This document shows positions 1 through 53,710 of a stretch of 53,710 nucleotides of DNA, one piece after another; position 1 is the stretch's first letter, and each line of letters begins with the position of its first letter. This DNA is from Archangiaceae bacterium. GTDB taxonomy: Bacteria > Myxococcota > Myxococcia > Myxococcales > Myxococcaceae. Under the pieces are notes generated by a model. It was not told the DNA's origin. It saw only the letters and a list, made by a program, of their open reading frames with translations, and did not search any database. The stretch spans positions 1-53,710 of the forward strand of contig JAACJQ010000242.1 in the NCBI GenBank assembly GCA_016879935.1. The letters run 5' to 3'. The position numbers were made by a program, and so were the translations under genes.

Positions 1-90
1 CGAAAGCGAAGACGCGAGCGAGGCGCGCAGACTGCGAGCACCGGACATCAACGGCGCGGAGCGAGGTCTGAGCGAAGGCGGAATCGAGAA

Positions 91-624
91 TCACACCCAG
101 CTGACGACGAGCTCTCCATTGATGCCGTCGAGGTTGTTGGCGCTCACCTTCGGCGTCACCTTCAACCGCTCGAAGCAGACCTCGACGACTCCGGCGACCA
201 GATGGGCCGCGCCAAGGTGCGGGCCGTTCAACGTCAGGTGCGCCTCTTTCGGCGAGCGCCACGTCACCTTCGCCTCGAGCTCCTTCACGCCCAGGCGCAT
301 GAAGCGCGGCGAGCGGTCGACGAGCGTCTTGGGTGAAAGAAACGGGAACGCCACGGCCACCAGCCGGCCCGCGATCGTCTCGAGGAAGCCGGTGATGAAG
401 TCGCGGCCGATGAGCCTCCACGCGGCGAAGCGCTCGACCCCGGGGTGCCGGTGCTTCGCGGTCACGTCGAGACAGTCGACCCACACCTGCATCGGGTACT
501 CGGGCTGAATGCGCTCGACGTCGAAGCCCACGGCCTTCAGGTCGTCGCGGAACGCGCCCGTCGGTCGCAACACCTTGCCGAAGAGCCCCTCGAACATCGA
601 CCCCTGCGCCGTGAACGTGGCCAT
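91..624 (-). CDS. TIGR02265/DUF2378 family protein
   Basis: A protein of about 177 residues that I recognise as the Myxococcales-restricted paralogous family TIGR02265 (DUF2378). The N-terminal motif GSMFEGLFGKVLRPTGAF and the core with AAWRLIGRDFITGF and FPFLSPKTLVDRSPRFMRLG are characteristic. The family has no established biochemical function; members are usually soluble and near 180-200 residues. The reading frame is open up to 699, but that extension would run into the upstream cytochrome gene and lacks family character, so I place the start at the ATG at 624. It follows the cytochrome gene on the same strand by 50 bases and may be co-transcribed. No signal peptide or membrane segment is visible. 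Confidence 0.8.
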   Translation of the reverse strand: MATFTAQGSMFEGLFGKVLRPTGAFRDDLKAVGFDVERIQPEYPMQVWVDCLDVTAKHRHPGVERFAAWRLIGRDFITGFLETIAGRLVAVAFPFLSPKTLVDRSPRFMRLGVKELEAKVTWRSPKEAHLTLNGPHLGAAHLVAGVVEVCFERLKVTPKVSANNLDGINGELVVSWV

Positions 625-674
625 CGGGGCCCACTCTACTTCCCACGCCTCACCGCGCGAGCATCGCAGCTCGT

Positions 675-1664
675 TCACCCCTCGTGCAGAAACGTCCACA
701 TGGCGACCAGCTCCTGCTCGGTCAGCTTGCCGCCGTACGCAGTGATGAAGCTCATCGGCACCTTCAGCGGCTGGCCATCTTTGCGTTTGCCCTCGACGAG
801 CGCGCGCTTGAAGTCCTCCATCGTCCAGCTCGCGAGCGCGCTGTGGCTGATGTCGGCGGCGGGCGGCCAGCTCGGGTCACCTCCGGCAATCGGTCCACCC
901 TTCAGTGACCGGCCGTGACAGCCCACGCAGACCTGCGCGAGGTGCTTGCCGAAGACCTTCGGGTCGGCGCTGCTCGGGGGAAAGCGCTCGTGCGCCTTCT
1001 GGTGGTCGGCAATCTCGGCCGTCACGTTGATGTCGCCCTTCGCGAGGAGCACGAGCCCGACCGGGCCGAACTCGGGCCGCGGCTGCTCGCGGTCGACGGG
1101 CGGGAGCGCGCGCACGTACGAGATGATGTCCGAGAGCTCCTGGTCGGACATCGAGAGGAAGTCGACCGACGGCATGATGGTGCCCCGGCCGTCGGGCTTC
1201 ACCCCGTGCCGCACGATGCGGTCCCAGTCGGCGACGGTGTACTTCGAGACGACGCCGCCTTTCCCGCTCGTGAGGTTCAGTCCGAAGAACTGACCGACGG
1301 GCGGAGCGTCGATCATCGTGCCGCCGCCGAGGTCGCGCCCGTGACAGTCGAAGCAGCCGTAGCGCGACTCGAGGAGGTGTTTCCCGCGCGCCACGGCCCG
1401 CTCCTGCGCGAGCGCGTTCACGTCGACGCCCGCGAGCACATCGACCACGCCCGCGTCGGGGTCGAGCCCTGCCGCCTTCTCGGCCCGCAGCGCGGCGAGC
1501 TCGTCGTCCGAGAGCGGGAACGGCACGGGAAAGTCGACCGCGTGCACTGGCCACGTCTTGTCGAGCCGACCCAGCGCCTTGCTCCGTGCGAAGACGAACG
1601 CGCCCGCCAGCACCAGACCGACGACGACCACGAGGGCCAACAGCCCGCGAACGGCTCTCATCAT
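675..1664 (-). CDS. Di-haem c-type cytochrome, membrane-anchored
   Basis: A 329-residue protein with an N-terminal hydrophobic anchor (residues 5-25) and two CxxCH haem-c sites: C104/C107/H108 and C246/C249/H250. Each is followed by a Met-containing stretch (for example IMPSVDFL near 163-170) suitable as sixth haem ligand, so it reads as a tandem of two cytochrome c class I domains facing the periplasm. Such proteins pass electrons in respiratory or dehydrogenase-linked chains. No partner oxidase or dehydrogenase lies beside it, so its donor and acceptor are unknown. The ATG at 1664 is preceded on the minus strand by a GGAGGA ribosome site six bases away, which fixes the start. Confidence 0.85.
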   Translation of the reverse strand: MMRAVRGLLALVVVVGLVLAGAFVFARSKALGRLDKTWPVHAVDFPVPFPLSDDELAALRAEKAAGLDPDAGVVDVLAGVDVNALAQERAVARGKHLLESRYGCFDCHGRDLGGGTMIDAPPVGQFFGLNLTSGKGGVVSKYTVADWDRIVRHGVKPDGRGTIMPSVDFLSMSDQELSDIISYVRALPPVDREQPRPEFGPVGLVLLAKGDINVTAEIADHQKAHERFPPSSADPKVFGKHLAQVCVGCHGRSLKGGPIAGGDPSWPPAADISHSALASWTMEDFKRALVEGKRKDGQPLKVPMSFITAYGGKLTEQELVAMWTFLHEG

Positions 1665-1763
1665 GTGTGTTCCTCCCCGGAGCGCTGCGCCGCGGAGTCG
1701 AGAACAGGTGCGTCACCGGGGCAAGAACGTGCAGTGGGGTTGAACGAGACGAACTCGTCACGC

Positions 1764-3773
1764 ATGGGGGCTCGACGAAGCGGAAGAGGTGAGCAACGGT
1801 CGGCCCCCGTGGCGGTACCTCGTACGACGTGGCTGTGGCTGGTGGCGCTGGTGGCGGCGTGTCAGTGCGACCGTGGCCGCGTGCAGACCGTTCAAGACGC
1901 CGGGCTCGTCTGTGACATCGAGGTCTGCGGCAACGACAAAGACGACGACTGTGACGGCCTCGCCGACGAAGGCTGCCCGTGCCTGAAGGTGAGCGACGTC
2001 TGCGAGTGCGTGGTGGGCGGGCCGACACAGGCCTGCGGCTCCGACGTGGGCGCGTGTGAAGCGGGTCGGCGCGCGTGCTCGCTCGAAGGTCGCTGGGGCG
2101 CGTGCGTCGGCGGGGTCGGCCCGGCCCTCGAGACCTGCAACGGCGTCGACGACGACTGCGATGGTGAGGTCGACGAAGGGCTGACGCAGCAATGCGGCTC
2201 CACGGTCGGCGCGTGTCGCCAGGGCGTGCAGACGTGCGTGGCTGGCGCGTTCGGCGAGTGTGTCGGCGCGGTCGAGCCCGCGAACGAGCGCTGTGACGGC
2301 ACCGTCGACGACGACTGTGACGGGCAGGTCGACGAAGGCTGTACCTGCACCGAGGGCGCGCAGCAGCCGTGCGGCTCCACCGTCGGCACCTGCCGTCAGG
2401 GCCAGCGGCTGTGCACCGACGCCGGCGTGTGGAGCACCTGCGCGAACGACGTGCGCCCCGTGATGGAGGTGTGCGACGGGCTCGACAACGACTGCAACGG
2501 CACCACCGACGACCCGGGCACGTGCCGGCCGCCGACGGTGATGTGCCCCGCTGGCTCGAGCGTCGTCGCGGGAACGCCAGTGACGTTGACGGCCTCGGCG
2601 ATGGACAGCGATGGCACCATCGCCTCGACGACGTGGAGCGTCACCACGCGGCCCACGAACTCCGGCGCCGTACCGGGCACGCCCATGTCGACGACGACGA
2701 GCTTCACGCCCGACCAGGCTGGCTCGTTTCTGCTCTCGTTCTGCGCCACCGACGACCGCGGGCTCTCGACGTGCTGCTCGACGAGCATCACCACCAGCGC
2801 GTGCGCTTCGCCGCCACCTCCGCCAGCCAGCACCGCCTGCGGCACCAGCTGGGACGGAAGGCCCATCGTGCAGTTCCCCGCGGTGCCTGCTGGCCTGCAG
2901 TACGAGCTGCTCTCGCCGACCGGCATGGTGCTCGCGACCGCGAACCTCGGCGCGAATCACCTGCGGCCCATGTCACGCATCGACCCGGGCGGCCCTCCGC
3001 CGGGAACACCGCTCTCGCTCTCGGTGCGCGCCTGCCGCACCAACGACCCGACGTGCTGCTCGTCGCCCACGCCACTCACCATCTCGGTCGTCGAGTCGTG
3101 CACCACGCCCGTCGCGCCGACCTCGTCGAACATCGTCTTGTCCGAGTACGTGGTGAACGGCGAAGGCGCGTGCCCGTCTCCCGATTGCCAGACGATGGAC
3201 ACCTGCCAGGCGGGAGAATCGGTCGAAATCACCAACCTCTCGAACTGCCCCGTCTCGCTCGATGGCTTCCACTTCGCCTACCGCAACGCGAGCGCGTCGA
3301 CGGCGAGCCTCCGGTGGATGAACTTCGGCGCCGTCGACGTGGTGCCACCTCGCGGTGTGTACGTCGCGATTCGAAACCGCCAGTACGCGCCGACGTGCAG
3401 CGCGCCGCTCGGCCCCGACAACCCCGGCCTCTTCGGTCTGCGCGTCTCGCAGCTCGACATGGAGGGCTCGAACCTGTGCAACGGCTGGTTCAACAACACC
3501 GGCGGTGGGCAGAGTGAGCTCCGCGTCGCGCCCGGCACGGTGCCGATGGGCAGCACGCCGACGTTCGCGCCCGCCGCCGCCATCGCGCGCATCGCGCCGT
3601 ACCTGTCGAGCTCGGTCGCGTGTCACAGCATCGGCTTCGACGCGGTGAACTCGTGCGGCACCGTCACCGGTGGCAGTCAGCCCAACTCGATTCTCTCGCC
3701 CAATCAGCTCGGCCGGCTCTGGCACCCGTGTGACGTGGTGACGGCGCCCGTGCCGGCGTGCGTGCGCAACTGA
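1764..3773 (+). CDS. MopE-like repeat lipoprotein with lamin-tail domain
   Basis: An exported lipoprotein of about 670 residues. A hydrophobic segment ends in the lipobox LVAAC. The N-terminal third holds four copies of the acidic Cys-rich motif typified by CNGVDDDCDGEVDEG, the putative metal-binding repeat family named after Methylococcus MopE. Spacers such as CGSxVGxCRQG..C lie between copies. A middle region looks like Ig/PKD-type beta domains, and the C-terminal part (VLSEYVVNGEG to YVAIRN and beyond) matches the lamin-tail-domain pattern. It is probably a surface protein that binds metal or ligand. The frame is open back to 915, but that part is antisense to the cytochrome gene. The start may be the ATG at 1764 or the GTG at 1809 (GGAAGAGGTGAG at 1782-1793); the latter gives a more typical signal peptide. 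Confidence 0.8.
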   Translation: MGARRSGRGEQRSAPVAVPRTTWLWLVALVAACQCDRGRVQTVQDAGLVCDIEVCGNDKDDDCDGLADEGCPCLKVSDVCECVVGGPTQACGSDVGACEAGRRACSLEGRWGACVGGVGPALETCNGVDDDCDGEVDEGLTQQCGSTVGACRQGVQTCVAGAFGECVGAVEPANERCDGTVDDDCDGQVDEGCTCTEGAQQPCGSTVGTCRQGQRLCTDAGVWSTCANDVRPVMEVCDGLDNDCNGTTDDPGTCRPPTVMCPAGSSVVAGTPVTLTASAMDSDGTIASTTWSVTTRPTNSGAVPGTPMSTTTSFTPDQAGSFLLSFCATDDRGLSTCCSTSITTSACASPPPPPASTACGTSWDGRPIVQFPAVPAGLQYELLSPTGMVLATANLGANHLRPMSRIDPGGPPPGTPLSLSVRACRTNDPTCCSSPTPLTISVVESCTTPVAPTSSNIVLSEYVVNGEGACPSPDCQTMDTCQAGESVEITNLSNCPVSLDGFHFAYRNASASTASLRWMNFGAVDVVPPRGVYVAIRNRQYAPTCSAPLGPDNPGLFGLRVSQLDMEGSNLCNGWFNNTGGGQSELRVAPGTVPMGSTPTFAPAAAIARIAPYLSSSVACHSIGFDAVNSCGTVTGGSQPNSILSPNQLGRLWHPCDVVTAPVPACVRN

Positions 3774-3793
3774 GCGTCGAGCCCCGAACGAGA

Positions 3794-3824
3794 ACGGCGG
3801 CGCTCCGTGAAGGAACGCCGCCGT
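3794..3824. terminator. Hairpin between convergent genes
   Basis: A 13-base inverted repeat (3794-3806 with 3812-3824, one mismatch, five-base loop GTGAA) lies in the 79-base gap between the converging MopE-like and GNAT genes. It lacks a clear T tract on either side, so it may act as a bidirectional terminator or only as an RNA-stabilising stem. Confidence 0.6.
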
Positions 3825-3852
3825 CGACGAAGCCGCAAATCGAGCGGGGAAA

Positions 3853-4389
3853 TTACAGCTCGCGGCTCATCAGCAGGCGCAGCTTGCCGCTCTTCTTCGA
3901 GACGACCGTCGCTACCGTGGTGAAGCCGTTCTTCCGGTAGAAGCTCACCGCCGTCGAGTTCGCAGGGTCGACGCGCAGCGCGAGCGTCTTGCGGTTCATG
4001 TCACGCGCCACCGACAGCCCCTTCTCGAGGAGCACGCCGCCGACGCCTTTGCTGCGCAGCTCGCCTTTGACGACGATGTTGCGCAGGTACGCGGCGCCAG
4101 GCACCGGGCCATCACGCTCGATGGTCACGTAGCCGAACAGGTTCCCGTTCACCTTGCCGACGTGAATGAAGGGTCTGAGCTTCGTGAGCGCCTCGAGGCT
4201 CTCTGCCGACGTCTCGCCGCGAACCTTCCACGGGTCTGACGTCGACCGGAGCCCTGCGAGGGCCTGCATGTCCTCGTCGGTGGGCGCCGCGAACTTCGCC
4301 TGCTTGATGTCTGCGAGCAGGGCAGTCGTGTCGATCATCGGCGGGGGCGTAGCTGCTGCGGGGGTCGTCTCCACCTGTTTGCTGGTCAT
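3853..4389 (-). CDS. GNAT family N-acetyltransferase
   Basis: A 178-residue cytoplasmic protein. The C-terminal 110 residues form a GNAT fold: beta strands around LFGYVTIERD and YLRNIVVKGELR, the acetyl-CoA pyrophosphate loop RSKGVGGVLLEKG, and the terminal motif NSTAVSFYRKNGF typical of ribosomal-protein-type acetyltransferases. The first 40 residues are Pro/Thr-rich and probably flexible. The substrate cannot be told from the sequence. The ATG at 4389 has a good AAGGAGAGG ribosome site just upstream, supporting the start. It is transcribed away from the MglA-like gene, with a divergent control region of about 200 bases between them. Confidence 0.8.
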   Translation of the reverse strand: MTSKQVETTPAAATPPPMIDTTALLADIKQAKFAAPTDEDMQALAGLRSTSDPWKVRGETSAESLEALTKLRPFIHVGKVNGNLFGYVTIERDGPVPGAAYLRNIVVKGELRSKGVGGVLLEKGLSVARDMNRKTLALRVDPANSTAVSFYRKNGFTTVATVVSKKSGKLRLLMSREL

Positions 4390-4637
4390 CGCCTCTCCTT
4401 CGTACGGAGTGAGGGTCTGGTTTGCTACCCCATCACCTCACTCTTCGGCTCGGCCGGGCTTGATCCTAACCACCTCGGTCAACGGACTGCACAGCACCAA
4501 ATTTCAAACCGTGCTGATTCGGTCGCACCTTTCCCTCCAGCAGCGCCATGGGGAGGGCGGTTTCGGAGGGCTGGTCTGATCAGCCTCGGCCGTCGAAATC
4601 AGTGACGAACCGGTGGTTCGACGGCACACTCTTCGAC

Positions 4638-5339
4638 GTGCAACTGAACCACGCCCAGCGCGAGTTGACGGTGAAGATCGTCTACTACGGCCCCGGGTTG
4701 TCAGGGAAAACGACCAACCTGCAGATGATTCACCAGCGCACGCAGCCCGACGTGCGCGGCCGGTTGCTGACAGTCGAGACCCACGACGACCGCACCTTGT
4801 TCTTCGACCTGCTGCCGGTGTTCTTCAACACGGCCTCGGGCTTCAAGGTGAAGGTGAAGCTCTTCACGGTGCCCGGGCAGGTGATTCACAACGCCACGCG
4901 CCGCATCGTGTTGCAGGGCGCCGACGCGGTGGCCTTCATCGCCGACAGCCGGCGCAGCGCGTCGCCCGAGAACAACAGCTACTGGAAGAACCTGAACGAG
5001 AACATGCGTGAGAACGGGCTCGACCCGGCCCACGTGCCCATCGTCATTCAGTTCAACAAGCGCGACCTGCCCGACACCCGCAGCGACGCCGAGATCGAAG
5101 AGGCGCGCAAGAAGGGCAAGGAGCCGGTTGTCGGCGCCATCGCGATTCGCGGCGTTGGCGTGCTCGAGACGTTGTTCGCCGTGCTGCAGTCGGCCTACCG
5201 CAGCCTCGACGCGCGCGCGGGCCTCTCGAAGAACATTCAGCTCGGCGAGCGTGAGTTCCTCACCCAGGTCTTCCAGAACATCGACACCAGCGGCACCGAG
5301 CTCGAGAAGGTGTTCCCGCCACGGGTGAAGGCGCCGTGA
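4638..5339 (+). CDS. MglA-like small GTPase
   Basis: A Ras-superfamily GTPase of about 233 residues in the MglA group, which in myxobacteria sets cell polarity and drives gliding. Walker A is GPGLSGKTT (about residues 18-26). The G3 region is TVPGQ rather than DxxG, as in MglA, and G4 is FNKRDLP. Strand KIVYYGPGL and FIADSRRS also fit MglA. Compared with MglA (about 195 residues) it carries a longer C-terminal tail (SKNIQLGEREFLTQVFQNI). I start at the GTG at 4638, where homology begins; the frame is open upstream and GTG 4602 is a possible alternative, neither with a strong ribosome site. Its stop overlaps the start of the next gene, so the GTPase and the sensor kinase are probably translated together. 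Confidence 0.82.
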   Translation: MQLNHAQRELTVKIVYYGPGLSGKTTNLQMIHQRTQPDVRGRLLTVETHDDRTLFFDLLPVFFNTASGFKVKVKLFTVPGQVIHNATRRIVLQGADAVAFIADSRRSASPENNSYWKNLNENMRENGLDPAHVPIVIQFNKRDLPDTRSDAEIEEARKKGKEPVVGAIAIRGVGVLETLFAVLQSAYRSLDARAGLSKNIQLGEREFLTQVFQNIDTSGTELEKVFPPRVKAP

Positions 5340-6814
5340 GACAAGGGGAGTCGGTTCTTCAGCGCCGCATCTCGCTCGTCGAGCTGCTCGATGGCGAGTC
5401 CTTCACCGAGGTCGTGAAGGGCTTCGTCGAACTCTACAAGGTCGGCATCAAGGTCTTCGACGACAAGGGCGGCAAGCTGGCCGACATCAAGGTCGGCAAC
5501 GGCGACTTCTGCGGCTACGTCTTCAGCTTTCCCGAAGGGCGTCGGCGCTGCACCTCGACGGTCGGCCGCGTGAAAGACGGCCCGGTCGCGCTGAGTCACG
5601 GCGCGCGGCTGCCGGTGCTCGAGTCGACCGACGCTCCGAAGGCGAAGGGTGTCGTCACGGTGCCGTGCTTCACGGGGCTCCGGTACATCATCCTCCCCAT
5701 CCTCTGGGAGGGCGACACGCTCGGCCGCGTGGTGTTCGGCCCGTTCTTCCCCGAAGACCTCGGTGACTTTCCGCCGCCGTCGCTCACCGAAGTCTCGGAG
5801 GGCTTCGACGCTGCCAACGCGCGCAAGTTCGTCGAGAAGGTGCGCCGCGCTCCCGAGAGCACCATCGCGCGCGTGCTGCTGCACTTCGCCCAGCTGCTGC
5901 AGACGTTGCTGTTCGCCGGGCAGAAGATGTTCCTCACCTCGCAGCTGCACATCGAGGCGACGCTCGAGCAGAACCGAGAGCTCGAAGAGCGCAACAAGAA
6001 GCTCGAGGAGATGAACCAGAAGCTGAAGGACCTCGACCGTCTCAAGAGCGCCTTCCTCGCCACCGTCAGTCACGAGCTGCGCACGCCGCTGACCAGCATC
6101 ATCGGGTACTCCGAGATGCTCGCCGAAGGCCTCGCCGGCCCGCTCAACGGAGAGCAGGTCGACTACGTGCGCACCATCATGGACAAGGGCGAGACCCTGC
6201 TGAAGTTGATCAGCAGCATTCTCGACATCTCGCAGATCGAAGCGGGCAAGGTGCGGCTGACCTTCGAGCCGATGGATCCGTTCGAGCTCGTGAACTCGTC
6301 GGTGTCGTCGCTCAAGCCGCAGTCGCAGAAGAAGGGCGTCACGCTCGAGGCGAAGCTGCCGGGCCGTCACTTTCAGTCGACGGGCGACCGCGACCGCCTG
6401 CGGCAGGTCATCACCAACCTGCTCACCAACGCGGTGAAGTTCACGCCCAAGGGCGGCACCGTGCGCGTGCTGCTCACTGAGCTCACGCATCAGCCCGACA
6501 TCAACGCGCAGGGTTTTCGAATCATCGTCGAAGACTCGGGCGTCGGCATTCCGGCTGATCAGTTCGACAAGATCTTCCAGAGCTTCTACCAGGTCGACTC
6601 GTCGTCCACGCGCGAGTACGGCGGCGCGGGCATCGGCCTCGCCATCGTGAAGAGCTTCGTCGAAGGCCACGGCGGCGTCGTGCGCGTCGCGAGCGAGATG
6701 AACCACGGCAGCCGCTTCACGGTGATTCTGCCCGCGATTCCCAGCGCGCAGACGTCGGTGAGCATCACGCCGCCCGTCACCGCGCTGCAGGCTCCGGCCG
6801 ACGACCGGTTCTGA
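5336..6814 (+). CDS. PocR-domain sensor histidine kinase
   Basis: A 492-residue protein without membrane segments. Residues 10-190 resemble the PocR ligand-binding domain, with conserved Cys residues in GDFCGYVFSFPEGRRRC and VVTVPCFTGL. A coiled coil at about 205-235 leads to a HisKA domain (FLATVSHELRTPLTSIIGYS, phospho-acceptor His246) and a HATPase domain (N box TNLLTNAVKFTPKGG, G boxes DSGVGIP and GGAGIGLAIV). It should sense a cytosolic small molecule or redox state and phosphorylate a response regulator not encoded nearby. The GTG at 5336 overlaps the GTPase stop (GTGA), implying translational coupling with the MglA-like protein. That suggests the pair acts in one pathway linking signal to polarity or motility, which is inference. 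Confidence 0.88.
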   Translation: MRQGESVLQRRISLVELLDGESFTEVVKGFVELYKVGIKVFDDKGGKLADIKVGNGDFCGYVFSFPEGRRRCTSTVGRVKDGPVALSHGARLPVLESTDAPKAKGVVTVPCFTGLRYIILPILWEGDTLGRVVFGPFFPEDLGDFPPPSLTEVSEGFDAANARKFVEKVRRAPESTIARVLLHFAQLLQTLLFAGQKMFLTSQLHIEATLEQNRELEERNKKLEEMNQKLKDLDRLKSAFLATVSHELRTPLTSIIGYSEMLAEGLAGPLNGEQVDYVRTIMDKGETLLKLISSILDISQIEAGKVRLTFEPMDPFELVNSSVSSLKPQSQKKGVTLEAKLPGRHFQSTGDRDRLRQVITNLLTNAVKFTPKGGTVRVLLTELTHQPDINAQGFRIIVEDSGVGIPADQFDKIFQSFYQVDSSSTREYGGAGIGLAIVKSFVEGHGGVVRVASEMNHGSRFTVILPAIPSAQTSVSITPPVTALQAPADDRF

Positions 6815-6818
6815 AAGC

Positions 6819-7652
6819 TCACGGCGCCTTTCGCAGCTGTTCCCAGTACGCGCTCGCGCCGTTCTTGAACCAGACGACGCCGGGCGCGACGGGCCAGAAC
6901 GTGTAGACGAACTGCGACGGCTGGATTTTCTCACCCTTCCACCCGGCGCCGGTCGACTCGACGTTCCACACGCCCGTCACCACCACCTGCTGGCGCGCGT
7001 TCACCGTCACCTGGTCGACCTTCGTGGTCCACGTGTGGTCGGGGTGCTTCGCGTCCGTCGGCAGGTGTTTCGTCGTCACCACGAGCGAGTCACCGGTGAA
7101 CGTGACGAAGTCTTGAAAGCCCTTTCCTTCGGAGTGCTCGACCCACGCGCCGCGCAGCAGGGCCGACGCCTCTGGCGCTGAGAGCGAGACGAACATTCCG
7201 TCGAACGTGCCGGCGGGAATCGCGACCTTCTTCGCGTCGAGGTGCTGCTTCAGCGACACCATGATGTCGTGGAAGTGATGGTCTTCGACCTCGTGCATGC
7301 CGGGCGCCGAGAGCGCGTTCCGGTCGAAGCCGATGCGCTCGATGATGACCTCGATGGCGATGTGACGCAGGCACGCGTTGTCGTGCTTTGCCCAGGGCAC
7401 GAGGCTGATCAGGTCACCGTCGTCGCGCAGGGGCACCTTCGCGGCGGTGGCGGCGAGCAGGGTGTACGTCGCTCCGGGCTTGCCGTCGCACTCGACGAGG
7501 CTGAGGCCGTTCTGCTCCGACAGCGTCGCGGCCTCGGGCAGCTTCACAGCCCAGCTTCGGAAGAGCGTGTCGATGGCGTTCATGGCGGGCTTCGACTTCG
7601 GCTGCGCGACGGCAGGGAGCGCGAGGAGCAGCACGAGGGCGCGAAGGAGCAC
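6819..7652 (-). CDS. Exported protein of unknown function
   Basis: A 277-residue protein with a clear signal peptide (LLRALVLLLALPAVAQ). I do not recognise the family. The mature part is mixed alpha/beta; His-rich stretches such as EVEDHHFHD and many Trp/Tyr residues near the C-terminus (VYTFWPVAPGVVWFK) stand out, and the C-terminal half reads like a SnoaL/cystatin-type beta sheet with FTGDSLVVTTKH. It is convergent with the PocR kinase gene, only four bases apart. The start is the GTG at 7652, with no convincing ribosome site. Likely periplasmic. Confidence 0.65.
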   Translation of the reverse strand: MLLRALVLLLALPAVAQPKSKPAMNAIDTLFRSWAVKLPEAATLSEQNGLSLVECDGKPGATYTLLAATAAKVPLRDDGDLISLVPWAKHDNACLRHIAIEVIIERIGFDRNALSAPGMHEVEDHHFHDIMVSLKQHLDAKKVAIPAGTFDGMFVSLSAPEASALLRGAWVEHSEGKGFQDFVTFTGDSLVVTTKHLPTDAKHPDHTWTTKVDQVTVNARQQVVVTGVWNVESTGAGWKGEKIQPSQFVYTFWPVAPGVVWFKNGASAYWEQLRKAP

Positions 7653-7826
7653 GCGTGAACGTTAGCCCATGACAACGCTGTCACGGCTCGTCGGTCATGG
7701 TCGTCACGCCCTTCGCACCATCACACGAACGAATTCGAAGACTTCGAGCTGGCCTGCACCTTGCCAGTGGCCCGCTCGCTCGCGCGTCACGGCCGGACCT
7801 TTCGGCGCGCCAACGGGGAGAACGAC

Positions 7827-8579
7827 ATGACGACGTGGGGAAAAGCGGCGCTGACGCTGGGGACGTTTCTCGTGCTGGTGGGCTGTGCGGACGGCGCCAA
7901 CGGCGACAAGGGCGTCGTGCACTTCTCGCAGGTCGTGAACTTCGTCGAGACGAACGACTTCACGCCGCCGCTCGTGGTGAGCCGCACGGTGCTGATTCGC
8001 CTCGAGCACGCGCCGCTGGGAGACCGTTCGTACCCCGAGCTCAACCTCGAGGTGACGGGTGGGGCCGCGCAGGTGCTGCCGCTCGGCTTCGCGCAGTACG
8101 CCGTGCGGCTCGATGAAGAGAAGTCGTACCGGTTTCGCGCGCGTGAAGGCACGAAGGAGCTCGACGCCATCACCGTCACGGCGAAGAAGGGCGCGTCGCT
8201 GAAGCTGCACGCGAAGGCGCAGGTGCTCACGCGCGGCCAGTCGAACGGCAAGGTGTGCACGCGCGGCAGCTCGGTCGACCTCGCCGACCTGACGCTCGCT
8301 CCGAACCAGGAGGCGATGGTCACCGTCGTCCCCGTCGACTCCGGCGGCAAGGCGATGCTCGGCATGCTGCAGCTGAACGCGAAGGCGAGCCGGCCCGACC
8401 TCGAGCTCGACACGCCGCTCTTCTTCGAAGGCGGCAGCCCGAACACGCTCATCATCAGGCCCACGCTGCTCACCGCCGGCCTCGGCGACGCGACGCTCGA
8501 GATCACCGAGCCTGCATTCACCACGCTCACGCAGACCGTGCGGGTCGTGAAGGACGACGCGACCGTCAGCTGCCAGTGA
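7827..8579 (+). CDS. Lipoprotein of unknown function
   Basis: A 250-residue predicted lipoprotein: MTTWGKAALTLGTFLVLVGC gives a signal peptide ending in the lipobox LVGC. The mature part is rich in beta strands with Ig-like periodicity (RFRAREGTKELDAITVTAKKG and TLEITEPAFTTLTQTVRVV); the family is not recognised. The ATG at 7827 has a GGGGAG ribosome site about seven bases upstream, so I prefer it to the longer open frame beginning at 7761. It lies directly upstream of the cobalamin riboswitch leader, and whether it belongs with the B12 genes is unknown. The upstream divergent gap (7653-7826) contains a small inverted repeat, TGACA-N4-TGTCA at 7670-7683. Confidence 0.7.
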   Translation: MTTWGKAALTLGTFLVLVGCADGANGDKGVVHFSQVVNFVETNDFTPPLVVSRTVLIRLEHAPLGDRSYPELNLEVTGGAAQVLPLGFAQYAVRLDEEKSYRFRAREGTKELDAITVTAKKGASLKLHAKAQVLTRGQSNGKVCTRGSSVDLADLTLAPNQEAMVTVVPVDSGGKAMLGMLQLNAKASRPDLELDTPLFFEGGSPNTLIIRPTLLTAGLGDATLEITEPAFTTLTQTVRVVKDDATVSCQ

Positions 8580-8596
8580 TTGATTGACGGCGTTGC

Positions 8597-8626
8597 TTGA
8601 CGCTGCGCGCGAACGCCCGCTACGAG
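8597..8626 (+). promoter_or_regulatory. Candidate sigma70-type promoter of the btuB leader
   Basis: TTGACG at 8597-8602 and TACGAG at 8621-8626 are separated by 18 bases. The position fits a transcript that would include the whole riboswitch. A second TTGACG occurs at 8584-8589. Assigned by eye only. Confidence 0.35.
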
Positions 8627-8659
8627 CCGTCTCGCCATCAGGTGCCCACTCTGGGCACG

Positions 8660-8880
8660 TGAGCTGCGGCAGCGGTCAGGCCTCGGCAAAAGGGAAGCCG
8701 GTGAAAATCCGGCGCGGTCGCGCCACTGTGACCGGGAACGCCCCACATCGATGATGGGGCACGCGTCGTCTCGAAGTCGGAGCGCAATACGGCTCCACGT
8801 CACTCCGCGAAGCTGCGGGGGAAGATGGGAGACGCACACGTCAGCATCCCGGCGAGCCAGGAGACCTGCCTGATGGTGCG
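8660..8880 (+). promoter_or_regulatory. Cobalamin (B12) riboswitch
   Basis: The leader of the BtuB-like gene contains the conserved cobalamin-aptamer core. An AAAGGGAAGCCGGTGAAAAT block (8688 onward) is followed by the CCGGCGCGG and CGCCACTGTGACCGGGAA segments. A variable arm follows, and then the diagnostic B12 box AGCCAGGAGACCTGCC at 8855-8870. Adenosylcobalamin-type ligands bind this RNA and shut off the downstream gene. The outer limits are approximate because the P1 helix was not folded. Confidence 0.93.
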
Positions 8881-8905
8881 GTGACTTCGGTCATCGCAGA
8901 GCCTT

Positions 8906-8924
8906 CTCTCTTCGCGGAAGAGAG
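8906..8924 (+). promoter_or_regulatory. Hairpin next to the btuB ribosome site (possible expression platform)
   Basis: A perfect eight-base stem (CTCTCTTC 8906-8913, GAAGAGAG 8917-8924) with a three-base loop sits directly before the purine-rich ribosome site AGAGGG at 8926-8931 and the ATG at 8936. The pyrimidine run at 8902-8913 could alternatively pair with the ribosome site. This suggests translational rather than transcriptional control by the riboswitch. Confidence 0.5.
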
Positions 8925-8935
8925 CAGAGGGCAGC

Positions 8936-10876
8936 ATGCGGCTGGTCGTCATCGCCAGTGTGGCTCTCCTCGCGCTCCCGGCGCTGGGTGAAGACGCGGG
9001 CGTCATCGAGCTGCCGCCCGTCGTCGTTCCGCTCCCGCCTGCGGCCGACGTTCCGAACGCGTCGTCGCCCACGCAGCGAGACCCGTCGGCCGCCACCACC
9101 GTCATCGAGACGAAGTCGCGCGTGGCCGAAGCCAAAGACGCCTCCGAGCTGGTGGCCGCGTCTCCCGGCGCCGTCATTCAGGACCAGGGCGGAGCCGGGC
9201 AGCGCAAGACGTTGTCGCTGCGTGGCGCCTCGCCGAACTCGGTGCTCGTGCTGCTCGATGGCGTGCCGATGAACGCGCCAGGCAACGCCGTCGACCTGTC
9301 ACGGTTGCCCGTCGCGATGCTCGAGCGCGTCGAGGTGATGCGCGGCTCCGGGAGCCGGTATGGGCCGGGCGCGATGGGCGGCGTGGTGAATCTCGTGACG
9401 AAGGCGCCTGATGGAACGCGCGCGTTCGCCGAGGTCTCGCAAGGCAGCTTCTGGACGACGACGGCCTCGCTCGGTGGCTCGACGCAGGTGCTCGGTGGTG
9501 AAGGGCTCGCAGTGCTGCACGGGCTTCGCAGCGACGGTGACTTCTCGTATCGCTGGGACGACAAGCCGGCCCTCGAAGGTAACGCGTGGCCGACGGCGGT
9601 GCGCTCGAACAACCGCGCGCTGCTGGGTGGTGGGCTGCTCCGCTGGCGGCGCATGGTGGGCAGCTCGCGCGTCGACGTGCTGGGTGAAGGCCTGACGGAG
9701 GCGCGTGGGCTCGTAGGCCCCGTTCAGAACCCGACGGCCGATGCCTCGCAGGTGACGGGCCGTGGAACGCTCTCGGCGCGCGTCACCACGACGTTCGAGA
9801 ACGGCGGCGAGCTGCAGGTGCTCGGCTACGGACGAATCGATTCCACCGCGCTCAAGGGCAGCGCCTTCGGTGGAGACACCGCGCAGCTCGAGACGTCAGC
9901 CGGCGCCGAGGCCGTGTATTCGGTGCGCGCGTTCTCGCGGCATCGCTTCACGGGCCTGCTCTCGGGCGGTGGTGATTTTCTTCGCGAGCCGACGAACCGG
10001 AACCCTGCGTGGGGCCGCGTGAGCGCGATGGTGGGTGACGAGGTCTCGCTCTTCGACGGCCGGTTGATGCTCGATGGCACCGCGCGGCTCGACGTGGCAG
10101 GGCCGTTCGTCGTGGTGTCTCCGAAGGCGAGCGCGACGCTCTTTCTCCCCGCGGGCTTCGAGCTGCGCGCGACGGGCGGGCAGGCGGCGCGACCGCCGGG
10201 CTTTCAGGAGCTGTACGTGATGCAGGGCACGCTGCTCCCCAACCCCGACTGGAAGGCCGAGCGTGGGCTGCAGGCCGACGTGAGCGCGGCGTGGCGGCAC
10301 GAGAAGGCGACCGCGCAGGTGACGGGCTTCTACGGGCTCTACGAGAACCTCATCGCCTACGAGTACTACCCGCCGGTGTTGGCCAAGCCGTACAACTTCG
10401 CGGCGGCGCAGTCGGCAGGCGTCGAGGTCGAAGGGGCGTTCGCTCCGGCGGCGTGGCTCGAGGCGCAGGCGAGCTACACGTTCATGACGACGCAGAACCT
10501 GAAAGACGACCCGCGCTACTACCTGAAGTCGTTGCCGTACCGGCCGAGGCACCGCGTGACGGGCCGGCTCGTGGGCGGCGTCGAGTGGCTCAAGGCGCGC
10601 GCCGAGGTGCTGGTGCAATCGGAGCAGTTCACGAACCGTACGGAGTCCGTTTCGTTGCCGGCGCGGGCGTTCGTGAATGTGGGCATCGCCTCGTCGCCGT
10701 GGAAGAACCCGCGCGTGACGGTGGCCTTCGACGTGAAGAACGTGCTCGACGTACAGAGTCAGGACCTCGACGGCTATCCCCTGCCGCCGCGCGCCGCGTT
10801 CTTGTCGGTGGCCATCGCGTGGGACGCCGGGCGCAACGAACCGTCGGCCGTGGCCAGTGCAGCAGTGAAGGAGTGA
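8936..10876 (+). CDS. btuB: TonB-dependent cobalamin receptor, BtuB-like
   Basis: A 646-residue outer-membrane receptor: signal peptide (MRLVVIASVALLALPALG), then a plug domain with typical motifs (LSLRGASPNSVLVLLDGVPM, VERVEVMRGSGSRYGPGAMGGVVNLVT), then a 22-strand-type barrel with GFQELYVMQGTLLPNPDWKAE. It imports a corrinoid using TonB energy. The B12 assignment comes from the cobalamin riboswitch in its leader; length and motifs fit BtuB. The N-terminus lacks an obvious TonB-box consensus, although VIELPPVVV after the signal peptide could serve. The next gene begins five bases after the stop and shares the leader, so both are probably B12-repressed. Confidence 0.9.
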   Translation: MRLVVIASVALLALPALGEDAGVIELPPVVVPLPPAADVPNASSPTQRDPSAATTVIETKSRVAEAKDASELVAASPGAVIQDQGGAGQRKTLSLRGASPNSVLVLLDGVPMNAPGNAVDLSRLPVAMLERVEVMRGSGSRYGPGAMGGVVNLVTKAPDGTRAFAEVSQGSFWTTTASLGGSTQVLGGEGLAVLHGLRSDGDFSYRWDDKPALEGNAWPTAVRSNNRALLGGGLLRWRRMVGSSRVDVLGEGLTEARGLVGPVQNPTADASQVTGRGTLSARVTTTFENGGELQVLGYGRIDSTALKGSAFGGDTAQLETSAGAEAVYSVRAFSRHRFTGLLSGGGDFLREPTNRNPAWGRVSAMVGDEVSLFDGRLMLDGTARLDVAGPFVVVSPKASATLFLPAGFELRATGGQAARPPGFQELYVMQGTLLPNPDWKAERGLQADVSAAWRHEKATAQVTGFYGLYENLIAYEYYPPVLAKPYNFAAAQSAGVEVEGAFAPAAWLEAQASYTFMTTQNLKDDPRYYLKSLPYRPRHRVTGRLVGGVEWLKARAEVLVQSEQFTNRTESVSLPARAFVNVGIASSPWKNPRVTVAFDVKNVLDVQSQDLDGYPLPPRAAFLSVAIAWDAGRNEPSAVASAAVKE

Positions 10877-10880
10877 CGTG

Positions 10881-12512
10881 ATGTCTTCGAGGCGAGTGCT
10901 GGCGATGGTGATGGTGGTTGGAGCGGTGGCGCTCACGGGGTGCCCTGACACGGGCATCGTCTGCCGTGATGGGACGAACCGGTGCGGCACGGGCTGCGCT
11001 GACTACGCGTCTGACCGGCGAAATTGTGGCGGCTGCGGGCAGGCGTGCGCGGCGAATCAGGTGTGTGTCGCGACCGGCAGCGACGGCGGCGTGGGGAGTG
11101 GCCCCGTCGGAAAGTGCGAATGCCAACAGGGAACGCTGCTCTGTGAGGGGCGGTGCGTCGCGACGGCGACCGACCCCAGCGCGTGTGGCGCGTGCGGCAA
11201 GGCGTGCGCGATGAACGAGGTCTGTGAGCAGGGGCAGTGCAAGCAGTCGTGCACGCTCGGTGTCAGCACCTTGTGTGGCGCTTCGTGCGTCGACACGTCC
11301 TCTGACGTCGGGAACTGTGGTGGCTGCGGGCTGACGTGCCAGGCCGGGCAGAAGTGCGTGAGCGGCGGCTGCACGTCTGACGTCGTCGTCGCGTGTTTCT
11401 CGACGGGGCAGGTGACGGGGTTGTCGGCGAGCTCGCTCCAGCGTGGGCCATTGGCGGATCTCGGTACGGGGCCGGCGGCGCTCGCGACGATGAATGGCGT
11501 GCTGCTCGCGGCCGATGGCATCGACCGCAAGTTGAACCAGGCCGACCTGCCCGCGGGAGCCTCGACGTTCCGCGAGCTGACCGGCCGCAGCATCGTGACG
11601 GGCCAGGTGCCCAACCAGGTGCTCGTCGATGGCGAGTTCGTCTACGTCGTGAACGCGCAGAGCGGCACGCTGCAGGTGGTGAAGCGCGGCGCGGGTGATG
11701 GTGACGCCGGCCTGCCGCTCTCGACGATTCAGGAGTTCGTCTTCGGCACGAACACCTTCCCCCAGGCGATGGCGAAGGTGGGCAGCGCGTTGTGGGTGCC
11801 GCTGTACGGCGGCTACGGCGCGGGCGCGGCCGACGCGGGCCAGCGCGTGATTCAAATCGACATCTCGGACCCGGCGAACCTGCGCGCGACGGCCGAGGTG
11901 TCGCTGAAGAACCTCGACCTGAAGGGCTTCGATGGCGGAGCGTCGGTGGCGCGGCCGTTCTCGGCGGTGACGCAGCGCGGGCAGGTGTACGTCGCGCTCA
12001 ACAACTTCGCGGCCGAGTGCAACCCCATCTGCGTTCCCGGTGGGCCCGGCCTGCTCGCGAAGATCGACCCGGCCACGAAGGCGGTCTCGGTCATCGACCT
12101 CGGCGCTGATGCGTGTCTCAACCCGCAGTGGGTGTCGACGCTGGGTGATGGGCTCGTCGTCTCGTGCGGCGGGCAGGCGAACTACACGGGCCAGAACTTC
12201 GTGCTGACGTCGGTCTCGCAGGCGGGCGTGGTGGTGCTCGACGCGAATGACCGGCGCGTGGCGACGTGGAGCCCGGCGACGCCGACGTGCGGAGATGCCG
12301 GTGCGTGTCCGTTGTTCCTGCCGGGGCGGTTCGCGGTGAAGGGCAGCTCCATTTTCCTGGCTGATCAGAACGCTGGGCGGCTCGTGGTGCTCGACGTGGC
12401 CGATGGTGGAATCAGCGAGCGTCGTGGGCCTGCGCGGAATGATGCGGTGCAGGTGTGCCCGCCGAACGCGATGTCGGGCGTCGCGAACGTGTCAGACGTG
12501 CTCGTGCCGTAG
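10881..12512 (+). CDS. Stig1-module / beta-propeller lipoprotein coupled to btuB
   Basis: A 543-residue lipoprotein: the signal peptide ends at lipobox LTGC (Cys21). Residues about 25-170 hold three Cys-rich modules of the type CG..C.D...D..NCGGCG..C, resembling Stig1-like repeats common in myxobacterial surface proteins. The remaining 370 residues show repeated four-strand blocks (VLVDGEFVYVVN, KVGSALWVPLYG, TQRGQVYVALNN, TLGDGLVVSCGG) as in YncE-type beta-propellers. The ATG at 10881 has AAGGAG seven bases upstream, inside the end of btuB. Being directly behind btuB and under its riboswitch, it may capture corrinoid at the cell surface, as the propeller lipoprotein BtuG does for BtuB in Bacteroides. 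That role is inference. Confidence 0.75.
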   Translation: MSSRRVLAMVMVVGAVALTGCPDTGIVCRDGTNRCGTGCADYASDRRNCGGCGQACAANQVCVATGSDGGVGSGPVGKCECQQGTLLCEGRCVATATDPSACGACGKACAMNEVCEQGQCKQSCTLGVSTLCGASCVDTSSDVGNCGGCGLTCQAGQKCVSGGCTSDVVVACFSTGQVTGLSASSLQRGPLADLGTGPAALATMNGVLLAADGIDRKLNQADLPAGASTFRELTGRSIVTGQVPNQVLVDGEFVYVVNAQSGTLQVVKRGAGDGDAGLPLSTIQEFVFGTNTFPQAMAKVGSALWVPLYGGYGAGAADAGQRVIQIDISDPANLRATAEVSLKNLDLKGFDGGASVARPFSAVTQRGQVYVALNNFAAECNPICVPGGPGLLAKIDPATKAVSVIDLGADACLNPQWVSTLGDGLVVSCGGQANYTGQNFVLTSVSQAGVVVLDANDRRVATWSPATPTCGDAGACPLFLPGRFAVKGSSIFLADQNAGRLVVLDVADGGISERRGPARNDAVQVCPPNAMSGVANVSDVLVP

Positions 12513-14723
12513 TCACTCTTCCTGCGTCGAGCACTGATTGACAGAGTCCTCGGGCAGGTTCTCCGAGTTCCCGCCGCCCATGGGCCAGGCCGTGCTGTTG
12601 ATATGGGGAGGGAGGCTCTCGAGATCGCCCACGAAGCTGTACAGGCTTCCGTCTCCGCTCGACGCGATGAGCATGCTTCCGAGGCGAGGCCCACTGCACA
12701 GCGACAGGTAGATCGGGTCGCTGTCGACACGTCCTCGAACCCCACCGTCGCCACCGGGAAGAACCCATCTCAACTCGAGTGAGGAGAGGTCGAAGGAGGA
12801 CAAGGCCCCTGAACTGTCGACCACCACCATCGCGCCTGGGTTGGGAACGCTCCGGTTGAAGAGGATCAGCGGCGCCGACGCGGTGCGAGCCGGGATGAGC
12901 TGGCTCGAGGGTCGGCTGATGTTCGAGAGCGTTCCTGATGGCACGCTGCCCTGATTGTTGGCGAGGTCAGCACGCTGAACCGAGCGATCGGCGTTCACCC
13001 AGAAGAACTGATAGCCAGTCGCAGTCGACAGCACAGGGTCCGACGAGCCGACCGCGTCGACGAGACCACCATCGAAGCGCAGGGTCTCGACGAGGCTCGT
13101 GACGGACGACCCGATGATCGACCACAGCCCTCCATCGACACCAGCCGCCATGACAGCCATCGGTCGCCCAGACTGGAACGGCAGGTAGCGCGGCAGATAG
13201 CTGCCAATGGTCGAGGCGAAGGTCAGTGGAACGCCGTAGGGGTCGAAGGCACAGAGTGGGCCCGCCTCGCGAAACAGAACGGCCTGATACTCGGACGGGA
13301 GCATGGAGACGAAGCGGCTGCCACTCGACGAGCAAGTCGGAAACAAGAGGTTCGAGTTGAGGTGAGTGAAGCTCACCGTTCCGTCGCTCGCGAGCCCGAG
13401 CATCGTGTCATCTGACATTCCTGCGCTGACGACTCGAAAGGGAACAGAAGCGTTCGCGGAATACGGGCCGTACAAGAAGCCGCCATCGCTCGTGTTGAAC
13501 GCAGTGAACGATGAGCCCGCGATTGTGACGACGCCGAAGGTGTTCTGGTCGTAGACCGGGTCGTTGGTCGTCAGCACGGTTCCATTCGTGGAGAGCGTGA
13601 GGAACCGACCCGTTCCGGGCGTGTCTTCGCTGCCGACGAAGATGTTCGACCAGATGGAGACTGCCCGCGTGACCCTCAGCGGGTTGGGCACTCCCGAGAC
13701 CTGTCGTCGCCAGCGCCATCTCGTCACCGGAATGCTGTGAGGCCGAGTCTGCATGCCGCCGTCAGCGCCACTCGCCCAGACGAACACGCGGCCGCGAAAT
13801 GCGGGGAAGTCGACGTCACGCAGCCGCAAGTCGACGTGGAAGCAAGTGCCCGCATCACAGCGGTCGACGATGGGAACAGAGAGCGTCTGCGCCATCGGTA
13901 CGTCGAGCCGTGCATGCAGCGCCATCGGCGGCGGCAGCGCGTCGAGTTCGATGGCGACGACGTCATCGCGACGAAACGCGGGGCCAGCCGGGTCGTTGGG
14001 CTCGAAGTCGACGGTGTTCGTGCGTGCCGGAGGTGGCGGCAGCTTCACGACGGGCGGCCCCACCTGAAACGAAGTCGTCGCGGTCGGTCCGCCATCCCAC
14101 CCCGCGGTGAGAACGACGGGCCCACCATCACTGTCTGGAAAGAGCAGCGCCGCTGAACGAACGCCCTGCTGACCTGAGAAGACGCCCGCGGTTCTGATGA
14201 CGCCGCTCGCGCTCCACGGCACATCGATGGTTGAGCCGAGGGTCGTGTCGATGGCGAGCGGAATGGAGATGAGGTCGAGCGGAGCGATGGCGCTGGCGAC
14301 CGGAGACACCCACGTGATGGTTCCGCCGCCGGTGCAGCGTGCGCCCGAGGTTCCGTCGACGCAGCTCTGCCACGGAGGACATTCCAGCATCGCGCACGTC
14401 GTCGTCACGCCGCCGTCGGTGTCGCCGGCGTCGGGACGGCCTGCATCTGGTGTTCCGCTGTCGGCTCCCGCATCGGGCCGGCCGGCATCTGCTGCTCCGG
14501 CGTCGGCTCCGGCATCGATTCGGCCAGCGTCTGTCGCGCCGCCGTCGACGCCAGCATCGCGACCTGCGTCCGCGATGGTCGCACCGCCATCGCTGCCCGC
14601 GTCGTCGCTCGCACCACCAGCATCGACTCCCGAATCGTCAGAGCCGCCTGGGTCGCAGGTGCAGGCGACCGGCGCTGCGAAGAGCGCGAGACCGACGAGC
14701 AGGACGCCACGAGTCGCTGACAT
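12513..14723 (-). CDS. Lipoprotein with DAG-rich linker and propeller-like body
   Basis: A 736-residue lipoprotein. The signal peptide MSATRGVLLVGLALFAAPVAC ends in a lipobox (Cys21). Residues about 25-105 are a low-complexity Asp-Ala-Gly spacer (GADAGAADAGRPDAGADSG), then a Cys-containing EGF/dickkopf-like stretch (CAMLECPPWQSCVDG), and then a long beta-rich region with repeated strand-turn blocks (ILFNRSVPNPGAMVVVDSSG, MLIASSGDGSLYSFVGD) that reads as a PQQ- or WD-like propeller. It is probably displayed on the cell surface with the spacer holding the body away from the membrane. Function unknown. It is convergent with the B12-linked lipoprotein gene, the stops abutting. Confidence 0.7.
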   Translation of the reverse strand: MSATRGVLLVGLALFAAPVACTCDPGGSDDSGVDAGGASDDAGSDGGATIADAGRDAGVDGGATDAGRIDAGADAGAADAGRPDAGADSGTPDAGRPDAGDTDGGVTTTCAMLECPPWQSCVDGTSGARCTGGGTITWVSPVASAIAPLDLISIPLAIDTTLGSTIDVPWSASGVIRTAGVFSGQQGVRSAALLFPDSDGGPVVLTAGWDGGPTATTSFQVGPPVVKLPPPPARTNTVDFEPNDPAGPAFRRDDVVAIELDALPPPMALHARLDVPMAQTLSVPIVDRCDAGTCFHVDLRLRDVDFPAFRGRVFVWASGADGGMQTRPHSIPVTRWRWRRQVSGVPNPLRVTRAVSIWSNIFVGSEDTPGTGRFLTLSTNGTVLTTNDPVYDQNTFGVVTIAGSSFTAFNTSDGGFLYGPYSANASVPFRVVSAGMSDDTMLGLASDGTVSFTHLNSNLLFPTCSSSGSRFVSMLPSEYQAVLFREAGPLCAFDPYGVPLTFASTIGSYLPRYLPFQSGRPMAVMAAGVDGGLWSIIGSSVTSLVETLRFDGGLVDAVGSSDPVLSTATGYQFFWVNADRSVQRADLANNQGSVPSGTLSNISRPSSQLIPARTASAPLILFNRSVPNPGAMVVVDSSGALSSFDLSSLELRWVLPGGDGGVRGRVDSDPIYLSLCSGPRLGSMLIASSGDGSLYSFVGDLESLPPHINSTAWPMGGGNSENLPEDSVNQCSTQEE

Positions 14724-14874
14724 GCAGCGGGTTCTGCCACAGGCGCGAGCTCGGAATCGTCACTGCTCCTTGTCACCGTGCTGTCTCGAGCGAGCTGGGG
14801 AAAGCCCGTCGCCTGCAGGCCAGTTCAGTCGAGCAACGCCAGCACGCTCGCCGAGTCTTCCACCTTCATCGCGT
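14724..14874. other. Short stretch with a 17-codon ORF
   Basis: On the minus strand, eight bases beyond the stop of the small gene at 14875, an ATG opens a 17-codon ORF (MNAMKVEDSASVLALLD, stop). It could be a micro-gene or the remnant of a longer downstream partner. Otherwise I see no gene here. Confidence 0.3.
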
Positions 14875-15153
14875 TCATCGCGTCAGTCGTCGCGCGGCGA
14901 ACTTGTCAGCGACGAGGTCTCCGTAGACACGGCGAAGGAACGCGATGGCGAGTTCGTCCTTCGTTGCACCAGGCAAGCTGCGCTCGACTTCTGCCATCAC
15001 CGCGCGGCGCACTCGGGCGGACAGGTCAAACGCGCGCTGCAGCCGAGCGCGTTCTGGTGTCTCACGCAGCCTCGCCAGATACCGTTCACGCGCTCGAGGC
15101 GTGGTGTCGGTCTGTTCACTCGCGAGGGCGCCGTCGTGCTTCACGGCTCTCAC
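14875..15153 (-). CDS. Small conserved-type protein of unknown function
   Basis: A predicted 92-residue soluble protein, alpha-helical and rich in Arg/Glu. The pattern ERARLQRAFDLSARVRRAVM followed by ATKDELAIAFLRRVYGDLVADKF resembles a family of short myxobacterial proteins in which a DELR-like helix ends in LYG..LA. These are often found before a nucleotidyltransferase-type gene, recalled only loosely. Such a partner is missing here; only a 17-codon ORF follows. Starts at GTG 15153 or GTG 15144 are both possible, the second with GGTGAG four bases upstream. It is divergent from the ATP-grasp gene. Confidence 0.55.
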   Translation of the reverse strand: MRAVKHDGALASEQTDTTPRARERYLARLRETPERARLQRAFDLSARVRRAVMAEVERSLPGATKDELAIAFLRRVYGDLVADKFAARRLTR

Positions 15154-15168
15154 CGGAGCAGCGACTTT

Positions 15169-15182
15169 CGTGACCGGTCACG
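15169..15182. promoter_or_regulatory. Perfect 14-bp palindrome, candidate operator
   Basis: CGTGACCGGTCACG is a perfect dyad centred between the divergent starts of the small protein (15153) and the ATP-grasp gene (15212). The place and symmetry fit a dimeric repressor or activator site. No obvious cognate regulator is adjacent. Confidence 0.45.
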
Positions 15183-15211
15183 GGCGACGGCTGGTACCGT
15201 CCACCTCCACC

Positions 15212-16429
15212 ATGCGCGTCGTCTTCCTCGCTCCGACGTTTCCTCCCGAGATGATTCAGTACACCCGCGGCCTCGCCGAGGTCGGCGCGAAGGTCTACGG
15301 CATCGCCGACACGCGCCCCGAAGCGCTGCCCCGTGAGCTCAAGCCGTACCTGCACGACTACCTGCACGTGCCACGCATCATGGACGAAGACGACGTCATC
15401 AACCGCGCGACCAAGTGGCTGCAGGGCGTATCGGTCGACCGCGTGCTCGCCAACTGGGAGCCCCTCGTCATTCTCGCCGCCCGCATGCGCGAACGCTGGG
15501 GCATGCCCGGCATGAGCAGCGACACGGTGCGCGGCTTCCGCGACAAGCAGCTCATGAAGGAGCGCGTGCAGGCCGCCGGTCTGCGCGTTCCCAAATCGAA
15601 GCGCTGCACCTCGGAGCGCGAGATTCGCGCCGCCGCCGAAGAGATTGGCTACCCGCTCATCGTCAAGCCCATCGCGGGCGCCGGCAGCGCCGACACGTAC
15701 CGCGTGGGTGACGCGAAGGAATTGGAGAAGACGCTCCAGCTCGTGCGCCACGTGCCCGAGTGCAGCTGCGAGGAGTACATCACCGGCGAGGAGTACACGT
15801 TCGACACGGTCAGCATCGGCGGCAAGCCGGCGTACGAGAACATCGCCTCGTACCTGCCCAAGCCCATCGAGGCGCGCTCGAACGAGTGGATCTCTCCCGT
15901 CATCATCACCGTGCGCGACATGTACCAGCCGAAGCTGAAGCCCGGCGTCGAGCTCGGCCGCAACGTGCTCAAGGCGCTCGGCATGGGCGACGGCTTCACG
16001 CACATGGAGTGGTTCCTCACGCCGAAGGGCGAAGCCGTGTTCGGTGAAATCGGCTGCCGCCCGGGCGGCGCGCACCTCGTCGACCAGATGAACTACACGA
16101 GCGACATCGACCTCTTCCGCGAGTGGGCGCGCGTGGCGACGTGGCGCTCGTTCGAGGCGCACGTGCCGCGCAAGTACAACGTCGGCATCGTCTTCAAGCG
16201 CGCGCTCGGTCAGGGCCGCATCACGCGCATCACCGGGCTCAACGACTGGCTCCGCGAGGCGGGCCCCTGGTGCGTCGAAGAGAAGCTCTTCCGCCCCGGC
16301 CAGCAGCGCCGCAACTGGAAGAACACGCTGCTCTCCGATGGCCACGTCGTCGTGCGCCACCCCGATTGGGACGAGGCCTACCGGCTCTCGTTCGCCGCGG
16401 CGACCGACATCACGCGGTTCGCGCAGTGA
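15212..16429 (+). CDS. ATP-grasp family ligase
   Basis: A 405-residue cytosolic enzyme of the ATP-grasp superfamily, which joins a carboxylate to an amine or thiol through an acyl-phosphate. An N-terminal Rossmann-like domain (MRVVFLAPTFPPEMIQYTRG) is followed by the ATP-binding lobes: YPLIVKPIAGAGSADTYRV (Lys contact and glycine loop), CSCEEYITGEEYTFDTVSI, and the metal-binding end GEAVFGEIGCRPGG with Glu and Arg in the expected places. The substrate is unknown; it is closer to the carboxylate-amine ligase/biotin carboxylase-like group than to purine enzymes. I start at ATG 15212, where the fold begins; the frame is open further upstream but that part overlaps the divergent gene. Confidence 0.85.
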   Translation: MRVVFLAPTFPPEMIQYTRGLAEVGAKVYGIADTRPEALPRELKPYLHDYLHVPRIMDEDDVINRATKWLQGVSVDRVLANWEPLVILAARMRERWGMPGMSSDTVRGFRDKQLMKERVQAAGLRVPKSKRCTSEREIRAAAEEIGYPLIVKPIAGAGSADTYRVGDAKELEKTLQLVRHVPECSCEEYITGEEYTFDTVSIGGKPAYENIASYLPKPIEARSNEWISPVIITVRDMYQPKLKPGVELGRNVLKALGMGDGFTHMEWFLTPKGEAVFGEIGCRPGGAHLVDQMNYTSDIDLFREWARVATWRSFEAHVPRKYNVGIVFKRALGQGRITRITGLNDWLREAGPWCVEEKLFRPGQQRRNWKNTLLSDGHVVVRHPDWDEAYRLSFAAATDITRFAQ

Positions 16430-16432
16430 CCG

Positions 16433-18175
16433 TCACTTCTCGGCGAGCAGCAACGAGAGCGCGTCCATCGCGGGCAGGCTCAGCTTCTCGTCGAACGCCT
16501 GCGCCAGCTTTCCCTCGGGCCGCTTCTTCGCGATGACGGCGAAGCGCACGAGGTCGGCGGCCATGGCTGGCGTGGTGGTGGCCTTCTGCGCCGACTCGAG
16601 GAAGGTGCCCGCCCGCGCGTCGGCCTGTGCCCGCAGGTGGCTGTAGACGGTGGACGACGCGTTCGCGAAGTAGCTCGGCTTCAGCTCGCCGGCCGTCGGC
16701 GGCTTCACGTTCACCGGGCTCAGCTTCGCGCGCTCGACGAAGCCGTGGCCCACGCGCTCCTCGCTCGCGCGAACCGCCTGCTTCTTCGGCGCGTCGCTGC
16801 CCTGCTTGATGGTGAGCGTGCCCGAGAGCTGGCCGACGTACCTCGTGCCCTCGTAGGGGACGTCGACCATCGCGTATGCGGGCTCCTCCTTCTTGATGCG
16901 CTCGAGCTTCTCGAGGCACCACCGCACGTCCTTCTTGTTGCTCTCGTAACGGCCGCAGTTGTAGTCCTTCGGGCCGTTGCGGCGGCACTTCTCGAGGCCG
17001 TCGTCGACCTGCCGCTGCTCGCGGTCGCAGTCCTTCTTCTTCTCGAGCCACTCGTGGCGCACCTGCGTGCCGCGCTGCTCCTTCACCTCGGTCTTGAGCA
17101 CCACCTTCTCGGAGTCGCTCGAGAACTCGGGCGACGTCAGCTCGAGCGCCACCGTCAGGTCGCTCCCGCCGCCTTCGGCGAACGACAGGCCCGAGCCCAG
17201 GCCGTTCGACTTGAGCCGCGAGATGACTTCACCTGCGAGCCCCTCGCCCGAGAACGACACCGTCAGCACCTCTTTGATGCCAGCCTTCGCGATGAGGGCC
17301 TTTGCTTCGGCGAGGTCCTTCTGGCGGCGGGCGTCGTCACGCGCGGCCACGGCCAGCTTCGCGGCGCACGCGAGATACAACGCGGCGGCGGCGGGCTCGG
17401 CCGACAGCTTCGCGGCCTCGGCCTCGTAGAGGGTCGCGATGGCCGGCGGCAACGAGACGACGACGGCGCCGAGCCGCTGCACCTGTGCGGGGCTCAGCGC
17501 TCCCGTCGTCGTGAGCTTGAGCGTCGTCGTCAGCTTGTACAGCTCCACGTGTTTGCCGGCCTGCGCCGCCGCTTCGACCTCGGCGAGACAGGCCTCGGTG
17601 GTCGGCTGCAGCGTCGCGCGTTGGCCATCGTCGGTCTTGTCCGCGCTCAGCCACTTGCCGCTCTTCTTGAGCTGCACGAAGTACGCGTCGACCTTCGCGA
17701 GGCACTGCAGGCCGCCCAGCGTCTTCGCCTCGGTCGACACGGTGGCGAGCTCGGCGGCGGTCTGCTTCTCGAACTCGACGCACGCCTGCTGCTGCACGGG
17801 AACGAGGCCGAGCTGCTCGGGCGTGAAGCCCTTGAGCGTCTCGACGTTGCGGCACATCGCCTGGAGCGTCGGGCCGTCCTGCTTCGCCACGGCCTTCGAG
17901 AGCCGCTCCTGCTGTCGAGTCAGCAGCAACGCCTTGGCTTCGGCGCACGCCTTCTCGGTGACGTCCTTGATGGGCTCGAAGCAGCAGCTGCTCCCCCGGC
18001 CGCCGCTCACGCGGAACTCCTTCGGCTCGAGGCACATCTCGACGAGCGTGGAGTAGTTGGCCGACGCCTTCGCCCGTTCGAGCCGCTCGTTCTGCTCGAT
18101 GATGGCCTCTCGGGGAATGCAGCCCACCGTCGACAGCACGAGCACCATCACCGTGGAGCAGGTCCGAATGCGCAT
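16433..18175 (-). CDS. Large lipoprotein of unknown function
   Basis: A 580-residue lipoprotein with lipobox STVGC (Cys19). The N-terminal half is helical, with repeating Cys-containing units (LVEMCLEPKEF, LQAMCRNVETL, LQCLAKVDAYF) spaced about 80 residues apart, suggesting duplicated helical modules. The second half has a charged beta/alpha region with Cys residues (KKKDCDREQRQVDDGLEKCR) and a C-terminal domain around HLRAQADARAGTFLESAQKA. I do not recognise the family. It is convergent with the ATP-grasp gene (three bases apart) and lies downstream of the two-component genes on the same strand. Confidence 0.65.
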   Translation of the reverse strand: MRIRTCSTVMVLVLSTVGCIPREAIIEQNERLERAKASANYSTLVEMCLEPKEFRVSGGRGSSCCFEPIKDVTEKACAEAKALLLTRQQERLSKAVAKQDGPTLQAMCRNVETLKGFTPEQLGLVPVQQQACVEFEKQTAAELATVSTEAKTLGGLQCLAKVDAYFVQLKKSGKWLSADKTDDGQRATLQPTTEACLAEVEAAAQAGKHVELYKLTTTLKLTTTGALSPAQVQRLGAVVVSLPPAIATLYEAEAAKLSAEPAAAALYLACAAKLAVAARDDARRQKDLAEAKALIAKAGIKEVLTVSFSGEGLAGEVISRLKSNGLGSGLSFAEGGGSDLTVALELTSPEFSSDSEKVVLKTEVKEQRGTQVRHEWLEKKKDCDREQRQVDDGLEKCRRNGPKDYNCGRYESNKKDVRWCLEKLERIKKEEPAYAMVDVPYEGTRYVGQLSGTLTIKQGSDAPKKQAVRASEERVGHGFVERAKLSPVNVKPPTAGELKPSYFANASSTVYSHLRAQADARAGTFLESAQKATTTPAMAADLVRFAVIAKKRPEGKLAQAFDEKLSLPAMDALSLLLAEK

Positions 18176-18219
18176 CGCGCAGGAGTACCAACCGCGGTGT
18201 CACCGGGAACTCGTAATGA

Positions 18220-18795
18220 TTACGAGTCGCGGTGCGTGAAGGTGTGAGCGACCAGCTCCTGCAGGGTGTGCACGCCCAGCTTCTTCTTCACGTTCTCGAG
18301 GTGGCAGTAGACGGTCGACGGCGCGAGGCCCAGCTTCGCGGCGACCTCTTTGGGCGCCTGGCAGGCGGCGAGCGCCCGGTACACCTCGTACTCGCGCGCG
18401 CTCAGCTTCGAACGAACGCCGTCGGGCTGGAGCGGGAGCAGTCGCTGCCCGGCGTGTACCCGTCGCAGGGTGTCGTCGAGCACGTCGAGCGGCACCGCCT
18501 TGTCGAGAAAGCCCGCAGCGCCCGCGTCGAGGAGCGAGCGCACGTACGCGTCGAGCCGCCTCGCCGAGAACAGCACCACGCGACACCGCTCGCACAAGGC
18601 CGCCACCTGCGCCGGAGTCGTCAACACCTCGAGCTGCACGTCGACGAGCGCGACGTCGACCTTCGCCGTCACGTCGAGCGCCTGCGCCATCGTCGTCACC
18701 GCGCCCGCCACCGCGAAGCCGTCGGTCGCGCGAAAGCGGCTCACGAGGCCCTCGGCCACCACCGGGTGGTCGTCGACGAAGAGCAGACGAATCAC
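18220..18795 (-). CDS. NarL/LuxR-type response regulator
   Basis: A 191-residue regulator. The receiver domain has the acidic pair in LLFVDDHPVV, a phospho-acceptor Asp in VALVDVQ (about residue 52) and the conserved Lys in GFLDKAVP. The C-terminal LuxR-type helix-turn-helix runs from LSAREYEVYRALA through KEVAAKLGLAPSTVYCHLEN. I choose the GTG at 18795 because it overlaps the stop of the upstream kinase (GTGA) and yields the usual VIRLLFVDDH N-terminus; the ATG at 18816 is also possible. It is surely the partner of the adjacent kinase; target genes are unknown. Confidence 0.88.
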   Translation of the reverse strand: MIRLLFVDDHPVVAEGLVSRFRATDGFAVAGAVTTMAQALDVTAKVDVALVDVQLEVLTTPAQVAALCERCRVVLFSARRLDAYVRSLLDAGAAGFLDKAVPLDVLDDTLRRVHAGQRLLPLQPDGVRSKLSAREYEVYRALAACQAPKEVAAKLGLAPSTVYCHLENVKKKLGVHTLQELVAHTFTHRDS

Positions 18796-19985
18796 GCGCG
18801 CTCCCGCCTGGGCCACGTCACCGCCACGCGCAGCCCCGTGTCGGCGTCGCCCAGCTCGAAGACGCCGCCGAGCTGTTGTGCGCGCTCCCGCATGCCGCGC
18901 ACGCCATGGCCTTCACGCAGCGCCGAGCTCTTGCCGCCGCCGTTGTCGACGATGAGCAGCGAGACCTCGTGGGCATGGGCCTGCACCGAGACGGTGGCCT
19001 CGCTCGCGCGGGCATGGCGCACGGCGTTGGTGAGCGCCTCCTTCGCGACCGACAGCACGACGTGCGAGTCGGCGGTCGGCGCCTGCGCCACCCAGCCGTC
19101 GTCGAGCAGCAGGTCGACCGACAAGCCCAGGTGTTTGAAGTCGCGCTGCACCAGTAGCAGCTCGTCTTTCAGCGGGCCATGTGCCGGCGGGGCGCGGAGC
19201 TGGTCGAGCATCACGTGGGCGCGCTGCGAGAGCTGGTCGAGCAAGGACGAGAGGCGGTCGACGTGGTCGTCGGTCGCGCCCCTGCGGGTGACGGTGTCGA
19301 GCTGAAACCGGGCGCCGGTGATGAGCTGCGCCACGTCGTCGTGCAGCTGCCGGGCGAGCGACGCACGCAGCTCGCCACCACCCGAGTGCAGCCGCTCTTC
19401 GAGCTTCGACGCCGCCGCTTCGACGCGCGCGAGGTCGGTGAAGCTCTGCACCTCGAGCCGGTACACCCACTGGCCCAGCCCCGCCGAGATGCCGCTGATG
19501 GTGAGGAGGTACACGAGCGGCACGTGCGCCATCGGGTAGTCGAAGAGGTCGGGCCGGCGCAGCCAGTAGGCCAGCGTGAAGGCGGCCGCGGTGCCCAGCG
19601 TCGCGAGCAGCCGGTGGGGCAGCTTCAGCAGCATCGCGATGAAGATGGGCGGCGCCGTGTAGCACCCGTAGAACCACGGCCCGTCGAAGCCACCGAACTG
19701 CGCGACGTGCGCGCCCCCGAGCGCCGCCGAGAGCACGATGCTGACCGTGAAGACGCCAGCCGCGGCCCAGCGTGGCGCGAGCCACCGCACCACCGGTACC
19801 ATCACGAACGATGACAGGCACTGCAGCGCCATGAAGCCGTGGTTGCGCAGCGTGCCCATCGCCAGCACGTCTCCGACACCGCCGACCAGGTACGTCACGC
19901 CGAAGGCCAGCCCGAGGAACTGCGCGCGTGACGCGTTGGCCTGGTGAACCCGATCGCGCACCGTCGCTTCGATGGAGGTCACCAC
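18792..19985 (-). CDS. DesK/NarX-type membrane histidine kinase
   Basis: A 397-residue kinase. The N-terminal half has about six membrane helices (FLGLAFGVTYLVGGVGDVLA, AGVFTVSIVLSAALGG, PLVYLLTISGISAGLG and others) with little periplasmic sequence, so it probably senses a membrane signal. A short coiled linker leads to a HisKA_3 dimerisation helix (SLARQLHDDVAQLITGARFQ, with the phospho-acceptor His in LHDD) and a HATPase with VLSVAKEALTNAVRHARAS and GHGVRGMRERAQQLGG. I start at GTG 19985; the open frame extends much further upstream but runs antisense to the LysM gene. It is translationally coupled to its response regulator. Confidence 0.85.
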   Translation of the reverse strand: MVTSIEATVRDRVHQANASRAQFLGLAFGVTYLVGGVGDVLAMGTLRNHGFMALQCLSSFVMVPVVRWLAPRWAAAGVFTVSIVLSAALGGAHVAQFGGFDGPWFYGCYTAPPIFIAMLLKLPHRLLATLGTAAAFTLAYWLRRPDLFDYPMAHVPLVYLLTISGISAGLGQWVYRLEVQSFTDLARVEAAASKLEERLHSGGGELRASLARQLHDDVAQLITGARFQLDTVTRRGATDDHVDRLSSLLDQLSQRAHVMLDQLRAPPAHGPLKDELLLVQRDFKHLGLSVDLLLDDGWVAQAPTADSHVVLSVAKEALTNAVRHARASEATVSVQAHAHEVSLLIVDNGGGKSSALREGHGVRGMRERAQQLGGVFELGDADTGLRVAVTWPRRERA

Positions 19986-20069
19986 TCGCGCAAAGCGTAC
20001 TGCGAACACCCTCGTTTCTCGGGCGTCATCTGCGGCACGTTCACTCGCACCGGAATCAGGTGAGCGGTG

Positions 20070-21005
20070 ATGCGACACCGAAGAAGTGATGGACGACGAC
20101 CCCGTGCTCCGGGGCAGACTCCAGGTGTGGATTACCGCATTCGAAGTGGCGACACGCTCTCTGCACTGGCGAAGCAGTTCAACACCACGGTGGAGCGGCT
20201 CGCCCGCGTCAACGGCATCGACGACCCCGACCGCATCAAAGCCGGCGCGACGCTGAAGGTGCCCGACGGTTTCGAAGCTGACGAACCCGAGCCGGCTGAT
20301 CAACCCGACCTCGCGGGGTGGACGAATACGCCCATCGACCTCGGCCCGCGGCCGCCGCCTCCGCCACCCGGAGGCACCACCGACATCGCGGGCCTCGGCA
20401 CGCTCTCGGCGAAGTACGAGTCGAACGGCGACCCGGGCACGGTCTCGGGCGGGCGCGGCGACCCGGGCGGCGTCAGCTACGGCGCGTACCAGTTCTCGAC
20501 CAACCGCGGCTCGGCGCGCTCGTTCTCGGCGTGGCTGCAGCGCACCGACCCAGCGCTCGGCCGACCGCTCGCGGGTCTCACGCCCGGCACCACCGCCTTC
20601 TCGAACGCGTGGAAGGCCATCGCCCGTCAGCACCCGTCGGCGTTTCAGGCGGCGCAGCACCGCTTCGTGGGCGAGCGCTACTACGACGTCTCGCGCAGCC
20701 AGCTCGAGTCGCGGGTGCCGGGCCTCGACTTCTCGCAGCGCAGCCGGGCCTTGAGCGACGTGTTGTGGAGCAGCTCGGTGCACCACGGGCAGAGCGGCGC
20801 CGTCACCGTCTTCACGCGCGCGCTCGCCGGCCGAGACGTCACCCGCATGAGCGACGCCGACATCATCAAAGCCGTCTACGCCGAGCGCGGCCGCCGTGAC
20901 CGCAACGGAGAGCTCGCGTACTTCTCGTCGAGCTCGCGCGCCGTGCAGGCCGGTGTCGCGCAGCGCTTCGTCGACGAGCGGGACGACGCGCTGCGGTCGC
21001 TCTGA
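20070..21005 (+). CDS. LysM protein with VgrG3-like muramidase domain
   Basis: A 311-residue protein without a signal peptide. Residues about 21-66 are a LysM peptidoglycan-binding domain (YRIRSGDTLSALAKQFNTT, KAGATLKVP). A Pro-rich linker (PRPPPPPPGG) follows. The C-terminal 180 residues (YESNGDPGTVSGGRGDPGG, VSYGAYQFSTNRGSARSF) match the pattern of the C-terminal hydrolase domain of VgrG3-type spike proteins and related phage-like muramidases. It should cut peptidoglycan, but no export route is visible: it may leave through a contractile injection system, a holin or lysis. The ATG at 20070 has AGGTGA six bases upstream. The stop overlaps the next start (TGATG), linking it to the MYXO-CTERM protein. 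Confidence 0.72.
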   Translation: MRHRRSDGRRPRAPGQTPGVDYRIRSGDTLSALAKQFNTTVERLARVNGIDDPDRIKAGATLKVPDGFEADEPEPADQPDLAGWTNTPIDLGPRPPPPPPGGTTDIAGLGTLSAKYESNGDPGTVSGGRGDPGGVSYGAYQFSTNRGSARSFSAWLQRTDPALGRPLAGLTPGTTAFSNAWKAIARQHPSAFQAAQHRFVGERYYDVSRSQLESRVPGLDFSQRSRALSDVLWSSSVHHGQSGAVTVFTRALAGRDVTRMSDADIIKAVYAERGRRDRNGELAYFSSSSRAVQAGVAQRFVDERDDALRSL

Positions 21006-22612
21006 TGCGAGGGTGGGTGCCACTGCTGGTGGTCATCGCCGGCTGCGAACCCGAGGCCCCGTTACCCGCGCAGCGCCGCGTCGACACGCTCCTCGTGCGA
21101 CAGACGGGAGCTCCGAACTCGCTGGTCGGTGAGTCGCTCGCGGGCTGCTCCACCTTCTCGCTCGTCGGCGCGCCCGGCTCGAATCAGGTCTTCAAGAACA
21201 CGGTGCCGCTGAGCCTGCCGACGTTGCAGGGCTACGGAAACGCCGTCGCGTGCTCGCTGTTCGGAGACACCGCCGTCTCGGCCGTCGACTCGCATGCCAT
21301 CGTCACCTCGTTCGGCGTTCTCGACGCGGGCGAGTTCGTCGCACCCGGCTTGTCGCTCTCGATGTCGAGAGCGTCGTCGCTGGTGTGGGTCGCGGCAGGC
21401 GCTCCCAAAGAGAACTGCCTCGTCGGCACCTGTTCGGGCGCGGTCGCGGTGTGGCAACTCTCGCTCGACGGAGGCGTCCTTCTCAGCGCGAGCTTTCGCG
21501 GCGGGCCGGGGGAGGGACTCGGCACCTCCGTTTCGACAGGGCGGTTCAGCGTGGGGCAGATGCAGGTCGCGGTGGCTGCGCCGGGTGCGACGTCTCCGCG
21601 GCTCATCAACGTGCGCGGCGCAGGAATGACGGGCATCGACGCCATCGCGCCCGCCATCCCGGGCGTGAGCTCGGTCGCGTTCGCCACCATCGGTGGGCAC
21701 ATCGAGCTCGTCGTGGGCGTACCGTCGAACTCGCGCGCCTTCGGTCTCGTCGAGAACGGTGCTCAGCATCTGCCGTCGGCGACGGCCATGCAGTGCCCAC
21801 CCGATTCCGGCGTGGGCGTTCAGTTGACCGTTTTCGATTGGGACGGGGACGGCAACGACGACGTGTTCATGAGCAACCCCGACGTGAACGTGGTCGCGGT
21901 GGGCCTCAGCAGCCGGGCCTACACGTGCGAGTTTCTGCCCGTGCCGGTGGCGTTCAGGGCTCCGGGCAATCGCTTTGGTCAGTCGATGGCGGCGAGCGCC
22001 TCGGTGCTGCCCAGGCTGCTCGTCGGCGCACCGGGCGTGGCGACCGACGCCGGCCCGGGTGCCGGAGCCGTCTTCGCGTTCGAGCTCTGCGACGTTCCCA
22101 GCCAGGGTGGGTGTGGAATCGACGCTGGCATACGAGCCGACGGAGGCAACTCGGTCGACGGAGGGCCGCTGTTCGATGGCGGTGGCCTGGTCGACGCTGG
22201 CGTCGTCGTCGATGGCGGGCCGCAGTTCGACGGAGGCAGCTTCGTCGACGGAGGCGGGTTGGTCGACGCAGGCGTTGTCGATGCGGGCGTCGTGGATGCG
22301 GGCGATCCGGGCGGCGTGGTCGATGCGGGCGGCGTGGTCGATGCGGGCGTCGTCGTCGATGCGGGCGTCGTCGATGCGGGCGTCGTCGATGCGGGCGTCG
22401 TCGATGCGGGGGGCGCGGTCGATGCGGGCGTGGTCGATGCGGGCCTCGTCGACGGGGGCGCGGTGGCCGACGGAGGGATGGATGTGAACCCGGTCTTCAT
22501 TCCCGTCTGTGGCTGCTCGGGCGCGCCTGCTCCGTTCGTGCTGTTCGCCGTCGCGCTCGTTCTCGGTCGGCGCCGCGCGGCGTTCATGGGAAAGCGCCAT
22601 TGCGGCTCGTGA
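21005..22612 (+). CDS. FG-GAP-like surface lipoprotein with MYXO-CTERM-like tail
   Basis: A 535-residue lipoprotein: signal MRGWVPLLVVIAGC with lipobox. Residues 40-370 contain FG-GAP/integrin-alpha-like blades (SLVGAPGSNQVF, WVAAGAPKENC, VFDWDGDGNDDVFMSNPD with a DxDGDGxxD calcium loop, LLVGAPGVATDAG). Then comes a long Val-Asp-Ala-Gly repeat spacer encoded by a 15-base minisatellite. The end, CGCSGAPAPFVLFAVALVLGRRR, fits the MYXO-CTERM sorting signal (Cys-Gly-Cys, membrane helix, Arg cluster) recognised by a rhombosortase-like enzyme. A tail of eleven extra residues follows the Arg cluster, which is unusual. Translation is coupled to the LysM gene by a TGATG overlap. Confidence 0.8.
   Translation: MRGWVPLLVVIAGCEPEAPLPAQRRVDTLLVRQTGAPNSLVGESLAGCSTFSLVGAPGSNQVFKNTVPLSLPTLQGYGNAVACSLFGDTAVSAVDSHAIVTSFGVLDAGEFVAPGLSLSMSRASSLVWVAAGAPKENCLVGTCSGAVAVWQLSLDGGVLLSASFRGGPGEGLGTSVSTGRFSVGQMQVAVAAPGATSPRLINVRGAGMTGIDAIAPAIPGVSSVAFATIGGHIELVVGVPSNSRAFGLVENGAQHLPSATAMQCPPDSGVGVQLTVFDWDGDGNDDVFMSNPDVNVVAVGLSSRAYTCEFLPVPVAFRAPGNRFGQSMAASASVLPRLLVGAPGVATDAGPGAGAVFAFELCDVPSQGGCGIDAGIRADGGNSVDGGPLFDGGGLVDAGVVVDGGPQFDGGSFVDGGGLVDAGVVDAGVVDAGDPGGVVDAGGVVDAGVVVDAGVVDAGVVDAGVVDAGGAVDAGVVDAGLVDGGAVADGGMDVNPVFIPVCGCSGAPAPFVLFAVALVLGRRRAAFMGKRHCGS
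22190..22475 (+). repeat. Asp-Ala-Gly coding minisatellite
   Basis: Near-perfect 15-base units of the form GTCGTCGATGCGGGC (Val-Val-Asp-Ala-Gly) with variants, making the spacer of the MYXO-CTERM protein. The most regular block is roughly 22330-22420. Confidence 0.8.
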
Positions 22613-22644
22613 CGAGACACCCGACGCCTGCGAGAGTGGCCGCG

Positions 22645-25077
22645 ATGGCGCATCGCTCCCGAAACCTGGCCGCGCTTGCGCTGCTCGCTGCCTGCTCCTC
22701 GACCTGCGCACTCGACGAGTCCGTGCTGTACGCGTGCGACTCCAGCGAGCCGCGGTGCCCGGCGGGGTTCTTCTGCGCGGCTGATCAGATCTGCCGGCCG
22801 CTCGAGGCTGACGGTGGGGTCGGCGGTGGCGTCACGGCTGGCGGCGCTTCCGGTGGCGGCGCAGGTGGTTCGGCGGGCGGAGGTTCCGCGGGCGGCGCGG
22901 CCGGTGGGTCCGTCGTGGCCGGCGGCTCATCGGGCGGAGGCGTCGCGGCTGGAGGTTCGGCGGCCGGAGGTTCTGCGGCCGGAGGTTCTGCGGCCGGAGG
23001 TTCTGCGGGAGGTTCCGTGGGCGGCGGAGACGCTGGGGGCCAGAGCGGCGGGAGCGCCGGCGGCACCGCGTGTGTTCCGCTCACCTGCGGCGCGCTCGAC
23101 TGTGGCTACCGGGCCGATGGCTGCGGCGGCACGTTGCAGTGCGGGCGCTGCTCGGCGGGCACGGAGTGCGGCGTGCGCTCACCGAACCGCTGCGACCTCG
23201 TGCCAGGGCTGTGCACGCCCGAGGGCATCTGCTGGGAGAACCTGCTGCCTCAGGGGAACGACATTCGAGCGCTCTACAGCACCGACGAGCGGCACACGTG
23301 GCTCGCGACCGACAACGGCTCGGTGCTCTTCTTCGACGGAGAACGCACCACCATGCTGCCCGCACCGACGCAGGCGGGCTTCGACCTGCGCGCGATTCAC
23401 GGCTGCGGCCCCAACGACATCTACGTCGTCGGAGACAACGCCACGGTGCTGCACTTCGACGGCGGAACGTGGGCGAGCGAGACCCTGCCGGGCAGCGTCC
23501 GCCCCGACTTGACCTTCGTGCAATGCCTCGGCGCGGGCGCAGCCATCACCGGCCGCAGCGAGCAGCAGATTTTTCTGCGCGACCCGAGCGGCGCCTGGGC
23601 CAACCGCAACGCGCCCCTCGCGTCGGGCACCCATCGTGCGCTGCAGCACCAGAACCAGCTGTTCCTCATCAACGAGAACGGCGTGCTGATGTCGGTGACG
23701 TCGTCTGGCTGGCAGCAGGTGCAGGGTGGTGACGCCCAGCTCGCCTTCGTGCGGGGGCTCGCTGGCGTCGGCCAGAGGCTCTACGCGCTCGGCAGCGTCG
23801 ATGGCGGCCCGATGCCAGACGGTGGTCCGACGACGCTGAGCCGCCTGCGCGAGTTCACCTTGCCCACCGGCCCGTGGACGACGCTGGTCGACGTGCCGAG
23901 CGAGGCTGCCTCCGACCAGGTGAACGGCTTCGACACGCTCGACGGCGACGAGTTCTGGCTCGCAGGCAGCCTCAACGGCGTGCGCCGGTTCCGACGCGAC
24001 GCGGGCCTGACGCCCCGACTGCTCTCGCAGACCGACGCCCGCACGCTGTTCGCGGTGAAGGTGCTCGGCCCGAACAGGGCGTTCCTCACGGGCAGCACCG
24101 GCACCTACGTGCACGTCGAAGACGGCGGCGCGGCCACGACGGCGCACCCGGCCCAGCGCCTGAGCGGCGTGAACAAGCTGTGCATCTCTCCGATGGCGTC
24201 GCTGAGCGCGCCCGCGATTCTCGCGCCGCAGAACTCGAACTCGAACCTCACCCGCGAGGTCGGCCCGCCGGTGCGCTGGCCCACCATCGACAGTCCCAAC
24301 GTGTCGCGCTCCACCAACTGGGTGTCGTGCGCCATCTCGTCGCAGGGAGACTTCCTCATCGCGGGCACCGACGGAGGGCTCGCGTTCGGCACGAGCACGT
24401 TGCCGGGCTCGGTCACCACGCCGGCGAACTACGGCGTGCTCGACTGGACCCGGGTGTGGACCGCGCCGGGCAGGCCCTGGTACCTGTTGTCGACGCCGCG
24501 TGCAGGCGCGACGTACCTGCTCATCACCGACGGCGGCCTCACCGGCGCGGGCGCGTCTCTCTTCGAGCTCGACGCGGGCTTCCTCGACATCGCCGGAACC
24601 GGGCCGTACGCGGCGATGGTGGGGCAGGGCGGGCGGGTGGCGTCGCTCAGCAGCACCGGCCACTTCACAACGCAGCTCGCTTCGGCGGCGACCACGATGA
24701 ACACCGTGCACGCGGCCGTGCAGCGCGATGGTGGCGTTCACCTCTTCGTCGCGGCAGGGGTGGGTGGAGCCTGGTGGTCTCGCGTCAACACGAGCGCGTT
24801 CGCGCCCCAGCCGAATTTCAGCCAGGCCACCTTCACCGGCGTGTGGCTCTCCTCGTACGGCAGCACCTACTTCGTCGGTGGCCCGCCCGATGGCGGTGTG
24901 GCTGGCGGCTGGCTCTACGTGCGCGCGCCCAGCGGCGTGGTGACGGCCGAGCCGCTGCCCCTGGTGGGTGCGCCCTCGAGCATCGTCGGCCTCGACGACG
25001 ATGGTGGCACCTCGACCGTGTGGATCAGCGGTCGTGCGGGCGCCATCTTGCGGCGCAGCCCCAAAGACGGCGGCTGA
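22645..25077 (+). CDS. Gly/Ser-linker beta-propeller lipoprotein
   Basis: An 810-residue lipoprotein. The signal MAHRSRNLAALALLAAC ends in a lipobox. A short Cys-rich module (CDSSEPRCPAGFFCAADQIC) is followed by a spacer of AAGGS repeats (about residues 55-135), another Cys module (CVPLTCGALDCGYRADGCGG), and then about 600 residues of repeated propeller-like blocks (NDIRALYSTDERHTWLATDN, NDIYVVGDNATVLHFDGGTW). These resemble the BNR/photosystem-stability type repeats common in myxobacterial surface proteins. It is likely surface-exposed and ligand-binding; the ligand is unknown. ATG 22645 is chosen because the signal peptide begins there. It lies 32 bases behind the MYXO-CTERM gene on the same strand. 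Confidence 0.72.
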   Translation: MAHRSRNLAALALLAACSSTCALDESVLYACDSSEPRCPAGFFCAADQICRPLEADGGVGGGVTAGGASGGGAGGSAGGGSAGGAAGGSVVAGGSSGGGVAAGGSAAGGSAAGGSAAGGSAGGSVGGGDAGGQSGGSAGGTACVPLTCGALDCGYRADGCGGTLQCGRCSAGTECGVRSPNRCDLVPGLCTPEGICWENLLPQGNDIRALYSTDERHTWLATDNGSVLFFDGERTTMLPAPTQAGFDLRAIHGCGPNDIYVVGDNATVLHFDGGTWASETLPGSVRPDLTFVQCLGAGAAITGRSEQQIFLRDPSGAWANRNAPLASGTHRALQHQNQLFLINENGVLMSVTSSGWQQVQGGDAQLAFVRGLAGVGQRLYALGSVDGGPMPDGGPTTLSRLREFTLPTGPWTTLVDVPSEAASDQVNGFDTLDGDEFWLAGSLNGVRRFRRDAGLTPRLLSQTDARTLFAVKVLGPNRAFLTGSTGTYVHVEDGGAATTAHPAQRLSGVNKLCISPMASLSAPAILAPQNSNSNLTREVGPPVRWPTIDSPNVSRSTNWVSCAISSQGDFLIAGTDGGLAFGTSTLPGSVTTPANYGVLDWTRVWTAPGRPWYLLSTPRAGATYLLITDGGLTGAGASLFELDAGFLDIAGTGPYAAMVGQGGRVASLSSTGHFTTQLASAATTMNTVHAAVQRDGGVHLFVAAGVGGAWWSRVNTSAFAPQPNFSQATFTGVWLSSYGSTYFVGGPPDGGVAGGWLYVRAPSGVVTAEPLPLVGAPSSIVGLDDDGGTSTVWISGRAGAILRRSPKDGG
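22945..23016 (+). repeat. 15-bp tandem repeat in the Gly/Ser linker
   Basis: Three identical consecutive copies of GCGGCCGGAGGTTCT at 22960-23004, preceded by a variant copy (22945-22959) and followed by a shortened one. They encode Ala-Ala-Gly-Gly-Ser. Identity between copies suggests recent expansion by slippage. Confidence 0.85.
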
Positions 25078-25079
25078 CG

Positions 25080-25946
25080 TCAGCGCGGAACGAAGCGGAA
25101 GCGCACCGCGAGCGCCTCGGTCGCCTTCGGAGCCACCGTCAACAACCCGGCCCCCGACGCGAGCGCGCCGCCTGGCGCCGTCCACGGCTCGACGCACACG
25201 AAGGGCTGGCCAGGCACCGTCCACAACACGAGCGTCGAGAGCTGCGGCGTCGACGACAACTCGATGCGGCTGCCATCACCGCGCTGCAACGTCGCCGCAG
25301 GCCCATGCTCGAGGAAAGCGACGTCGGGCTCGCCGTCGTCGAAACGAATCGGCGACATCGGCCGCACCTCGCCGCTGCGGCGGTCCTTCAGCTGGGTCGC
25401 GGTGGTCGGCACGCGGGCGAGCGCCTTCTGCGCGATGGGCACCGTGAAGTACGGGTGCAGGCCCGCGTGCAGCGGCATTGGCACCTCGCCGGTGTTGGTG
25501 AACGTCCACTCCAGGGTGAGGTCGGTCTCGGACAACGAGCAGGCGAGCCGGCTCTCGAAGTCGAACGGGAAGCCCTGCTTCGTCTGCGCGTTCGAGGTCA
25601 GCAGCAGCTCGACCCGCGCGGTGTCGTCGTCGGCGATGGCCTGCACCACGCTCCATGCAGACGTGCGCGCGAGCCCGTGCTGTGGCTGCGTGATGGTGCG
25701 GCCCCCGAACGTCGCGCCGCCCGCAGGCAGCGGGCCCGCGTTGGGGAACAGCAGCGGAATGCCACCACGCACGTTCTTCGTGGCATCGACGAGGGTCGCT
25801 TCGTCGAGGAAGAGCAGCGCCTCACCGCGCACCTGCCAGTGCGTGACGAGGCCGCCGCGTGAAGGCACCAACCGCACCTCGGCGTCGGGGCCCGACAACA
25901 CGTACGACTCCAGCGCGCCTTTGCCCTGCTGTCGGTCGACTCGCAT
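25080..25946 (-). CDS. Aldose 1-epimerase / hexose-6-phosphate mutarotase-like
   Basis: A 288-residue cytosolic enzyme of the galactose-mutarotase superfamily, interconverting alpha and beta sugar anomers. Visible family signatures are GGIPLLFPNAGPLP, the first catalytic-type His in PQHGLAR, the second in HAGLHPYF, and the Glu base in FVCVEPW. Lack of signal peptide and the overall pattern favour the YeaD (glucose-6-phosphate 1-epimerase) side of the family over extracellular GalM. Its ATG overlaps the stop of the upstream PEGA-like gene (TGATG), although the two products lie in different compartments. Confidence 0.85.
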   Translation of the reverse strand: MRVDRQQGKGALESYVLSGPDAEVRLVPSRGGLVTHWQVRGEALLFLDEATLVDATKNVRGGIPLLFPNAGPLPAGGATFGGRTITQPQHGLARTSAWSVVQAIADDDTARVELLLTSNAQTKQGFPFDFESRLACSLSETDLTLEWTFTNTGEVPMPLHAGLHPYFTVPIAQKALARVPTTATQLKDRRSGEVRPMSPIRFDDGEPDVAFLEHGPAATLQRGDGSRIELSSTPQLSTLVLWTVPGQPFVCVEPWTAPGGALASGAGLLTVAPKATEALAVRFRFVPR

Positions 25947-26683
25947 CAGTGCAGGGGCTTGGTGTTGGTGACGCGCAGCGACGACTCCTGCGCGAAGAGG
26001 AAGACTTCGCTGTCGGGCGGCACCTCGACCGACGCCTGCGCCGAGCCGCCGAAGAACTTCACGAAGACCTGCCGCGTGCCCGGCGAGACGTTGCCGATGG
26101 TGAGCTGCCCGGTCTGGTTCTCACCCGTGCGGCGCGCGCCGTCGACGCTGACGGTGCACGGCTTCTGGCAGGTGAGGCGCAGCATGCCCGGCGCCGTCGA
26201 GAGCACGCCGTTGTTGCCCACCATGGGCGCAGCGCGCGGGGTGATGGTGCCGAGCGCGAGGCGGTTGCGCGAGACGACGACCTCGACGTCGCTCGAGGCG
26301 GGAATGTCGAGGTAGCCCGAGGCGATGTTGATGCTGGCGAAGCCTTCGATGTCGAAGCGCGTCTTGCCGGGTGGCACGTCGGAGAACTCCCAGACCTGCG
26401 AGCTGACGCGACGGCCGACGCCGCCGGCCACGCGGGCCGAACAGTCAGACGGGCACTTCACGCGCACGAAGCTGGGCAGCGACGGCGCGCCTGCGGCAGG
26501 GGGTGGCAGGGGCGCGGGCAGCGGCGGCGGCGTGAAGCCGTCGTTCTTCGCCACGGGCGGAGGTGGTGGTGGAGGCGGCGGTGTTCCGTGCGGCTGCGCC
26601 GGGGCGGGCTGGCCGGTGCGAGGTGGCAGCGGCGGCGGGTTGCCGGCCTGATTCAAGACGAGGGTGAGGGCGAGGACGAACAT
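25946..26683 (-). CDS. Exported Pro-rich protein with PEGA-like repeats
   Basis: A 245-residue protein with a short signal peptide (MFVLALTLVLNQAG), a Pro-rich segment (two runs of prolines at residues 14-65), then two beta domains. Each begins with a Cys-pair motif (VKCPSDCSARVAGG and LTCQKPCTVSVDGARR) and ends with a P-G turn (FSDVPPGKTRFDIEGF and IGNVSPGTRQVFVKFFG), which is the PEGA-type pattern. These domains are usually found on surface or periplasmic proteins and kinases. Function unknown. Its stop overlaps the mutarotase start. Confidence 0.65.
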   Translation of the reverse strand: MFVLALTLVLNQAGNPPPLPPRTGQPAPAQPHGTPPPPPPPPPVAKNDGFTPPPLPAPLPPPAAGAPSLPSFVRVKCPSDCSARVAGGVGRRVSSQVWEFSDVPPGKTRFDIEGFASINIASGYLDIPASSDVEVVVSRNRLALGTITPRAAPMVGNNGVLSTAPGMLRLTCQKPCTVSVDGARRTGENQTGQLTIGNVSPGTRQVFVKFFGGSAQASVEVPPDSEVFLFAQESSLRVTNTKPLH

Positions 26684-26854
26684 GTCGCGGCTCCACGAAG
26701 GAATGAACGAGGGGCGCAGACTGCCACGTCGGGTGGATTGTTCACGGGTTTGAGACGCGGCTCGTGCGCGGTCGTGCGAGGTCGCTGCAACACCTGCGGG
26801 CTTCAGCGCACGCCCACCCGGTGGAACTGGCGTGCCCGATGCACCACCCGAGGC

Positions 26855-28309
26855 ATGTCCACCGTCATCTTGTCAGCGGCGTCTCCCCAGCGGCCGGCGC
26901 TGGGCCGGCTCGTCGACCTGGTTCACGCACAGCTGAGCCGCCTCGGTGAGACCGAGGTGAAGGTCTTCGAGCTCTCCACCATGTCGCTCGCGTACTGCCA
27001 GGGCGAGTTCGACTGCTGGGTGAAGACGCCGGGTGTGTGCCGCGCGCACGACGAAGAGCAGCACATCGTGCAGGCAATCCACGACGCCGAGCGGCTGGTG
27101 CTCGTCGACGTCGTCACCTTCGGGGGCCACAGCTTCACGCTCAAGCGCGCGCAAGACCGGATGATTTGCCTGCTCTCGCCGTTCTTCGAGAAGCGCGCGG
27201 CGCTGACCCACCACGCCAGCCGCTCCTCGCATTCGGCTGCGTTCTTCGCGCTCGGCTGGCAGCCGCTCCCCGACCCGGAGCAGGCACGCACCTGGGCGAA
27301 CCTCGCAGACGCCAACGCGGTGAACATGCTGGCGCCACGGGTGGGCGCTGCGGTGGTCGACGACTCACAGCCCGCCACGTGGGCGGCCGCCATCGAGACG
27401 ATGCTGGCCTCGACGCAGGTTCCGGGGAGCAGCCTCACGGCGCGCGCACCACTTCGAAAGGCGCTGCTCGATGCGGCACGGCCGACCGCTGGGGCCCTGC
27501 CGAAGCCACGCACGGCGGCGCTTCTGGTGGGCAGCGCGAAGGTGAAGGGCACGAGCGTGTCGGAGAACCTCGCGCGCGCGCTGGCCGAGCGGCTCGACCA
27601 GCGAGGCGTCGAGACGCGGCTCCACTTCGCGGTCGAGTTCCTGCGGGAAGGGCCGACTGCGCTCGCTGCCGCGCAGGCCATCGCCTCCGCAGACCTCTTC
27701 GTTCTTGCGACACCGCTCTACGTCGACGCCCTGCCAGCGCTCGCGACGCACGCGCTCGAGCTCGTCGCGCGCGCCGTCGTCTCGAGCCACGCGCTCGAGC
27801 TCGTCGCGCGCGCCGTCGTCTCGAGCCACGCGCGCTTCGTCATGCTGCCGAACTGCGGCTTCCCCGAGCCCGAGCACAACCGCACGGTGCTCGAGCTGGG
27901 AGCGCACTTCGCCAGCGCCGCGCGCTTCGGGTGGGCGGGCGGACTTCCCCTCGGAGCGGGTGGCGTGGTCGACCCACGCGTGCCCATCGACCAGCAGTAC
28001 GGGCCGCGGGAGCACATCAAACGCTCGCTCGACCTCGCTGCGGCGTCGCTCGCCGAAGGCGGAGGCGTGCCGCCCGAGGCGCTGGCCGCGATGGTGGAGT
28101 CGCCGCTTCCCGACGCGGCGTACCGGCTGCTGGGCGACCTCGGCGGTACCAGGCTTGGCAGCACGGGGTGCCGCAACGGGCGCTGCGCGACAGGCCCCTC
28201 GACTGACGCGCTTCAGAAGCGCCGACGAAGGCGGGTGGTGCGCACGCGCGTCGGCCCCGTCAGCGGCGTGAGCACTTCGGGCTCGTCGTCGGGTGAAGGC
28301 AGTGGGTGA
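26855..28309 (+). CDS. Double-flavodoxin NAD(P)H oxidoreductase-like protein
   Basis: A predicted 484-residue cytosolic protein with two flavodoxin-like halves. The first starts STVILSAASPQRPALGRL and contains YCQGEFDCWVKTPGVC, typical of iron-sulfur-flavoprotein/NADPH-dependent FMN reductases. The second starts AALLVGSAKVKGTSVSENLA with SADLFVLATPLYVDALPA. It probably binds FMN and moves electrons between nicotinamide and an acceptor. Two oddities: a perfect 39-base in-frame tandem duplication (27749-27826) repeats HALELVARAVVSS, and the last 33 codons are antisense to the downstream gene and do not look like protein. A native stop in the +2 frame lies at 28204-28206, so a frameshift near the end is possible. 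Confidence 0.72.
   Translation: MSTVILSAASPQRPALGRLVDLVHAQLSRLGETEVKVFELSTMSLAYCQGEFDCWVKTPGVCRAHDEEQHIVQAIHDAERLVLVDVVTFGGHSFTLKRAQDRMICLLSPFFEKRAALTHHASRSSHSAAFFALGWQPLPDPEQARTWANLADANAVNMLAPRVGAAVVDDSQPATWAAAIETMLASTQVPGSSLTARAPLRKALLDAARPTAGALPKPRTAALLVGSAKVKGTSVSENLARALAERLDQRGVETRLHFAVEFLREGPTALAAAQAIASADLFVLATPLYVDALPALATHALELVARAVVSSHALELVARAVVSSHARFVMLPNCGFPEPEHNRTVLELGAHFASAARFGWAGGLPLGAGGVVDPRVPIDQQYGPREHIKRSLDLAAASLAEGGGVPPEALAAMVESPLPDAAYRLLGDLGGTRLGSTGCRNGRCATGPSTDALQKRRRRRVVRTRVGPVSGVSTSGSSSGEGSG
27749..27826 (+). repeat. 39-bp perfect tandem duplication inside the flavoprotein gene
   Basis: Two identical 39-base units (27749-27787 and 27788-27826) starting CACGCGCTCGAGCTCGTC, each encoding HALELVARAVVSS. 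The reading frame is kept. The identity of the two copies implies a recent event. Confidence 0.95.
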
Positions 28310-28539
28310 TTGGAGCGGTACAGGTGCGCGCCCAGCAGCCCGCCGACGACGCCCATGCCGATGGTGAAGGGCGGGTAGCAGAGCACTCGGCACGCGCCGC
28401 CCATGACGGACAACGAGCGCACCAGCCAGGCGACGCCGACGGAGAAGACGACGCCGAAGAGGTGGGGCCGGAGGTAGAGCGCGAGCCGCAGCAGCACGCC
28501 TGAAGGAGCCACGCGCAGCGCTTCGGGGTTCACCTGCAT
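28213..28539 (-). CDS. Small membrane protein of unknown function
   Basis: A 108-residue protein with two membrane segments (LFGVVFSVGVAWLVRSLSVM and FTIGMGVVGGLLGAHLY) separated by a short loop with two Cys residues (GGACRVLC), and a basic C-terminal tail (TRVRTTRLRRRF) that should lie in the cytoplasm. The family is not recognised. Its 3' end overlaps the converging flavoprotein frame by 97 bases, and the codon pattern here favours this strand. Confidence 0.6.
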   Translation of the reverse strand: MQVNPEALRVAPSGVLLRLALYLRPHLFGVVFSVGVAWLVRSLSVMGGACRVLCYPPFTIGMGVVGGLLGAHLYRSNHPLPSPDDEPEVLTPLTGPTRVRTTRLRRRF

Positions 28540-28569
28540 GGGGCGAGTATGCCTCGGGCAGCGAGCCGG

Positions 28570-28938
28570 TTACGGCTGCGGCGTCGGCGCTGACGAAGGA
28601 GGCAACGGCTCGGGCCCATTCGTGGGCGGGCCGGGAACGCAGCGCTTCTTCTTTCCGTCGCCCTCACATGCCCAGCCCGGGCTGCACTGCGCCGAGGTCT
28701 TGCAGTCCAGACAGGTGCAGCTCCACAGGCCGCCCGTCGTCTGCTTCGCGAGCAGCTCGGGTGGGCACGCTGCGCCACGGTTCGCGCACGGGTGCGGCGG
28801 CTCGACGAAGAGGCTGCTGCGCGTGGTGCACTTCGGGAGCTGCTTCTTGCAGGCCGCCTCGGCGTGGGCGCGTTCCTCCTTCGTCTGGGCGGTCGCGAGC
28901 GCAGCGCCCAGCAGCACGAGACAACACACCGCTCTCAT
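28570..28938 (-). CDS. Small exported Cys-rich protein
   Basis: A 122-residue protein with signal peptide MRAVCCLVLLGAALATAQ. The mature part has about ten Cys residues in an EGF-like or knottin-like spacing (ACKKQLPKC, CANRGAACPP, CTCLDCKTSAQCSPGWAC), then a Pro-rich tail (PGPPTNGPEPLPPSSAP). Probably a periplasmic or surface disulfide-rich protein. Its ATG overlaps the stop of the upstream BtuF-like gene (ATGA), so the two are translationally coupled. Function unknown. Confidence 0.65.
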   Translation of the reverse strand: MRAVCCLVLLGAALATAQTKEERAHAEAACKKQLPKCTTRSSLFVEPPHPCANRGAACPPELLAKQTTGGLWSCTCLDCKTSAQCSPGWACEGDGKKKRCVPGPPTNGPEPLPPSSAPTPQP

Positions 28939-29738
28939 TCGTGGCCTCGCAGCGACGTGCACAACGGCTCGAGCGCGCGGGCGAGCGCAGGCCCGGGGTG
29001 CAGCAGGTCTTTGTTCTGGAGCGGCACCCACCGCGTCTTCGGCACCAGCGCGCGCACGGCCTCTCGCCCCTCGGCGCTGTCGGAGGCGTCGACGAGCACC
29101 TCGGGCGGCGCGGCCACCAGCTGCTCCATCGACCAGACGGGGTACGAGGTCGGCGCGCGCTTGACGACGTTCGTCACCCCACAGTCCGAGAGCAGCTCGT
29201 CGGCGAAGCTGCCCGGGCCCGCGACGACGAGCGGCGAGAAGCCGTAGACGAACAACACCTTCGGCCTGACCTTCGTCGCTCGCGCCCGCTCCTTCGCCCT
29301 CGCCGTCACCAGCTCGTCGACCAGCGCCCGCGCGCGCTCCTCGCGCTTCAGCACGCGGCCCAGCTCGAGCATCGCGTCTTGCGCGTCGGCCACCGTCGTC
29401 AGCGGCAACGCCAGCACCGTCACCCCGAGCGCCGCGAGCTTCTCGATGGGCTGCTGGTTGCCCGGCGACTTCTGCACGACGACGAGGTTCGGCGACAACG
29501 AGAGCACCGACTCGATGGAGGGGTCGACGAAGCCACCGACCCGCGGCAGCGCCTTCACCTCGGGCGCCTCGTCGAAGCGGCTCACGCCAACCAGCAGCTC
29601 CTTCGCCCCGAGCGCCAGCACCGTCTCGGTGAGCGAGGGCGCGATGGTGACGACACGCTTCACCTCCGCCGGTGGCGGCGGGCCGAGCCAGAGCGCGGTG
29701 CCGGCATGGAGCACGAGTGGAAGCAGGAGCGACGTCAC
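28935..29738 (-). CDS. BtuF-like periplasmic cobalamin-binding protein
   Basis: About 267 residues with a signal peptide (VTSLLLPLVLHAGTALWLG). The body matches helical-backbone metal/cobalamin-binding proteins of ABC importers: VVTIAPSLTETVLALGAKE, LVGVSRFDEAPEV, LPRVGGFVDPSIESVLSL, and LFVYGFSPLVVAGPGSFADE. The SxTE and P-x-V-G-G pattern is typical of BtuF, which hands vitamin B12 to BtuCD. No permease or ATPase gene is in the window and no riboswitch is visible upstream. I use the GTG at 29738, where the signal peptide begins; the open frame runs to 29975 but overlaps the divergent lipoprotein gene. Confidence 0.8.
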   Translation of the reverse strand: MTSLLLPLVLHAGTALWLGPPPPAEVKRVVTIAPSLTETVLALGAKELLVGVSRFDEAPEVKALPRVGGFVDPSIESVLSLSPNLVVVQKSPGNQQPIEKLAALGVTVLALPLTTVADAQDAMLELGRVLKREERARALVDELVTARAKERARATKVRPKVLFVYGFSPLVVAGPGSFADELLSDCGVTNVVKRAPTSYPVWSMEQLVAAPPEVLVDASDSAEGREAVRALVPKTRWVPLQNKDLLHPGPALARALEPLCTSLRGHE

Positions 29739-29856
29739 GACTCGGGGCAAAGCACACGCGCGCCCGCGCAGGAAGGTGGAGGCTCTGGCGACGCAGGTCG
29801 TCAGGCTCCGAATCTGGCCGGCTGCCAGGCCGACGCGGACGACTAGATTGCCGCGC

Positions 29857-30690
29857 ATGACCTCTTCGACGCTTCGAACCGTGGCCGCCGCCGCCGTCAT
29901 GCTCGTCGTCTGTAGTTGTGGGCCCGAGCTGCTCCCGTCGGAAGCCGACGTCGAGCAGCGCCGTGACGCCCTCACGCTGCTCTCGGTCGAGGCCGAGACC
30001 TGGTCGGCCTCCGGGGTCGTGGTGACCGACGCGACGGCCAGCGGTGGAGCAGCGCTTCAGATTGCGTCGCTGCAGCGCTCGCTCGCTCCGAGCTCGGCCG
30101 GCACCAGCCTCACCCTGCGCACGCGCGCGCAGTCGGGCTGCAGCAGCGCGTCGTCACTCGTCGCCGTCAACGGCGTCACGCTCGGCACGCTCGTCAGCGG
30201 CGCGGGCTGGGCCACCACGACGTACACGACCGCGCTGCCGCCCTCGTTCACGCTGAACATGACCTACGTCGCGGGCTGCCGAACCGTCATCGACTTCGTG
30301 AGCGTCGATGGGCCGCCGCCTCCTCCGCCGCCGATGGTGGTCGTCGTCGAGGCGGAGGTCGCCACCGGCGCAGGCACCATCGCTCCGCCGTACCGCCGCT
30401 TCACCACCAACGGCTCGGCGAGCGCGCCCTTCACGCTGCCGCGCGCTGCCACGCAGGTCTCGGCGCCGGCGACCGGCACGCGCTGCACCACGTCTCCGCT
30501 GCCGCGCCTCATTCTGCTCGTCGACGGCGTTCAGGTGCTCAACCAGGTCGTGTCGACGAGCGGCGTCACCGTGCTCTCTACGCCCGTGTCGATTCCGGGC
30601 GGGGCCCACACCGTCACCTTCACGTACGACGGGCCGACGACGTGCACGGGCTCGATGTCGGTCGACAAGGCCACGTTCACCGGGCCCTGA
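29857..30690 (+). CDS. Lipoprotein with two carbohydrate-binding-like modules
   Basis: A 277-residue lipoprotein: signal MTSSTLRTVAAAAVMLVVCSC with lipobox. Two similar beta domains follow. The first has VEAETWSASGVVV and LRTRAQSGCSSASSLVAVNG; the second has VEAEVATGAGTI and a matching Cys-containing stretch (ATGTRCTTSPLPRLILLVDG). Both end in a Cys plus xDFVSVDG or SVDKATF strand. A VEAE start and Ca-type jelly-roll periodicity resemble CBM35/CBM60-like carbohydrate-binding modules. A Pro run joins the domains. It is divergent from the BtuF-like gene and convergent with the hybrid kinase gene, whose stop abuts. Confidence 0.65.
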   Translation: MTSSTLRTVAAAAVMLVVCSCGPELLPSEADVEQRRDALTLLSVEAETWSASGVVVTDATASGGAALQIASLQRSLAPSSAGTSLTLRTRAQSGCSSASSLVAVNGVTLGTLVSGAGWATTTYTTALPPSFTLNMTYVAGCRTVIDFVSVDGPPPPPPPMVVVVEAEVATGAGTIAPPYRRFTTNGSASAPFTLPRAATQVSAPATGTRCTTSPLPRLILLVDGVQVLNQVVSTSGVTVLSTPVSIPGGAHTVTFTYDGPTTCTGSMSVDKATFTGP

Positions 30691-33207
30691 TCAGCCGCCC
30701 TTCAGCGCGTCGTGCACCAGCTCGCGCAGCACGTTCGTCTCGACCGGCTTCTGCACCCAGCGGTTCTTCGTCTTCGCGAGGAAGTCGGTGGCGCCCTGGG
30801 TGAAGGCGCCGCCGGTGATGAAGATGATGCTGGCCGCGAGCGCTGGCGACACCTTCGCGAGGGCCGCCTGAAACGCCTCTCCCGACAGGCCGGGCATCAT
30901 CACGTCACAGAGACTGAGGTCGACCCGCTCGCCACCCACGAGCCGCTCGAGCGCGAGGTTCGGGTCGGTGACGATGACGACTTCAGGCCCTTCTCCCAGC
31001 GCCCTCGCCATCGCCCGCGCCACCAGCGGGTCGTCGTCGACGACCATCACGCGTTTGTCCTTCGGGAGCGCCGACCAGAGCGCCTTCGCCGGCGTCTTCG
31101 CCTTGCCCTCGAGCGACGGCAGCACCACCCGCAGCGTCGAGCCCTTGCCGAGCTCGCTCTCGACTTCGATGCGCCCGCCAAACGACGTGACGATGCCGTG
31201 GCAGATGGGCAGACCCAGCCCGGTGCCCGTGCCCACCGGCTTCGTGGTGAAGAACGGCTCGAAGAGGTGTTCGCGCGTGCGCTCGTTCATGCCGGTGCCG
31301 GTGTCCGAGACCTCGGCCACCACCGAGCCCTGGAGCAGCCGCACCGTCACGCCGATGCGGTTCGAGCTCGAGCGCCCCTCTGGAATGGCCTGGACCGCGT
31401 TCACCAGCAGGTTCACGAAGACCTGCTCGAGCTCTCCGGCGTTGGCCATCACCGCTGGCGTCGCGTCGAGCTGCACGTCGACCTTCGCGCGGTTGTCGAG
31501 CTGCGTCTGCGTCAGCTGCAGCGCCTTGCGCATGGCCGCCGCGACGTCGGTGGGCGCACGAAGGGTGTTCGTCTGCCGCGCGAACGACTTGAGGCCAGAG
31601 ACGATGGTGGCGACCCGCGTGGCGCCTTCGTGGGCTTCGTTGAGCGCCTCGATGACCTCTTCGGTGCCGACCAGCAGCTTCTCGCGGCTCAGCTGCTTGA
31701 GCTCCTCCGCGGCCCACGACAGGTTCGAGAGCACGTAGGTGAGCGGGTTGTTGATTTCGTGCGCGGCGCCTGCGGCGAGCGTGCCGACGACGGCGAGCCG
31801 GGAGGCGGCCTCGACCCGTTTGCGCTCTCCGATGTCCTGAATCTGGGCCACCACCGAGGAGGGGTTGCCGGCGGCGTCGTGCACGAGGCTCAGGTTCAGC
31901 TGCGCCCACAACACGTGGCCATCGCGGTGCAGGTAGCGCTTTTCGCCCTGGTAGACGTTGCGGGTGCCGTCGATGAGCTCGCGCAGCACCTCGAGGTTCT
32001 GCTGCACGTCGTCGGGGTGTGTGACGTCGCGCACGTTCATCGAGCACAGCTCGGCCTCGGTGCGGCCCAGCATGTTGGCGAAGGCGGCGTTGACGCGTAG
32101 GTACTGGCCGTCGAGGGTGCCGAGGGCGACGCCGATGGGAGAGGCGCCGAAGGCCTGATTCACCAGCTCGTCGCTGCGACGCCTCGCCGCCACCATGTCG
32201 TTGAGCGCGCGCGCGACCGCCACCACCTCGCGGGGGCCCGTCACCTCGGCGCGCGCCGAGAGGTCTCCGCTGCCGACCTTCGTCGCCACCTGCTCGAGCG
32301 CGGTGATGGGCTTGACGATGCGCTGCGCCTGCAGCACGGCGATGACGACGAGCAGCGAGATGACGATGACCGCAGCGACCGTCACCGTGATGGCTCGGCG
32401 AAGGGGCTGGCTCGTCACGCTCGTCGCCGGCACGCCGACGTAGACGATCCAATCGAGCGAAGGCACCGGCGCCACCGAGAAGAAGCGTGTCACGCCGTCG
32501 ATGGAGACGGCCTCGAAGTCACCTTCTCTGACCTCGAGAATGCGGCGCGCGGCTTCGGTCGCCGGCTTGCGGCCGACCGCGCCTTCGGGGTCGAGGTTGC
32601 GCCACAGAAGCGTGCCGTCTCCTGCCAGGGTGCCGTAGCGGCTGTTCTCGGGCAGGAACTGCGACGGAATGTTCGGGTCGAGCGCCGAGAGCGAGGCGAC
32701 CAGGTGCAGGGCGCCGCGTGCCTGGCCGGCCGGAGTGCTGATCAGCGTGCTGGCCAGCACCACCCGGTCGTCGTCGGTGGCCACGGGCGCCGTCAGCACG
32801 AAGGGCTTCGACGCAAGCTTGCGTTGCAACGTCGAGAGCCCGAGCTGCAGGTGGGTGGTGTCGGGGCTCGACTCGCACAGCACGCGGCCTTCGGTGTCGG
32901 TGGTGAAGGCGCGCAGCGCGCCCGGGCGTGACGAGACGAGCGACTGGAGCACGGTCGCGCAGTCGGAGGGCGCGAGGCTCTCGGCGAACGCCGTCTTCGC
33001 CAGCACGTCGAGCGCGCGGTCGAGCGTGCGCGCGCGAATGGCGGTGTTCGTCACCATCGCCGCGGCCAGCGTTCGGAGCTGCTGCTTGGCCTCGTGCACC
33101 GAGTGCTGGAAGTCCTGCGTGACGTTGTACGTGACGGCAGCGGCGAGAGCCGCCGCTGCTGCGAGCACGAGCATCAGGAGATGCCCTCGAATGGTCGGAA
33201 CGCGCAC
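30691..33207 (-). CDS. Hybrid sensor histidine kinase (sensor-HAMP-PAS-HisKA-HATPase-REC)
   Basis: An 838-residue membrane kinase. Membrane helices at about 9-27 and 272-292 bracket a periplasmic dCache-type sensor. HAMP (RIVKPITALEQVATKVGSGD) follows, then PAS (350-465), HisKA with GAAHEINNPLTYVLSNLSWA (His483), HATPase (N box FVNLLVNAVQAIPEGR, DTGTGM, GTGTGLGLPICHGIV), and a C-terminal receiver (VMVVDDDP, phospho-acceptor Asp768, QKPVE). The AHEINNP class is typical of NtrB-like soluble-output kinases. No partner regulator is adjacent; the output may be by phosphotransfer. The GTG start has a GGGAGGAA ribosome site directly upstream. Confidence 0.92.
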   Translation of the reverse strand: MRVPTIRGHLLMLVLAAAAALAAAVTYNVTQDFQHSVHEAKQQLRTLAAAMVTNTAIRARTLDRALDVLAKTAFAESLAPSDCATVLQSLVSSRPGALRAFTTDTEGRVLCESSPDTTHLQLGLSTLQRKLASKPFVLTAPVATDDDRVVLASTLISTPAGQARGALHLVASLSALDPNIPSQFLPENSRYGTLAGDGTLLWRNLDPEGAVGRKPATEAARRILEVREGDFEAVSIDGVTRFFSVAPVPSLDWIVYVGVPATSVTSQPLRRAITVTVAAVIVISLLVVIAVLQAQRIVKPITALEQVATKVGSGDLSARAEVTGPREVVAVARALNDMVAARRRSDELVNQAFGASPIGVALGTLDGQYLRVNAAFANMLGRTEAELCSMNVRDVTHPDDVQQNLEVLRELIDGTRNVYQGEKRYLHRDGHVLWAQLNLSLVHDAAGNPSSVVAQIQDIGERKRVEAASRLAVVGTLAAGAAHEINNPLTYVLSNLSWAAEELKQLSREKLLVGTEEVIEALNEAHEGATRVATIVSGLKSFARQTNTLRAPTDVAAAMRKALQLTQTQLDNRAKVDVQLDATPAVMANAGELEQVFVNLLVNAVQAIPEGRSSSNRIGVTVRLLQGSVVAEVSDTGTGMNERTREHLFEPFFTTKPVGTGTGLGLPICHGIVTSFGGRIEVESELGKGSTLRVVLPSLEGKAKTPAKALWSALPKDKRVMVVDDDPLVARAMARALGEGPEVVIVTDPNLALERLVGGERVDLSLCDVMMPGLSGEAFQAALAKVSPALAASIIFITGGAFTQGATDFLAKTKNRWVQKPVETNVLRELVHDALKGG

Positions 33208-33258
33208 CGCTTCCTCCCGAATGAGAGGGTAAGCATGGGTGGTGGTGCGCGCTACGCG

Positions 33259-33900
33259 TCAGTTCTGCGCCATGCCGCTGATCAAGCCACGCGCAGTCCC
33301 GGCGGACCTCGGCCTGGAGCGGGCGGCCGTCGCATCTTTCGCGCCGAGCGCCTCGACCCGCGAGAGCCACTGCGCCCGAGCGCGTTCGTCGAGCGTTCGT
33401 ACGCCGAAGACGAGGTTTCGCGTCACGGGCCCGAAGCCCACGAACTGCAGGGTGCCGCGCCCGAAGCTGCCGCCCAGCGCGTCGTGATGGGCGAGCCAGT
33501 ACCAGGCCGCCGGGCTGTCCATCGTCGCGACGTAGCGGCTGGAGCGCCCCTTCAGGAGCCCCTTCGGCAGCCCACCCTCGTAGAGGAAGGAGACCTTCGG
33601 CAGGAAGAGCCGGTCGACCAGGCCCTTCAGCGCCGCAGGCAGGCCCGCCCACCAGGTGGGAAAGAACCACGCCACGTGCGAGGCACCGTCGATGGCCGCG
33701 CGCAGTCTCGCCAGGTCGGGCTCGTCTGCCATGGGCGTCGCGTGCGCGCCCCGCAGAATCGGGTCGAAGTGCAGCTCGGTCGCGTCGAAGGTCTGCACGG
33801 TGGCGCCGGTGCGTCGTGCTCCAGTGGCGTAGGCGTCGGCGAGCGCGCGAGAGAAGGAAGCCGGGTTGGGGTGCGCCGTCACGATGGTCATTGGGGTCAT
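33259..33900 (-). CDS. NAD(P)H:quinone oxidoreductase, flavodoxin fold
   Basis: A 213-residue cytosolic flavoprotein of the Flavodoxin_2 (NQO1/KefF/MdaB) group. Evidence: the FMN phosphate loop IVTAHPNPASFSRALADAY, the WFFPTWWAGLPAALKGLVDR signature and FLPKVSFLYEGG. It reduces quinones by two electrons using NAD(P)H, typically in protection from electrophiles. The last 20 residues are basic and probably disordered. Two in-frame ATGs (33900, 33891) are possible. The divergent LysR regulator 107 bases away, with a palindrome between, is the usual arrangement for an inducible quinone reductase. Confidence 0.88.
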   Translation of the reverse strand: MTPMTIVTAHPNPASFSRALADAYATGARRTGATVQTFDATELHFDPILRGAHATPMADEPDLARLRAAIDGASHVAWFFPTWWAGLPAALKGLVDRLFLPKVSFLYEGGLPKGLLKGRSSRYVATMDSPAAWYWLAHHDALGGSFGRGTLQFVGFGPVTRNLVFGVRTLDERARAQWLSRVEALGAKDATAARSRPRSAGTARGLISGMAQN

Positions 33901-33945
33901 GCGGTCACCGTAACCAGCACGCTCCGGGCGAGCCCTGTCAAGCGG

Positions 33946-33962
33946 TGCATGGGGGTCATGCA
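33946..33962. promoter_or_regulatory. Inverted repeat TGCATG-N5-CATGCA, candidate LysR operator
   Basis: A perfect 6-5-6 dyad in the divergent gap between the oxidoreductase and its LysR-type regulator. It also satisfies the T-N11-A rule for LysR-family sites (T33946, A33958). Most likely bound by the adjacent regulator. Confidence 0.55.
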
Positions 33963-34007
33963 GTGGCGCATTGCTCCGGCAGGTGGGCGTGTGGCACGAC
34001 GCGGGGC

Positions 34008-34895
34008 ATGAGCGCTCCCCTCGTGTGGGACGACGTGAAGCTGTTTCTCTCGGCCGCGAGGCTCGGCGGGTTCGGCGCGGCGGCGCGAGCGCTGGGTACG
34101 ATGCAGTCGACGGTGAGTCGCCGGGTGGCGGCGCTCGAGCGCACCCTCGGGGTTCGGTTGTTCGACCGCACCCCGACGGGCATCGAGCTGACGGCGGCGG
34201 GCCGGCGGGTGTTGGCGAACGCCGAGCCGGCCGAGGTCGCCTTGCGCAGCCTCTCCGATGTCGCGGCGGTGACGACGCCGAAGGTGAGCGGCGTGGTGCG
34301 CCTCGCGTTGACCGAGACGCTGGCCAGCGTCTTCGTGATTCCCCACGTGCTGCCGGCGCTGCTCGAGCGCCACCCGGGCCTCGTCGTCGACCTGGTCGTG
34401 TCGGACGACGTGGCCGACCTGTCACGCCGTGAGGCTGACCTGGCGTTGCGCTTCTTCCTCCCGCCGAAGGGCGACCTCGTGGCGAGGCGGGTGGCGCGGC
34501 TCGAGACGGCGCCGCTCGCGCATCGGCGCCTCGCGAAGAAGCTGCTGAAGGTGAGTGCTTCGCGCTGGCCGTGGGTCGCCGTTGGTCGGCCGTCTCCCGA
34601 GGAGGCGTGGCTTGGGGCGCTGAAGGCGACGCCACGGGTGACGACGACGAGCTTTCACGCGCAGTTCGAAGCGGTGCGGCATGGGCTGGGCGTCGCGGTG
34701 CTGCCGAGGCTCATGACGACCGCGGTCGACGAGTTGGTCGAGTTGCCGCTGAAGCTGGAGACCGACGCGCCGGTGCTCGACCTGTTCCTGGTGACGCCGC
34801 GTGGGCTGCGTCAGGCCGCGCGCGTAGCGGCGGTGTTCGAGGCGCTGGTCGAGTCGTTCGACGAGCACGAAGGCAACCACCGTCGGCGTGGCTGA
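34008..34895 (+). CDS. LysR family transcriptional regulator
   Basis: A 295-residue regulator. The N-terminal winged helix-turn-helix is clear: LFLSAARLGGFGAAARALG, QSTVSRRVAALERTLGVRLF, DRTPTGIELTAAGRRVL. The rest is the periplasmic-binding-protein-like effector domain (GVVRLALTETLASVFVIPHV, VDLVVSDDVADLSRREADLA, FEAVRHGLGVAVLPRLM). It presumably controls the divergent quinone oxidoreductase and itself from the shared gap. The inducer is unknown. The ATG at 34008 gives the standard N-terminus. Confidence 0.9.
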   Translation: MSAPLVWDDVKLFLSAARLGGFGAAARALGTMQSTVSRRVAALERTLGVRLFDRTPTGIELTAAGRRVLANAEPAEVALRSLSDVAAVTTPKVSGVVRLALTETLASVFVIPHVLPALLERHPGLVVDLVVSDDVADLSRREADLALRFFLPPKGDLVARRVARLETAPLAHRRLAKKLLKVSASRWPWVAVGRPSPEEAWLGALKATPRVTTTSFHAQFEAVRHGLGVAVLPRLMTTAVDELVELPLKLETDAPVLDLFLVTPRGLRQAARVAAVFEALVESFDEHEGNHRRRG

Positions 34896-35130
34896 GGTTG
34901 CTGTCGCTGCACGAGCGAGCACAGCGTCAACGATCGTGACGGTGGCTGGTCTCGTGCGAGAACGACTTCGACCACCGTCGCTGTGGTTTCGCGTTCATTC
35001 CGGGGAGCGATGCGGCGCGACCGGATCCCAGACGCGAGCACGACTTCAGCCACCGTCGGGGTGGTCGGTCTCGTGTTCGGCGCGGGGACCACCTCGGCTC
35101 CGCGAGCCCGACTTCAACCACTGCGACGAG
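34877..35130. repeat. Degenerate interspersed repeat with dyads
   Basis: In the 300-base stretch between the LysR and amidase genes, the core CCACCGTCGN(3)GTGG recurs at 34877, 34972 and 35050, with a decayed copy at 35118. The last three are preceded by CGACTTCRR. Inverted forms (for example GACGGTGGCTGGTCTCGT at 34938-34955) pair with them. I see no gene in this stretch; it looks like a lineage-specific palindromic repeat family. Confidence 0.6.
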
Positions 35131-35195
35131 GCGAACCGTGGCTGCAGTGCCGCGACCTGTGGCCGCCACGCCATGGAGGAACACTGGCGTCATTC

Positions 35196-35969
35196 GTGCT
35201 GTCACACGCCTCCGTGCTGCTCGCTCTCCTGCTCGCTGCTGCGCCCTGGCCGTCACCCGAGGCGCGTGTCTCGGTGCTCCCGTTGCCGCCGCTCGCCTCG
35301 CGCATTCGTATCGCCATCGACGCGGGCCACGGTGCTCCGGGCAACACCGGGAACTGGGGCTGCCACTGTCAGAGCGAAGCCGACGAGACGCTGGTGGAGG
35401 CGACCGAGCTCTCTCGCCGCCTGCGCCGCTTCGGCTTCACCGTGCTCGACACCCGAACGACTCCGCTCGGCGCGAAGTACCCCGCACGCATCGCCGACAT
35501 CGAAGCCTTCAAGCCCCACCTCGTCGTCAGCCTGCACACCGACGCCCGCGCCGACGCCTGGCCGCACGAGACGAACCCCGACGGAGGTGTCTGCTTCAGC
35601 AACCCGAAAGACCCTGGCTTCGCCGTGCTGTGGAGCGAAGAAGGGTCTGACGCCATCGTGAAGCGCCGCGAGACGTGGGGCCGCGCCGTGAGTCACGAGC
35701 TGCGCGCCGCGGGCTTTCTGCCGTACTCGGGAGAGGACTACGGCAGCCTGTACCGCGACGACGACGAGCCTGCGTGTTTCGTCGACGCGCGGCCCATCAA
35801 GCAGCGCGTGTACTTCTTGCGGGCGACGAGCGTCGCGCCCGTCATCATCGTCGAGACGCATCACGCGCTCGACCCGGTCGAGGTCGACCGCTGGCACGAA
35901 GGCGCGACGCACGAGGCGTTCGCTGCCGCCATCGCGAGCGCTGCGCTGAAGGTGGTCGAGAATCGCTGA
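35196..35969 (+). CDS. N-acetylmuramoyl-L-alanine amidase (Amidase_3)
   Basis: About 257 residues: a signal peptide (LSHASVLLALLLAAAPW), then a zinc amidase of the Amidase_3 type that removes the stem peptide from muramic acid in peptidoglycan. Zinc ligands and catalytic residues fit: His in IAIDAGHGAPGNTG, Glu in the ATELSRRLRRFG region, His in VVSLHTDARAD, and the catalytic Glu in VIIVETHHAL. The start is uncertain: the GTG at 35196 begins the signal peptide, and GGAGGA at 35175-35180 is somewhat far upstream. The open frame extending to 34983 covers the repeat region and is not protein-like. Periplasmic. Confidence 0.82.
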   Translation: MLSHASVLLALLLAAAPWPSPEARVSVLPLPPLASRIRIAIDAGHGAPGNTGNWGCHCQSEADETLVEATELSRRLRRFGFTVLDTRTTPLGAKYPARIADIEAFKPHLVVSLHTDARADAWPHETNPDGGVCFSNPKDPGFAVLWSEEGSDAIVKRRETWGRAVSHELRAAGFLPYSGEDYGSLYRDDDEPACFVDARPIKQRVYFLRATSVAPVIIVETHHALDPVEVDRWHEGATHEAFAAAIASAALKVVENR

Positions 35970-35987
35970 GGTCGTTAGCTGGGGCGC

Positions 35988-36287
35988 ATGACGACCTTCT
36001 TCGAGGTGAAGCACGAGCAGTTCGAGCGCAAGGGCAGCTTCTTCATCGAGCGTGACGGCACGCGCCTCGCCGAGATGACGTACTCGCGCACGCCCGATGC
36101 GAAGCACTTCATCATCGACCACACCGAGGTCTCCGAGGTGCTCAAGGGCAAGGGCGTGGGCCGGCAGTTGGTGCAGGCGAGCGTCGAGTACGCGCGGAAG
36201 GAGAAGCTGAGCATCATGCCGCTGTGCCCGTTCGCGAAGGCCACCTTCGACAAGACGCCCGAGTGGAGCGACGTGCTCTGGAAGTGA
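35988..36287 (+). CDS. Small GNAT-like protein (Acetyltransf_CG type)
   Basis: A 99-residue protein of the short YjdJ-like GNAT family (PF14542 type). It has the acetyl-CoA loop VLKGKGVGRQLVQASVEYAR and the C-terminal KLSIMPLCPFAKATFDKTPE with the conserved Cys-Pro. Such one-domain proteins are about 90-100 residues, so this is complete. Their substrate is not established. It is convergent with the kinase gene, one base apart. Confidence 0.88.
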   Translation: MTTFFEVKHEQFERKGSFFIERDGTRLAEMTYSRTPDAKHFIIDHTEVSEVLKGKGVGRQLVQASVEYARKEKLSIMPLCPFAKATFDKTPEWSDVLWK

Positions 36288-36288
36288 G

Positions 36289-38877
<2,589 letters not shown>

Positions 38878-38880
38878 GGT

Positions 38881-40239
38881 TCACCTGAAGGTGGAGGGGT
38901 CGAGCCCGAAGCGCTCGAGCCAGCGGTACACCTGCTTGCGGTCTTTGCCGAAGTAGTCGGCGAGCTCGACGACGTTGCCCTTGAAGTGCGTGAGCGCGCG
39001 GGTGAGCGCTTCGGCGTCGGGCTGCGCGTCACGGGGCACCGAGAGCTCGAGGGGCGGCGGCGCTGCGACGGCGCTCTCTTTCCCACGCGTGCCGAGGCGG
39101 TCGGAGAGCGCAGCCGGCAGATGGTCGCGACGCAGCTTCGCGCCTGCGGCCTTCACCACGCAGACCGAGATGACCTGCTCGAGTTCGCGCACGTTGAAGC
39201 GCCAGTCGTGCAGCAGCAGCGCCTCGGCGACGTCGGCCGAGACCTCTTTCACACCGTGCTTCTCGAGCAGGCGCCGGCCGATGGTCGCCACGTCGAGCCG
39301 TCGCGCGCGCAGCGGCGGCACCTTCACCACCCAGGCTTGCAGGCGCGAGTACAGGTCTTCGCGAAAGGTGCGCTCGGCCACGGCCTGCGTGAGGTCTCTC
39401 AACGTCGCCGCCACCACGCGCACGTCGACCTTCGTCGCGCGACTTCCACCAACGGGCCGAACCTCTCCATCGGCGAGCGCGCGCAACAGCTTGGGCTGCA
39501 GGTCGAGCGGAAGCTCTCCGACCTCGTCGAGGAAGAGCGTGCCGCCGCTCGCAGCGACGAAGACTCCTTCGCTCGCGCGCTGGGCTCCCGTGAACGCGCC
39601 CGCGACGTGGCCGAACAGCTCGCTCTCGGCGAGGTGCGGGGCGATGGCCGCGCAGTTCACCGGCACGAGCGCGCCCTTGCGGCCCGACAGCCGATGCAGC
39701 TCGGCAGCGACGCGCTCTTTGCCGACGCCCGTCTCACCGAGCACGAGCACCGGCAGGTTGCTGGGCGCGACCGTCGCCAGCTCTCCCCGCAGTTGCTGGA
39801 GCAGCAGACTGTCGCCCCACAGCTCCGAGCTCGCAGGCAGCAGCTTCGCGCCCTTCTGCAGCTCGACCGACTCGACGACCAGCACCGTGCCACCGAGGCG
39901 AATGACGGAGCCATCACGCACCGTCACCGCGCCCTCGAGCTTCACGCCATCGACCCAGGTTCCATTCTTCGAGCCGAGGTCGCGAACGACGAGGCCCGTC
40001 TCGGCCCACTCCAGTGACGCGTGCTGACGGCTCGTGCTCGGGTCTGCGAGCGGAACGGCGCCAGCACCTTCGGGAGCGCGGCCGAAGACGACCTGCCGGC
40101 CCTTCTCGAGCACCGCCTGCAGCCCGCCGCTCGGCCCGTGTGCACAGACGACCCGGCTCACCGCGAGCGCATGGGGAAGGCCATCGGCGCGGTCACTGCC
40201 CGTCGCGAACTCGACGGTCGAGACAGGTTGGTCCCCCAT
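38881..40239 (-). CDS. FHA-domain sigma54-dependent transcriptional activator
   Basis: A 452-residue bacterial enhancer-binding protein. The N-terminus is an FHA domain (VVFGRAPEGAGAVPLADPS, SRQHASLEW, DLGSKNGTWVDG) that reads phosphothreonine, in place of a receiver. The AAA+ core has Walker A GETGVGKE, the sigma54 contact ELFGHVAGAFTGA, Walker B GGTLFLDEV and the sensor region RFREDLYSRL-like TFREDLYSRL. A Fis-type helix-turn-helix ends the protein (LADYFGKDRKQVYRWLERFG). Start ATG 40239 is chosen by homology; the longer frame adds unrelated sequence. It is probably controlled by the downstream Ser/Thr kinase, translated three bases later. Confidence 0.92.
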   Translation of the reverse strand: MGDQPVSTVEFATGSDRADGLPHALAVSRVVCAHGPSGGLQAVLEKGRQVVFGRAPEGAGAVPLADPSTSRQHASLEWAETGLVVRDLGSKNGTWVDGVKLEGAVTVRDGSVIRLGGTVLVVESVELQKGAKLLPASSELWGDSLLLQQLRGELATVAPSNLPVLVLGETGVGKERVAAELHRLSGRKGALVPVNCAAIAPHLAESELFGHVAGAFTGAQRASEGVFVAASGGTLFLDEVGELPLDLQPKLLRALADGEVRPVGGSRATKVDVRVVAATLRDLTQAVAERTFREDLYSRLQAWVVKVPPLRARRLDVATIGRRLLEKHGVKEVSADVAEALLLHDWRFNVRELEQVISVCVVKAAGAKLRRDHLPAALSDRLGTRGKESAVAAPPPLELSVPRDAQPDAEALTRALTHFKGNVVELADYFGKDRKQVYRWLERFGLDPSTFR

Positions 40240-40279
40240 GCGGGGCCATGAATGCCAGAGATGCGCGAGCGAGTCATCT

Positions 40280-41992
40280 TCACGTCTCCAGGAGCGTGTG
40301 AAGACGAGCGGCGAGTTGCGGTTCATGGGTTCTCGCGAGCAGGTGCTGCAGCACTTCACGAACGCCGGGCTCGGTGAGACGCGTGGTGAGCACCGTGACC
40401 CACGCCGAGTCGGCCATCGGGTCTGACGGAGCGTCCGACACGAGCGCGCTCACCGTCTCGACGGGCGCCGAGCCGAGGTGACGAATCGCCGCTTCACGCA
40501 CGCGGGCATCGGCATCGAGGGCGAGCGGCTCCAGCGCCTTCTGTTCTCCAAGCGCACCGAGCGCGTGGGCTGCGGTGGCGCGCACGAGTGGATTCGAATC
40601 GGTCGCCGCGCTCTGCACCTGCGGCAAGACCTCGCGACGGCCACTCGCGCCAAGCGCGTCGAGCCACATCGCGCGACGTTCTGCTCCTTGTGCCTCGGCG
40701 AAGCCTGTCTGCAGCCGGCGAGTGAAATCGGCCGTCATCGCGTCGTCTTGCGGCAGGTGACGGGCGAGCGCGCCGAGCGTCATCGCGGTCGCGCCGACCT
40801 CGTCACGCGAGTGCGCCGTTTCGAACTGCGCGAGGGCGAAGGTGGCGCTCTCGGTCGTCGGCTGGCTCAGCAACGAGAGGCGCTGCACGTAGAGTGGCCA
40901 GGCAGCGTCGCTTCGAGCCGTCTGACTGCCCAGCAACGTCACCAGCGAGTGCTGCGCTTCGGGCGTGCCCGCGTTGGTGAGCAGGTCGAGCGCGAGCGTG
41001 CGGCCGGGAACGCCCATCGTGGGGTCGAGGAACCACTTCTCGACCTCGGTACACAGGGCAGGGTTCGCCGCGAGCAACGCCGTCGCGCGACGGAGCCACC
41101 GGGCGTGGTTCGGCATCTGGCCCGTGCGGCCGAAGTTCGAGAGGTCGTCGAGGAAGGTCTGCGCGGTGAGGCCTTCGATGCGCTGCTCCCGTGCTGACTG
41201 CTCCGCACGGCCCGAGAGCGCGAACCGCTCGTGCGAGACGAACGAGCTCGGCTGCTCCCAGCGCGTCGAGGGCACCTCACACGGCGTGAGCGTCAACGAC
41301 TCATCACTCTCCAGGGCCAGCGCTCCCCCGATGCGGCGCCGGCCCTCGAGGTGATGCTTCAACGCGCGTGAGGTGAAGAAGCCGTTCCACCCCATCGTGT
41401 CGGCTCCGGTGACGGTGATGGTCGCGTCGCTCAGCCCCTGGAGCGTGGGCTGCGAGACGAGCGTGCGTCGAAGGCCCGAGCCATCGCGCGTGTAGCGATA
41501 CGAGCCCGAGCCGTAGCGGTTCGGCTGGGTGACGGTGCTCCCGCTCGAAGCCGCCCTGACGTCGACCGAGAGTTCGTCGTGCAATGCCGAGAGCAGGTGA
41601 ACGACGAGTGGGTCCGCCGCGCCGTCGGCCTCCATCGAGGTGACGCGCCCGGTCTCGTCGACGTGCAGCCGCACCGTGCGCTCGAACGCCTCGGCTGGAA
41701 TCGGCAGCGTCTGCCCGAGGAAGGAGAGCGCGTTCAACCGCACCCGCTCGAGTCGTGCCTCAAGCAGACCGTCACGCACCGGCCGCACGCGCAGCGTCGC
41801 GTTCACATCGAGCTGACTCTGCTGCAGCTCGCCCGCAACCTCGGTGCGGTCGGTGGCGCGCCACTGCAGCAGCCACGCGCGCTCGCTCGTCAGCGAGAAG
41901 TGGACCGGTTCTGACGTCTCGGTGTCGTGACCGCTCCATACGAGGAGCGCCGTCACCACGAGACCAACGAAGACGAGGAGCGCGCGTCGCAT
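40280..41992 (-). CDS. HEAT-repeat protein with beta N-domain (possible lipid-transfer fold)
   Basis: A 570-residue protein with an N-terminal signal or anchor (RRALLVFVGLVVTALLVW). Residues 30-210 are beta-rich (FSLTSERAWLLQWRATDRTE, RLHVDETGRVTSMEADGA, VVHLLSALHDELSV). The rest is helical with clear HEAT/armadillo units near the end (NPLVRATAAHALGALGEQKA, DARVREAAIRHLGSAP). A beta barrel with the phrase ending in a LLSAL helix, followed by a helical superhelix, recalls the N-terminal module of vitellogenin/MTP large lipid-transfer proteins; this is my inference, not established. It is four bases downstream of the secreted-protein gene and 40 bases before the sigma54 activator, all on one strand. 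Confidence 0.7.
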   Translation of the reverse strand: MRRALLVFVGLVVTALLVWSGHDTETSEPVHFSLTSERAWLLQWRATDRTEVAGELQQSQLDVNATLRVRPVRDGLLEARLERVRLNALSFLGQTLPIPAEAFERTVRLHVDETGRVTSMEADGAADPLVVHLLSALHDELSVDVRAASSGSTVTQPNRYGSGSYRYTRDGSGLRRTLVSQPTLQGLSDATITVTGADTMGWNGFFTSRALKHHLEGRRRIGGALALESDESLTLTPCEVPSTRWEQPSSFVSHERFALSGRAEQSAREQRIEGLTAQTFLDDLSNFGRTGQMPNHARWLRRATALLAANPALCTEVEKWFLDPTMGVPGRTLALDLLTNAGTPEAQHSLVTLLGSQTARSDAAWPLYVQRLSLLSQPTTESATFALAQFETAHSRDEVGATAMTLGALARHLPQDDAMTADFTRRLQTGFAEAQGAERRAMWLDALGASGRREVLPQVQSAATDSNPLVRATAAHALGALGEQKALEPLALDADARVREAAIRHLGSAPVETVSALVSDAPSDPMADSAWVTVLTTRLTEPGVREVLQHLLARTHEPQLAARLHTLLET

Positions 41993-41995
41993 GGC

Positions 41996-44179
41996 TCAGT
42001 ACCTCGTCGCGAGCTGGAGGAGGTCGAGGCGCAGCGCCGGCACGTACTTGAGCTCGAAGAGCGTGGCGTCGGCGATCTGCGGCCCACGCCAGCTGATGAG
42101 CTCACGCTCCGAGCTCTTGCCCAGAATGCGGCCGAAGATGGCGACGCGGCCGTCGAGCGCGGTGAGGTTCAGCTTCAGGTTCGTCTCGGCCTCGAGCGAG
42201 ACCTGGGCCTGCTGGTCCATCACGGTCTGCACCCGCAGCGTGAGCGGCAGCGACGCCTTCACCAGCGTCACTTCACCCTTGATGCCCACCTCGATGACGT
42301 ACGCGTCGACGCTCGCCGTCGCGAAGCCGTTGACCGAGATGAAGGGAGTGACGCTTCCATTCGCGCCGACCTCGAGCGTGTCTGACGCAGGGTTCTGGGC
42401 GCAGGTGCGCGTGAGGCCACCGGTGACTTCGACGTTGAAGCCCTCGGTGCCCGACACGCCACCCGCCACCTTCACGGGAACGCCGAACACCGGCACGACG
42501 ACGACGGCGAGCGTCACCTTCTGGTCGCGCGACTCTCCGGTGCTGAGGTGGAAGGTGAGCGGCGTGCGCGTGTCGAGCGGCGCGTAGATGGGCGTGCCGA
42601 GCACCTCGACGCGGCGGTGCGTGAGCAGGTCGGTGTCACCAGGCGCGCCCTCGACCGACTCCGACCACGCGTGCGCGTCGGCCATCAGCAGCGGCTGCGC
42701 TCTGCCGAGCACCGTCGCCTTCGAGTCGAAGAAGCCCTTCGCCACGAGCTGCGCCTCACAGAAACGCGTCTCGAGGTTCGTCAGCCCCCAGCCCATCGTC
42801 CACGAGTACTCGACGCCGAAGCGGTCGTTGCCGAGCTGCGCGCTGTCACCGTGCCACTGCGAGAGCGTCGCCTTGCCGGTCGCGGGGTCGCGCGGCACCT
42901 CGAACGTCTTCGCCCAGTTCTCGATGGCGGTGAGCATGAAGTTCGCTTCGAACGGCGTGCGCAGCCAGTCAGCGGGAATGACGGCCAGGCCCGTGCCCGT
43001 CGCGTTCGGAATGCCCGCGCCGCCCGGCAGCACCTGCTTCACCACGCCCGACGTGAAGCTGCCCGACGAGACGCGCATGCACTTGGTGCGCATCGGCTCC
43101 CGCACGCGGCTCATGTTCTGCTGCAGCCAGCGCTCGAAGAACCGCGGCGACCAGTCCCACCGGTTGACGAGCGACGTGCTGAGCGCGCCGCGTGCTTGCG
43201 CGTTGGTGAGCTCCACCGCGATGGCGAAGTCCATGATGCTCAAGTCGGAGCTGGCCTGCGAGGTGAGGGTGACGCAGTCGGGGTGCGTCGCAGCGCCGTG
43301 GTCGGCGACGCAGGTCGCGAGCTCGGTCTCGTAGCGGTCGTAGCGGTCTCGGCGCGCGGCGAGCCGGCTCAGGTACGCCTCCTGCTCCGCGGCGAGCGAG
43401 TCGAGCGACTCCGGCGTGAAGAAGGCGATGAACCAGTTGCCGTAGATTTGGTGCGTGCTCCAGTTCCACGTGATGGAGGCGGAGTAGGGCGCGACGAAGG
43501 TCGCCCAGCTCGTATTCGCCGAGGTGCCGCCGTTCGGCATGCGCAGGTCGAGCGCCGAGAAGTACGCGTTCTTCGGCTGCGGCCCCGGCATCGGCATCGG
43601 CCCGACGTCGGCGCCATCGGCGGTGCGCAGGTTCTGAAACGCGATGCCGCCGCTCGCATAGGCGGCGCGGAACACGTCGACGCTGGCCGCGCCACGGGTG
43701 GCGTCTTCGAACTCGCTGAAGGAGCGGAAGAAGTCGAAGACCAGCTCGTCGCAGGAGCCCACCCGCGCGCCGTTGCCGCGCCACGCGAGGTGCGGGTCGA
43801 CCAGAAACGTCGAGCCGCCGCCCGAGAGCGCCGCCGTGCGATGCCGCTCGATGACGTGCGCTGCCGTCGCGGTGCCGCCCGACATGAAGTGGCTGCTGAC
43901 GCCTTCGGGAGCCCAGCCCGCGTACGTCGGCGTGTTCGCGCCCGAGAGCTGCTCCGCCACGCTGACGACCTGCTGGGGCGCCGTCCACGCCTGCTTCAGG
44001 TACTCCGCGCGCAGAATCGCGGTGCACTGCGAGGCGCAGAGGCCCGTCGTCAGCGCGCCCGGCTGCTGGCACTGCGAGACCGTCAGGCCCATGCAGCGAA
44101 TGCCGGGGAAGGTGAACGAGAATTGAGCGTTCGCCGCCGACGCGAGGCCCAGACACAACGAGAGGGTGAGTCGTTTCAT
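41996..44179 (-). CDS. Secreted protein of unknown function, first gene of the kinase operon
   Basis: A 727-residue exported protein: signal MKRLTLSLCLGLASAANA with cleavage before QFSF. A Cys-rich start (GIRCMGLTVSQCQQPGALTT) is followed by a large mainly helical region with aromatic and Trp-rich stretches (SASITWNWSTHQIYGNWFIA), then a C-terminal beta region of about 200 residues (GVPVKVAGGVSGTEGFNVEV, VEVGIKGEVTLVKASLPLTL). I do not recognise the family. The ATG at 44179 is chosen because the signal peptide begins there. As first gene of a tight four-gene operon (gaps 3, 40 and 3 bases) with the HEAT protein, it probably forms a functional pair with it in the envelope. Confidence 0.72.
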   Translation of the reverse strand: MKRLTLSLCLGLASAANAQFSFTFPGIRCMGLTVSQCQQPGALTTGLCASQCTAILRAEYLKQAWTAPQQVVSVAEQLSGANTPTYAGWAPEGVSSHFMSGGTATAAHVIERHRTAALSGGGSTFLVDPHLAWRGNGARVGSCDELVFDFFRSFSEFEDATRGAASVDVFRAAYASGGIAFQNLRTADGADVGPMPMPGPQPKNAYFSALDLRMPNGGTSANTSWATFVAPYSASITWNWSTHQIYGNWFIAFFTPESLDSLAAEQEAYLSRLAARRDRYDRYETELATCVADHGAATHPDCVTLTSQASSDLSIMDFAIAVELTNAQARGALSTSLVNRWDWSPRFFERWLQQNMSRVREPMRTKCMRVSSGSFTSGVVKQVLPGGAGIPNATGTGLAVIPADWLRTPFEANFMLTAIENWAKTFEVPRDPATGKATLSQWHGDSAQLGNDRFGVEYSWTMGWGLTNLETRFCEAQLVAKGFFDSKATVLGRAQPLLMADAHAWSESVEGAPGDTDLLTHRRVEVLGTPIYAPLDTRTPLTFHLSTGESRDQKVTLAVVVVPVFGVPVKVAGGVSGTEGFNVEVTGGLTRTCAQNPASDTLEVGANGSVTPFISVNGFATASVDAYVIEVGIKGEVTLVKASLPLTLRVQTVMDQQAQVSLEAETNLKLNLTALDGRVAIFGRILGKSSERELISWRGPQIADATLFELKYVPALRLDLLQLATRY

Positions 44180-44245
44180 GGCGGCGCTCGTTTGCAGGTC
44201 GTGCGCCGTCGAAAGAGGCGAGCCACCACGCGCGGTTGCGGCCGG

Positions 44246-44307
44246 TGTCACGCGAGGCGAACGAGATGTCACACGCGGCTGTGACAGCGGCGTTGGAGCG
44301 CGTGACA
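44246..44307. promoter_or_regulatory. Nested double palindrome, candidate operator
   Basis: Four half-sites are arranged about one centre: TGTCAC 44246, TGTCAC 44267, GTGACA 44281, GTGACA 44302. The outer arms extend to nine perfect bases (TGTCACGCG and CGCGTGACA). Inner arms are separated by eight bases and same-side half-sites by 21, two helical turns. It lies between the divergent starts at 44179 and 44366. Confidence 0.6.
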
Positions 44308-44365
44308 GCGCGACGCAACGACGCTGAATCAGAGGGTGGCACCGTGCGTGCTTTTCAGGCAGCGC

Positions 44366-45247
44366 ATGACCACTGGACCTCTGCAGTCAGCCCTCGCTTC
44401 GCTTCCCTCCATCACGCGCACCGTCACGACCGCCGTCGAGAAGTCGGTCACGCCCACGCCGCCGCTCCCGGTGGTCGACACCGAGCGCTCCACCTTCGAA
44501 GGCCCGCGCGCGTCACTCGTCGACCTGGGCGTGCCGGGCAACGTGAAGACCGACACCATGAAGAACACGCCGAACGGCGTCGTGCAGGACGCGGAAGGCA
44601 AAGCGAACCTCGTCGCTCAGGAGCTGCAGGCGCGTGCGCATGACGCTGCACTGCAGGCGCAGATTCCGGCCAAAGGCGTCGGAAACCCCAAGGGCACCTA
44701 CGGCCCCGTCACTCCCGTCTACACGATGAAGCCGGGTGAGGCCGACCCGACGAAGCTCGAGAAGACCATCGACCAGTTCAAGCCGAGCGTGAACCCGCGC
44801 TACGTGCCGCGTGACGGCAACACGTTCTGCAACGTCTTCGTCACCGACGTCTGCCTCGCCACCGGAGCGCCCACGCCGAAGCCGCCGTACTCCCTCCGCG
44901 CGAACGAGCACGTCGACTGGCTCGGCTCGCCCGACGCGAAGAAGCAGGGCTGGAAAGAGGTGAGCGCGGAGGAAGCGCAGAAGCAGGCCAACAGCGGCAA
45001 GACGGTGGTCGCTGGCTGGAAGAACCCGAAGGCGGGCGAATCGGGTCACGTCGCCATCGTGCGCCCCGGCACGTACGACGCCACCAACGGGCCCACCATC
45101 GCCAACGTCGGTGGTGACGCGAAGACGGGCACGCCGAACAACTTCGAGAAGGGCCCGCTCAACAAGGGCTTCTCTCCGTCTGCGGGCGTGAAGCAGTCAG
45201 ACGTGAAGTACTTCGTCTACGAGGCGCCCGAGAAGAAGGCGGCCTGA
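44366..45247 (+). CDS. Cysteine amidase/peptidase-like protein without signal peptide
   Basis: A 293-residue protein. The N-terminal 145 residues are low-complexity and partly helical. The C-terminal half has a papain-like (CHAP/NlpC-type) signature: Cys155 in GNTFCNVFVTDVCLATG, an aromatic helix region EHVDWLG, and His228 in ESGHVAIVRPG, followed by a beta strand and IANVGGDAKTG. Such enzymes cut amide bonds in peptidoglycan. There is no signal peptide or membrane helix, so export must be by another route, as for type VI effectors, or the target is cytosolic. It is divergent from the kinase operon and convergent with dnaA, four bases apart. Confidence 0.65.
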   Translation: MTTGPLQSALASLPSITRTVTTAVEKSVTPTPPLPVVDTERSTFEGPRASLVDLGVPGNVKTDTMKNTPNGVVQDAEGKANLVAQELQARAHDAALQAQIPAKGVGNPKGTYGPVTPVYTMKPGEADPTKLEKTIDQFKPSVNPRYVPRDGNTFCNVFVTDVCLATGAPTPKPPYSLRANEHVDWLGSPDAKKQGWKEVSAEEAQKQANSGKTVVAGWKNPKAGESGHVAIVRPGTYDATNGPTIANVGGDAKTGTPNNFEKGPLNKGFSPSAGVKQSDVKYFVYEAPEKKAA

Positions 45248-45251
45248 CGCG

Positions 45252-46607
45252 TCACTCGGTGACGGGCACGAGCTTCTTGTGAAGCTCTCCGAGGTCGAGC
45301 TGCAGCTGGGCGTCGTTGCCGCGCAGCTGTTCGATCTTCCGCACGCTCGCGAGCACCGTCGAGTGGTCCTTGTTGAACTTCTTCCCAATCTCGGGGAGCG
45401 ACGACGTCGTCAGCGTGCGCACGAGGTACATCGCCACCTGCCGCGCGTGGGCGACGGGCTTCATGCGGCGCTCTCCGCGCAGGTCGTCGACGTTCAGCTT
45501 GTAGAAGCGCGCGACCTCTTTCTGAATCATGTCGGCGTCGAGCGTGACCTTCTCGGGCATCAGGTCGCCGAGCACCTGCGCGCACAGCTCTTCGGTGAGC
45601 GGCTGGCCGGTGAGCGCGTGCACGGCCGTCACCTTGATGAGCGCGCCTTCGAGCTCACGCACGTTCTTCACCATGATGCGCGCGATGAAGTGCGCCACCT
45701 TGTCGGTCACCGCGATGCCGTCCTGCGTGGCCTTCTTCTTCAGAATCGCGACGCGCGCCTCGAACGTCGGCTCGTGCACGTCGGTGATGAGGCCCATCGC
45801 GAAGCGGCTGCGCAGGCGGTCTTCGAGACCGGGAATCTCGCTGGGCACCGTGTCGCTCGTCATCACGACGGCCTTGCCCAGCTGGTGGAGCGCGTTGAAC
45901 GTGTAGAAGAACTCGTTCTGCGTCTCCTGCTTCTTCCCCAGGAACTGGATGTCGTCGATGAGCAGCACGTCGCACTCGTCGCGGAAGCGGCGGCGGAACT
46001 CGGTCATGCGCTGGTCGCGCACCGACTCGATGTACTGGTTCGTGAACTCTTCGCTCGAGAGGTACGTGACCCGGAAGTGCGGGTTGCGCGCGAGCACGCG
46101 GTTGTTGATGGCGTGCAGCAGGTGCGTCTTGCCCAGCCCGGTGCCGCCGTAGATGAAGAGCGGGTTGTAGGCGCGGCCGGGGTTCTCGCTCACCGCGTGC
46201 GCCGCCGCCGCCGGCAGCTGGTTCGCCTCGCTGACGACGTAGCTGTCGAAGGTGAACTTCTCGTTGAGCCGAATCGCGTGCCGCAGCTGGTTGACTGGGG
46301 GTGCTGACGGCAAACTCGCCCGCGGGGTGACGCGCTCGACCTTCTCCCAGGCCAGCTTCGCCGTACGCCCCGACGCGCGCTCGATGGCCGTCACCACGAG
46401 GTGGCCGAAGTGGTCTTCGACCCAATCGCGGAAAAACAGATCATCGACGCCCATCGTGAGGGCGCCGTCTTCGTACTTCAGCGGCACCAGCTGCTGCAGC
46501 TGGGTGACCACGAACGACTGCCCGTCACGTCGGAGCACGTCGAGCGCGTTCTCCCAGAGATTCCGTGCGGTTGGCGTCGACTCGGCCTTTTCGACGAAAG
46601 CGGACAA
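45252..46607 (-). CDS. dnaA: Chromosomal replication initiator DnaA
   Basis: A 451-residue DnaA. Domain I is at residues 15-85 (LWENALDVLRRDGQSFVVTQ), a short linker follows, then AAA+ domain III with Walker A IYGGTGLGKTHLLHA, Walker B VLLIDDIQFLG and sensor-II region FEARVAILKKKA. Domain IV ends with the DNA-contact signature FNKDHSTVLASVRKIEQL. It unwinds the origin by binding DnaA boxes. The start is a TTG at 46607: no ATG or GTG occurs between it and the in-frame stop at 46620, and a strong GAGGGG ribosome site lies eight bases upstream. The adjacent gene-free region carries the origin. Neither dnaN nor the usual rpmH group follows. Confidence 0.97.
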   Translation of the reverse strand: MSAFVEKAESTPTARNLWENALDVLRRDGQSFVVTQLQQLVPLKYEDGALTMGVDDLFFRDWVEDHFGHLVVTAIERASGRTAKLAWEKVERVTPRASLPSAPPVNQLRHAIRLNEKFTFDSYVVSEANQLPAAAAHAVSENPGRAYNPLFIYGGTGLGKTHLLHAINNRVLARNPHFRVTYLSSEEFTNQYIESVRDQRMTEFRRRFRDECDVLLIDDIQFLGKKQETQNEFFYTFNALHQLGKAVVMTSDTVPSEIPGLEDRLRSRFAMGLITDVHEPTFEARVAILKKKATQDGIAVTDKVAHFIARIMVKNVRELEGALIKVTAVHALTGQPLTEELCAQVLGDLMPEKVTLDADMIQKEVARFYKLNVDDLRGERRMKPVAHARQVAMYLVRTLTTSSLPEIGKKFNKDHSTVLASVRKIEQLRGNDAQLQLDLGELHKKLVPVTE

Positions 46608-47016
46608 AGACGTGACCCCTCACCAGAAACGGAAGCAGACGCAGGAAGGTCGATGCTCTTACCGATGGGGTTTTCTGTGATCAAGAACGAAAGAGAACCT
46701 TCAGAGAACCCAACGAGTTAGCCCTTCTTCTGACGGTTGTGGAAGACCACCTCGCAGCCGCTCTCCGGTTTTGCGGAGGGCTTCCGTGGAACATGACTGT
46801 GTGTGCGTGTTCGTGCAAAACGAGGCAGACACCACGCCGAGGTGCTCCGAGCGCTTTCCCACAGGCGCGGCAGGGCATCGGCCCCGAGTTCTCCACAACC
46901 CCACAACGTTCTCCACAGGGCGCGGGCGGGGTTGTTCACAACGACTCGAAGTGAGCGGCTTCCCTCTGAGGCGAAAATCGCTGCATCGCTCGGTAGACCG
47001 CGGTGTCTTCCGCCGC
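46608..47016. other. Chromosomal origin of replication (oriC) region
   Basis: The gap upstream of dnaA carries no gene. It has an A/T-richer segment (about 46650-46730) with two AGAGAACC repeats 11 bases apart (46692, 46703), suitable as the unwinding element. Then come DnaA-box-like sequences in one orientation: TTTCCCACA 46855, TTCTCCACA 46889 and 46909, TTGTTCACA 46932. A reverse box-like TGTGGAAGA is at 46738. The two TTCTCCACA differ from TTATCCACA by one base. Confidence 0.8.
46855..46940 (+). promoter_or_regulatory. DnaA-box cluster
   Basis: Four boxes in the same orientation with start-to-start spacings of 34, 20 and 23 bases, near multiples of the helical turn. Two are one base from the consensus and two differ by two bases. 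They lie about 250-330 bases upstream of dnaA with the A/T-richer segment between. Confidence 0.75.
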
Positions 47017-49500
47017 ATGTGGCGATGGCTGGTGTTGGGACTGGTGCTGGGCGGGTGTCGTGAGCGCGCGGTGAACATGGCGGTCGACACGCCGCTGGTG
47101 GTGACGCCGTCGCGCGTCGACTTCGGGCAGGTCTTCGTCGGCGAGCGGCTCGTGCGCACCGTGACGCTGCGCAACGAAGGCCAGGTCGCGCGCGCCGTCT
47201 CGTTCGAGCTCGTGGCGCCGTTCGCGGCCGCCTTCACCGAGTCGTCCGTTCCCGGTGGTGCGTCGGTCGAGCTCGAGCTCTCGGTCGCTCCGCTCGCGCC
47301 GGGGAGCCGCCTTGCGACGATGCTCGTCGATGGCACCGAGGTGACGCTCGTCGCAGAGGTGCGCGAGGTTCCCCTCTGTGCGGCGCCGTCTGCGTGCTCG
47401 ACGGCCCGCTTCGACCTCGCGACGCGCGCGTGCGTGACGGAGCCGAAGGCCGAAGGCGCGGCGTGCTCCACCTCGTGCGTGAGCAACGGCGTCTGCCTGC
47501 AGGGCGAGTGTCGTGGCTCGGCGGGAACGTGTGACGACGGCAACGTGTGCACGCAAGACGCCTGCGCCGAGGGCACTGGCTGCGTGCACGTGCCGCTCGA
47601 GTGCGCGCCGCCCGACGACCCGTGTCAGGCCGCGTTCTGCGACACCGCGGCTGGCTGTCAGAAGCGCGCGGTGGAAGACGGCGTGCGCTGCGGGCCCGAC
47701 GACTGCGCGAGGAACCAGGCGCGCGTGTGCATCAACGGCGCGTGCGTCATGCGAACGCGGCCGCAAGGAGAGCTCTGCTTCGAGACGGTGGCCGGCGTCG
47801 CTGCCGGGCCCGGGCGGGTCGACGCGCGCGACAGTGAGGCGCGCTTCTTTCAGGTCCGCGAGGCCGCGACCGACCGCTGGGGCAACACGTGGGTCTTCGG
47901 CGGCGGAGACGTGCGCCGCGTGACGCCCGGTGGCGTCGTCACCACCATCATCCGCTCGGTGGGTGGCACCACGCCCGTCGACGGCGTCGGGGTCGGGCAC
48001 GTGGAACAGCCGCTCGCGGCCACCACCGATGCGTGGGGCAACGCGTGGGTGCTCGATGGCTCGTGTCTTCGAAGGGTGTCGCCGACGGGCGTGCTCTCGA
48101 CGCGCTTCTGCCGTACCGACTTCTTGAACTCGCGGTGGCTCGAGGTGCTGCGCGACGGGCGCACGTTCGTCGCGGGGCCGTTCGAGCCGCTCACCGAGCT
48201 GTTCCACGACGGTGGGTCGCGCGCGCTCGACGGCGTCGGTCCGCTCGCGGAGTCGACCCGGGGCAACCTGCTCTTCTTCCGCGCGCTCGACGCGGGCCTG
48301 ACGCAGCTCGAAGCGGCGCCGCAGGGCGAGGTGGTGGTGCAGCGCGCTCCGGTGGGTGGCGACCTGTTCGAGGTCGCGAGCGCGGGCTCGGCCGGCGAGC
48401 TGCTCACCAGCCGCAATCGCGACGGTGGCTGTCTGCTCTCGGTCGAGGTCGATGGTGGGGTTCCAGCTTTCGGCACCGAGGTCGCCTGCAACCTGAGTTC
48501 GCAGAACGTGACGACCTTCACCGGCTCGCCCGTCTTCTTCTCGTGGCTCGGCCGCGACGGAGAAGGCTACGCGTTCACCCGCGGCGTCGAGCTGCGGCGC
48601 CTGACGAGCTCGGGGGGCGTGAGGGTCGCCGGGCTCGCGGAGCAGCAGGGCACCGTCGATGGGCTCGCGCCGGGCGCCCGGCTCCGTGTCACGGCGGGGT
48701 TCGGCTTCGCGGCGCATCGGGTCGATTCGTTGTTCGTTCGCGCCGATGGTGTCGTCGTGTTCTCGGGTGGAGACGACAGGGTGCGCACGTGGTCTTCGGC
48801 GACGGGCGTGCGCACCATCGATGGCGGCGCGCCGATGAGCCTGACGATGCTGCAGCCGACCGACGGTGGCTTCCTCGTGAAGCAGAGCAACTCGGTGTCG
48901 TTCTTCGATGGAGTCGGGCTGTCACCGCCGATGGGCGTGACCTCGTTCTTCGACCGTGAGCTCTGGTTCGAGCCCGGCAGTGGCGGCTGGCTGATGGACG
49001 ATCAGCAGCTCTCGCGGCTGGAGCCCGACTTATCGACGCGCGGAGGCATTCGAGGGCATCACGCGCTGCGAGACGGCCCGCTGCCGCAGACCGCCGATGA
49101 CGGTGGCTGGGTCGATGTCGATGACGACGGGGGCACCGCAGACTTCGGGTTCCTGCACAGCCCGGTTCAGGTCGCATCGGGAACGCTCGCGGTGCTCGAC
49201 GGCAACGCGGTGAGAACGCTCTCGGCGTCGGGGCTCCGGACGCTCGCGGGGTCGCTCACGACGGGCTTCGTCGACGGCACCGCGGCGGCCGCGCGTTTCA
49301 ACGGCCCACTCGCGCTGAACCGCGCTCCCAACGGAGACCTCTACATCGCCGACACCGAGAACAACGCGATTCGCGTGCTGACGCCGGCGGGGCAGGTGCG
49401 CACGGTGGGGCGGCTGACCGACAGGCCTGCGGCCGTGGCCGTCGCTCCGAATGGAGACGTCTTCGTGCTCGTGCGTCACGCGCTGCTGCGCGGGCGGTAG
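47017..49500 (+). CDS. NHL/propeller lipoprotein with ASPM-like N-domain
   Basis: An 827-residue lipoprotein: signal MWRWLVLGLVLGGC with lipobox. Next is a beta-sandwich of the HYDIN/ASPM type (VDFGQVFVGERLVRTVTLRN), then Cys-rich modules (CDDGNVCTQDACAEGTGCVH), then about 550 residues of propeller repeats. The last of these are typical NHL units (FVDGTAAAARFNGPLALNRA, NGDLYIADTENNAIRVLTPA). The architecture is common among myxobacterial surface proteins; ligand unknown. The ATG at 47017 begins the signal peptide; the longer open frame runs back into the origin. It is the first gene on the far side of oriC, transcribed away from it. Confidence 0.78.
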   Translation: MWRWLVLGLVLGGCRERAVNMAVDTPLVVTPSRVDFGQVFVGERLVRTVTLRNEGQVARAVSFELVAPFAAAFTESSVPGGASVELELSVAPLAPGSRLATMLVDGTEVTLVAEVREVPLCAAPSACSTARFDLATRACVTEPKAEGAACSTSCVSNGVCLQGECRGSAGTCDDGNVCTQDACAEGTGCVHVPLECAPPDDPCQAAFCDTAAGCQKRAVEDGVRCGPDDCARNQARVCINGACVMRTRPQGELCFETVAGVAAGPGRVDARDSEARFFQVREAATDRWGNTWVFGGGDVRRVTPGGVVTTIIRSVGGTTPVDGVGVGHVEQPLAATTDAWGNAWVLDGSCLRRVSPTGVLSTRFCRTDFLNSRWLEVLRDGRTFVAGPFEPLTELFHDGGSRALDGVGPLAESTRGNLLFFRALDAGLTQLEAAPQGEVVVQRAPVGGDLFEVASAGSAGELLTSRNRDGGCLLSVEVDGGVPAFGTEVACNLSSQNVTTFTGSPVFFSWLGRDGEGYAFTRGVELRRLTSSGGVRVAGLAEQQGTVDGLAPGARLRVTAGFGFAAHRVDSLFVRADGVVVFSGGDDRVRTWSSATGVRTIDGGAPMSLTMLQPTDGGFLVKQSNSVSFFDGVGLSPPMGVTSFFDRELWFEPGSGGWLMDDQQLSRLEPDLSTRGGIRGHHALRDGPLPQTADDGGWVDVDDDGGTADFGFLHSPVQVASGTLAVLDGNAVRTLSASGLRTLAGSLTTGFVDGTAAAARFNGPLALNRAPNGDLYIADTENNAIRVLTPAGQVRTVGRLTDRPAAVAVAPNGDVFVLVRHALLRGR

Positions 49501-49534
49501 CAATCGTTCGCCTGCCTCTTCGTCGGGGTGTCTC

Positions 49535-50359
49535 ATGGATGGGAAAGACGACGAGCTGGAGCTGGATTGGGGCAGTCGTGCGCCTCGTGGGCCGGGCGCT
49601 CCGTCTGACGCACCGCAGCCCGCGCCACCCGCCGTCAAGTCAGGGCGCGGTCCGCTCGGTGACATGCCCGAAGGGCTGCGCTTTCGCACCGAGCGCTTCT
49701 TTCGCGGCTCGTTCCTGAAGCTCACCCAGCAGGTCGAGCTCGCGCAGGCGCTCGTGGGGTGGGACCAGGCCAACGCGTTCTCGGTGATGGGCGACGACAA
49801 CCACGTCATCTTCACCGCGACGGAGCAGGCGCACGGCGTGCTCTCGGCGCTCAGCCGCAACTTCAACCCGTTCTATCGAAACACCACCGACTGCTTCACC
49901 GTCGACGGCTCGCTCTTCACGCGGCTCCACTTCCCGTTCACGTGGTTCTTTCGCCGCTGCGAGGTGCAGGGGTGGAACGAGCGGCCGCTGGGCTCGGTGC
50001 AGGTGCGCTTTCACCTGCTCAAGTTCCGCGCCGACATTCTCGGCACCACGGGCAACACGCTGCTCGAGGTGCACGGGCCGATGCTGAAGTTCTTCAGCTT
50101 CACCGACTGGGTCTACGAGGTGCGGCGCGGAGAGCGCGTGGTGGCGCGCATCAAGAAGCACTGGAGCGGGTTTCTGCGCGAGGCGTTCACCACGGCTGAC
50201 CGGCTCTCCATCGAGTTCGAGCCCGGCTTCGAAGACCCGCAGCTGCGACTGCTCGTGTTCGCCGCGGCGATGACGGTCGACCTCACGTCGTTCGACCGTT
50301 CGGGCCGGCGCTCCCAGGGCAAGAACCTGCTGCAGACCGGGTTCGACCTGTTCGGTTGA
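49535..50359 (+). CDS. Phospholipid-scramblase-like (LURP-one/Tubby-fold) protein
   Basis: A 274-residue protein. Residues 1-45 are acidic and Pro-rich. The rest matches the scramblase/LURP-one family: FFRGSFLKLTQQVELAQALV, NPFYRNTTDCFTVDG, PFTWFFRRCEVQGW, and LLEVHGPMLKFFSFTDWVYEVR with ARIKKHWSGFLREAFTTADR. In eukaryotes such beta-barrel proteins act in lipid scrambling or signalling; bacterial roles are unknown. No signal peptide is seen. The ATG at 49535 is preferred because the upstream frame is not protein-like. It is convergent with the HupE gene, one base apart. Confidence 0.72.
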   Translation: MDGKDDELELDWGSRAPRGPGAPSDAPQPAPPAVKSGRGPLGDMPEGLRFRTERFFRGSFLKLTQQVELAQALVGWDQANAFSVMGDDNHVIFTATEQAHGVLSALSRNFNPFYRNTTDCFTVDGSLFTRLHFPFTWFFRRCEVQGWNERPLGSVQVRFHLLKFRADILGTTGNTLLEVHGPMLKFFSFTDWVYEVRRGERVVARIKKHWSGFLREAFTTADRLSIEFEPGFEDPQLRLLVFAAAMTVDLTSFDRSGRRSQGKNLLQTGFDLFG

Positions 50360-50360
50360 G

Positions 50361-51491
50361 TCAGAGCGCTGCGACGCGCTCGACGGTCCACCACGAGGCG
50401 AGCAGCACCAGCGCGACACCACCCACGGGCACGAGCGCGCGCGGATACCAACGGGTCGTGCGCACGAGGAACGCGAGCGGCACGAAGCACGCGACGATGG
50501 CGAGCTGACCCGCTTCGACGCCGAGGTTGAAGCCGAGCACCGACGCCCACAGCTGCCCGCCCGACGCGCCGAGGTCTGCGAGCGCCGAGACGAAGCCGAA
50601 GCCGTGCAGCAGCCCGAGCCCGAACGCGAGCGTCCACCGGCCCTCCGTCACCACGGGGAACACCGTGTTCAACGCCGCGAGCACCACCGACACCGCGATG
50701 GCCACCTCGACGTACGACGGGTTCGGCGCGAGCACGCCGAAGGCCGACAAGCCCAGCGTGATGGAGTGCGCGACCGTGAAGGCCGTCACTACCTGCGTCA
50801 CCTCGACGAGCGTGCCCTTCAGCGTCTCTTTCGCGACCCACTGCTTCGCGTCACGCCGCAGCACCGACGGCAGCAGCAACGCGAAGATGAAGCACAGATG
50901 GTCCCACCCGATGGAGATGTGGTGCAGGCCCTCGGTGAACGCCGTGACCGTCTGGCGTGAGAGCGGTGGCGGCGTGAGGTCGAGCGTGCGCGTCGTCTGG
51001 GTGGAAGAGAACGCGACCCATTCACCGGCTCCGGCGCGCAGGAGCCCGCGATGCTGGGCGTCGACGTCGAAGAGCAGCCGGTACGTCGCGTCGACGCGAG
51101 TCACGTCGGCAGGACACGCCGCGCGCATGGGCCAGCGCACGTAGACGCCATCGGAGTGGCGAATGAGCGAGAGGGCCTCGAGCGTCACGGGGCAGGACTT
51201 GCCGTCTTGCGCGAGCTGCACGCCGTTGCTGATGGCCGCGCTCACCTTCGCCGCGTGCTCCGTCACTTCGCCCCAGGTGATGGTGCCGTCGCCGTTCGAG
51301 TCGAGGCCCATCGCCGAGTCGAGGTCGCGCACCGAGACGTCGAGCGTGCCTTCGAGCCGGGCGCTGTTCGCAGAGAGTGTCCAGTACGCGTCGGAGCCCT
51401 TGTGCGCGAGCGCGCTGGTGCCGAGCAACACGAGCACGAGTGCACACTTCAGGGGCTGCCCAGTTCGACTCCGGGTGCGGCTTCGTCTCAC
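50361..51491 (-). CDS. HupE/UreJ-type membrane protein with EF-hand
   Basis: A 376-residue protein. Signal peptide about residues 1-29 (KCALVLVLLGTSALA), then a periplasmic domain of about 150 residues containing a canonical EF-hand calcium loop at residues 64-75 (DSNGDGTITWGE). The C-terminal part has six membrane helices with HupE/UreJ features: FTEGLHHISIGWDHLCFIFA (His-Asp cluster), FTVAHSITLGLSAFG and FGLGLLHGFGFVSALA, with conserved His residues. The family is proposed to handle nickel or other metals. The GTG at 51491 overlaps the upstream stop (GTGA), fixing the start and coupling it to the TPR gene. Confidence 0.82.
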   Translation of the reverse strand: MRRSRTRSRTGQPLKCALVLVLLGTSALAHKGSDAYWTLSANSARLEGTLDVSVRDLDSAMGLDSNGDGTITWGEVTEHAAKVSAAISNGVQLAQDGKSCPVTLEALSLIRHSDGVYVRWPMRAACPADVTRVDATYRLLFDVDAQHRGLLRAGAGEWVAFSSTQTTRTLDLTPPPLSRQTVTAFTEGLHHISIGWDHLCFIFALLLPSVLRRDAKQWVAKETLKGTLVEVTQVVTAFTVAHSITLGLSAFGVLAPNPSYVEVAIAVSVVLAALNTVFPVVTEGRWTLAFGLGLLHGFGFVSALADLGASGGQLWASVLGFNLGVEAGQLAIVACFVPLAFLVRTTRWYPRALVPVGGVALVLLASWWTVERVAAL

Positions 51492-52645
51492 GGCATCGAC
51501 TCCGCGGCGGCGGCCAGCGTGCGGAAGTGTGGATCTTGAAAGCCGGTCTTCTTCATCCACTCCAGCGCCGGCGTCGCCGCCGCACGGTCCTTGTTGGCGA
51601 GCGAGGCGTCGAGCAGCACGCGCACGTCAGCGGGCTCCTTCTGCACGGCAAAGTTGGCGACGGCGAGCTGCAACGCCTTCGGCGCGTCACCCTCGATGCG
51701 CAGCGCGTAGCGTGACTCTTCCCGGCGATGCACGGTGTCGCCACGGCGGCGGCTCGCTTCGACGTTCGCGGCCAGGCGCTCGAGCAACTCCGGCGCGCGC
51801 TTCGACTCCGCCGCCTTCGCCGCGAGCGCGTACTCGAGCAGCTCGGCGTCGTTCAGCTCGGTGCGCCCTTCGAACAGCGCCACCGCCTGCGCCGGCTTCG
51901 CAGACTCGGTGAGCACCGACGCGAGCAACAACCGTGAATACGTGTCGGCGTCATCGGCTTTGAGCGCGCTCTGCAGCGTGGCGATGGCCTCGTCGCTCTT
52001 GCCCGCCCACACGAGCGTCTCTCCGAGAATCGAGAGCAACCAGCCGCGCAGCGGAGACTCCTTCGGCGTTCGCTCGAGCGCGGCCTTCAGCAACGTCACC
52101 GCCGCGTCGGCTCTGCCGCGAATCGAGAGCAGCGGGGCCAGACACGCAGCGGCCACCGCGTCTTCCACCTGGCCGCGCAGCTTCATGCACTGCGGCTCCA
52201 CCTCGTCGTAGCGCGCCAGCACCGTCAGCACCGTCGCGCGCGTGAGCTGCGCCTGCACGTCGAGCGGGTCGGCCGCGAGCACGTCGAGGTCGACGAGCGC
52301 GCCTTCGAAGTCGTGCAGGCTCTGCTTGATGGTCGCGCGCATGAGCCGCACCGCAGGAATCGGCGCGGGCTCGTTCCACCACGGCGCGAGCACGGCCTGG
52401 GCCTGACCGAGCAGCCGCGGGTCTCCACCCCGTTTGCGTGACTCGGCGATGAGCGACTTCGCGGCCTCTGCGGCCTGCGGCGCGTCGAGCTTCTCTCGCG
52501 CGATGCGTTTCGTCGTCACCTGCTCGACGACGACGTCGGGCGACTTCGGCGTGAAGGGCGTTCCGACCGAGGGCTTCGGCAGCAGCAACAGCACGCCCGT
52601 CACCGTGAGCGTTCCCACCAGCGCCAGCAGCGTCGTTCGGTTCAC
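51488..52645 (-). CDS. TPR protein, membrane-anchored
   Basis: A 385-residue protein with an N-terminal membrane anchor or signal (LLALVGTLTVTGVLLLLP). The rest is tetratricopeptide-like helical repeats (ATVLTVLARYDEVEPQCMKL, GWLLSILGETLVWAGKSDEAIATL-type unit, LLLASVLTESAKPAQAVALF). It probably acts as a scaffold in the periplasm. It starts at GTG 52645 and its stop overlaps the HupE-like gene start. TPR proteins beside HupE/UreJ and DUF4331 genes are a recurring arrangement, from memory and not checked. Confidence 0.72.
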   Translation of the reverse strand: MNRTTLLALVGTLTVTGVLLLLPKPSVGTPFTPKSPDVVVEQVTTKRIAREKLDAPQAAEAAKSLIAESRKRGGDPRLLGQAQAVLAPWWNEPAPIPAVRLMRATIKQSLHDFEGALVDLDVLAADPLDVQAQLTRATVLTVLARYDEVEPQCMKLRGQVEDAVAAACLAPLLSIRGRADAAVTLLKAALERTPKESPLRGWLLSILGETLVWAGKSDEAIATLQSALKADDADTYSRLLLASVLTESAKPAQAVALFEGRTELNDAELLEYALAAKAAESKRAPELLERLAANVEASRRRGDTVHRREESRYALRIEGDAPKALQLAVANFAVQKEPADVRVLLDASLANKDRAAATPALEWMKKTGFQDPHFRTLAAAAESMP

Positions 52646-52686
52646 GCCGGCTTTTCGGGAGTCGCCCCGCGTCGGATTGCGGAACG

Positions 52687-53241
52687 TCAGAGGCGGTCGA
52701 ACGCCGCCAGCACCGCGTCGACGCTCTCTTTCTTCGCGTCGGAGCGCACCACCAGCTCGAGCACCGACTTCTTCTTCGCCTTCGACTGCCAGCCAGACAC
52801 CTTGCCGCGCACGGCGGCGATCTCAGCCGCACCGCGCGTCGCCTGCTCGAGGGTGGGGAACTCGCAGACCGTCGCCATCATGCCGTCGGGCGACGTCGCG
52901 GTGCCGCAGTAGAGCGCCAACACCGTTCTTCCCAGCACCTGCTGCTGCGCTTCGAACGGCACCTTCGAGGCCTCGACGACCTGCTCGAGGGTGATGGTCT
53001 CGCTGTCTCTCAAACGCGAGTCGGCCTCGGCCTGGAGCTGCTCGGGAATGCCTCCGATGGGTGGCCGCAACGCCGCAAGGTCTCGGTTTCGCTGCTCATT
53101 CACGACCGGAGCGACGGGCCTGGGGTCGGCGAGGGTCTGCTTGCACTGGCAGCCGCCAGCCAGGCCCAGCGCAAAAACTGCAATCCAGAAGGGCGCGGGC
53201 AACGGAGCGCGGGAGTTCGTGAACACCGGGAGGCCTTTCAT
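52687..53241 (-). CDS. Small lipoprotein of unknown function
   Basis: A 184-residue predicted lipoprotein: hydrophobic signal FWIAVFALGLAGGC with lipobox. The mature part is helical with a Cys pair (LYCGTATSPDGMMATVCEF) and ends with a charged region (QSKAKKKSVLELVVRSDAKK). The family is not recognised. The ATG at 53241 overlaps the ATG of the divergent DUF4331 gene in the sequence CATG; a GTG at 53226 with an AAAGG upstream is an alternative that would avoid the overlap. Same strand as the TPR-HupE pair. Confidence 0.65.
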   Translation of the reverse strand: MKGLPVFTNSRAPLPAPFWIAVFALGLAGGCQCKQTLADPRPVAPVVNEQRNRDLAALRPPIGGIPEQLQAEADSRLRDSETITLEQVVEASKVPFEAQQQVLGRTVLALYCGTATSPDGMMATVCEFPTLEQATRGAAEIAAVRGKVSGWQSKAKKKSVLELVVRSDAKKESVDAVLAAFDRL

Positions 53242-53710
53242 GCGGCGGTTGCTGGCAGCGTTGGCTGTGTCTGCTTTGTTCGTTTCACCTGCGTACGCGT
53301 CGAGTCACCGCGAGGCGCCATTCATTACACGAAACCCGAAAGTCGACGGCACCGACTTCTACCTGTTCAACAGCTACGAGACGGGTCGCAGCAGCAACGT
53401 GACCGTCATCGCGAACTACCAGCCGCTGCAGGACGCGTACGGTGGCCCGAACTACTTCTCGATGGATCCCGAGGCGCTCTACGAGATCCACTTCGACAAC
53501 ACCGGCGACGGTCAAGAAGACATCACCTTCCAGTTCCGCTTTCAGAACACGCTGCTGAACGGCACGGGCGTGGCGCTGTCGACGCTGCCTGACGGTGGCT
53601 TCGGTGCGCTGCCCGACGGCGGAGCGCCGGTCGCGATTCCCCTCATCAACGCCGGCACCATCGGCCTCGCCGACGGCGGCTTCACGCTCGCGCCCACGGG
53701 CTTCCAGGGC
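53240..53710 (+). CDS. DUF4331 family exported protein (partial, runs off the window)
   Basis: The first 157 codons of an exported protein: signal MRRLLAALAVSALFVSPAYA, then the DUF4331 hallmark SSHREAPFITRNPKVDGTDF followed by YLFNSYE and YFSMDPEALYEIHFDN with GDGQEDITFQFRF. The family is periplasmic or surface, of unknown role. Many full-length members are 300-500 residues, so most of the gene lies outside. The ATG at 53240 has a GGGAGG ribosome site seven bases upstream, which makes this start sure. The clause LPDGGFGALPDGG is a short repeat after residue 115. Confidence 0.9.
   Translation, partial: MRRLLAALAVSALFVSPAYASSHREAPFITRNPKVDGTDFYLFNSYETGRSSNVTVIANYQPLQDAYGGPNYFSMDPEALYEIHFDNTGDGQEDITFQFRFQNTLLNGTGVALSTLPDGGFGALPDGGAPVAIPLINAGTIGLADGGFTLAPTGFQG

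Follow-up and report, generated by a model that had tools for sequence, protein, structure and literature searches.

A SofG-clade GTPase gene and an overlapping PocR-domain histidine kinase gene as a conserved pair in Myxococcota

Two overlapping genes of a myxobacterial contig, one for a small Ras-like GTPase and one for a sensor histidine kinase, raise the question of whether their products act together and, if so, in which signalling route. The DNA examined is contig JAACJQ010000242.1 of assembly GCA_016879935.1 from an Archangiaceae bacterium, and its whole stretch of 53,710 nt is referred to here as the window. The original prediction described an MglA-like GTPase gene and a PocR-domain histidine kinase gene that share the letters GTGA, an arrangement that the coordinates and Pfam matches of both products confirm. 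The pair and its surroundings comprise the following features.

91 to 699, minus strand: gene for a DUF2378 protein (E 1.6e-32)
3853 to 4389, minus strand: gene for a divergent GNAT acetyltransferase, flanking the GTPase gene and found beside the pair within the family
4638 to 5339, plus strand: gene for a SofG-clade small Ras-like GTPase (MglA family) of 233 aa, with a GTG start at 4638 and a TGA stop at 5337 to 5339
5336 to 5339, plus strand: GTGA overlap of the GTPase stop and the kinase start
5336 to 6814, plus strand: gene for a sensor histidine kinase of 492 aa, with a GTG start at 5336, composed of PocR, a long helix, HisKA and HATPase_c
5381 to 5914, plus strand: PocR domain, kinase residues 16-193, with Cys59, Cys72 and Cys111; predicted GTPase-docking domain
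5855 to 6037, plus strand: long signalling-type helix, kinase residues 174-234, linking PocR to HisKA, with a conserved LHxE
6044 to 6247, plus strand: HisKA domain, kinase residues 237-304, with the phospho-acceptor His246
6383 to 6736, plus strand: HATPase_c domain, kinase residues 350-467, with the N box Asn361, Asp400 and GxG motifs
6819 to 7652, strand opposite to the pair: gene for a 277-aa protein flanking the kinase gene, without a Pfam match

The GTPase matches the Arf/small GTPase family in Pfam (E 2.9e-5) and solved MglA structures at an E of about 3e-49. Alternative starts lie upstream at 4548 (ATG) and 4602 (GTG); the conserved protein begins at 4638. A simple consensus scan returned no promoter. 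The kinase contains PocR (PF10114; E 1.5e-17, 64.2 bits against a curated cut-off of 23.9) together with HisKA and HATPase_c, while no further Pfam domain appeared at E 0.001 and no membrane domain was found. The GNAT gene is probably a neighbour of the pair and not a component of it. DUF2378 is a family known mainly from myxobacteria.

The two genes are inherited together across most of the Myxococcota genomes compared, in sets that favour some genera and whose related members are not independent. In a close set of 40 genomes (the window's own and 39 relatives), 34 contain the GTPase and exactly these 34 also contain the PocR N-terminus, and the other six lack both genes. Profile searches of 179 Myxococcota genomes (E <= 1e-72 for the GTPase, E <= 1e-15 for the PocR part) recovered the GTPase in 158 and the PocR part in 154, so divided that 153 genomes carry both, five the GTPase alone, one the PocR part alone and 20 neither; names of unlisted genomes in this comparison were obtained by elimination. 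Each of the five GTPase-alone genomes (G019, G020, G052, G109, G111) has a divergent kinase directly downstream, with PocR reduced in four of them and giving no Pfam match in G052, and in the PocR-alone genome (G057) the PocR match spans a stop. Gene positions were compared in 146 of the 153 genomes (G062, G110, G114, G151, G155, G156 and G157 left out), and the genes are adjacent and on the same strand in 145; in the sole exception, G122, the GTPase lies at the end of one contig and PocR at the beginning of a second. A GTDB scan with the PocR profile placed a GTPase upstream of PocR in 79 of the best 80 of 98 loci, a count that includes three loci with a short or broken GTPase frame (L113, L135, L153), and the one remaining locus (L105) begins at a contig edge. 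One genome (G061) carries two GTPase-kinase pairs. The search for conserved GTPase-PocR-kinase pairs across Myxococcota that had been proposed was successful, and an unusual pairing of GTPase and kinase is upheld, as it extends through most of the phylum set. A local accident, or a pairing unique to one genome, is rejected by the same co-occurrence and adjacency counts.

Several observations on individual loci accompany these counts. No natural fusion of the GTPase and the kinase was seen, and the long open frames in G038, G027 and G033 are separate genes. The kinase of a small-genome relative (G149; L053:3-1460) contains a long glutamate/asparagine-rich repeat in or just after PocR. Two loci with clear Myxococcota pair or kinase sequences bear labels from other phyla (L112, Comamonas sp. 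KCTC 72670; L105, an uncultured Kouleothrix MAG), which probably reflects contamination or mislabelling.

The overlap between the two genes is also conserved. With the kinase start set by a rule that favours overlap, namely the most upstream in-frame start, the kinase start and the GTPase stop share 4 bases in 28 of 34 genomes (the window's own and 33 relatives; seven loci repeating twice-fetched genomes left out), and the remaining six show a 1-base overlap (three) or gaps of 2-4 bases (three). The same 4-base overlap is found in 67 of 79 GTDB loci, as ATGA in 48 and GTGA in 19, and in 19 of 30 members of a set dominated by more distant genomes. In 20 of the 28 genomes and 46 of the 67 GTDB loci, no start other than the overlapping one precedes the PocR match. 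Since A accounts for 2.9% of the third positions of these GTPase genes, the 48 ATGA cases among 67 indicate that the overlap exceeds chance; before the kinase stop, A occurs in 1 of 78. The leader between the kinase start and PocR differs in length among relatives, so that the leader changes without loss of the overlap. Four-base overlaps are a common operon arrangement, and their retention here supports the translational coupling of GTPase and kinase that had been proposed.

With no SofG-labelled sequence in the comparison, the GTPase is best identified as SofG by its length, by elimination, by a clade with 100% support and by gene order. The tree separates 30 orthologs from 42 MglA-family paralogs by a branch of length 1.27 with 100/100 support, and M. 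xanthus (L107) falls inside the ortholog clade. The M. xanthus ortholog has 239 aa, and SofG is presumably MXAN_6703. SofG has been reported as a 239-aa orphan without a coupled MglB, and as the protein that positions PilB and PilT of the type IV pili in M. xanthus (PMC4316618, available text), where it acts with the bactofilin BacP (PMC5703909, available text). At E 1e-15, three MglA-family proteins were found in each of three genomes of the genus Myxococcus, an assignment made because genes of G143 are near-identical to those of M. xanthus; the trio consists of MglA, this GTPase and one longer paralog (373 aa in G128). In L003 and L167, the third MglA-family protein, of 346 and 373 aa, carries a long proline-rich segment as well as an additional C-terminal portion. 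A simple duplicate of MglA is rejected by the tree and by the search scores, which are 7.6e-86 or better for orthologs and no better than 4.7e-66 for paralogs; the wider search of 179 genomes includes weaker best matches in G062 (4.7e-77) and G151 (2.0e-80). The label "MglA-like" therefore holds for the family and is sharpened by the tree branch to the SofG clade.

Gene order points in the same direction. In M. xanthus (L107), genes for GNAT, GTPase, kinase, NYN, a 276-aa protein and a di-haem oxidoreductase (DHOR) follow one another, and G143 continues this order with a 492-aa open frame, ThiL and MCP. A table on M. xanthus fruiting-body development, in the part available, names 6704 as an acetyl transferase, 6699 as the FbdA thiol oxidoreductase and 6696 as DifA (PMC2129111). 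The window's GNAT gene corresponds in position to MXAN_6704 of this table, and counting genes against it makes the GTPase 6703 and the kinase 6702. At the level of residues, the Group 1 MglA motifs (P-loop, arginine by the G2 threonine, TVPGQ in G3, NKxD in G4) are invariant in 33 of 33 aligned orthologs, and the window GTPase has the P-loop, the G2 arginine, TVPGQ and NKRD. In a 143-row alignment (12 loci repeating fetched genomes left out), Arg52, TVPGQ and NKxD are kept in nearly all rows, the rest being mostly gaps. Set against 23 MglA rows, Lys72, Lys74 and His84, which lies just after the catalytic Gln, are SofG-specific, and the clade has a C-terminal extension with Phe207. That the two proteins are made together in most of the genomes compared makes the kinase a likely missing partner of SofG. 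No description of a kinase partner was met in the available parts of the literature searched, which did not cover the original SofG paper, and PMC12288465, PMC9481161 and PMC11580455 make no mention of SofG.

The original prediction had proposed a check for a missing MglB-type GAP partner. The orphan status of the GTPase is supported in the window's own genome, where no MglB-type (Robl_LC7, roadblock) gene occurs within four genes of the pair or on its contig; the genome's two roadblock genes are found on contig C145, next to the true mglA, and on contig C193. As far as the available texts go, published statements on MglB as a GAP for SofG conflict: MglB is stated to be a GAP for SofG (PMC11016934), to bind SofG (PMC7949163), and not to aid SofG hydrolysis, with no cognate GAP identified (PMC4316618).

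Fold predictions suggest where SofG could be bound instead. The model of the window's PocR domain with its helix (pLDDT 93.4, pTM 0.84) finds M. xanthus MglB (6hjm) as its first structural match, with Z 9.1, rmsd 3.6 and 110 aligned residues, on a scale where the comparison tool's own note gives a best Z of 7-8 as typical of unrelated models. Behind it, within 1 Z, structures of Ragulator, Rag and MglB are interspersed with GAF domains (CodY, PobR, IclR). Foldseek ranked the CodY GAF domain first (E 1.9e-4), with no MglB among the 50 matches listed, and a PDB sequence search for PocR gave nothing with a single query and two weak unrelated matches with a profile (E 0.66, 0.71). By these models, the PocR fold would resemble MglB about as well as it resembles GAF domains, and the GTPase fold matches MglA at Z 26. 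When the GTPase and PocR of L039 were read through the stop as one artificial chain, a single prediction with no control and no coordinates reached pLDDT 89 and pTM 0.81, with residues 217-232 between the domains disordered. Only 7 of the 107 rows used were joined pairs, and there was no inter-domain error map; an idealised calculation puts two domains without a fixed relative orientation at a pTM of about 0.50-0.56, and 0.81 corresponds to an inter-domain error of about 4 angstrom. The joint model suggests that SofG may dock on the PocR domain of the kinase.

The kinase itself has the residues of an active enzyme, as the phospho-acceptor His, the N box Asn and the ATP-binding residues are conserved through the set. 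His246 and Asp400 are present in 135 of 135 distinct kinases and Asn361 in 131. The three PocR cysteines (Cys59, Cys72, Cys111) are all kept in 131 of the 135 as well, the exceptions being L036, L067, L079 and L160, and they persist where the middle part of PocR is shortened (L027, L042, L164). Because PocR is reduced in lineages that keep the pair, the ligand pocket looks less essential than the link between GTPase and kinase.

The genes downstream suggest where a phosphate might be delivered. In many relatives, genes for ThiL, MCP, CheW, CheY and CheA follow the kinase. Of the 144 genomes for which both positions are available, 84 have a close CheY homolog downstream, co-oriented and at most 45 kb away, and in 64 the distance is no more than 10 kb; in many of the remaining genomes the two genes are on different contigs. 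Linkage is found in 76 of the 96 genomes with a CheY identity of at least 81%. Judged by gene numbers, the linked cluster would be the dif cluster in Myxococcus. The window has no dif-type CheY, CheA, CheW, MCP or ThiL gene in a search at E 1e-12, and in its genus related CheW-CheY-CheA genes stand elsewhere, unlinked to the pair (G000, G006). A CheY gene comes directly after the kinase in two genomes (G030, G044), starting 46-52 bases downstream, and candidate cognate receivers of those lineages are the following.

L040, 7528 to 7908: single-domain CheY gene
L172, 10784 to 11167: single-domain CheY gene

The statement that the pair has no response regulator holds for the two flanking genes of the window and is qualified by the downstream CheY genes of many relatives. 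Dif acts downstream of pili and PilB in the control of exopolysaccharide, and many questions remain on its input from pili (PMC5544727, available text). Among 48 genomes chosen of the 179, two tiny genomes without the pair (G162, G163) being left out, a PilB-type ATPase scored above the cut-off in 29 of the 30 that have the pair and in 9 of the 18 that lack it (p 0.0002, ignoring relatedness and genome size). From these proportions, the pair goes with PilB, and not the reverse.

These elements can be combined into a model, to which we give about an even chance, in which the pair forms one cognate module, with docking of SofG on the kinase coupling nucleotide state to kinase activity and phosphate passing to a receiver elsewhere. 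Such a module is favoured because of near-strict co-inheritance, adjacency, the conserved overlap and the joint fold. SofG, as part of the type IV pilus/polarity system, and the sensor kinase would be made from the same message by coupled translation, and SofG is predicted to dock on PocR in the place that MglB has for MglA. Its nucleotide state and the kinase activity would be coupled through this contact, modulation of the kinase by SofG-GTP being the likeliest form. The first candidate for the receiver would be a Dif-type CheY, so that pilus state might be tied to exopolysaccharide control. Weighing against the model are the tie of the MglB match with GAF domains, the uncontrolled joint prediction, the conflicting statements on MglB and SofG, the unlinked CheW-CheY-CheA genes of the window's genus and the PilB-type ATPases of 9 of 18 genomes that lack the pair. 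SofG acting on the kinase is slightly preferred, since PocR is reduced in lineages that keep the pair. A more specific proposal, which we hold only tentatively, sees PocR as the cognate domain on which SofG docks and which regulates this GTPase, a roadblock-like stand-in for MglB within a histidine kinase, with a ligand pocket that is secondary and lost in some lineages. If this is true, the kinase would directly convert signals in both directions between a Ras-type switch and phosphotransfer.

The signal could also run in the opposite direction, a possible but rather doubtful arrangement in which the three PocR cysteines would serve to detect a ligand, a metal or the redox state and SofG would be the output, its nucleotide state or activity being set by the kinase. 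Retention of the Cys triad, even where the PocR middle is shortened, agrees with such sensing, as do the actinobacterial conservons, which lack a response regulator and whose GTPase is the proposed output (PMC4316618, PMC13343842, available texts). Sensing looks more dispensable than pairing, however, given the reduced PocR of G019, G020, G109 and G111 and its missing Pfam match in G052, and no roadblock gene lies beside the pair in the window's own genome. Alternatively, SofG and the kinase may only be co-expressed, serving the same process without contact. This is unlikely, although 4-base overlaps are general in operons and SofG is reported with BacP and on PilB/PilT (PMC5703909, PMC4316618, available texts), as the near-strict co-inheritance over 179 genomes, the adjacency that persists though downstream neighbours differ, the two pairs of G061 and the joint fold (pTM 0.81, uncontrolled) all argue for more than a shared message.

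A link to B12 or propanediol had been raised as well, with the caveat that it may be chance; in this reading, the kinase would sense a ligand of this type within the regulon of a riboswitch-controlled gene nearby. The domain name PocR and the cobalamin riboswitch speak for it; the window features concerned are the following.

8628 to 8887: cobalamin riboswitch (72.1 bits), upstream of the TonB-dependent receptor gene
8936 to 10876: TonB-dependent receptor gene, whose best NCBIfam match is a B12 receptor model, below cut-off

Among 96 loci of more than 5.5 kb, six of them from the same genus, the receptor found no counterpart at E 1e-10, and a looser search with the window as positive control gave one weak match, 27% identical (L170). 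In many relatives, the pair is instead linked to chemosensory genes. With that one weak exception, the receptor neighbourhood is not conserved, and the B12/propanediol link is rejected; it was not borne out in the loci compared. The B12 element itself is real, its link to the pair looks like chance, and a B12-type sensor in this regulon is highly improbable.

The cognate module of SofG and kinase, to return to the preferred reading, would have several consequences. SofG has so far been an orphan, and a partner encoded in one overlapping operon across most of the phylum set makes its regulation testable in M. xanthus. The pair would offer an uncomplicated example of a histidine kinase connected to a Ras-like GTPase with none of the additional conservon proteins, and gene order ties it to the Dif exopolysaccharide pathway.

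Compared with known systems, the window GTPase is closest to M. xanthus SofG, with which it shares the clade, the length class and the intrinsic-arginine Group 1 motifs; the gene order of M. xanthus L107 agrees with MXAN_6704 to 6699 as far as the available part of PMC2129111 names these genes (6704, 6699), whereas dif-type genes are unlinked to the pair in the window's genus. The MglA/MglB module shares the GTPase fold, the G2 arginine and TVPGQ, and its roadblock protein MglB is resembled by the PocR model at a Z tied with GAF domains. The SofG clade differs from MglA in His84 (Tyr in MglA) and in extending beyond the MglA C-terminus, the window pair has no adjacent MglB, and PocR belongs to a different sequence family from Robl_LC7. 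Conservons likewise place a histidine kinase gene beside an MglA-family GTPase gene with no response regulator gene, their sensor-kinase-like CvnA and MglA-like CvnD being described in the available texts of PMC4316618 and PMC13343842. The pair, in contrast, consists of two genes only, with no roadblock CvnB adjacent; its kinase carries PocR and has no membrane domain that was found, and its GTPase belongs to Group 1 (TVPGQ, arginine), not to Group 2 with GTPGQ. The Dif system of M. xanthus is matched, in many genomes, by MCP-CheW-CheY-CheA genes that come after the pair, but the pair's kinase is of the HisKA type, not CheA, and is absent among the Dif proteins named in the available part of PMC5544727 (DifA, C, D, E, G). 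PocR-domain sensor kinases with a signalling helix (PMC1592074, available text) have the same architecture of PocR, long helix and kinase, and what distinguishes the present kinase is its regular pairing with a Ras-like GTPase gene.

Follow-up and report, generated by a model that had tools for sequence, protein, structure and literature searches.

The four TGTCAC half-sites in the gap between two divergent genes most likely form an enhancer for a bacterial enhancer-binding protein (bEBP), shared by two divergent sigma54 promoters, and the FHA-domain activator encoded in the leftward operon is the likeliest single candidate for the binding protein. Because -24/-12 sites flank the half-sites at the distance of an upstream activating sequence (UAS) on both sides, and because half-sites and promoters recur in an orthologous region, we prefer the bEBP enhancer among the possibilities that an earlier, sequence-only reading had raised for this element.

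Half-sites and promoter-like sites between two divergent genes

The arrangement TGTCAC-N15-TGTCAC-N8-GTGACA-N15-GTGACA was found exactly as the sequence-only reading had described it, at positions 44246–44307 of the window (the whole stretch of 53,710 nucleotides analyzed here), centered on 44276.5 and with outer arms of 9 bp. All four hexamers are exact matches: the outer half-site 1 (TGTCAC, 44246–44251, + strand), the inner half-site 2 (TGTCAC, 44267–44272, + strand), the inner half-site 3 (44281–44286, − strand, reading GTGACA on the + strand), and the outer half-site 4 (44302–44307, − strand, likewise GTGACA on the + strand). The resulting spacings are 21/14/21 bp. The cluster occupies the 186-bp gap that separates two divergent genes (ATGs at 44179 on the − strand and 44366 on the + strand), and neither sigma70-type promoters nor terminators were found in this gap.

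With 22 occurrences in the whole window versus 27.8 expected, TGTCAC is not over-represented, and the four copies within 62 bp therefore constitute a local cluster. A pattern of three half-sites had no match across 100 dinucleotide shuffles of the window, and TGTCAC-N8-GTGACA occurs only once in the entire source genome of the window (G000; 9.5 Mb, 445 contigs). By sequence alone, the element is only moderately surprising. If the hexamer is chosen post hoc, 40 shuffles of the window yield 6 perfectly symmetric quadruples, or about 0.15 for each shuffled window. Palindromy across the whole 62 bp amounts to 20/31 pairs, and about 2.6 such centers are expected per window; being no better than in shuffles, this overall symmetry was rejected as evidence. 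What makes the element significant is its placement, with a sigma54 promoter on either side, and the fact that it recurs elsewhere.

These promoter-like sites, which were absent from the sequence-only reading, point outward, one on each side of the half-sites. They were detected with an approximate sigma54 weight matrix (PWM), modeled on the published consensus, that was scored at every window position. The site facing the rightward gene, TGGCACCGTGCGTGCT (44337–44352, + strand), ranked first of 107,390 in the window, and the site facing the leftward operon, CGGCGCACGACCTGCA (44193–44208, − strand), ranked sixth of 107,390. In a plain consensus count, each agrees at 10/12 positions, which places both in the best 12 of 1,139 GG-N10-GC sites, and they are hence not unique by this measure. 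Both have the GG-N10-GC core in a TGGCAC/TTGC context, with the A missing from GGCAC and CTGC replacing TTGC in CGGCGCACGACCTGCA. The distance from the -12 GC to the ATG is 14 nt at both promoters, and by the usual sigma54 geometry, the rightward mRNA would start at about 44363 and the leftward one at about 44182, in both cases 3 nt ahead of the ATG. Relative to these predicted starts, the center of the half-sites lies at −86.5 (rightward) and −94.5 (leftward), within the range of about 70–200 bp upstream of a sigma54 start where the dyads or repeated half-sites of a UAS are located. The composite pattern GTGACA-N12-42-GGC-N8-TGC-N13-15-ATG matched three times in the whole G000 genome, two of these matches being at this locus, and its reversed-pattern control did not match at all.

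The rightward target gene (44366–45247, + strand) encodes a protein of 293 aa with a weak resemblance to CHAP domains and without a Pfam match above the cut-off. In 25 of 99 related genomes, the source genome of the window counted among them, diverse and frequently larger proteins contain segments that match residues ~95–270 of this protein, as would be expected of a mobile effector-type domain. Convergent with this gene lies a gene for a full-length DnaA-like protein (45252–46607, − strand) with the Pfam DnaA N, ATPase, and C domains.

The leftward operon, entirely on the − strand, begins with the gene of a secreted 727-aa protein that belongs to no Pfam family (P0002, 41996–44179). It continues with a HEAT-repeat protein (40280–41992), whose weak Vitellogenin_N match to the lipoprotein/vitellogenin N-terminal domain has a Pfam E-value of 0.003, which is below the cut-off. 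Its gene lies directly beside that of the large secreted protein, for which no family is known. The third gene (P0003, 38881–40239) encodes an activator with an FHA domain, an AAA+ sigma54-interaction domain, and an HTH, the candidate enhancer binder; its ORF is open from 40359, and 40239 is the first ATG past the stop of the second gene. The sequence-only reading had recognized this protein as an operon-encoded sigma54 activator with a Fis-type HTH, in agreement with the GAFTGA motif that is present and with a C-terminal Fis HTH_8 match just under the Pfam cut-off (19.7 bits versus 22). The fourth gene (36289–38877) encodes a Ser/Thr protein kinase with TPR repeats, a candidate source of the signal that reaches the FHA activator.

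Conservation and recurrence in other genomes

Among 96 family genomes (own included), only G050, a genome of another genus that is 80% complete, was found to encode a protein closely related to P0002 (60% identity), and the conservation of the half-sites thus rests on this single orthologous region. In G050, the operon is preceded by an extra lipoprotein gene, and beyond that lies a divergently oriented gene. The 137 bp that separate these two genes hold two outward-facing -24/-12 sites, each 13 nt from an ATG, which rank first (C608:4189) and third (C608:4106, − strand) within the 19.5-kb contig. Between them are CGTCAC (C608:4153), GTGACA (C608:4161), and GTGACA (C608:4173), with spacings of 8 and 12 bp. 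A global alignment of the two gaps reached a score of 64.5 (300 shuffles: mean 36, maximum 59.5) and paired the two G050 GTGACA sites with half-sites 3 and 4 at 44281 and 44302. Half-site 2 has the imperfect counterpart CGTCAC, and half-site 1 is without a clear counterpart, so that three of the four half-sites recur before the orthologous promoters, one of them imperfectly.

Both promoters and the half-sites are hence kept between G000 and G050, while the spacing has changed from 21/14/21 bp to 8/12 bp. Conservation therefore extends to the promoters and to three half-sites, and the 21-bp and 14-bp spacings are lost. The proposal of the sequence-only reading that exact 21-bp spacing arranges the half-sites on one face of the DNA, as for a cooperative tetramer, did not stand up to this comparison, nor to the varied spacings of other sigma54-linked clusters (8, 12, 16, 18, 20–23, and 35 bp). 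We rejected the exact 21-bp geometry as a functional feature, as it is not conserved.

A search for the motif upstream of other genes, proposed along with the sequence-only reading, was positive. Exact half-site pairs within about 40 bp were listed in G000, G050, and G010, blind to sigma54 sites. In G000 and G050, 9 of the 33 half-site clusters examined had a sigma54 site with a PWM score of at least 10 within 110 bp and in the correct orientation, compared to about 0.8 expected; random placement in the same loci came near such a site in about 2.5% of cases (binomial ~9e-8 for 9/33). The 33 clusters include the GTGACA pairs of G000:C278/G050:C722 and C275/C521, which resemble coding repeats and were counted but not read as regulatory. 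In all nine sigma54-linked clusters, the sigma54 site is the best of its locus, and in several of them, the ATG follows 13–14 nt past the -12 GC. The products near these clusters, as far as they were examined, are mostly lipoproteins or secreted proteins, for example, a PDZ lipoprotein, a pentapeptide-repeat protein, a Kelch lipoprotein, and an InlB-repeat lipoprotein. Single half-sites are uninformative, as their combination with a sigma54 site was only weakly above the reversed-pattern control in 59 family genomes. Homologs of P0001 were rejected as a regulon, as their 29 loci were without GTGACA clusters.

Two further GTGACA-N15-GTGACA pairs with similar internal sequence were seen in G000 (C245, locus L161; C341, locus L159). 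Each precedes a GCAC-N5-GTGCA element with an ATG 14 nt on, and the -24 GG is imperfect or weak in both. In G034 (L238–L240) and G033 (L215), TGTCACCAGG-like direct repeats spaced at 20 or 23 bp lie upstream of very strong sigma54-like sites; these repeats probably serve a different activator from the same half-site class.

Upstream of every distant homolog of P0002, from four genera (L034–L041, L054), a sigma54-like site ranks first, mostly at a distance of 46–59 nt from the ORF start (33 nt from the listed GTG start of L041), and GTGACA clusters were not found upstream of these homologs. At L034–L041, GTTGCC-N5-GGCAAC-like inverted repeats lie upstream of a conserved CGGCACG-N4-(G/C)TGCT site, and these repeats are likely the target of a different bEBP. 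Sigma54 control of the P0002 family thus seems to be old, with the enhancer apparently swapped between lineages.

Candidate binding proteins and alternative readings

The FHA activator is a plausible binder of the element, and bEBP operons are often autoregulated. GTGACA clusters were absent from 14 loci around relatives of the FHA activator; several of these relatives share the KDRKQVYRW recognition helix with the activator. Their operons are without the first two genes. Only G010, in which the gene order P0004-P0003-kinase is also present, has the operon in common with G000, and there the contig begins too late. At one relative (L252), a sigma54 site with a score of 15.4 lies just downstream of the activator gene, together with the half-sites GAGACA, TGTCTC, and TGTCGC.

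It is quite conceivable that the protein bound to the sigma54 enhancer is another, family-wide bEBP of the TGTCAC half-site class instead of the operon's FHA activator. The empty loci of the 14 relatives point in this direction, as does G050, where the motif is present and an ortholog of the FHA activator was not found. In addition, GTGACA pairs stand by strong sigma54 sites in genomes without a detected close ortholog of the activator (G034, 3 of 4 pairs; G033, 2 of 17; G022, 2 of 10; G016, 1 of 6). In three genera (G006:C82, L335; G022:C90, L228; G016:C1:2.40 Mb, L233), the gene of a conserved protein of about 55 aa, with a core resembling VWxxRL...EYRCxTExQAR, is preceded by GTGACA half-sites together with a sigma54-like site. 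However, the spacing and flanks in those genomes differ from G000 and G050, and several regulators may share the core half-site. Moreover, the G050 genome is incomplete, its contig breaking off within the gene that directly precedes the expected place of the activator, and both the TGTC-like half-sites at L252 and the frequency of autoregulation in bEBP operons favor the FHA activator. On balance, binding by the FHA activator and binding by a different bEBP have about the same probability.

In other bacteria, the Pho box consists of direct CTGTCAY repeats with an 11-bp period, and the half-sites could accordingly be regarded as an operator for an unrelated regulator of the two-component or repressor type, for example, a PhoB-like protein on direct TGTCAC repeats. 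An 11-bp spacing is in fact the commonest class of GTGACA pairs in relatives (19/161), with one such pair upstream of a Ppx/GppA phosphatase gene. The element itself, however, has a spacing of 21 bp and no intermediate repeat, none of six examined 11-bp pairs is near a strong sigma54 site, whereas several 12-bp and 20–23-bp pairs are, and sigma54 promoters are not, as a rule, where PhoB-type regulators act, all of which makes such an operator improbable here. The 11-bp GTGACA pairs resemble Pho boxes and must not be pooled with the 12-bp and 20–23-bp classes. Near-identical, Pho-box-like TGTCACACA(A/G)ATGTCAC elements with an 11-bp repeat were observed in G022:C43, G050:C589, and G021:C224.

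A functionless chance arrangement of the four hexamers, with which the post hoc frequency of symmetric quadruples and the unremarkable overall palindromy would be compatible, is very improbable given the position of the cluster exactly between two top-ranked sigma54 sites, the counterparts of three half-sites in G050, and the genome-wide association of half-sites with sigma54 sites.

Proposed mechanism and comparison with known systems

For the shared bEBP enhancer, we infer the following mechanism. The element would act as the UAS of a putative bEBP and serve both divergent sigma54 promoters, the leftward one driving the operon of the secreted protein, the HEAT protein, the FHA activator, and the Ser/Thr kinase, and the rightward one a single gene. 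Activator dimers would bind the TGTCAC half-sites and then assemble the AAA+ oligomer, and DNA looping over ~86–94 bp either way would allow it to remodel the closed sigma54-RNA polymerase complexes at the -24/-12 sites. The neighboring Ser/Thr kinase is the natural candidate for the input, as its gene is adjacent to that of the FHA protein, which it may switch. If the FHA activator is the binder, its own operon would be autoregulated.

A broader proposal, which we put forward only tentatively and consider rather doubtful as a whole, is a previously undescribed Myxococcaceae sigma54 regulon. In this regulon, the FHA activator and the Ser/Thr kinase of its operon would act through flexibly spaced TGTCAC half-sites, and shared bidirectional enhancers with near-leaderless mRNAs would control genes of secreted proteins and lipoproteins.

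Myxobacteria have many FHA-type sigma54 activators, for which, to our knowledge, few DNA targets seem to have been described. The locus offers a concrete and testable target, with a candidate activator and a candidate kinase in one operon, and the analysis also yielded a small set of other candidate promoters. Its two promoters with predicted 3-nt leaders also provide a test case for sigma54-driven, nearly leaderless translation.

Multiple half-sites with a TGTC core in a flexible arrangement are also found with PilR of Pseudomonas, which recognizes repeated (C/G)TGTC sites; the regulator family and the target differ. The sites of NmpR in Myxococcus xanthus are pairs of GCGCA-N5-TGCGC (PMC11841059). 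As here, a sigma54 promoter in a myxobacterial divergent gap is preceded by paired NtrC-like sites, and the activator gene is part of the operon, but the half-site is another one, NmpR is a response regulator and not an FHA protein, and a pair spacing of 14–15 bp is preferred (PMC11841059). The predicted bEBP motif of the DVU2894 regulator, yGTCA-N6-TGACr, is likewise an inverted repeat with a GTCA/TGAC core that was assigned to a bEBP, with N6 between GTCA and TGAC versus N10 here (PMC4641369).

In Desulfovibrio vulgaris, the divergent orp operons with the bEBP DVU2106 and sigma54, which were studied experimentally, resemble our locus in that palindromic bEBP sites lie between a pair of divergent sigma54 promoters and that a bEBP gene is present in the cluster (PMC3897727). 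They differ in having two palindromic DVU2106 sites with IHF sites between these and each promoter, in the sigma70 control of the DVU2106 gene, and in leaders that carry Shine-Dalgarno sites, as opposed to the predicted 3-nt leaders described here (PMC3897727). Divergent sigma54 promoters with intervening bEBP sites are thus already known, and the present locus is a new, well-supported candidate example of this arrangement.
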